In this document: in pieces, positions 1 to 27,524 of the stretch | Layout: every line of letters starts with the position of its first letter | Numbering within the stretch: the first letter of the stretch is position 1 | Source of the DNA: a virus | Reading direction: 5' to 3' (one strand) | DNA length: 27,524 nucleotides | IMG/VR virus record: IMGVR_UViG_3300044701_000633 | Location: 1-27,524 of that record | The notes under the pieces: generated by a model | Databases searched by the model: none | What the model was told of the DNA's origin: nothing | The model's input: the letters and a program-made list of their open reading frames with translations, nothing else | Translations under genes and position numbers: made by a program

Positions 1-41
1 ATGAATCGTGCGTTCAACGTTTTGATTTACACCCCCCCTAC

Positions 42-254
42 CTATAAATAATTGAACAACTCGCCATCAATCGGACGCATTTGTTCAAACGCCGTGGTTC
101 GGTATTCCGTCCCCAACGCGGCCGCACATTCGTCGTCATACGTTCGGGCAACGAGGTAATGCGAACCGGTATCGTCCATACCAACGAACACGCGCGTGTG
201 CCATTCGCCACCGCCGTTTCGTACTTCGATTATTTCGAGGAATTGTGGTTGCAT
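42..254 (-). CDS. hypothetical protein, 70 aa
   Basis: Not recognised. From the ATG at 254 the protein has 70 residues. It begins MQPQFLEIIEV and continues with a beta-rich pattern (EWHTRVFVG, SHYLVARTY) and an acidic C-terminal half ending GELFNYL. That pattern suggests a small folded protein with no membrane segment and no metal ligands. An in-frame GTG at 284 would add ten residues and lie closer to the upstream stop at 295. I prefer the ATG because nearly all neighbours use ATG. It is the last gene of the leftward run of small genes, and only 41 bases remain to the window edge. Function unknown. Confidence 0.6.
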   Translation of the reverse strand: MQPQFLEIIEVRNGGGEWHTRVFVGMDDTGSHYLVARTYDDECAAALGTEYRTTAFEQMRPIDGELFNYL

Positions 255-294
255 TTTACACTTTGATGCGTTATCGTTTGACACTTTGTGTGAT

Positions 295-546
295 TCATTT
301 GACGTGTGAGCAACTCATTTTGTGGTACCCGAACCCGCCGCATTCGTCGCAGTTCATTGCGCCGACGACGTCGTTCAGTTGGTTGAATATGGATTGCGCG
401 GTTTCGCCCCAATACATTTCGCATTTGCCGTCAACGATCGGCGGCGAAAGGAACGTCGATTGATAATCCGACGACGGCGACGTGTATCGGTAGCACGTTC
501 CACGCATATGGCATCCGTCGCCCGTGCATTTGGTGATGTCGGTCAT
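295..546 (-). CDS. small cysteine-rich protein, probable zinc binder
   Basis: 83 aa. Cysteines occur in two groups: an N-terminal set (C7, C12, C18, then C42) around the pattern CHMRGTCYRYT and KCEMYW, and a C-terminal CDEC pair followed by a further Cys (residues about 66-79). The layout suggests one or two structural zinc sites. Short Cys-rich proteins with a 'C-x5-C-Y-R-Y ... C-x-x-Y-W' pattern are familiar from Bacteroidetes phages, but I know of no function. The start at 546 overlaps a preceding in-frame stop as ATGA, so it may be translated by re-initiation. It lies in the same leftward run as the HNH gene. Confidence 0.7.
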   Translation of the reverse strand: MTDITKCTGDGCHMRGTCYRYTSPSSDYQSTFLSPPIVDGKCEMYWGETAQSIFNQLNDVVGAMNCDECGGFGYHKMSCSHVK

Positions 547-603
547 TTGGTGTTTTTATTCATCGTTATAATTCCAAACCGCGGTTGGTGATGTGTTGCC
601 GCA

Positions 604-771
604 TCATTCCGCGCGTTCGTGTTTGATGTACTCCAGCGACGCTGGCAGTTCATCAATGAATCGTTGAACGTGTCGCGTACGGCGTTCGAACTGCAACCGC
701 ATAACGTGAACGCGGCCGGTTTCGCGGTGCCGTATGTGAAACGCGTACCATTCATTTCGTATGCGCCTCAC
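604..771 (-). CDS. small basic hypothetical protein (frame and start uncertain)
   Basis: This frame encodes a charged amphipathic stretch (NEWYAFHIRHRETGRVHV, then RLQFERRTRHVQRFIDELP) and ends in ERAE. It looks more protein-like than the competing frame. The only upstream start is a GTG at 771, giving 55 aa and a 20-nt overlap with the end of the HNH gene. An internal ATG would leave about 32 aa. A competing frame, 543-755 (70 aa), has ATGA overlaps at both ends but a shadow-like composition (rich in N, T, S, C and R). A third possibility is that this frame is reached from the HNH gene by a +1 shift at its terminal AAA-TGA. Presence of some product here is likely; the exact gene is not settled. 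Confidence 0.4.
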   Translation of the reverse strand: MRRIRNEWYAFHIRHRETGRVHVMRLQFERRTRHVQRFIDELPASLEYIKHERAE

Positions 772-1045
772 GCCCCGATTTAGAGTTGTGGCACGGGTGA
801 CACATTGTTTGCAGATTGTCCCACGCCAACGCGAGGTCGGGGTTGTCATTAACGCGAACGATGTGGTCGACGACGGCACCGGTGCGACCGCACACGATAC
901 ACACGGGATTGGTTCGGATAAACATACCACGCAGTTTGCGCCACGCGGCCGACTGGTAAAACGTTGAATTGGCGTTTCGGCGTCCTTTGTCGAACCCCGA
1001 TCCCGTCAACCACGGACGTTGTTTGCGTTCGGGCATATTAGGCAT
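752..1045 (-). CDS. HNH endonuclease
   Basis: 97 aa from the ATG at 1045; an alternative ATG at 1036 gives 94. It is a compact free-standing HNH nuclease. A basic N-terminus (MPNMPERKQRPW) leads to the W-R-K-L-R helix. Next come a first zinc pair CIVCG, the catalytic VVDHI motif, a conserved N in AWDNLQ, and the second pair CHPCHN followed by K. These are the features of the HNH_1 / phage HNH family, which cuts DNA with a single metal at the HNH active site. In HK97-like phages such genes commonly sit beside the terminase and assist DNA packaging. Here it lies at the far left, which would be next to the terminase if the genome is circular. Start overlaps the upstream gene end by 8 nt. Confidence 0.88.
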   Translation of the reverse strand: MPNMPERKQRPWLTGSGFDKGRRNANSTFYQSAAWRKLRGMFIRTNPVCIVCGRTGAVVDHIVRVNDNPDLALAWDNLQTMCHPCHNSKSGREAHTK

Positions 1046-1316
1046 AATGCTCACCATTGTTTCCGTTCGTCCCGATGATGTCCATTCGGCGGTTGAGTTC
1101 GTCTTCGACCGCGGCCCAATCAAACGCGCGGTCGATTGTGACCACCGACGACAATGCTTTGGTGCGGTCGTCGACCCGTCGCGGCGTGGCCGCCGCTTGG
1201 TCGTCGTCCGCCAAACGTTGCAACGCACGTTCAACGGCTGGTTTGTTTGCGCGGTGAACCGAACCAATGTGTTCCAACCATTCGGTGAAACCGCGGCGGG
1301 GTGTTTCTTTATTCAT
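1038..1316 (-). CDS. hypothetical protein, 92 aa
   Basis: Not recognised. A charged, probably helical protein. It begins MNKETPRRGFTEWLEHIG, has a basic middle (RVDDRTKALSS) and ends with an acidic helix (AVEDELNRRMD). No cysteines, membrane segment or known motif. Start at 1316 overlaps the end of the upstream Cys-containing gene by 8 nt, and its own end overlaps the HNH start by 8 nt, so it is part of a tightly coupled run. Codon choice and the tight overlaps on both sides support a real gene. Function unknown. Confidence 0.65.
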   Translation of the reverse strand: MNKETPRRGFTEWLEHIGSVHRANKPAVERALQRLADDDQAAATPRRVDDRTKALSSVVTIDRAFDWAAVEDELNRRMDIIGTNGNNGEHYA

Positions 1317-1548
1317 GATCTTGACACGTTTCGTTGTTGGTTCGGGTGTTTTTGCAGTTGCACACGACGCACCGCGGTTCGGGCGTGAACGTGTCCAGTT
1401 GTTGTTGTAGTGCGCGAACCAAAGTAAATTTGAATTGCATTTTCGCGCGGATTACCAAACGCGCGGCGGCGCGGTAGTTGTCGCCCACAAGGTAGCGACG
1501 ATGCAAACGCACGATGGCGTTTTCGAATGGCGTGAGCAGTTGGTTCAT
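1309..1548 (-). CDS. hypothetical protein with C-terminal Cys cluster
   Basis: 79 aa. The first 55 residues form basic helices (NAIVRLHRRYLVG, AAARLVIRAKMQ, LVRALQQQLD). The C-terminus has CVVCNC and a further Cys-x-x-His pair (CQDH), a possible zinc knuckle. The start at 1548 overlaps the previous stop as ATGA, which implies coupled translation. The combination of a basic helical body and a Cys/His tail suggests nucleic-acid binding, but that is inference only. I recognise no family. Confidence 0.62.
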   Translation of the reverse strand: MNQLLTPFENAIVRLHRRYLVGDNYRAAARLVIRAKMQFKFTLVRALQQQLDTFTPEPRCVVCNCKNTRTNNETCQDHE

Positions 1549-1700
1549 CGAATCAATTCTTTAATGGTTGGAATGTCAATGGTTCCGTATTTGGCGTGGA
1601 ACTTTAGCAAAACCTTTTCCGCATCGTAAAACGCCGCGGTTGATTTGGGGTAGGTGTACGACGACCACGCCTCGGTCAGTTGTTGGATTTCCGTTTTCAT
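1545..1700 (-). CDS. small hypothetical protein, 51 aa
   Basis: ATG at 1700. The product begins MKTEIQQLTEAW, has an aromatic middle (SSYTYPKSTAAFYDAEKV) and ends TIKELIR. The stop overlaps the next start as ATGA. The leader just before the ATG contains AAGGAA, one of the few purine-rich stretches near a start in the window. It lies immediately downstream of the hairpin at 1718-1735, so it is read only by transcripts that pass that hairpin. Function unknown. Confidence 0.55.
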   Translation of the reverse strand: MKTEIQQLTEAWSSYTYPKSTAAFYDAEKVLLKFHAKYGTIDIPTIKELIR

Positions 1701-1717
1701 TTCCTTGAATGATTAAA

Positions 1718-1735
1718 GGCCGCCCGAAGGCGGCC
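1718..1735 (-). terminator. GC-rich hairpin, probable weak or attenuating terminator
   Basis: Perfect 7-bp stem GGCCGCC/GGCGGCC with a 4-nt loop (TTCG on the transcript strand, a very stable tetraloop). It is followed leftward by only TTTAAT. It sits right after the 55-aa gene and before the long run of small genes. The short U-tract suggests partial termination rather than a full stop. Confidence 0.6.
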
Positions 1736-1743
1736 CGTTTGGT

Positions 1744-1911
1744 TTAGAATTCGAATCCGTGAACCTTTGCCATTCCGAGAATCATTCCGACGAAATGTCC
1801 TTTGTTTGCATTCCAATCGGCGGCGGTGATTCCGCATTCTTTCGCAAAGTTGGCGCAAGCGGCGATGAACTCTTTGTTTTCGGCGATGGTGTTGATTTGT
1901 GCGTTGTTCAT
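1744..1911 (-). CDS. small acidic-to-neutral hypothetical protein, 55 aa
   Basis: ATG at 1911 and TAA at 1744-1746. The product begins MNNAQINTIAENKEFIAA and continues through two cysteines (ACANFAKECG) to ADWNANKGHFVGMILG and KVHGFEF. It looks like a small helical protein. It is the first gene after the promoter at 1943-1972 and is followed at once by a hairpin at 1718-1735. It should therefore be the most strongly transcribed gene of the left-hand unit. Small single-gene units directly behind a strong phage promoter are often early host-takeover proteins, but nothing in the sequence proves this. No family recognised. Confidence 0.62.
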   Translation of the reverse strand: MNNAQINTIAENKEFIAACANFAKECGITAADWNANKGHFVGMILGMAKVHGFEF

Positions 1912-1942
1912 GACGTTTTGTTTTTGTTTTTGTTTCTTGAGT

Positions 1943-1972
1943 CAAATGTACAACAAAATGTTGAATACACAA
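1943..1972 (-). promoter_or_regulatory. Bacteroidetes-type promoter for the left small-gene unit
   Basis: On the minus strand, TTG (1972-1970), a 19-nt spacer and TACATTTG (1950-1943) match the Bacteroidetes -33/-7 consensus (TTG, TAnnTTTG) exactly. The predicted start of transcription is about 1936, some 25 nt before the ATG at 1911, with a T-rich/A-poor leader and no Shine-Dalgarno. The rest of the 118-bp gap (1912-2029) shows nothing else. Confidence 0.75.
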
Positions 1973-2029
1973 GTACAAATGCCAAAATGATTCAAAATCG
2001 TTACACGTTGCATGAAATTTGAGAAAAAT

Positions 2030-2338
2030 TCAACCAATCTTCGCCGGCTTTCGCCCCAAATACGGCGCCATCCGATGAATTCGGCATTCCCGAACCTTGG
2101 TCAACGTATTGTTCACCTCGTCAATTTCCAGCGCATTGTAAACCATTGCCGACCGATTCGCCGCTTTGATGTGCGGAATCTTCGACGGGTCTTTGATCGG
2201 TACGCATTGCCCGACGTCCATCGTCATGACGCGTTCAATGATTTGGGCAATCAACTTGTCGTCCTCGGTCGTGTCAACCAACAACCAACCCAAACCAGCG
2301 CGTTCGATTTCTTCGCGTGTAAGGCCGTTCAAAATCAT
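2030..2338 (-). CDS. hypothetical protein, 102 aa
   Basis: Not recognised. The N-terminal half is acidic and helical (REEIERAGLGWLLVDTTEDDKLIAQIIERV). The C-terminal half has KDPSKIPHIKAANRSAMVYNALE and a basic tail (KVRECRIHRM ... GRKPAKIG). It may be a two-part regulatory or DNA-binding protein, since the tail is strongly basic. The start at 2338 overlaps the upstream nuclease-like gene as ATGA. It is the last gene of the replication unit. No terminator is visible before the promoter at 1943-1972. Confidence 0.7.
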   Translation of the reverse strand: MILNGLTREEIERAGLGWLLVDTTEDDKLIAQIIERVMTMDVGQCVPIKDPSKIPHIKAANRSAMVYNALEIDEVNNTLTKVRECRIHRMAPYLGRKPAKIG

Positions 2339-2781
2339 TTCAGCACTCGCATATGTTTCAACGGAATAAACGCGTTGTATCGTTCGACAATGCCCCCGTT
2401 GACGTTCTTTCGCGTTGTGGTACGGGCGACGTCGTAGTCAATCAACAATGACCCGTCGGCGTCGGCTACTTTGAACGAAACGATGTTTTCCGAACCAATG
2501 AGGTAGACGATTAAAACAAACGGAATGCCCAGCACGCGGGCGGCATCGCATCCGTCTTCTAATTTTTGATGCGTGACCAAATACGTTCCCATCGTGGTCA
2601 ATTCGTCCAACGTCATTTCCCGCGATTTGAATTCGTACACGGCCAACATATCGCCGTCATGGTTCAGTACCAAACCATCAACGCGGGCGTATCGTGGCGT
2701 TTTAATGGTTCGCCACCCGTGCAAATCCGACAACAATATCATTGCGTCGATTTCGTGTTGTAATGATTCTTCGAATGTCAT
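2335..2781 (-). CDS. PD-(D/E)XK superfamily nuclease-like protein
   Basis: 148 aa from the ATG at 2781; a TTG at 2787 would add two residues. Residues 33-52 show the PD-(D/E)XK core: R-V-D35-G, a beta hairpin, then V-Y-E50-F-K52. A downstream HQK (71-73) could be the supporting helix. The fold is typical of restriction-like and repair nucleases, which use one or two metal ions to cut DNA. The family member is not identifiable by eye. It follows the primase-helicase gene with a few bases between stop and start and overlaps the next gene as ATGA. It may resolve or trim replication intermediates. One of four PD-(D/E)XK-like genes in this unit. Confidence 0.72.
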   Translation of the reverse strand: MTFEESLQHEIDAMILLSDLHGWRTIKTPRYARVDGLVLNHDGDMLAVYEFKSREMTLDELTTMGTYLVTHQKLEDGCDAARVLGIPFVLIVYLIGSENIVSFKVADADGSLLIDYDVARTTTRKNVNGGIVERYNAFIPLKHMRVLK

Positions 2782-2783
2782 AT

Positions 2784-4760
2784 TCAAAATGGTGTGTCAA
2801 GTTCGTCGTTGTGGTCGTTGTACGCGGCGCGTTGTGGTCGCCCGCTGGTCATTGTCACGATACCTTGGTCGAGCATAAGGTTGAACGCCTTTTGCGCCTC
2901 CTTTTGCTTGGCCGATTCCGTGTCGCGAATGAACGGCACGATTTCCGTTTTCATTTTCCCATCAATCTTTTTCGCGATGCGTTGCAAATCGTCGGGCGTC
3001 CATACGCGGTCAAGTTCGTAAAAATCCGATTCAACGTGTTCGGTCAACGAAATGGTGTCATCCATACCAACGCGCATCGTTAATGCGGGAAATTCAATGT
3101 TTCGGGTGTATTCGGGCGTAATGTTCGAACACGACGCATCCGTTTCGTTTTTCGCGACACCGATGACCGATTCCGCCTTTTGAACCAAATACGCACCCAA
3201 ATGCCCTTTGGCGTTCCGGTCGTTTTTGTTTTCGTGCAAAACCGCAACCAATGTGCAATTGTAATCCGACGTCCATTTCAACAACCGCGATGCGATTTCG
3301 GTCGCCTCTTCTTCGTCGTTGACGCCCTTCGACGCGAGGTCAACGATGCCGTCGACGATGACCAAACCAACGTTGGGAATGCGGGACAATGCGAATTCCA
3401 CGAACGCGAAACGTTCGGCGTTGCGATCCAGCCCGCGGAATTTGAAATACTTCAAACGTTCGTGGTTCACGTTCGGATTTAAACCCGCCATTGTGAGAAT
3501 GCGTTTCTTTGCCCGTGCGGCGTGCCAATCACCTTGTTCGGTGTCGATGTACACCACCATTTTGTCGCCGATGTACCCGCGCAATGCGTCGGCAACGACA
3601 CCGCCCGACAATGCGGCCGCGGCGATTGCGGAAACCAAATACGATTTGCGCGACTTCGCTTTTCCTTGAATCAAAATAAAGTTGCCCAACGAACCCAACA
3701 CGAACGATTCCAAACCCGTGAACACGTCAACGGCTACGGGCGGGCGTTCAACTGGTATGGTTGAATCGACCTCCATCGCCATCAATGCCGCCAGCATTTC
3801 GTCTTCGGTCGGTTGGTCGGCCACCTCAAACGAATCGTTGTCGACCAATTTGTACGATGCCCCGAAACCGCGTTCGTTCAACTGGCGGTATGCCTCTTTA
3901 AAATCCCCGCGGCATTCCAGCACCACGAAGCATTGAAATGCGTCGTATGGTTTTTCCGCTTCAAAATCCGTTGACGTCGTCCACGGCCAAAACAAACCGG
4001 TGTCGTTGAATATAACGCCCGACGTTTTGGCGTCCGTATCACCGGGGCGTTTCAAATATGTGTATTTTGCATTTTGCCCGACGACGCGCCATCCGTTCGC
4101 TTCGAGGATTTCCAACGCCGTATGTGTTTCGCGGAATTCGCCCCACGGCGTCGTTGATGTTTGTTCGTTGCGAATGTGTTGTTCATGCGCCACGGCGACA
4201 ATCGCGGGTGCCGTTGACGTCAAACGGGCGCAACGGAATAAGATTTCACGCTCGGCGGTTGTGATTCGCTGAACCAATGTGATTTTGGATTGCATCGAAT
4301 ATCCCGGCGAAGGGAACACCACAATTTGACCGCCGACGCCGCGTGTTTCAAACGTCGTTTCGCCGTTGAGGTTGCGGGCAAGTTTTTGATTCCCTTCAAC
4401 GGAATCACATTTGTAGATCCAATGCTGGCCACCCGACCGCGTGTTTTGGATTGTCATTTTCGCACGCAACCCCGGTGCCTCGGCATCAACGGCCGCGATG
4501 AATTCGGTCAGTTCGTCGCCGTCAAAGTGCTTGGCGTCGATGTCGAGAACCTCCAAACCATCGTACCCACATACGATGCCGATTGAATCCGTGTTCGTGA
4601 ATAATTGTTCGGCGTCCCCCCAACTAATTGGTTCGGTTCCGTAGCGTTGCCACGCCTTTAGTGCGGGGCGTTTGTCACCCCGAACCAATGGTATGGGTGA
4701 AAATCCCGCGGCAAGATAGCGGCGGGCGATGTCAACGACGTCGTGTTGTTGTGAGGTCAT
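2784..4760 (-). CDS. bifunctional primase-polymerase / AAA ATPase replicative helicase
   Basis: 658 aa from the ATG at 4760; further in-frame sequence upstream reads as the overlap with the previous gene. The N-terminal domain (1-190) is a PrimPol (prim-pol) domain: GFSPIPL...KRPALKAW, metal-binding LDID (72-75), SGGQHWIYK (109-117), ETRGVGGQIVVFPSPGY (138-154). A linker domain (210-310) is followed by a RecA-like ATPase: Walker A IQGKAKSRKS (364-373), VVYIDTEQ (402-409), Walker B VGLVIVDG (464-471) and the LVAVLHENK strand (504-512). The C-terminus is probably winged helix. It would prime and unwind DNA at the phage origin. Walker A is non-standard (GKAKSRKS rather than GxxGxGKS), as in RepA-type helicases. 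Confidence 0.92.
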   Translation of the reverse strand: MTSQQHDVVDIARRYLAAGFSPIPLVRGDKRPALKAWQRYGTEPISWGDAEQLFTNTDSIGIVCGYDGLEVLDIDAKHFDGDELTEFIAAVDAEAPGLRAKMTIQNTRSGGQHWIYKCDSVEGNQKLARNLNGETTFETRGVGGQIVVFPSPGYSMQSKITLVQRITTAEREILFRCARLTSTAPAIVAVAHEQHIRNEQTSTTPWGEFRETHTALEILEANGWRVVGQNAKYTYLKRPGDTDAKTSGVIFNDTGLFWPWTTSTDFEAEKPYDAFQCFVVLECRGDFKEAYRQLNERGFGASYKLVDNDSFEVADQPTEDEMLAALMAMEVDSTIPVERPPVAVDVFTGLESFVLGSLGNFILIQGKAKSRKSYLVSAIAAAALSGGVVADALRGYIGDKMVVYIDTEQGDWHAARAKKRILTMAGLNPNVNHERLKYFKFRGLDRNAERFAFVEFALSRIPNVGLVIVDGIVDLASKGVNDEEEATEIASRLLKWTSDYNCTLVAVLHENKNDRNAKGHLGAYLVQKAESVIGVAKNETDASCSNITPEYTRNIEFPALTMRVGMDDTISLTEHVESDFYELDRVWTPDDLQRIAKKIDGKMKTEIVPFIRDTESAKQKEAQKAFNLMLDQGIVTMTSGRPQRAAYNDHNDELDTPF

Positions 4761-5142
4761 TCCAGTTGTCCAGTTTGTTTGTTTCGTTTTGCAGTACCCT
4801 AAATGTTTTTTGTCCGTTTGTTTCAGATGGCCGGACAAACCGCCACCGATCAATGTTCCCGTCGTACAACGCCAAAAAATCAACGTCGTCGTCGGTATAT
4901 CGTTTTTTCGTCGCCCAACCTTTGCCGATGTTCCATTTCGATTTTCCGTTCAAATTGGTGAACGTCGATTTGACTTGTATTTTGATCGGTCGCCCGTCCC
5001 AAATCAATATCACGTCGGCGGCGGTTGAATCGCCAATGGGTTTGAATACTTCGAACCCGTAGCGCATCGCGTCGGCGACGAACTGCATTTCAGCCCATTC
5101 GCCGTTTTGTTTATCGCGTCGCCTCGGTGATTCGTCTTGCAT
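4732..5142 (-). CDS. PD-(D/E)XK nuclease family protein (resolvase-like)
   Basis: 136 aa from the ATG at 5142; an upstream in-frame ATG at 5178 lies deeper in the previous gene. The sequence NGEWAEMQF (13-21), GFEVFKPIGDSTAADVIL (29-46) and IKIQVKS (53-59) follows the archaeal-Hjc-like / PDDEXK_5 pattern: Glu in the first helix (E15), Asp D43, then Q56-x-K58. The usual E/D of the (D/E)xK motif is Gln, as in several related families. The likely role is a structure-specific DNA nuclease in recombination or repair. It overlaps the VRR-NUC gene by 32 nt and the primase gene by 29 nt, so the three are coupled. Confidence 0.75.
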   Translation of the reverse strand: MQDESPRRRDKQNGEWAEMQFVADAMRYGFEVFKPIGDSTAADVILIWDGRPIKIQVKSTFTNLNGKSKWNIGKGWATKKRYTDDDVDFLALYDGNIDRWRFVRPSETNGQKTFRVLQNETNKLDNWNDLTTTRRR

Positions 5143-5542
5143 AATCGTCGTACGTTTTTGCGATAAAATACACGCCACCCGCGGCGTTTATTTCACGTTC
5201 AACCTCACGTTGGTATTGTGACTGGCGGTCGGTTCCGATTTTTACCTCGATTCCGATGAACCGCCCATCCAATACACCAATGATATCGGGGACACCGCGT
5301 TTCGTGACGCCGGCACGATATACGTTGCGCGCTTTGTCGTAGGTTGCCCCGTTGTTGATTCGGTATGCCGCACCACCGCGAACGTTGACGATGTCGTATA
5401 TGATCGCATTCGTAAGGCCGTTTGCGTTTTTATCCGTGAACGTCGTCGTCGGTATCGCCGATTCGGGAATATGGGCATATTTCGTCGCGTTGTGTTTCTT
5501 TGCGAACTGGCGCAGTTCCGCTAATGATGTGGGTAAGTGCAT
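5111..5542 (-). CDS. VRR-NUC domain nuclease
   Basis: 143 aa. The middle is a phage VRR-NUC domain: TDKNANGLTNAI (36-47), RGVPDIIG (82-89, D86), DGRFIGIEVKIG (92-103, E99 and K101), DRQSQYQREVE (105-115), and GGVYFIAKTYDD (122-133). This is the PD-(D/E)XK family typified by small phage nucleases and the FAN1 nuclease domain. Phage members are linked to replication and recombination, probably cutting branched DNA. The N-terminal 35 residues (SLAELRQFAKKH ... IPESAIP) match the usual lead-in of such proteins, so I keep the ATG at 5542. That choice creates a 113-nt overlap with the upstream gene. Confidence 0.88.
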   Translation of the reverse strand: MHLPTSLAELRQFAKKHNATKYAHIPESAIPTTTFTDKNANGLTNAIIYDIVNVRGGAAYRINNGATYDKARNVYRAGVTKRGVPDIIGVLDGRFIGIEVKIGTDRQSQYQREVEREINAAGGVYFIAKTYDDYARRITEATR

Positions 5543-5693
5543 AATTCGGCAAGTTCATTTCGCAAAATGCGACCATGACGGCGATGTCGTCCGACAGCGC
5601 GATCAGTTCGTCGGATTCCCAACGTTCGGCCAACGTGCGCGCACGTTCGGCGAACTCCGCAACGCGGTTCAATCGTTGTTCAACGTCAGCCAT
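5430..5693 (-). CDS. small helical hypothetical protein
   Basis: 87 aa from the ATG at 5693. The first 55 residues are convincingly helical and acidic (DVEQRLNRVAEFAERARTL, WESDELIALSDDIAVMV). The rest reads through the start of the VRR-NUC gene for 113 nt and ends DDDVHG. Either the overlap is real, or the true protein is shorter through a sequencing error or alternative stop. It overlaps the upstream exonuclease gene by 25 nt. No family recognised. Its position inside the recombination cassette suggests an accessory factor. Confidence 0.55.
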   Translation of the reverse strand: MADVEQRLNRVAEFAERARTLAERWESDELIALSDDIAVMVAFCEMNLPNYALTHIISGTAPVRKETQRDEICPYSRIGDTDDDVHG

Positions 5694-6403
5694 TGCGGCG
5701 GGGTTAAAACGACGACGTCGTTCGTGTAGTTCGCGGGCATCCCGTCCCATTGTTTGAATCGTTCGGTCAATTGTATTAGTTCAAATATACCAAATTCAAT
5801 CGACGCGGCGTCCATTTGAAATACGCCGACGTTGTACGGCGAATTCGCCTCGACGCCAACAAAGTAGAACGTATCCAAACCAAAGGCGCGGCAGTACAAC
5901 GACGCTTGCAAATGGTATTTGTTGCCGAACACCCATCGTTTGAATGCGGATTCGGAAACGTCTTGCGTGGATTTTAGGTCGGCAACGAACGTCGGTGCGA
6001 CCATATCGGCGAACCCGCGGTATGGGACGCCATCGAAATCAAATTCAAAGGACTGCTCGACGGCGGTCACTTGCGCGAATAAATCGGACGCGGCGGGGTG
6101 CGCCCAAAGTGCGGCCGCCATTCGTTCAATGATTTCGAATTCCGAATCTTTGAGAATTTCACGATCGCCCGCGGCGGATTCAACCTCTTTCCACGCCAGC
6201 GTGCCGCGACGAATGTCGGGTGCGACGAGGTATCGTTTTTCGAATTCGTCGGGTTCCAAAACAAACGTGTGCAACGCCGACCCGCGGGTCATTGCGGCGG
6301 TCGTTTCGCGTTGTTTGTTTTTGTAGGCGAGGAAATGGTTTGGCGATTTCGCAAATTCCTTGACGGACGAAAACGACAACGGCAAAAATGGTTTGGTTTT
6401 CAT
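5669..6403 (-). CDS. RecE/lambda-exonuclease-like PD-(D/E)XK exonuclease
   Basis: 244 aa from the ATG at 6403; in-frame codons upstream belong to the previous gene. Motifs follow the RecE C-terminal/lambda-exo/RecB group: an N-terminal helix (SFSSVKEFAKSPNHFLAY), RGSALHTFVLEP (40-51, G41 and H45), E116 in VEQSF, GFADMV (130-135, D133), ADLKST (141-146, D142 and K144) and the hallmark QASLY (166-170, Q-x-x-x-Y). It should be a 5'-3' dsDNA exonuclease that makes ssDNA tails for annealing. The SSB gene lies in the same unit. No Red-beta/RecT annealase is visible in the window. Confidence 0.87.
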   Translation of the reverse strand: MKTKPFLPLSFSSVKEFAKSPNHFLAYKNKQRETTAAMTRGSALHTFVLEPDEFEKRYLVAPDIRRGTLAWKEVESAAGDREILKDSEFEIIERMAAALWAHPAASDLFAQVTAVEQSFEFDFDGVPYRGFADMVAPTFVADLKSTQDVSESAFKRWVFGNKYHLQASLYCRAFGLDTFYFVGVEANSPYNVGVFQMDAASIEFGIFELIQLTERFKQWDGMPANYTNDVVVLTPPQWLTLNND

Positions 6404-6546
6404 CGTTTCCACCGATTTACCGCAACCAAAATGGTAAGGTATGTGAACGATGTGACGAGGTAGTATGTGTCGGGGTCGGCAAATACTGCAACCGAAGGGG
6501 TAATGAAAAACGCGTCTTCGTTTTTCCAAGTGATTTCAATGGTCAT
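6400..6546 (-). CDS. small hypothetical protein, 48 aa, possible membrane segment
   Basis: ATG at 6546 and TGA at 6400-6402. The start MTIEITWKNEDAFFITPS is followed by a mostly apolar C-terminal half (YYLVTSFTYLTILVAV) and a basic end (NRWKR), so the last 20 residues could span or touch the membrane. Both ends use ATGA overlaps, with the DnaA-like HTH gene upstream and the exonuclease gene downstream. That strongly supports a translated gene despite its size. Function unknown. Confidence 0.62.
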   Translation of the reverse strand: MTIEITWKNEDAFFITPSVAVFADPDTYYLVTSFTYLTILVAVNRWKR

Positions 6547-6965
6547 TTTGTTTCTTTTAATGCCCGAACCAATTGGTTCAGACGTTTGATTTCAGATTCT
6601 AAATACTCGATGTCCGTTTCGCGGGTTTGAATTTCCAAATCCACTTTGAACGTTTCATAATCGCGGCAATACACGGGGTCGGTTTGACGCAATGTGTTTC
6701 CAGTCGTTTGGTGCGATTCGTTATGCACACGCAATTGATGGTGAATGGCGGGGTGTTTACGCCCGACCAGTTTGGCGGTTTGTTCTTGCGACAAACCTAT
6801 TTCCCAATAGCAATACGCAATGACCATTTTGCGAACGTGGTTCACCGCGTCCATTCGCGCTTTGCCTTTGATTGCGCCCGCCGGCAAGGCGGCCCAGTTC
6901 TCGGCGAACTGAACCACCCATTCGGCGTATTGCAACCGGTCAACGATGTTAGAACGGGAAATCAT
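6543..6965 (-). CDS. DnaA-domain-IV-like helix-turn-helix protein with coiled coil
   Basis: 140 aa from the ATG at 6965, overlapping the SSB gene end by 17 nt. Residues 39-83 resemble the DNA-binding domain IV of DnaA: DAVNHVRKMVIAYCYWEI, then LSQEQTAKLVGRKHPAIHH, where the second helix-turn-helix parallels the 'IG..fggRdHsTV' signature of DnaA. The C-terminal third (105-138) is a charged coiled coil (ETDIEYLESEIKRLNQLV), suggesting a dimer. There is no ATPase domain, so it is not DnaA itself. It may mark the phage origin or recruit the primase-helicase, or it may act as a regulator. Its placement between SSB and the exonuclease favours replication. Confidence 0.7.
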   Translation of the reverse strand: MISRSNIVDRLQYAEWVVQFAENWAALPAGAIKGKARMDAVNHVRKMVIAYCYWEIGLSQEQTAKLVGRKHPAIHHQLRVHNESHQTTGNTLRQTDPVYCRDYETFKVDLEIQTRETDIEYLESEIKRLNQLVRALKETK

Positions 6966-7464
6966 CGTTTGATTCGGTCGTTGCAGTTGGTGCGTCAAAC
7001 GTTGGTTCGGTCGGGGTTACACCCTCCCAAAAATCAGCGGGTGCTGAACCGCCGTCACGCTGAACGGCGTTCAACACGATGACGTCATTGACCCACACCG
7101 ACAAACCTTTTTTGCCTTTGTAGTCGTATGCCTTCACCACGCAATTCGCCTTGATCGTCGACCCATTGTTGATGTAGTCGTCGAACTTTTGTTTGTGCGT
7201 GTCAAATACGTTCGGGACGTTCATTGCCTTAATCCGTACCGCTGGTACTTCGTATTTTGGGGCATTGTCTTGTCCTTTGATTTGAACGAACTTGTACGCA
7301 CCAAGGTCTTCTAATGTTTTGACGCTTGCGGCGTCGAGCATTAAATCGGCTTGGTACTTGCCCGCCATTTGGTTGGGGCCGGATTTGGACGTCAGTTGCG
7401 CCCATTGTGTTGTTCCCGCCAAAATGACGCGAACTCCTTTGTTGAAATCGGGTTTTGTATTCAT
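6949..7464 (-). CDS. ssb: single-stranded DNA-binding protein (phage OB-fold type)
   Basis: 171 aa from the ATG at 7464. The body is a beta-rich OB-fold-like sequence (VRVILAGTTQWAQL, GKYQADLMLD, YEVPAVRIKAM, ANCVVKAYDYKGKKGLSVWVNDVIVL) similar in plan to DUF2815/T7 gp2.5-type phage SSBs. It ends with a Pro/Thr-rich linker and the acidic tip NDDFPF, the classical SSB C-terminal tail that docks replication partners. It would coat ssDNA during phage replication and exonuclease-driven recombination. It is the first gene behind the promoter at 7497-7528 and leads the replication unit. Family assignment is by pattern; the tail is the strongest evidence. Confidence 0.83.
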   Translation of the reverse strand: MNTKPDFNKGVRVILAGTTQWAQLTSKSGPNQMAGKYQADLMLDAASVKTLEDLGAYKFVQIKGQDNAPKYEVPAVRIKAMNVPNVFDTHKQKFDDYINNGSTIKANCVVKAYDYKGKKGLSVWVNDVIVLNAVQRDGGSAPADFWEGVTPTEPTFDAPTATTESNDDFPF

Positions 7465-7496
7465 GTTTAATAGTGCGTTTGTTTGTTTACGCTTTG

Positions 7497-7528
7497 CAAA
7501 CATACTACGAACATTTCAACAAAACAAA
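7497..7528 (-). promoter_or_regulatory. strong Bacteroidetes-type promoter for the replication unit
   Basis: On the minus strand, TTTG (7528-7525), a 20-nt spacer and TATGTTTG (7504-7497) match the -33/-7 consensus. The predicted start of transcription is near 7490 and the SSB ATG is at 7464. The leader is rich in A, C and T with no Shine-Dalgarno. It lies directly behind the terminator at 7552-7583, so the replication unit is transcribed independently. Confidence 0.78.
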
Positions 7529-7551
7529 CAAACGTTGTTCAATTTATCCAC

Positions 7552-7583
7552 AAAAAAGAAACCCCGCCGTTTAACGGGCGGGG
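7552..7583 (-). terminator. rho-independent terminator after the 60-aa membrane gene
   Basis: Stem CCCCGCC/GGCGGGG (7577-7583 with 7562-7568) around an 8-nt loop, followed leftward by TTTCTTTTTT. It ends the short transcript of the 60-aa membrane protein and insulates the replication promoter just downstream. The gap between this and the gene end at 7644 has no further feature. Confidence 0.88.
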
Positions 7584-7643
7584 TCAACACGCACACTCAG
7601 CGCGTTCGCGGGTTCGGAAATTTAAGAAACAAACAAACAAACG

Positions 7644-7826
7644 TCACCCGCGTCGTTCGTATTGGTTAAAGTTGTGGTGCGCGAACGATGCCCACACGAT
7701 ACCGGCGGTACCAAGTGCGATCGTCCAAACCATTTGTTCGTGTGACACGGCGCAGAAAAAAAGAATGGTCGAAACCATTGTTTGAATCATCGCTTTGCCG
7801 AGGTAGGTATCTTTTTCGTTTTCCAT
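7644..7826 (-). CDS. small membrane protein, 60 aa
   Basis: ATG at 7826; an in-frame extension upstream runs through the promoter and is unlikely. The product starts MENEKDTYLGKAMIQ. It has two hydrophobic segments (TMVSTILFFCAV, about 16-28; VWTIALGTAGIVWASFA, about 33-50) and ends NFNQYERRG. This is the shape of a small two-span inner-membrane protein. It forms a one-gene transcript between the promoter at 7856-7885 and the terminator at 7552-7583, outside the lysis cassette. It could be an early host-membrane effector, a superinfection-exclusion protein or a late antiholin. The sequence does not decide between these. Confidence 0.7.
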   Translation of the reverse strand: MENEKDTYLGKAMIQTMVSTILFFCAVSHEQMVWTIALGTAGIVWASFAHHNFNQYERRG

Positions 7827-7855
7827 GACGTTTGAATTTGTTTGTTGTTCGGGTG

Positions 7856-7885
7856 CAAATATACAAAACCAAACCAATTGTGCAA
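7856..7885 (-). promoter_or_regulatory. Bacteroidetes-type promoter for the 60-aa membrane gene
   Basis: On the minus strand, TTG (7885-7883), a 20-nt spacer and TATATTTG (7863-7856), an exact match to TTG/TAnnTTTG. The predicted start is near 7849, about 22 nt before the ATG at 7826. It lies immediately downstream of palindromic element B, whose edge is at 7897, so that element may regulate it. Confidence 0.78.
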
Positions 7886-7896
7886 GCCCTCAAAAC

Positions 7897-8020
7897 TTAT
7901 TGACACGCGTTGTTGATTTTATTTATATTTATATATCCCTTTAGGGATATATAAATATAAATAAAATACACTGCGCATCAATACCGACCAAATAAATACA
8001 AAAAAACATTTCAACAATGT
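7897..8020. repeat. palindromic element, copy B
   Basis: A perfect inverted repeat with 25-bp arms (7916-7940 and 7943-7967) and a 2-bp centre TT is bounded by conserved flanks. The 19 bp on the left (7897-7915) are identical to copy A at 24832-24850. The 53 bp on the right (7968-8020) match copy A at 45 positions. The outer flanks hold a second, imperfect inverted repeat: TATTGACACGC on the left and TATTGATGCGC read inward from the right. It lies in a 315-bp gene-free gap (7827-8141) between a terminator and a promoter. Candidate roles are operator, replication origin or mobile palindrome. Confidence 0.9.
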
Positions 8021-8086
8021 GGTTCCGTCAACTCAAAGGTTCACGAAAGGCGAACGAATTTCAACCCATCGGTTGACGTTGTGCAT

Positions 8087-8111
8087 AAAAAAACCCGACA
8101 CATTGGTCGGG
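8087..8111 (-). terminator. rho-independent terminator after the lysis cassette
   Basis: Stem CCCGAC/GTCGGG (8106-8111 with 8094-8099), 6-nt loop, followed leftward by seven T. It lies 30 bases past the spanin stop and closes the long late transcript of tail and lysis genes. Confidence 0.88.
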
Positions 8112-8141
8112 CATATCATTTCGGTGACGTCAACGATATGG

Positions 8142-8567
8142 TCACCGACGTCGCCAGCGGAACACGGCAAACGCAATCGAGAATATCAAAAGCACAACCG
8201 ACAACCAAAGGTTGAACCGGTCACGCCAACGACGCGGTTGAACGACTTGCGGAATTTCGCGTATAACGTCGATTTTTATCGTGTCGGGTAGGCAAGTACC
8301 CTCGACCATCAAAGTGTCATAAGAACGCACCAAACGCACTCGTACGCGGTCGCGTTCAATCGTTATCGTATCGACGTCGTTCATCACGATCGTGTCGGTC
8401 AATTTTCGTTCCTTTGTGACGACGATTGTGTCGAACCGAACCGCCGTTGGTTTGACAATCGACGGATCCTTTGCAATCGCACGTTCGAGGTGCCACGATG
8501 CAGAACACGACGCCATCACGGCGACGGCGGGAATCACCACCAAAGGTGTCAGTATCCAACGAGCCAT
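8142..8567 (-). CDS. unimolecular spanin (u-spanin)
   Basis: 141 aa. The N-terminus is a lipoprotein signal (ILTPLVVIPAVAVMAS, cleavage before C21 in MASCS). The C-terminus is a single membrane span with basic ends (residues about 113-141: FNLWLSVVLLIFSIAFAVF, then RWRRR). Between them is a beta-rich periplasmic part (DTIVVTKERKLTDTIVM, RVRLVRSYDTLMVEG). An outer-membrane lipid anchor plus an inner-membrane anchor on one chain is the definition of a u-spanin (T1 gp11 type), which fuses the two host membranes in the last lysis step. It follows the amidase gene with a 19-nt overlap, and a terminator comes next. The -3 lipobox residue is Met, which is less usual. Confidence 0.83.
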   Translation of the reverse strand: MARWILTPLVVIPAVAVMASCSASWHLERAIAKDPSIVKPTAVRFDTIVVTKERKLTDTIVMNDVDTITIERDRVRVRLVRSYDTLMVEGTCLPDTIKIDVIREIPQVVQPRRWRDRFNLWLSVVLLIFSIAFAVFRWRRR

Positions 8568-8980
8568 CCGAATTTTTCTTTTACTTTAAACGACGGACAC
8601 GCCTTCGCGGCGTATTCATTGTGGCCGTGCAATGTTAGCGGGCCGTATTCATCACGCAAATGCTTAACCAAATTAACAAACGCCGTTTCTTGTGCGTCGT
8701 TCATGGTGTCTTTCGCTTTCATTTTCGCGTCGCAACCGCCGACGTACACCACACCAATGGTTGTGGCGTTGTGTCCCGACGTATGCGCCCCCGATTGTTC
8801 AATAGGTCGACCGACGTGAACCGAACCATCCAAGTAAATAACGAAATGGTACCCAATGTCGCGCCAACCCCGATCGTTGACGTGCCATTTGCGAATCGTG
8901 TCAACGCTAACGTGGCGACCTTCGGGTGTCGCGGTGCAATGCAGAATGATGCGGTCGAGTTTACGCACGGCCTTGCCCAC
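8549..8980 (-). CDS. N-acetylmuramoyl-L-alanine amidase endolysin (T7 lysozyme type)
   Basis: 143 aa from a GTG at 8980; a second GTG at 8968 is possible and would remove four residues. Amidase_2 features: DRIILHCTATPEG (H14), DIGYHFVIYLDGSVHVGRP (Y44), TIGVVYVGG, and GHNEYAAKACPSF (H120, K126, C128). H14, H120 and C128 would bind zinc, and Y44 and K126 match the catalytic pair of T7 lysozyme. The length is close to T7 lysozyme (about 150). There is no signal peptide, so it depends on a holin. It lies between the holin candidates and the spanin. It cleaves the amide bond between sugar and peptide in host peptidoglycan. Confidence 0.93.
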   Translation of the reverse strand: MGKAVRKLDRIILHCTATPEGRHVSVDTIRKWHVNDRGWRDIGYHFVIYLDGSVHVGRPIEQSGAHTSGHNATTIGVVYVGGCDAKMKAKDTMNDAQETAFVNLVKHLRDEYGPLTLHGHNEYAAKACPSFKVKEKFGWLVGY

Positions 8981-9089
8981 GATATGGTTTCGTTTTGTTT
9001 CCGTGCTTCACGGATTTGGCGTGCTTGCCACGCTTACGGGATTTTGAAACGTACGTCGACGACGCCGTTGCCTTAACTTTTGCCGCCAT
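8961..9089 (-). CDS. small, highly basic peptide, 42 aa
   Basis: ATG at 9089, TAA at 8961-8963. The product is MAAKVKATASSTYVSK followed by a Lys/Arg/His-rich stretch (SRKRGKHAKSVKHGNKTK) and PYRGQGRA. About a third of the residues are basic and none is acidic. It overlaps the membrane-protein gene upstream by 17 nt and the amidase gene by 20 nt, filling exactly the space between them, which supports translation. It may bind nucleic acid or membranes, or only couple amidase translation, whose start is GTG. No family recognised. Confidence 0.58.
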   Translation of the reverse strand: MAAKVKATASSTYVSKSRKRGKHAKSVKHGNKTKPYRGQGRA

Positions 9090-9255
9090 CTACTTTGTCT
9101 ATATCCTTTAAAAAAAGCATGCTGAACCCTCCAACAATGAATATCCCCAGTTCGCTTAATGTCGCTTTGCCGAACCAAACGAACAAAAACGAAACGACCA
9201 AAACAATCAAACCAATGATTGTGGTTTTCGGATTGCGAAACAATCGTTCAATCAT
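9073..9255 (-). CDS. small two-span membrane protein, holin candidate
   Basis: 60 aa. A short basic N-terminus (MIERLFRNPKT) precedes two hydrophobic segments (TIIGLIVLVVSFLFVWFG, 12-29; LSELGIFIVGGFSMLFL, 33-49) and a charged tail (KDIDKVDGGKS). Size, two spans and a charged hydrophilic C-terminus fit a class II-like holin. It overlaps the neighbouring small membrane gene as a 4-nt ATGA pair and lies two genes before the amidase. Holins permeabilise the inner membrane to release the endolysin. The call rests on shape and location only. Confidence 0.68.
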   Translation of the reverse strand: MIERLFRNPKTTIIGLIVLVVSFLFVWFGKATLSELGIFIVGGFSMLFLKDIDKVDGGKS

Positions 9256-9440
9256 TGTTTGTCGTTTTTGCGTCGTTCGTGCCGGTAGCGAATATCGAGG
9301 AACGCTTTGTAAATAAGCATCAACGACAACACGATGGCGAACAACGATGCGAACGCCGACAAAATGGGGTTGATTTCAATTGTCAACCACGATGCGATCG
9401 TGGAACCCCACGCCAAACCAGTTTGTTCGCCCCGTGTCAT
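9252..9440 (-). CDS. small membrane protein, holin/antiholin candidate
   Basis: 62 aa. The N-terminus MTRGEQTGLAWGSTIASWLTI may be amphipathic. One clear membrane span follows (LSAFASLFAIVLSLMLIYKAFL, about 26-47), then a strongly basic tail (RYRHERRKNDKQ). It is the partner of the adjacent two-span protein, overlapping it by 4 nt. Paired small membrane proteins before an endolysin often act as holin and antiholin. Which of the two would be the holin cannot be read from the sequence. Confidence 0.66.
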   Translation of the reverse strand: MTRGEQTGLAWGSTIASWLTIEINPILSAFASLFAIVLSLMLIYKAFLDIRYRHERRKNDKQ

Positions 9441-9444
9441 GGCA

Positions 9445-9681
9445 TTACTGCGCCGCTGGCGTGAACTCGCCCGTTTCTAAATCCAAAGACCCGTCGCCGT
9501 GTTCGGCGTTAATGGCCTCGATGGTTTCGTTGATTGCGGTTTCGCGCTTGGCGTATTCTTGCAAAAGGACGGCCTTGCGTAATTCCATCAACGCAATCAT
9601 TCCGAGTTCGGCTTGGATTTTATCCATTTCGCCTTTGGCCGCCTTCAGCGCGTTCAGTTGTTCGTCGTTAATTTTAGCCAT
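9445..9681 (-). CDS. coiled-coil hypothetical protein, 78 aa
   Basis: ATG at 9681. The first 55 residues are one continuous amphipathic helix rich in Ala, Glu, Lys and Leu (NALKAAKGEMDKIQAEL, LMELRKAVLLQEYAKRETAI). The end is polar (HGDGSLDLETGEFTPAAQ). It overlaps the preceding gene by 8 nt. Small helical proteins between the fibre gene and the lysis genes are frequent in phages and are often of unknown role. Candidates are a virion accessory protein or a fibre chaperone. Confidence 0.66.
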   Translation of the reverse strand: MAKINDEQLNALKAAKGEMDKIQAELGMIALMELRKAVLLQEYAKRETAINETIEAINAEHGDGSLDLETGEFTPAAQ

Positions 9682-10015
9682 TGTTTTGTCCAATTGTGAG
9701 TGTGATTGATTTCGGGTTGATTTGGTCGTCGATTTGAGCGTCGATTGACGTTTCAAGTTCGGCAACGCGTTCGGCACCCATTGCCGCAACGACCCACGAT
9801 GTAACGATTTCGTTTGTCAATTCGTTTTCGGGAATGAAATTTTCGATTCCCTCGGTCGGTACGATTTGCGTTCCGATGTTTGTCGCGGTGTAGGTTTTGC
9901 CGTCGACCTCACGGGTTCCAGTGAATCGCCAATGCACGTTGTACACCACGTCGGCGAGTTCGCCCATCGTTGGGTAACAATCGATTGTGCGGCAGTCCCA
10001 AATGAAATTTGTCAT
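9674..10015 (-). CDS. phage structural-type hypothetical protein, 113 aa
   Basis: The N-terminal half has the pattern FIWDCRTIDCYPTMGELADVVYNVHWRFTGT. It closely recalls a small domain found in many marine and freshwater phages next to tail genes ('DC.p...  ..DVV..VHWR..GT', DUF7936-like). The middle is beta-rich and the C-terminal half acidic (AAMGAERVAELETSIDAQIDDQINP). It overlaps the 41-aa gene upstream as ATGA. It probably belongs to the virion or its assembly, given the location behind the fibre gene. The family name is from memory of the pattern, not a search. Confidence 0.7.
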   Translation of the reverse strand: MTNFIWDCRTIDCYPTMGELADVVYNVHWRFTGTREVDGKTYTATNIGTQIVPTEGIENFIPENELTNEIVTSWVVAAMGAERVAELETSIDAQIDDQINPKSITLTIGQNNG

Positions 10016-10137
10016 TTTTGCGGTTTTTCGGTTGGTATAAATTTACGAATAGTTTTCAAATGTTCGGCGGTGATTGGTATAATTTTACCGCCGTTCTTTT
10101 CAATTTGTTCAATCAATTGTTTGGTTGCCTTTATCAT
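10012..10137 (-). CDS. small hypothetical protein, 41 aa
   Basis: ATG at 10137, TGA at 10012-10014. The product is basic (MIKATKQLIEQIEKNGGK, then IIPITAEHLKTIRKFIP) and looks like two short helices. It overlaps the fibre gene stop as ATGA and the next start as ATGA, so it is translationally linked on both sides. It is probably a genuine short gene of unknown function. Confidence 0.6.
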   Translation of the reverse strand: MIKATKQLIEQIEKNGGKIIPITAEHLKTIRKFIPTEKPQK

Positions 10138-13100
10138 ATCTCAAACGCTGGTATTAAATATCCGACGCCATCAATGTCAATCTTCAACCACATCTCGGGC
10201 GACGTCAATGTGCCTTCGTTGGTTCCGTAGTATCGGTCAACGTCAACGCCAGCGTTGTACAATGTCGGCGGGTCACTTGGTGAATCGAAACGCGGAACAC
10301 CGACGACGTGAATGATGTTCGTTGGTGCGGTTGTTCCGATGCCGACGTTGCCAGCGGACGTGATTCGCATACGTTCATCATAGAATGCTCCAAATGTTAG
10401 ATTGTGTCCCGTAGAACCAACCCATACGGAGTCGTTTGATGCGTTTACTGGATCTTCAAATGATATGCGAGAATCAGAACCGGATGATGTTTTGGCACGA
10501 ATGACAAATGGATTCGTAGATGTTGCCCGTATGATTCCAGCAACGTCTAATTTTTGTCCCGGCGATGTCGTCCCAATGCCAACGTTTCCGCCGTTAGTCG
10601 CAATAAGTATATCCCTCCACGCTACGCCACTATGTACGGCATTGATAATTCCAGCATTTAAAGTGTTGCTATATCCTAAAATTAAACTTTTTGATGTACT
10701 CGTTTGAGAAATCCATAGCCCGTATTGATTTTCATCATACGCGAGAGATATGTCTGTCGGGTTGTAAATATGTGTTTTTACTTGAGGCGCCGTCGTACCA
10801 ATGCCGACGTTGCCCGACTTAATTGTTAAGTTTGCTACACCAGTGGTATCATTTCCTAACGACAATGTTCCATTTGTAGAACCAACCCACCCATCTCCAG
10901 CGACGGAACCAGTCCAAAATTGTCCCGAACTAGCAGCCGATGCAATTATTATATCACTTGACGTTCTTCCAACACTTAAAATAGAATATTGACCCGAATT
11001 GCCACTTCTAACACTTATTGATGTTGTGTTTCCAGCGACTACCTCCAACCTCGCCCCCGGCGCCGTCGTACCAATGCCGACGTTGCCGGTTGAATACTGA
11101 ATAACCATTGGGAATCCAGCAGTACCAACCGAATAAAATCCATAGTTGTCGGAATTTTCATAAACACCCGTGAACCATTTTTGCGTACTACCTTGGTAAT
11201 AATTAACGCCAGCACTCGCATTACTAATGCCTTTACTTACGCCCAAAATTCCATAAGTATCACCGGAAACATACGCTCCGGGGTTGGTTCCGAATGCGCC
11301 ATTTACGTGTAATTTATACGATGGTGAAGTCGTACCAATACCGACGTTTCCGTCAACCCCAATAATCATTTGGGTAACATTATTTTGACGAAATTGAATT
11401 GAGGAACCAGTTGGTCGGTTTATGTAAAGCGTTGGGTCAGTTGGCGACGATAAGATATTGTAATTGCCTTCGCTTAACGTTCCATTGAATGAAATACCGG
11501 TGTAGTTTCCACCAGTAAAACCAGCAATACCAATCTTTGCAGTTCCAGTTCCGTCACCAGTTACAACGAGTTTTTTGTCGGGCGACGTAGTACCAATGCC
11601 GACGTTGCCGCCGTCGGGATTGATATTCAATTGACGCGCCGTACCATTTGACAACGTTGCTTGAATGCTCGGTTCGCCGGTTGAATCGGTACCGATGTAA
11701 ACGCGGCGGTTTCCCGTGTCGTTTGACACGACAAGTGCGTGACCGCTTCCGTCGACGTGAAGGCGTGTTGCTGGCGCAGTCGTCCCAATACCGACGTTGC
11801 CGGCATTTGTAATACGCATACGTTCGGCGTTTGCAGTTAGAAAATTAAAATCTGATGCTACTGCCGAACCAATACTATAAAGAGAATTTGTATTGTCCCA
11901 AGCCAAAAGTGCTTTTGTTGTTCCGTTGTTTGCAAAGTATTGCGTGGTATATCGCTGCCCACCATTGTCTAAAAATAATACATCATCGTCACCACCTTTA
12001 ATGTGAAGTTTCTTTGCCGGCGTCGCCGTCCCAATACCCACGTTGGTTCCGTTGTCGAACACCAACGAATTACCCAACGCCGAACCCGACGTCCACTTTG
12101 ATAAATAGTTCGTCGTGCCGCCACCCGTGATGGTTCCGCCCGACGACGGCGCGGTGTTCGTGATCGTGAAGTTCGGATATGTTCCCGTTACCGATATTCC
12201 CGTCGATGCCGTCAACGCAACCACTTGATCGGGCGCGGTGTTCTCAATGGTAAAGTTCGGATATGCCCCCGTTACGGCGATTCCCGTTGACGCGGTAACC
12301 GCCACCACTTGGTCGGGTGCGGCGTTCGTTATGACACCCGTTCCATTGTTGTACGATATGCCGACACCAGCCGACAACGCCGCACGTGCGCGGGCGTCGG
12401 TGAAATAAAGGTTTGTCACTTCACCGATGTTTGACGTCGTCAGCACGACGGCGCCCGTCAGCCCGTTGACCGATGTCACCGGTGCGGTGTCGTAATCCGA
12501 CCACGTCGCCGTGATTGTTCCGCCGTCGCCTTGCGTCAGCGTCAGCGTCTTCGATGTGGTACCCGTTACGGCCGCGGAAACGATGCGGTCGTTGTACGCC
12601 GTGTCCCATTCACCCGTTTGCGTTGTGGTGACAATGACGCGGCCAGCATCCAACGAAAACACGCCAGTCGTGTTGTTGTACGATATGCCGTCGATGGTTT
12701 CGGAAATTGCCGCGCGTGAACGTGCGTTGGTGAAATAAAGGTTTGTCCCTTCACCAATGTTTGTCGTCGTTCCCGCGACGTTTTCCCAACGCGACGTCGC
12801 CGTGTTGTACTGCAACAAATCGTTGTCGGCGACCGATGTGATTTGCACGTCGGACGCATCCGACACACGCGATCCCGTTTCTGAACGAACGGCCAAAACA
12901 CCGCTTGTGGCGTTCGAACGTACAACAAACGCCACCGCAAGTTTGAGGTTTGGCGCGGCGGGTTCCGTAGACGTCAGCCCACCGGCAACGGCGGGGTTGC
13001 ACCACAATACCGCCCCTTCGGTAAACGACGACGTGTTCAGTTGCCGTATTTTACCGAACGTCGTCACATAACCTTCGCCGCCGTCTAAAATATCTTCGGC

Positions 13101-15527
13101 CGCGATGCCCAAAAAGAAACGTGGTGGAACAGAACCATCCGCCACCATTGGTGCGGCCAAAATGCGGCCCGATGCGCCAAGCGTACCCGCCGCGCGAACC
13201 GCACTCCCCTTTGGTATGGTCGAACCCGTTTGGTTTTTGACGAACCAAAATTCCTCTTGTCCGACTTGCATCACAACGTTTGAGTTCAAACCAACGTCGA
13301 TTGTGCCGTCGTCTTGCGACCATACGATTTGCCCTTGAACGGGTGTTGTGTTGTACGTCGTATCGAGTTGAACGTACTCGCCCGTCAGCGGCCCCGTAGA
13401 CGTCACCGACCCCGTGATGTTCACGTCGTTGTTGAACTGCGAAACGCCGTCAACGTCCAAACCAGCGTCCAACGTAACGTCGCCCGTGACGTTCATCGTT
13501 CCGTTGACGCGGGCGCCCGTTGAGGTTTGTTGGAATGGGCCGATTTTTTCGTTTTCAATATCGATATCCATTCCCGAAATACGTCCGCCCACGATATCGT
13601 TTGGCGATACGCCCGACGTTGTGGCCGATGCAATCGTGTTTCGTGCAACCAAATCCGGCAGTTCGGGCAATTCAGAAACCGACGCACGAATGGTTTGGAT
13701 TCGGTACCACGTTCCCGACCATTCGTCGGTGTTTGCGGCAAACGTTCCGCCCGTCATCAAGTACGCTTCAGAATCGAACACGATTCGTTGGCCCAAATAA
13801 AACGTGCCTATTACGTTTCCGTTATATTGTTCAATCGGTCGAACGTGCAACGCCAACGTTTCGTTTGATAAAAGTTTCAAAATCGGCAACGCCGTACCGG
13901 TTGAACCTTTGCGCCAATCCGATGTACCCAACCAATTGGTTCCGTTGTATGCGGCCAAATGTCCCGATTGACGCGGGCCGTCCGCGATCACTACGTCGCC
14001 AAGGTCAATCGTTAAATTCGAATCAACCGACGTGTCGTTGTTCGTTGACGAGAACGTCGCACCGGGTGCGTTCGTTGCGCCATTGGTTTCGATACCAAAT
14101 ACAAAGATTGAATCGAACAACGGCGTTTGCGTTGGCGTGTACGTTGCGCCATTTCCCGCGCGGAATACGCCGTGAAGGGACAACACGAAATCCAATTCGC
14201 CGTTTACCGGAATATCGGGTGTAATGATTGCAACGGGGTAATTCACAACCGCCGTTCCCGACGAGAAAAACGAAGGCAAGTCAAAAAAGTATTCGCCCGA
14301 TGTGGTCGACCACGATGGAATGCCAAACATTGCGCCGCCCGCGGCGTACCCGTTATACGTTCGGTTGCAGTAATAGTAGGTTCCCGTCGATGAATCTTGA
14401 ATGCGGATTCGAATTTTGAACACGGGAAAAATCGGCGACGTCGCGGTCGGTGCGCCGACAACTTTGAAATTGAACGACGTTGAACCAAGGTTCAGTTGGA
14501 TTCCCGAACCGCCCGCGATGAAGCCAGCGGTATATGACGTGTTCGTGGTACGGAATCGGTATTGGCCAAATGCGTTGAACGGGTTGAGGAATCTTTGAAC
14601 GTAGTGAATTTTAGCCAACTGCGCGGCGGGTAGAAAATTCCAATTGTTACCCGCACGGCGTGCGCCATTTATACTTTGATCAATGGTTACGTCGTCCGAT
14701 ACCAATACACGACCAATGTGCGTGGCGGTTTTTGTGTACCGCGAAACGTAACGCGATGCGGCATCGCGGTTTCCGTATTGCTCAAATACGAAACGTCCGT
14801 TTTGCATGAAAATTCGTGCGTTGTACAACGTTGCAACTTGGCGCAGTATTTCCAGCGTTGATGAATAAACGTCGTTCCCGTCGTCGTCCTTTTCGCGGAA
14901 ATACCGAACGTCAAAACCTTGCGTTGCCAACGGGTCGTTTGCCGTTGAATACGTTTGCGCGTTGGTTTCCCACCAATCCGCCGACGTTTCAAAAAACACG
15001 TCAGACGAACCCCACAAACCAGCGGTTCCGATTTTATCAAATGACGTTTTCAAAACGTCGGTGATGCGCGATACCTTGAACCCGTTGGTTTCGTTCACCG
15101 AATTGTTGTCGTCGTAATCAATGTTCGCCAAACGACCGATGCCGTCGGTTGCCGTGATTTCGTAGATGTAGGGTTGTGACGCGTCTTCGACGTTTACGAG
15201 GTCTTGCGTAATCCATCCCGCCCAATATAAATCGTACGACGTTCCGTTGTATTTCCGAACCGCAAGTTGAAAGCGGTTTTCTTGGAACGTTTTCAGCGTG
15301 TCAATGAACGTTTCAAACGTGCCGTTGGCCGAATACGCGCCGAACGTTAGTTTCGACCCTACAATGGGCGAAACGATGTCGTCGGTTTCACCTTCGTACG
15401 TTAAATCAAAACCGCGCGAATCAACGTTGAATTCCGTTGCCGCCGCCAACCAATTGGCGTCGTGAATTTCGATTTTGTATTGGGTGCCGTTGTCGGACTT
15501 GAATTCGGAAAATAAACGAATTGCCAT
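10134..15527 (-). CDS. tail tip / receptor-binding tail fibre protein, 1797 aa
   Basis: The largest gene. Residues 1 to about 620 form a tail-tip-like section: a beta-rich start (AIRLFSEFKSDNGTQYKIEI), then YNGTSYDLYWAGWI and IYEITATDGIGRLANIDYD. About 650-720 is a thin repeated shaft (MNVTGDVTLDAGLDVDG). Around 730-890 lies a compact domain (GQIVWSQDDGTIDVG ... FFLGIAAEDI). About 905-1130 holds 'NLYFT-x-A-R-x-RAA' repeats and a tandem 28-residue unit. About 1156-1740 has eight 'NVGIGT-x-x-P' repeats. The C-terminus (DRYYGTNEGTLTSPEMWLKI) is the probable receptor end. I see no S74 chaperone domain. It follows the tape measure gene and should sit at the tail tip and bind the host surface. Confidence 0.85.
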   Translation of the reverse strand: MAIRLFSEFKSDNGTQYKIEIHDANWLAAATEFNVDSRGFDLTYEGETDDIVSPIVGSKLTFGAYSANGTFETFIDTLKTFQENRFQLAVRKYNGTSYDLYWAGWITQDLVNVEDASQPYIYEITATDGIGRLANIDYDDNNSVNETNGFKVSRITDVLKTSFDKIGTAGLWGSSDVFFETSADWWETNAQTYSTANDPLATQGFDVRYFREKDDDGNDVYSSTLEILRQVATLYNARIFMQNGRFVFEQYGNRDAASRYVSRYTKTATHIGRVLVSDDVTIDQSINGARRAGNNWNFLPAAQLAKIHYVQRFLNPFNAFGQYRFRTTNTSYTAGFIAGGSGIQLNLGSTSFNFKVVGAPTATSPIFPVFKIRIRIQDSSTGTYYYCNRTYNGYAAGGAMFGIPSWSTTSGEYFFDLPSFFSSGTAVVNYPVAIITPDIPVNGELDFVLSLHGVFRAGNGATYTPTQTPLFDSIFVFGIETNGATNAPGATFSSTNNDTSVDSNLTIDLGDVVIADGPRQSGHLAAYNGTNWLGTSDWRKGSTGTALPILKLLSNETLALHVRPIEQYNGNVIGTFYLGQRIVFDSEAYLMTGGTFAANTDEWSGTWYRIQTIRASVSELPELPDLVARNTIASATTSGVSPNDIVGGRISGMDIDIENEKIGPFQQTSTGARVNGTMNVTGDVTLDAGLDVDGVSQFNNDVNITGSVTSTGPLTGEYVQLDTTYNTTPVQGQIVWSQDDGTIDVGLNSNVVMQVGQEEFWFVKNQTGSTIPKGSAVRAAGTLGASGRILAAPMVADGSVPPRFFLGIAAEDILDGGEGYVTTFGKIRQLNTSSFTEGAVLWCNPAVAGGLTSTEPAAPNLKLAVAFVVRSNATSGVLAVRSETGSRVSDASDVQITSVADNDLLQYNTATSRWENVAGTTTNIGEGTNLYFTNARSRAAISETIDGISYNNTTGVFSLDAGRVIVTTTQTGEWDTAYNDRIVSAAVTGTTSKTLTLTQGDGGTITATWSDYDTAPVTSVNGLTGAVVLTTSNIGEVTNLYFTDARARAALSAGVGISYNNGTGVITNAAPDQVVAVTASTGIAVTGAYPNFTIENTAPDQVVALTASTGISVTGTYPNFTITNTAPSSGGTITGGGTTNYLSKWTSGSALGNSLVFDNGTNVGIGTATPAKKLHIKGGDDDVLFLDNGGQRYTTQYFANNGTTKALLAWDNTNSLYSIGSAVASDFNFLTANAERMRITNAGNVGIGTTAPATRLHVDGSGHALVVSNDTGNRRVYIGTDSTGEPSIQATLSNGTARQLNINPDGGNVGIGTTSPDKKLVVTGDGTGTAKIGIAGFTGGNYTGISFNGTLSEGNYNILSSPTDPTLYINRPTGSSIQFRQNNVTQMIIGVDGNVGIGTTSPSYKLHVNGAFGTNPGAYVSGDTYGILGVSKGISNASAGVNYYQGSTQKWFTGVYENSDNYGFYSVGTAGFPMVIQYSTGNVGIGTTAPGARLEVVAGNTTSISVRSGNSGQYSILSVGRTSSDIIIASAASSGQFWTGSVAGDGWVGSTNGTLSLGNDTTGVANLTIKSGNVGIGTTAPQVKTHIYNPTDISLAYDENQYGLWISQTSTSKSLILGYSNTLNAGIINAVHSGVAWRDILIATNGGNVGIGTTSPGQKLDVAGIIRATSTNPFVIRAKTSSGSDSRISFEDPVNASNDSVWVGSTGHNLTFGAFYDERMRITSAGNVGIGTTAPTNIIHVVGVPRFDSPSDPPTLYNAGVDVDRYYGTNEGTLTSPEMWLKIDIDGVGYLIPAFEI
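10329..12048 (-). repeat. eight dispersed 'NVGIGT-x-x-P' coding repeats in the fibre gene
   Basis: A core of about 24 bp (plus-strand form ...CCAATGCCGACGTTGCC...) recurs near 10335, 10570, 10800, 11075, 11338, 11592, 11790 and 12030, at intervals of roughly 195-275 bp. Each encodes G-N-V-G-I-G-T-T-(A/S)-P followed by a short LHV-like strand. The DNA between cores is dissimilar and locally richer in A+T than the rest of the gene. Such conserved cores can serve as recombination points for swapping host-range modules. Confidence 0.85.
12151..12318 (-). repeat. tandem 84-bp direct repeat (two units) in the fibre gene
   Basis: Units 12151-12234 and 12235-12318 encode two 28-residue copies of APDQVV-x-x-TASTGI-x-VTG-x-YPNFTI-x-NT with few substitutions. 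The period is exactly 84 bp. A third, partial APxxxx start follows. This is a recent in-frame duplication in the fibre shaft. Confidence 0.85.
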
Positions 15528-15541
15528 TGATTTTGTGTTTG

Positions 15542-18115
15542 TTAAAACCCGCGGTAGCGTGAACGTTCGCGCGATGCGCGCTCGTTCGAAATTAATAAAT
15601 CTGCGCCTTGTAAACGCCCCGTAACTACAACATTTTGACCGCCAAAACCGCCCATCATACCTTCGAGTTTATCCAACGGAATGACGGCTTCGGGGCCACG
15701 ACCTTCACCAATCAATGCAAGTGTTGGCCCCGTGGCGATACCGCCTTCGGCAAGTGCTGGAATGGTTCCGCCGCCTTGAATGGCACCCGCCTTTTTTGCA
15801 AGTGACGTGCGGATTCCCGACGCCAACGCAACCAACGCAATACCGCCCGCGATGGCGATTGCGGGGTTTAATGTTTTCAACGCGACTTGGATTCCGAGCA
15901 ACGCAATACCGGTTTGGATTGCCATTTCACCGACTTGTTGAAGCAGACCCGCCAACGATTGCAACGCGAAGGTTCCAAAACTTGCGATTCCATCACCGCC
16001 GGCGGCGGCGGCGCCAATCATTTCACCGATACCAACCGCAAAGTTGACGGCCGCTTGGTTGATTGCGCCGGAAATACTTGCGCTCAAATCCATCGCCGCG
16101 TCTTTGAGTTTAGCAAATCCCGCGGGTAATTGTTGGAACACAACGGGGTCGACCAAATCCTCCATGTCGATTGGTTCCATTGCGGGCAAAAACTGAATGT
16201 CTTGCTTTAGTTGTTGGTCGGTCTGCGCCGCCATCTCGCGGAGGTATTGACCTTGCAATGACGCCAATCGCGCGGTTTCGGCGTTTAGATCGGTGTAACT
16301 TTCCTTTAATTTTTTAACCTTGCCCGATGTACTTGCGGCGGCATCGCCAGCGGCGGCCGTTGTGGTCGCGGCCGATTCCATCGATGGATTCATTTTTTCC
16401 ATCTTTGATTGAAGGTTCCCGACCTCCTTTGTCAATGCCTTCGACTGGTTGGTTTTGCGAGCAATTGATTCGGTGACGTCTTCAATCGTACGCATCAAGT
16501 TCAATTCCAAATCCGCCGTTCGCGCGGGGTCGTTCTGCGCTTGGATTTTCTGCAATTTGGTTTGGGCTTCAACGCGGCGTGTTTCGAGGTCAATCAAATC
16601 CGCTTGGATTTGCGCGGCCTTTTCCATTTCACGCGTCAACACCTTTTCAGCGCCAGCGATTTTGATTTTCCGCGCCAACTCGTCATTGAACGTTGCTTGG
16701 AATTTTGCGAGGTCTTGAATTGATGTTTTTTCTTTGTCGATGTTTCCGATGTATGAACCGAACTTGGCGTTGAACTTGTCAATCAACGCGTTGCGTACCT
16801 CTTGCGATGTGTTTTCGTCTTTGATGACGGCAATCAACGAATTCGCCTCGGCATTGTGTCGAATCAATTGACCGGTTGCGCCTTCCATCGCCGACGAATT
16901 CACCATCATTGCTGAACCAATCAATCCGATGGCGGCACCCGCGGCAAACAACGCGGGGTTTGCCGCCATCATTGCGGCTTTTAATAGTGCAAAAGTTCGA
17001 ACCAAACCGCCGAACGCGAGAATTGCGGGGCCAATCGTTGCCGTGGCCAACGCAAAACCAACCACAATTTTTTTGATGGTTGGGTTCATTTCGTTGAACG
17101 CCGTCAACACCTTCGTTGCGAATTCAACCAACGGGCGGAATGCCGCCGAAACCAATTCGCCAATTTGAATCATTGCACCTTCGGAGGCCGACGACAAACC
17201 CTTCATTGAACCTTGAAGGGTGTCGCCCATAATAGACGCCATATTTCGTGCCGCCCCGTCGGCCTTTTCAAATGACGCGGTCAACGGGTCGATTTGTGCC
17301 GACCCTTTCGCCAACACCAACAACGCCGATTGTGCGGTTCGTCCGACCTCTTCGTTCGCGTCGGAAAACGTGATTCCCGACGCGGCCAATTCTTTGATTT
17401 TTTCCGTGACGGGTTGAGCGCCCGTACCAAGGTCGCCAATGATTTTTCGCAATGCGGTTCCCGCCATCGAACCTTTGATTCCCGAATTTGCGAGAACCGA
17501 AAGCATTGCGGACGTTTCTTCGAGCGAAATGCCCGCCGCCGCCGCAACTGGTGCAACGTACTTCATTGAATCGGCAAACGTTGACAAATCCAATGCAGAT
17601 TTGTTGAACGATTCCGCCATGACGTCGGTGACGTGCGTGGTTTGTGACGCATCCAAACCAAATGCACGAAGGGTTGAACCAGCAACTTCCGCCGAACGAG
17701 CCAAATCTTCGCCCGTCGCTTGGGCCAAATACAATGTGGCTTCAGTTACTTGCGTGATTTCGCCAGCGGTGAAACCCAATTTTGCAAATTCCGTTTGTAG
17801 TGCGCCAACCTCTTTTGCGGTAAAAATGGTTGATGCACCCAATCGCTCGGCGTCAGCCTTTAGTTTTTGGAATTCATCCGCCGTTGCGCCCGATACCGCT
17901 TTGACCTCGGCCATTTGTTGTTCGAAATCGCTGAACACGGCAACCGACAATGTGCCGATGGCCGCCATTGGTAGGGAAATCGATTTGGTCAACGACCGAC
18001 CGACTGATTCGAATTTTTTGCCCGTTTGGTCGAGCGCGCGCTCGGCTTTGTTCAACCCGCCCACCAACGGGGCGATGTTTGCGAAAAACCGAAGGTTAAT
18101 GGACGAAAGATTCAT
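15542..18115 (-). CDS. tail tape measure protein
   Basis: 857 aa. The N-terminus is the TP901-type tape measure core: LNKAERALDQTGKKFESVGRSL, then FSDFEQQMAEVKAVSGAT, GASTIFTAKEVGALQTEFAKLG, and a repeated helical section with SALDLSTFADSMKYV. Hydrophobic stretches lie around 330-400 (VGFALATATIGPAILAFGG; AAGAAIGLIGSAMMV) and near 760-790. The centre is coiled coil (VLTREMEKAAQIQADLIDL). The C-terminus ends GEGRGPEAVIPLDKLEGM, a motif common at tape measure ends. It sets tail length. With about 1.5 A per residue the tail would be near 130 nm, an estimate from the family rule. The start overlaps the upstream tail chaperone stop as ATGA. Confidence 0.94.
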   Translation of the reverse strand: MNLSSINLRFFANIAPLVGGLNKAERALDQTGKKFESVGRSLTKSISLPMAAIGTLSVAVFSDFEQQMAEVKAVSGATADEFQKLKADAERLGASTIFTAKEVGALQTEFAKLGFTAGEITQVTEATLYLAQATGEDLARSAEVAGSTLRAFGLDASQTTHVTDVMAESFNKSALDLSTFADSMKYVAPVAAAAGISLEETSAMLSVLANSGIKGSMAGTALRKIIGDLGTGAQPVTEKIKELAASGITFSDANEEVGRTAQSALLVLAKGSAQIDPLTASFEKADGAARNMASIMGDTLQGSMKGLSSASEGAMIQIGELVSAAFRPLVEFATKVLTAFNEMNPTIKKIVVGFALATATIGPAILAFGGLVRTFALLKAAMMAANPALFAAGAAIGLIGSAMMVNSSAMEGATGQLIRHNAEANSLIAVIKDENTSQEVRNALIDKFNAKFGSYIGNIDKEKTSIQDLAKFQATFNDELARKIKIAGAEKVLTREMEKAAQIQADLIDLETRRVEAQTKLQKIQAQNDPARTADLELNLMRTIEDVTESIARKTNQSKALTKEVGNLQSKMEKMNPSMESAATTTAAAGDAAASTSGKVKKLKESYTDLNAETARLASLQGQYLREMAAQTDQQLKQDIQFLPAMEPIDMEDLVDPVVFQQLPAGFAKLKDAAMDLSASISGAINQAAVNFAVGIGEMIGAAAAGGDGIASFGTFALQSLAGLLQQVGEMAIQTGIALLGIQVALKTLNPAIAIAGGIALVALASGIRTSLAKKAGAIQGGGTIPALAEGGIATGPTLALIGEGRGPEAVIPLDKLEGMMGGFGGQNVVVTGRLQGADLLISNERASRERSRYRGF

Positions 18116-18468
18116 CGTGTGCCGAACTTTTGATTGATTGCCTCAATGACTTCACCGCGTGACCACACGCGTTTTGGCCCTTGACGTTTATTTTCCCACG
18201 GGAACCGAATTAAATCGGTCGGCTTCAGACGCTTTTTTGTGTGCGGCGCAATTGTTACCGACGCGATCCACCGCGCCCGTTCCCAGTCGGCGCGGTATTG
18301 TGCTTGCAGTTTTTCCGAAAAACCCCGCGACGTGTTCGCAAACTCGCGCGGGGTCATATCGTAAAACTGCGACGGCGTCAATCCAATTTGGCCAAAGGCG
18401 TACGCTTCAATCGTGTCCCATGTAGGTATTTCAAATTCGGCGTTGCCGTCGATGCTTTGGCCCGTTAT
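18112..18468 (-). CDS. tail assembly chaperone, downstream (T-like) frame, made by -1 frameshift
   Basis: The frame is open from the A8 run at 18468-18475 to a TGA at 18112-18114. It gives 118 residues after the slip (ITGQSIDGNAEFEIPTW, then AYAFGQIGLTPSQFYDMTP and helices to INQKFGTR). There is no ATG near its beginning; the first conventional candidates are a TTG at 18381 and a Met within YDMTP. The frame is thus best explained as the second half of a G-GT pair: about 220 aa in total as join(18773..18468, 18468..18112). The GT fusion binds tail tube and tape measure during assembly. It ends in an ATGA overlap with the tape measure gene, exactly where the T part lies in lambda-like phages. 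Confidence 0.82.
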   Translation of the reverse strand: MTGQSIDGNAEFEIPTWDTIEAYAFGQIGLTPSQFYDMTPREFANTSRGFSEKLQAQYRADWERARWIASVTIAPHTKKRLKPTDLIRFPWENKRQGPKRVWSRGEVIEAINQKFGTR

Positions 18469-18773
18469 TTTTTTTCTTCCTCGGTGTTGAATTGCCGACC
18501 GAAAATGTCGAACGCCTTTTCCAAAATTGTGTTGTCGTCGTCAAGTAAATCAGCGACGTCGTCAACCGCCATTTTGAATGGCATTTTGTCTTTGCGTGCG
18601 CCGTCTTTGAAACCACACCAAACCAAGGTGATCGCTTGGTCAAGGGTGATGTCGTGTTGAAGGTTTGACAAAGACGCCAACGGCATTCCGGTCACGCGTG
18701 AGAATTCACGCAATGCGTTGAACCCGAATCGTACGGGAAAACGCTTGTTGTTTGTTTCGATGTATTCAACCAT
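18465..18773 (-). CDS. tail assembly chaperone, G-like
   Basis: 102 aa. It begins MVEYIETNNKRFPVRFGFNALREF, with TLDQAITLVWCGFKDGARK in the middle and an acidic end (DVADLLDDDNTILEKAFDI ... TEEEKK). Length, position between major tail protein and tape measure, and the acidic C-terminus fit the G-type tail chaperone. The last codons are GAA GAA AAA AAA then TAA, so the slip site lies directly before the stop. It is preceded by a strong terminator at 18781-18805, which probably lowers its expression relative to the major tail protein. Confidence 0.82.
   Translation of the reverse strand: MVEYIETNNKRFPVRFGFNALREFSRVTGMPLASLSNLQHDITLDQAITLVWCGFKDGARKDKMPFKMAVDDVADLLDDDNTILEKAFDIFGRQFNTEEEKK
18468..18475 (-). 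other. A8 slippery site for -1 ribosomal frameshift
   Basis: On the coding strand eight A residues give the in-phase heptamer A-AAA-AAA followed by T-A-A. A -1 slip reads AAA-AAA-ATA-ACG and continues for 118 codons with no stop. Transcriptional slippage on A8 could give the same product. No obvious stimulatory hairpin was identified downstream. Confidence 0.8.
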
Positions 18774-18780
18774 AAAAAAG

Positions 18781-18805
18781 AAAAAATGGGGGCGTTTCCG
18801 CCCCC
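18781..18805 (-). terminator. rho-independent terminator after the major tail protein
   Basis: Perfect 7-bp stem GGGGGCG/CGCCCCC (18799-18805 with 18788-18794), GAAA tetraloop on the transcript, then A and a run of T (TTTTTTCTTTTTT, reaching about 18775). It fills the 40-bp gap between two late genes. It likely acts as a partial terminator that sets high capsid/tail-tube versus low chaperone/tape measure levels. Confidence 0.87.
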
Positions 18806-18813
18806 GTTAATTG

Positions 18814-19248
18814 TTAGGCGTTCGCCGTTTCGGCAAGTACGCCAGTTCCCTCGAACGAGAACGAAAACGTTGCGTTGTCCTCAACACCCGCCTCTTGGTC
18901 AAGTGAGGTGATGAATCCGCGGCCCGAGTAGTATTTTTCGCCACTTGCGGTTGAACCAAACTTGACGTAAAGGTTCGTGCGTCCGTTAAGGTAACCGAAA
19001 AGGTCGGAATATCCGTCGGCACTCGTAAGTGAGTACACAACCAATCCGTCGCCGGACAAAGACCATGAGCGTTGGCCCGACAAAAGTTCACGCCATCCGG
19101 CTGAATCTTTGGTTGATGTGTCGCGGGTTTCCATTGAAATTGACAATGACGCGTTGGTCATACGTCCAACTTCGTCGTAAGTTACGCCGTCCGTGCTGAA
19201 TTGAATCAGTACGTCGGTTGCGTTCATGATGGCAGTAGATGCGGGCAT
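18814..19248 (-). CDS. major tail (tube) protein
   Basis: 144 aa. It begins MPASTAIMNATDVLIQFSTDG. TNASLSISMETRDTSTKDSAGWRELL, RSWSLSGDGLVVY and YVKFGSTASGEKYYSGRGFITSLDQEA are strongly typical of the Phage_tail_2/TP901-1-type tube protein of siphoviruses. It ends FSFSFEGTGVLAETANA. It polymerises into the tail tube. It is placed after the tail terminator and before the chaperones, and a terminator follows at once, which fits a very abundant product. An internal ATG (residue 8) is a possible alternative start. Confidence 0.9.
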   Translation of the reverse strand: MPASTAIMNATDVLIQFSTDGVTYDEVGRMTNASLSISMETRDTSTKDSAGWRELLSGQRSWSLSGDGLVVYSLTSADGYSDLFGYLNGRTNLYVKFGSTASGEKYYSGRGFITSLDQEAGVEDNATFSFSFEGTGVLAETANA

Positions 19249-19250
19249 GA

Positions 19251-19424
19251 TTATTTAGTTTTAGGGGTTTTAATTTCGGGTTTTGCGTCGTCTTCGTCGC
19301 TAACGATGAAACCGGCGGCTTTGAGTTGTTCGGCCGTATGATGCGGAACCATGACGAACGAACCTTTGAGAACGACGCGCTCACGCATCATTTCCCAATC
19401 TTTTTTCAATTCAATTTTGATCAT
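19251..19424 (-). CDS. small structural-region protein, 57 aa
   Basis: ATG at 19424, TAA at 19251-19253. It begins MIKIELKKDWEMMRERVVL, continues KGSFVMVPHHTAEQLKAAGF and ends with an acidic-then-basic tail (SDEDDAKPEIKTPKTK). The layout (short strand, 'G-x-x-V-x-V', helix with A-x-x-L-x-x-AG, charged tail) resembles the 61-aa protein encoded at 21256-21441. The start overlaps the tail terminator gene as ATGA. It is probably a minor head or tail component; the function is not known to me. Confidence 0.7.
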   Translation of the reverse strand: MIKIELKKDWEMMRERVVLKGSFVMVPHHTAEQLKAAGFIVSDEDDAKPEIKTPKTK

Positions 19425-19810
19425 AATTTGATGATTCTAAATGTTAAATCAACTTGCTTGGCGAAATAGCGTTCGTCGTCCGAAAACAAATCCCTTTCAC
19501 CTTCAAATTTACAACTTTGAACGGCAACGTCCAAAATAATTTCGCGCATCCGAACGAATGCGGCGCGGACATAATCGATACCATTTGCGGTGTCGGAATA
19601 GTTCGTGGAAATAAGCGTGATTCGCACGTCGACGGAATCAATGTGCGAATCCGAATCTTTGGTTCGGGACGGCGTGTTATTTATCACCTCGTAAATGGCG
19701 TACGGCGTCGGTTGCGCTTGGGCGCCGACCAACGGAAAAACACGGCCCCCGAACAACGAATTCAAATTCGCATCGGTCGTGAACTTTGATTTGATTACTT
19801 TACCAATCAT
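19421..19810 (-). CDS. tail terminator-like protein (DUF3168 type)
   Basis: 129 aa. MIGKVIKSKFTTDANLNSLFGGRVFPLVGAQ..PTPYAIYEVI is the classical opening of DUF3168/tail completion proteins, followed by VRITLISTNYSDTANGI and a C-terminal beta strand (RYFAKQVDLTFRI). In HK97-like phages this gene lies between the gp10-like protein and the major tail protein. Its product caps the tail tube and joins it to the head. Both neighbours overlap by ATGA. A promoter-like sequence lies inside it (19504-19534). Confidence 0.85.
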   Translation of the reverse strand: MIGKVIKSKFTTDANLNSLFGGRVFPLVGAQAQPTPYAIYEVINNTPSRTKDSDSHIDSVDVRITLISTNYSDTANGIDYVRAAFVRMREIILDVAVQSCKFEGERDLFSDDERYFAKQVDLTFRIIKL

Positions 19811-20352
19811 TGCACCGATTTGTTGAATTCATTTTCAATGTATGCCTTTGCGTCGGCCGTGAATTTGGCCGTCACCAGTTGCATCGTGCGCGCTTTGGCG
19901 CGGTCGGCAAAACCCAAGTTTGAACCGCCGTACCGGCCCGACTTGATGTTTCCGTAGTTAATGAAATGCGCGAACCAACCGCCTTTTTCGGGGTCTTTGA
20001 ACGCACCTTTGACGCGTGGGCCGACCCAATATGCGGAAAACAAACGGGCGTTGTTTGTTTTGCTTTTTCCAATACCAATTGATTTTGCCAACGTTCCCGG
20101 TTGGATTTCCGCATACAAACCGCCGTTGCGGTAAACTTTGATTGTTTGGTCGGCGTTGTCAATTTCGGCCTTCATCGCGTCGCGCGTGATACGCATTGCG
20201 TCGCGTTGTAGTTTACCCAAATCGCGTGCGTCGATGGCATGTGCGAATTTGGAAAGTTCGTTCAGCACACGCGAAAATTCTCGGTTTAATTCCGCACCAT
20301 CGATGCCGATACCACCGACGTCACCACCTTTGTGTTTGTACGTCCGTGCCAT
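19807..20352 (-). CDS. HK97 gp10-like neck/tail protein
   Basis: 181 aa. It begins MARTYKHKGGDVGGIGIDGAELNREF, followed by helices (MRITRDAMKAEIDNA). The signature region is QPGTLAKSIGI...FSAYWVGPRVKG and KGGWFAHFINYGNIKSGRYG, and the final helix is TADAKAYIENEF. The 'G-T-L-x-x-S-I ... W-x-x-H-F-x-x-Y-G' pattern is that of the HK97-gp10 family, which works at the head-tail junction. It shares a TGATG junction with the head-tail adaptor gene and overlaps the next gene as ATGA. Confidence 0.87.
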   Translation of the reverse strand: MARTYKHKGGDVGGIGIDGAELNREFSRVLNELSKFAHAIDARDLGKLQRDAMRITRDAMKAEIDNADQTIKVYRNGGLYAEIQPGTLAKSIGIGKSKTNNARLFSAYWVGPRVKGAFKDPEKGGWFAHFINYGNIKSGRYGGSNLGFADRAKARTMQLVTAKFTADAKAYIENEFNKSVQ

Positions 20353-20669
20353 CAGTCCGACAATTTGGTATGGATTCGCATTGAATGTTTGCGGGCGTCG
20401 TCGTTTATGATCGATTCAATCATGTACGTTTTGCCGCGGTATACAACGCGCATCCGTTCGTTGATGTCGTTTCGGTAACGAATCAAAAATTGAACTTTGC
20501 GTGTAGCGACGATTTGCTCGGATTGTTCACCTTCGAAACCGCTTTTTTCCTCAACCTTTGCCCACACGTTCGCCAACGTGGAAAACGTTTGCACCCGTTG
20601 ACCAAATGTATCAACGGATTCCGTCACGTTTTGAATCGTGATGCGCTGGTCGAAATCGCCGGGGTTCAT
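20352..20669 (-). CDS. head-tail adaptor / head closure protein
   Basis: 105 aa. DFDQRITIQNVTESVDTFGQ, LANVWAKVEEKSG and QFLIRYRNDINERMRVVYRGKTYMI are diagnostic of the phage head-tail adaptor family (SPP1 gp16-like): 'R-I-x-I ... G ... VWA-x-V ... F-x-I-R-Y-R-x-x-I ... R-v-x-y-x-g-x-x-Y-x-I'. It ends RIHTKLSD. It plugs the connector and forms the platform for the tail. Its order after the connector gene is the standard one. Confidence 0.91.
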   Translation of the reverse strand: MNPGDFDQRITIQNVTESVDTFGQRVQTFSTLANVWAKVEEKSGFEGEQSEQIVATRKVQFLIRYRNDINERMRVVYRGKTYMIESIINDDARKHSMRIHTKLSD

Positions 20670-20670
20670 T

Positions 20671-21252
20671 TTAGAATTCGAAAACGCGGTATGGATTCCA
20701 AAGATATTCCGACGCCGTTGGCAAACGCTTCACGGAATCCGTGCGGTTTTCGTACATGTCGCCAATGACGAGCATCATGCCGTGTTTCAACGGCGCGGGA
20801 ACGGCGGCGGCGTTGGCAAATCCCGCAACGTAACGCACGAACACGGCGTTGATGGTTTCGTATGTGCCGAACCATCCGTTGTCGGGTGAAATACGCGCGG
20901 GGCGCGAAATCGTGTCAATTTTGTAATCAGCGGCGTTCGCCGTGATCGTGGTTTCGTTTCCGTCAATGTATTTGACGTAGGTCACGGCCGACACCGGCGA
21001 ACGTGACAAACGAATTTCGTCTTTGTAATCGCCCGAATACTGCGGGAAATCGTCAAAGTATTCCTCGAACGTCGTTGGCAACAACGCCATTCGGGTGTAT
21101 GATTCGCACAATTGACGCGCGGCCGTGATAAAAATGGCCAACGTTACGTCGTCATCCGAATGGTCAACGCGTAAAAATTCCTTAACCTCGGCCAATGTTA
21201 ATGGTTCCGACGCTGGAGGCGTGACAATTTGAATGGTTTTTTGTGCGTTCAT
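20671..21252 (-). CDS. head-tail connector protein (gp6-like)
   Basis: 193 aa. PPASEPLTLAEVKEFLRVDH followed by DVTLAIFITAARQLCESYT is the hallmark N-terminus of the phage gp6-like connector (phiE125 gp8/DUF3199-type). The middle is beta-rich (DEIRLSRSPVSAVTYVKYIDG). The C-terminal helix is LKHGMMLVIGDMYENRTD. The product forms a ring under the portal. It lies between the small 61-aa gene and the adaptor, as expected. Confidence 0.9.
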   Translation of the reverse strand: MNAQKTIQIVTPPASEPLTLAEVKEFLRVDHSDDDVTLAIFITAARQLCESYTRMALLPTTFEEYFDDFPQYSGDYKDEIRLSRSPVSAVTYVKYIDGNETTITANAADYKIDTISRPARISPDNGWFGTYETINAVFVRYVAGFANAAAVPAPLKHGMMLVIGDMYENRTDSVKRLPTASEYLWNPYRVFEF

Positions 21253-21255
21253 GGT

Positions 21256-21441
21256 TTAGCGTTTTTCCGTCTTTGACTTTGGAACGGCGCGTTCAGCCCG
21301 TTGGGCGGCGGGCTTGGCGATAACTTCCGCCAAACCCGCGCCAACGTACTCCATCGCCGCCTCGGCGGTAAGGGTATGCACCTCGCCCGAGCGATATGCA
21401 AACCCGTTACCAACCAAGGTTGTGAGGAATCGAATTTCCAT
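21256..21441 (-). CDS. small head-region protein, 61 aa
   Basis: MEIRFLTTLVGNGFAYRSGEVHTLTAEAAMEYVGAG shows a compact pattern (strand, G-F-A-Y-R-x-G-E, helix ending V-G-A-G), followed by a basic tail (RAERAVPKSKTEKR). Small proteins of this form occur just after the capsid gene in many siphoviruses. They are thought to be head-completion or decoration accessories, but I know no firm function. It is 4 bp downstream of the capsid stop and 3 bp upstream of the connector start. It resembles the product at 19251-19424 in layout. Confidence 0.78.
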   Translation of the reverse strand: MEIRFLTTLVGNGFAYRSGEVHTLTAEAAMEYVGAGLAEVIAKPAAQRAERAVPKSKTEKR

Positions 21442-21445
21442 TCGA

Positions 21446-22648
21446 TTAGGCAGTTTTCATAGTGATGTACTTGATGGCAGAACCATTGATGGCACCAGCG
21501 TCAGAACGCTTGTACGCAATGAAACCAACCAACAAAGAATCAGCGTAACGCTCGTTCAAACGAAGCATTTGAACACCACCAGCATTGCGAACAACGTACT
21601 TGCTGAAATCAGCGGCAACCAATGGTTTGTTGGTTGAAGCAATTGCGGCCATGTCGTTGTTGACGTAGAATGGTACACCGAATACGCGGTCGGGTTCTCC
21701 AGCGGCCATACCCGGTACGAATACGGGGAAATCGTTAGATGAACCAACACCAAGTTTGCGGATAGCGGCGGCCGTAGAATCGGCACCCATAAGGGCAAAC
21801 TTTGGTGAATTGCGGTACGACTTGTCAACGCTATGGATAAGCGTGAGGATTTCGTCGGCCGTGATGGCGGTTGCACTTGCGGTCGTAAGGGCAGATGAAC
21901 CAGCGGTGATGATACCGGTTGGCTTGCTTGATCCGTCGCCGGTCGTGAAATGCGCGTTTTGTCCGCGGGCGATACGCTGACCAAGGGTGTCAACGAGGAA
22001 CGCGTCGAGGTCGAAAGCGGCGTCTTGAAGCAGTTGGTAAGAAACCTTAACGATTTTAGACGTGTAGGTGTACGCACCAAGGTTCAAAGCGGCAAAGGTC
22101 ATATCGCTAACGGCGTCGGCAGAACCTTCGCTCAAGATAGCACCAACAACGCTTGTGTCGTCAACCTTTGGGTAAGGCAACGTTGCACCGCTTTGGGTGT
22201 TCAGAACTTGTGCAAGACGCTCAACCTCACCGGTGAACTTGCTTGCTACGTCAAGGGCGTATGAGAAATCTTCGGGAACGAGGTAACCACCGGCAGATGC
22301 TGGGGTCGTCAATTGTGGGTCGGTTCCACGTTGTTCAACGAGTGAACGCTCTTCGTTGTTCAATGCACCAAGGCCGTGGCGGAGGTACTTTGAAAACGCT
22401 TCGCGCTTGGTGATCTCCTTTTGTTCGGCGCGTGCTTCACGACCGGCGGCGATCTCCTTTTTCATTTGCTCGGCGCGCTCGATTTTCTCGGCACTCTCAC
22501 CAAGTGAGCGAACGTCGTTTTCGATTGCGTCGAACTTTTGGTTTTCTTCGGCGTTCAGCGAACGGCCTTCAGATTGTGCGGCGGCAACGATGTAGTTCAT
22601 TTCGTTGACCAACGCGGCGCGCTTTTCGCGCAGTTGGATTGAATTCAT
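21446..22648 (-). CDS. HK97-fold major capsid protein
   Basis: 400 aa. Residues 1-90 are a charged coiled coil (the delta/scaffold domain: REKRAALVNEMNYIV, KIERAEQMKKEIA). A linker with QRGTDPQLTTPASAGGYLVPEDFS (107-129) marks the start of the mature shell domain and lies near the likely protease cut. Then follow LAQVLNTQSGATLPYPKVDD, KIVKVSYQLLQDAAFDLDAFL, HFTTGDGSSKPTGI and GVPFYVNNDMA, all typical of the HK97 family. The preceding gene is the protease that would remove the delta domain. A 7-bp-arm inverted repeat overlaps the start codon. Confidence 0.96.
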   Translation of the reverse strand: MNSIQLREKRAALVNEMNYIVAAAQSEGRSLNAEENQKFDAIENDVRSLGESAEKIERAEQMKKEIAAGREARAEQKEITKREAFSKYLRHGLGALNNEERSLVEQRGTDPQLTTPASAGGYLVPEDFSYALDVASKFTGEVERLAQVLNTQSGATLPYPKVDDTSVVGAILSEGSADAVSDMTFAALNLGAYTYTSKIVKVSYQLLQDAAFDLDAFLVDTLGQRIARGQNAHFTTGDGSSKPTGIITAGSSALTTASATAITADEILTLIHSVDKSYRNSPKFALMGADSTAAAIRKLGVGSSNDFPVFVPGMAAGEPDRVFGVPFYVNNDMAAIASTNKPLVAADFSKYVVRNAGGVQMLRLNERYADSLLVGFIAYKRSDAGAINGSAIKYITMKTA

Positions 22649-22652
22649 GATA

Positions 22653-23555
22653 TTATGAATTGAGGTTAATAATTCGTAGAATTAAAGAGCGCAAATTCGG
22701 CCGTTCGACCTCGTTCACGTTTTCTGCTTCCAAACCAGTTGGTTCGGTTTGTGGTACGTCGACGACCTCGTCAACGTTTAATGCGCGCGACACCAGTTGC
22801 GATGTGGCGGCGGGGTAGGCGGGAATAACAACGGGCGCAACGTCAATCAAACGCGAAACCTTTGTGATTGTGCGAATGTTTTGTTTGCCTTTGACCTCCC
22901 ATTTATCGGCTTCGATCATAAATGCGAACGACGATTGATTGACGTCACCGCGGCGCATCAATTCGGCCAAATCGTTGGCGTATGTCGTGTTCGGCAAATC
23001 GATTTCGTACATTAAACCCTTTTCGTCGACCGACAAACGAAGGGTTCCCGACGATACGCGACCAAGTAGATAGTTCCAATCGTGGTTGTAGAACCCGCGA
23101 ACGTCGTCGTTCATGACGTCGTCGAACGCTCCCGGTGCGATGTATTCAATGAACCCGCCCAAATCTTCGGACGGCGAATTGAATACGGCCGCATAACCGC
23201 GAATCGTTTGACCCATAACGTCGGCGCGTTGGGTTGTGGTACGGCGCTCCATGATGGGAACGTTCTTGCGAACGTCGGCGTCGTATTCCTCAAGTGTGGA
23301 AAAACGATGAACGACGTTCAACGGAGGTTGTTGTTCGACAAATGCCTCGATTTCGGTGTCGAATTCGTACACGCGGATTTTTGCGGCTGGGTCGTCGGGC
23401 GTACCCGTTACCACAAAGCCCGAATCGGCCTCTAATTCGCCGTCCATTGCGATTTCAATGACGCGACCATACGCGAACCCGTTTGACGAATTCCAACGCA
23501 CGAAATCGCCTAATTCGAGGTCGCCCGGCATTGCGCGGGATTCAATGTTTTCCAT
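22653..23555 (-). CDS. prohead protease (HK97 U35 type) with extra N-terminal domain
   Basis: 300 aa, longer than the usual 180-230. Residues about 110-255 are the protease: IRGYAAVFNSPSEDLGGFIEYIAPGAF, catalytic His in YNHDW (H158), GLMYEIDLPNT and catalytic Ser in NQSSFAF (S208 or S209). Residues 1-98 are an added domain: GDFVRWNSSNGFAYGRVIEI and IRVYEFDTEIEAFV. It resembles the small Tudor-like/DUF2945 type ('GDxVxWxSxxGxxxGxV'). A charged tail (260-300) may act in self-cleavage. The enzyme matures the capsid shell. The added domain could bind DNA, scaffold or the portal. Confidence 0.9.
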   Translation of the reverse strand: MENIESRAMPGDLELGDFVRWNSSNGFAYGRVIEIAMDGELEADSGFVVTGTPDDPAAKIRVYEFDTEIEAFVEQQPPLNVVHRFSTLEEYDADVRKNVPIMERRTTTQRADVMGQTIRGYAAVFNSPSEDLGGFIEYIAPGAFDDVMNDDVRGFYNHDWNYLLGRVSSGTLRLSVDEKGLMYEIDLPNTTYANDLAELMRRGDVNQSSFAFMIEADKWEVKGKQNIRTITKVSRLIDVAPVVIPAYPAATSQLVSRALNVDEVVDVPQTEPTGLEAENVNEVERPNLRSLILRIINLNS

Positions 23556-23559
23556 TTTT

Positions 23560-24765
23560 TTAAATGCTTGTGTCTTCGCCCGCGTTCACCATGTTCAACG
23601 GCTGGAGGTACACGTCGCCACCTTCGACGTCGGGCAATTGTTCTTTTTTGCGAATGTCGTTCACCGACAACCAACCCCATTGGCGGCCGACGGCGTACGC
23701 ATCGTATCGCGATTTAATGTCACCACGCAACAAACCTTCGAGGTTGAACTCGACGAAAAACGGCGATTCCAAACCAAAGAGTTTCAACGTGAATTCTTGT
23801 TCCCAACGCACGGCGTATGGGCGAATCGTATTGCGGACAAACTGAATACCTTGTTCCTCGACGTTCGCACGCGTGGCGGAATTTTTCAAATCGCCCAGCA
23901 TATGCGGCGGAATAAGAAACCAGCGGGCAACCTCTTCGACTTGGAACTCGCGTGTTTGCAAAAATTGCGCTTGATCGGGCGGAATCGTCATGCGCTCGAT
24001 TTTCATCCCCTCTTCGAGAATTGCGGTTTTGTGGGCGTTGCCCAAACCGCCGTATGAATTTGCCCACGAATTGCGGATTCGCGTGTACGCCTCGTCCGAC
24101 AAACGTCCGGGGTGCGTTAACACGCCACCGACGTTTGCGCCGTTGCCGAAAAATTGTGCGCCGAACTGGTTTGCCGCCAAACCAATTCCAAAGGTTTCGC
24201 GGGCGGCCTTGATCGGTGAAATACCGACCATGCCGTCGAACGACAATCCACAAACGTGAATCATTTCGAAATCGGCGTAAACCTCTTTTTTGTCAACGTG
24301 GTAATATTTTTCGCCGTCGACGACTTTGATTTCAACCCGCAATGGGTGAATCGGAACCAACTTGGTGACGGCGGCGGTTCCGTCGCGCTCGATGAATGCG
24401 TATGCGTTGCCGTGAAGCGCAAGGTTCGCCATCATCGTTTCGCGGAACGTCATTGACGTCATCATCGGATTCGGACGGCGAAGGATTTTCGTCATCGGGT
24501 GATTCGCCACCGCGACGGGTGACTCGTCTTCGGTCGTGTAAACGTTCCACGGCAACGACGCGATTGTTTCCGATAAAATGCGAACTGAAGCCCAAACCGC
24601 CGAAAACGTCATGGCGGTTTTTTCGTTTACCGAAACACCCGTTTTTGATCGGTCGTCAGAAAACAACCATTCGGCTGGTTTGGCCAACGACGTTGACGGG
24701 TTGTTGGGCGATGCGCGGAACAATCCGCGGAATCGGTCAAGTATTGTGTTTTGCGTTTCGGCCAT
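23560..24765 (-). CDS. portal protein (HK97 family)
   Basis: 401 aa. AVWASVRILSETIASLPWNVY, ILRRPNPMMTSMTFRETMM.NLALHGNAYAFIERDG, PIHPLRVEIKVVDGEKYY, FEMIHVCGLSFDGMVGISPIKAAR and ARWFLIPPHMLGDLKNSATRANVEEQGI are the conserved blocks of HK97-type portals. The order matches clip, wing and stem. It forms the dodecameric ring through which DNA enters. The start at 24765 (MAETQNTILDRFRGLF) lies 67 bp left of palindromic element A. A possible -7 box, TATTTTTG, is at 24783-24790 without a matching -33. Confidence 0.95.
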   Translation of the reverse strand: MAETQNTILDRFRGLFRASPNNPSTSLAKPAEWLFSDDRSKTGVSVNEKTAMTFSAVWASVRILSETIASLPWNVYTTEDESPVAVANHPMTKILRRPNPMMTSMTFRETMMANLALHGNAYAFIERDGTAAVTKLVPIHPLRVEIKVVDGEKYYHVDKKEVYADFEMIHVCGLSFDGMVGISPIKAARETFGIGLAANQFGAQFFGNGANVGGVLTHPGRLSDEAYTRIRNSWANSYGGLGNAHKTAILEEGMKIERMTIPPDQAQFLQTREFQVEEVARWFLIPPHMLGDLKNSATRANVEEQGIQFVRNTIRPYAVRWEQEFTLKLFGLESPFFVEFNLEGLLRGDIKSRYDAYAVGRQWGWLSVNDIRKKEQLPDVEGGDVYLQPLNMVNAGEDTSI

Positions 24766-24831
24766 GGTACGGGAATCCCCACCAAAAATACGAAACCTAT
24801 TCCATACCGCGTACGAATTGACCGAAAAAAT

Positions 24832-24959
24832 TTATTGACACGCGTTGTTGATTTTATTTATTTATTTATATATCCCTAAAGGGATATATAAATAAATAAA
24901 TAAAATACACGGCGCATCAATACGAACCAAATAAATAAACAAAAACTTTCGAACAATGT
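24832..24959. repeat. palindromic element, copy A
   Basis: A perfect inverted repeat has 27-bp arms (24851-24877 and 24880-24906) and a 2-bp centre AA. Copy B at 7897-8020 has 25-bp arms and centre TT. Relative to B, copy A carries two extra bases in each arm at mirrored positions, so pairing is kept. The flanks match copy B: 19 of 19 on the left and 45 of 53 on the right. The outer inverted TATTGAYRCGC motif is also present. The right edge abuts the stop codon of the DUF1599-like gene. It fills most of the gap between that gene and portal. Confidence 0.9.
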
Positions 24960-25237
24960 CAGTTTTCCCGTTCGTACGCAATCAAAAGGTGAATGTAATA
25001 CCCCATCAAATCGTAGATTGTGTCAATGGTTTCGTCGTTCACGCCGACGGCTTGAATGCGGGACAACTTGTCGTCGATGCGTCCGCAAATGGATTCAACC
25101 GACGACGATTTCGAGAAAACCCGCACGGGGTTTTGTAACGAATCGCCGTACGTCGTGTTTTTGGACAAAACCAAATCTTCGAGTTTCTCGATGATTTCGG
25201 AAATCTTTTCATTCGTGTGTTTCGCGTCTTTTAGCAT
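24959..25237 (-). CDS. DUF1599-like (nucleotide modification associated domain 1) protein
   Basis: 92 aa. KISEIIEKLEDLVLSKN leads into TTYGDSLQNPVRVFSK (28-43), RIDDKLSRI (53-61) and ETIDTIYDLMGYYIHLL (69-85). The 'K-x-x-x-YGdS ... P ... ri-x-dKlsRi ... Dt-x-D-l-x-GY' arrangement is the DUF1599 signature. That family is found in phages and was proposed to work with hypermodified nucleotides or nucleotide metabolism, and its helical, acidic layout recalls MazG-like pyrophosphohydrolases. It sits between the terminase and portal genes. Its start overlaps the upstream gene by 29 nt. Confidence 0.78.
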   Translation of the reverse strand: MLKDAKHTNEKISEIIEKLEDLVLSKNTTYGDSLQNPVRVFSKSSSVESICGRIDDKLSRIQAVGVNDETIDTIYDLMGYYIHLLIAYEREN

Positions 25238-25427
25238 TGTTTAGGCAGTTTTGAAATGATTGGTATTGGGTGAATCGGCGGCGTCCGTAAACCGAAACGT
25301 GCATCAATTCACACATTTCGTACGCCTCGATTTTTTGTGCGCCCTCGTCGGTGTAAACCTTGAACAATTGGTTGAAGGAATCCAACGTAGCGCATTGATT
25401 TTTAAACACTTGGGTTTTGTTTTTCAT
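25209..25427 (-). CDS. hypothetical protein, 72 aa
   Basis: Not recognised. It begins MKNKTQVFKNQCATLDSFNQLF, has an acidic middle with a Cys (KIEAYEMCELMHV) and ends with a basic Gln/Asn-rich helix (RRRFTQYQSFQNCLNNAKRR). The mixed composition suggests a small soluble protein. It starts with an ATGA overlap at the large terminase stop and overlaps the DUF1599-like gene by 29 nt. The overlaps support translation. Function unknown. Confidence 0.62.
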   Translation of the reverse strand: MKNKTQVFKNQCATLDSFNQLFKVYTDEGAQKIEAYEMCELMHVSVYGRRRFTQYQSFQNCLNNAKRRETHE

Positions 25428-26968
25428 AGATATCGTATTCCAGTTTGGTCGTACACGGAACCATTGTCGCCGTTGTTCCGTGTTGCGGTCATAAATTCAC
25501 CAATCGCCATCGCAAGTGCGACGACGCCGTCAATCTTGTCGCCCGATTTATTCTTGACGAACTTGACGTTCATCGCCTCGTCCAATTTGGTTTGAACGTT
25601 CGAAACCATCCAACGAAGCATTGAATTGCCGCCGTGGTGTAGTTTCTTTTTCTTTACCAATATTTCCATTTCACGAATCGGTTGCGTCATTGACGCGAAA
25701 CCTTGGCCGAATGGATCCATGTCGAAACCGGCTTCGACCAACTTCTGAACCAGTGCCGACGAGTTCCAGCGGTCAAATGCGACCGACTTGATGTCGTACA
25801 CCTTCGAGAGTTCAACCATTACTTCAAATATCACGTTGTAATCCGTTGAATTGCCGTCGGTTACAATCAAATCACCGACCGAAACGAACGCATCGTACGA
25901 CGCACCCACCCGACCGCGGCGCTGGTCAACGGCCGCTTGCGAAACAAAGAATTTCGAAACGACCTTCAATTCGCCGTCGTCCATCGGAAACACCAAAACG
26001 AATGCGGTGACGTCGGACACGGCGGCGAGGTCTAACCCGCCAAAACACGTTCGACCGCGCAGTTCCTCTAAATCAACTTCCCCAATCGAACCCATCCAAT
26101 CGGTATCGGTCAACCATCCGTCGAACGCGGAAATCCATTGATTCAAATGCAGTTGTTTGAACGCAATTTCCGACGTCGGCAATACCTTCGCCTCGGCCGC
26201 CATCTTTTCGAAATACTCCGTGCGAACCGAAATACCCAAGTTCGGGTTTGCCATTGCCCACGTCGCCGGGTCGAATGGGTCGGCGTCCATCGGTGCCTCA
26301 TAAATAACGGGTAAAAACGTTCGGTCGTCAATCGCACCCGTCAACACGCGTTTTCCGTATTCGTACAATTCACGACACAACCCACCGCGGTCGATTCCCG
26401 CCGTACTAATGCCCAAAACCAATGGTTGGGAACGTGCGCCCACGGACGTCGTTAGAACCTCCCATAATTCGCGGTTTGGTGCCGAATGCAATTCATCGTA
26501 CAACACCGCGTGGGCGCTGAATCCGTGCTTCGTGGATGCGTCCGCGCTGATTGCCTTGATAAACGAATTTGTGCCGTTTAACGTGATGCTATTTCGGTAG
26601 ATTTTGCATTTGCCACGAAGAAACGTTGAATTCAAAACCATTTGTTTTTGAACCTCAAAGATTGCGTTCGCTTGTTCGCGGTCGGCCGCGGCGACGTAGA
26701 TTTCCGCACCGGGTTCGTTGTCGGCAAATAACAAATACAAACCGATCGCGGCGATAAGGTTTGATTTGCCGTTTTTACGCGGTAGAAACACAAACGACGT
26801 GCGGTACTGGCGCAATCCATCCGAACCAATGGTTCCGAATAGATTTGCGATGTATTCACGTTGCCACGGCTCCAGCGTGAACGGCTTGCCCGCCAAATCA
26901 CCTTTGACGTGCGTGCAAATTCGTTCGATGAAATTGATCGCGCGGTTTGCTTTGATTTCGTCAATCAT
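25424..26968 (-). CDS. terL: terminase large subunit
   Basis: 514 aa. The N-terminal ATPase has FTLEPWQREYIANLFG (adenine-binding Q motif, 30-45), Walker A LPRKNGKS (62-69), Walker B AVLYDELH (154-161) and coupling motif GISTAG (186-191). The C-terminal nuclease has FGGLDLAAVSDVTAFVLVF, DLIVTDGNSTDYNVIFEVM and a final acidic DKIDGVVALAMA. This is the Terminase_1 / HK97-like large subunit that cuts concatemers and pumps DNA into the prohead. It overlaps the small subunit stop as ATGA. Full length and intact motifs suggest a working packaging motor. Confidence 0.97.
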   Translation of the reverse strand: MIDEIKANRAINFIERICTHVKGDLAGKPFTLEPWQREYIANLFGTIGSDGLRQYRTSFVFLPRKNGKSNLIAAIGLYLLFADNEPGAEIYVAAADREQANAIFEVQKQMVLNSTFLRGKCKIYRNSITLNGTNSFIKAISADASTKHGFSAHAVLYDELHSAPNRELWEVLTTSVGARSQPLVLGISTAGIDRGGLCRELYEYGKRVLTGAIDDRTFLPVIYEAPMDADPFDPATWAMANPNLGISVRTEYFEKMAAEAKVLPTSEIAFKQLHLNQWISAFDGWLTDTDWMGSIGEVDLEELRGRTCFGGLDLAAVSDVTAFVLVFPMDDGELKVVSKFFVSQAAVDQRRGRVGASYDAFVSVGDLIVTDGNSTDYNVIFEVMVELSKVYDIKSVAFDRWNSSALVQKLVEAGFDMDPFGQGFASMTQPIREMEILVKKKKLHHGGNSMLRWMVSNVQTKLDEAMNVKFVKNKSGDKIDGVVALAMAIGEFMTATRNNGDNGSVYDQTGIRYL

Positions 26969-27423
26969 AACAAAAGGTCGTCAATGTCTTGCACCTCGTC
27001 TTTGGCGTCAATCTTTGCGCGACTGCTCGGCGTCATTCCGAATTCCGGTATTATTTTTTTCAACCGATCCCACGCATTGTTCATCATCGCCAATTCCGGG
27101 CGCGGACGAAACATGGTATCGCCCGTGTTCGTGGTTGTGGTGTACGTCGGCCCATCGCGGCGAATGACCTCGCGTGCGGCGACGTAGTCCTCCCAAGCGT
27201 CCGCGAACATTTGCAATGCGAACGTGTCGATTTCCGATACCACACCAACGTTGGTCAAACGCTGGGCGACGAACTCAAATGCGTCGCGTGATATTTCACC
27301 GATCGCCGCACGCGGGTTCGGTGCGCCTAATGGCAATTCAAGTTTGTTTGCGTGCCTATCTGCGCGGAATGTCCCCGCGGTTTTAAGCATTTCAGTTGGT
27401 TTGCGTTTGCGTCCCGTTGGCAT
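26965..27423 (-). CDS. terS: terminase small subunit (P27 family)
   Basis: 152 aa. The opening MPTGRKRKPTEMLKTAGTFRADRH, then PRAAIGEISRDAFEFVAQRL and VVSEIDTFALQMFADAWEDYVAAREVI, matches the P27-type small terminase. It binds packaging-site DNA and regulates TerL. The C-terminal region (FRPRPELAMMNNAWDRLKKIIPEFGMTPSSRAKI) is the usual TerL/oligomer part and ends acidic (DEVQDIDDLLL). It is the first gene after the promoter region at the right end, with an ATG at 27423. Confidence 0.92.
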   Translation of the reverse strand: MPTGRKRKPTEMLKTAGTFRADRHANKLELPLGAPNPRAAIGEISRDAFEFVAQRLTNVGVVSEIDTFALQMFADAWEDYVAAREVIRRDGPTYTTTTNTGDTMFRPRPELAMMNNAWDRLKKIIPEFGMTPSSRAKIDAKDEVQDIDDLLL

Positions 27424-27439
27424 AGTTTGTTTGTTTATA

Positions 27440-27487
27440 CAAATGTAAACATTTTATTGAATCAAATCGGGTACATGACGTGTACCC
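27440..27487 (-). promoter_or_regulatory. putative terminase promoter with overlapping inverted repeat
   Basis: On the minus strand a perfect -7 box TACATTTG (27447-27440) stands 17 nt before the TerS ATG. The best -33 (TTTG, 27466-27463) is only 15 nt away, closer than usual. Where a normal -33 would lie begins a perfect inverted repeat GGGTACA-TGACG-TGTACCC (27469-27475 and 27481-27487). A weak -33 replaced by a palindrome suggests an activator- or repressor-controlled late promoter. The remaining bases to 27524 show nothing clear. Confidence 0.55.
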
Positions 27488-27524
27488 AAACGATGCCCAC
27501 GTTTTGACACCGCGTGTTTCGGGT

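Follow-up and report, generated by a model that had tools for sequence, protein, structure and literature searches.

Perfect palindromes kept at two module borders of a siphophage lineage, with arms that change together and loops that invert

The nut sites of lambdoid phages (boxA/boxB) and the put sites of HK022 are found twice in each phage, once for every main operon; they are located downstream of promoters and function as RNA. In phage N4, the early promoters used by the virion RNA polymerase consist of short hairpin stems with a sequence-specific loop. At the mutational level, template switching between inverted repeats yields homogenized arms and inverted spacers or loops, and the reported cases are single events in yeast genes, rRNA, and similar sequences (Monttinen and Loytynoja 2022, PMC8794818; Abraham and Hazkani-Covo 2021, PMC8604942). 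The palindromic element described here was found in a 27.5-kb IMG/VR virus record (27,524 nucleotides, hereafter the window), which is a siphophage fragment. It resembles the nut and put sites in its structured stem and in being present twice, once for each main operon, but its stem is far longer and a candidate promoter lies downstream of the hairpin. As in the N4 promoters, a hairpin with a short loop is found at phage promoters (candidate ones here); unlike in N4, the loop inverts freely, and the window contains no family match indicating a virion RNA polymerase. Like intrinsic (Rho-independent) terminators, it is an intergenic hairpin with a T-tract next to it on the coding strand, but it differs from them in its AT-rich shaft, its interrupted base that is not GC-rich, and its strongly conserved outer sequence.

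The recognized genes of the window are carried on the minus strand, in the order terminase, portal, protease, capsid, tape measure, tail fibre, amidase, and a 60-aa protein, beyond which are encoded a Gp2.5/annealing-like protein, an exonuclease (exonuclease VIII-like), a resolvase-like nuclease, and a PrimPol-AAA protein. Two perfect palindromes are present, as the first-pass annotation of this DNA had described them: copy A (7916–7967) has 25-bp arms and the centre TT on the plus strand, and copy B (24851–24906) has 27-bp arms and the centre AA on the same strand. A single 2-bp indel, mirrored on both sides, distinguishes the arms of the two copies; the 19-bp left flank (TTATTGACACGCGTTGTTG) is identical in the two copies, and the 53-bp right flank has eight mismatches, hence 45 identical positions. 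The gene annotation of the window also bore out the earlier claim that each copy is intergenic and stands at a module border. Copy A lies past the lysis region and a canonical intrinsic terminator (8093–8112, minus strand) and ahead of the replication module, whose first gene after the copy encodes the 60-aa small protein of no known family (7644–7826, minus strand), followed by those for the ssDNA-annealing-like protein, the exonuclease, and PrimPol. Copy B lies past the stop of a 92-aa gene situated behind the terminase, and the first gene after it is the portal gene (23560–24765, minus strand).

Beyond the perfect arms, the symmetry continues imperfectly, with an internal asymmetric loop, out to TATTGA/TCAATA, and the whole hairpin with its basal stem occupies 7898–7983 in copy A and 24833–24922 in copy B. 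On the coding (minus) strand, the 3' outer block CAACAACGCGTGTCAATA (7898–7915 in copy A and, identically, 24833–24850 in copy B) is near-invariant in all relatives, and the 5' outer block (TATTGATGCGCAGTGT at 7968–7983 in copy A; TATTGATGCGCCGTGT at 24907–24922 in copy B) pairs with it to close the hairpin base. The basal stem (left, TATTGACACGC; right, GCGCATCAATA) contains two G·U pairs when read as coding-strand RNA and closes fully through them. Directly after the hairpin, the coding strand has a T-tract, TTTT in copy A (7892–7895, minus strand) and TTTTTT in copy B (24825–24830, minus strand). The upstream flanks (7984–8020 and 24923–24959, minus strand), the second of which starts at the stop codon of the 92-aa gene, share the motif TTGTTSAAA...GTATTTATTTGG; the copy A flank is shortened in one clade, and TTGTYGAYAAGTTATTA replaces the motif in one clade. 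The next best perfect inverted repeat anywhere in the window is 9 bp, and the longest perfect arm in 60 first-order Markov shuffles of the window was 12 bp, against the observed 25 and 27 bp; the palindromes are thus far beyond chance. Folding gave z-scores of −7.3 to −7.9 for the coding-strand RNA and −8.5 for the single DNA strand, and the element is predicted to be a strong hairpin, as RNA or as DNA.

Flank-anchored pattern scans of IMG/VR viral contigs found the element in approximately 27 related contigs, whose phages fall into three clades with portals 86–100% identical to the window protein. With a flank pattern blind to the palindrome, 31 copies were counted, including the window's own two, and the palindrome was perfect in all 31, in 13 sequence variants; copies found with the opposite-flank pattern likewise occurred only with the palindrome. 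Flanks persisting without a palindrome, which the first-pass annotation had named as the observation that would count against its reading, were searched for and not seen. Across the relatives and the window, the arms measure 23–27 bp and the centres are AA, TT, A, TAC, GTA, or ATA. Even where the CCC cap is swapped (CTCT/AGAG in L016) or the core reads TTTACC-ATA-GGTAAA (G010/L171), the palindrome is still perfect. The shaft varies freely except in being AT-rich, symmetrical, and capped, while the outer blocks TATTGATGCGCCGTKT and CAACAACGCGTGTCAATAANTTTT hardly vary between classes or between clades, a statement to be read with the fact that two scans were baited with parts of these blocks and may have missed some outer variation; a scan that used only the shaft and inner bases did recover an outer variant (G010). 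In L339 (reverse strand), both outer blocks are altered (TATTGACTCGCC / CTCGTGTCAATA), and L030 has the second change only, so the hairpin base may change stepwise while the shaft stays perfect. One basal pair is broken in the L030 and L338 copies. The six longer contigs examined that reach across both sites (20.7–32.9 kb, window included) contain exactly two copies each, oriented alike relative to the genes.

A Fitch count on the class-B portal tree gives at least six arm changes, each of them on both sides, and no one-sided intermediate was seen among the 31 copies, which places the intermediate fraction below approximately 9% (95% bound) when the copies are treated as independent, a treatment that overstates the information. 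In addition, the loop was inverted with the arms unchanged at least three times, twice between TAC and GTA and once between AA and TT. L003 and L010 both show the change from TAC to GTA and cluster with different TAC relatives (support 93/92 and 92/82, not decisive); the change from AA to TT separates L013 from the window, whose portal DNAs are 98.8% identical. Each such inversion by point mutation would take two simultaneous substitutions, and inversion recurs at 1–5% portal divergence. Both marks of template switching are thus observed: the arms change together without one-sided states, and the loop inverts between unchanged arms. Because mirrored changes and loop inversions are its described signature, we infer that the symmetry is very probably renewed by mutation, with the polymerase switching template from one arm to the other as it replicates, which would homogenize the arms and invert the loop; the phage's own exonuclease and annealing proteins may contribute. 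The first-pass annotation had offered selected pairing or correction of one arm against the other, and the relatives point to both acting together. The mirrored changes without intermediates and the loop inversions support correction, the inversions being inexplicable by selection for pairing, and the near-invariant flanks and the retention of the element at two fixed sites in three clades support selection.

The events resemble the published cases (PMC8794818, PMC8604942) in their multi-base mirrored arm changes, loop inversion with unchanged arms, reversible inversions, and maintenance of perfect stems. They differ in belonging to one phage element family, with repeated events, two fixed sites, and no imperfect copy. 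The family is a natural, repeated case of compensatory stem change apparently made in one step, in which loop inversion is an independent mark of copying rather than of sequential mutation and selection, and the long-standing problem of how perfection is preserved in long stems becomes testable within one phage group. In G001 (L001 and L002), copies A and B have an identical core that is absent from all other phages of the set, which suggests conversion between copies approximately 15 kb apart.

Both copies sit between the stop of the upstream gene and a box resembling TAnnTTTG, the −7 consensus of flavobacterial sigma-A (PMC9723704), with the box just downstream. Behind copy A, the candidate Bacteroidota sigma-A −7 box is TATATTTG (7856–7863, minus strand), with TTG 19 nt upstream, and it lies 29 nt ahead of the ATG of the gene at 7644–7826; behind copy B, the candidate box is TATTTTTG (24783–24790, minus strand), 17 nt ahead of the portal ATG. 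The portal ATG is 67–68 nt past copy B in all relatives. The host phylum, judged only from the TAnnTTTG boxes and the lack of Shine–Dalgarno-like leaders, is probably Bacteroidota. Three more TAnnTTTG boxes occur on the minus strand shortly ahead of genes, at approximately 27447, 7504, and 1950, without a palindromic element, and could be promoters of another expression class. Part of the upstream motif beside the element resembles the region ahead of the box at 7504.

As an overall explanation, we tentatively prefer a vertically inherited boundary hairpin whose symmetry is renewed by template switching. Both sites would descend, as paralogues, from a single cis-element passed on vertically. 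This element would be a long, AT-rich hairpin whose base is fixed and conserved in sequence and whose shaft varies yet always remains self-complementary, and it would stand between the end of one transcription unit and the promoter of the following one, that of the replication module at copy A and that of the structural module at copy B. The hairpin would form in RNA of the coding strand when transcription continues past the upstream genes, and would act as a terminator-like structure, or as one for 3'-end processing or stabilization, separating the upstream unit from the downstream promoter. The role of a transcription-unit boundary is a possible one, which we rank first, with a control site acting as DNA close behind it, because a hairpin that lies past the upstream unit and ahead of the portal promoter is the common denominator, distant relatives included. 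In 18 of 18 aligned representatives, a T-tract comes after the hairpin, and only on the coding strand. In relatives with portals approximately 65% identical (L193/L260 and L261), the gap ahead of portal is occupied by an imperfect, unrelated hairpin (z-scores of −2.3 and −2.9), and in those with 60% identical portals (L276–L278) it contains a canonical intrinsic terminator followed by a TATATTTG box. The sister phages L261 (2268–2350) and L193 (2290–2360), whose portals are 91% identical, have imperfect same-site hairpins that still pair even though their stems differ strongly, possibly through the same kind of mirrored change.

Several observations count against the boundary role. A canonical terminator already lies upstream of copy A, making a second one there superfluous, and the hairpin of the 65% clade has no T-tract. 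Where an intrinsic terminator combines a GC-rich base with a T-tract, the element has a T4–T6 tract and an AT-rich base, and the terminator scan did not call the hairpin at copy B. Terminators need no sequence-identical flanks, and this role leaves one main fact unexplained, the conservation of the outer blocks. The broken basal pairing in the L030 and L338 copies counts against it too. Moreover, the shaft has no G·U pair or one-sided variant, although RNA would tolerate them, and this absence fits symmetry at the DNA level as well or better.

A close rival, though somewhat less likely, is that the element works as DNA: a phage or host protein would bind the inverted outer half-sites (TATTGAYRCGC), joined by cruciform extrusion, and would control the two promoters immediately downstream. 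The outer blocks are near-invariant and common to copies A and B while the shaft varies, the shaft is perfectly Watson–Crick symmetrical without G·U, a folded single DNA strand is strongly structured (z-score of −8.5), and a candidate −7 box lies downstream of both copies, all of which speaks for such a site. Against this, the hairpin end and the −7 box are 36 to 49 nt apart, depending on class and clade, which implies no constant helical phasing; the scanned parts of the window yielded no recognizable regulator gene; and at least three other promoter-like sites ahead of genes are without the element.

It is improbable that the palindrome is instead a replication or recombination site, used for PrimPol priming or initiation or cut by a phage nuclease of the Holliday-junction type, with the loop flipping by opening and resolution in each cycle. 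The phage does encode PrimPol-AAA, exonuclease VIII-like, Gp2.5/annealing-like, and resolvase-like proteins, loop inversion does recur at low portal divergence, and the otherwise unique core common to both G001 copies suggests copy-to-copy conversion. However, ordinary template switching needs no dedicated enzyme, neither copy shows a clear GC skew switch or origin signal, and the fixed relation to promoters and start codons would stay unexplained. An even less probable form of this idea is active processing, in which the phage's own PrimPol and resolvase set would handle the palindrome as DNA in every infection at two obligatory sites, by extrusion, cutting or priming, and rejoining; flipped loops and copied arms would then be by-products of a dedicated step of replication or module expression and not of chance template switching. 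That the palindrome is a functionless relic merely kept symmetrical by template switching is very doubtful: the mechanism alone can account for symmetry (PMC8604942, PMC8794818), but three clades keep the element at the two fixed sites, its flanks have hardly changed, all 31 copies are intact, and in bacteria long perfect palindromes tend to suffer hairpin cleavage and breakage (PMC4245961). An assembly artefact, with short-read assembly forcing the symmetry or choosing the loop orientation at random, is highly improbable, since arms of 23–27 bp could be ambiguous at very small k-mers but the asymmetric flanks are intact on both sides, the whole element (approximately 90 bp) fits within one read, and independent metagenomes agree on variants that follow the phylogeny.

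The first-pass annotation knew of no described family of this form in Bacteroidetes phages, and no description was found in the collections or the open-access literature searched. Rfam 15 gave no match in the window at the gathering threshold, phage and plasmid collections gave no DNA match to the element, and the 18-bp outer flank pattern had three matches among GTDB genomes, in unrelated contexts and without the palindrome, and hence no prophage or host copy with this flank among those genomes. The element family appears to be new, its evolutionary mechanism already known, and it is a possible shared control element for both main gene modules of an uncultivated phage lineage. A scan of the viral contigs for the palindrome only was unspecific. 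A MITE-like mobile element (TA-flanked, with terminal inverted repeats) was rejected: such an element would have copies at varied sites and empty sites in close relatives, whereas the palindrome is always at the same two sites in all relatives, with two copies in each longer spanning contig. An inward sigma-70-like promoter on the plus strand of copy A was also rejected, being absent from copy B and at odds with a host that is probably of the Bacteroidota. Elsewhere in the window, the tail-fibre gene (10134–15527) contains a 43-nt repeat eight times between 10308 and 12045, at a spacing of 192–273 nt, pointing to a modular repeat fibre.
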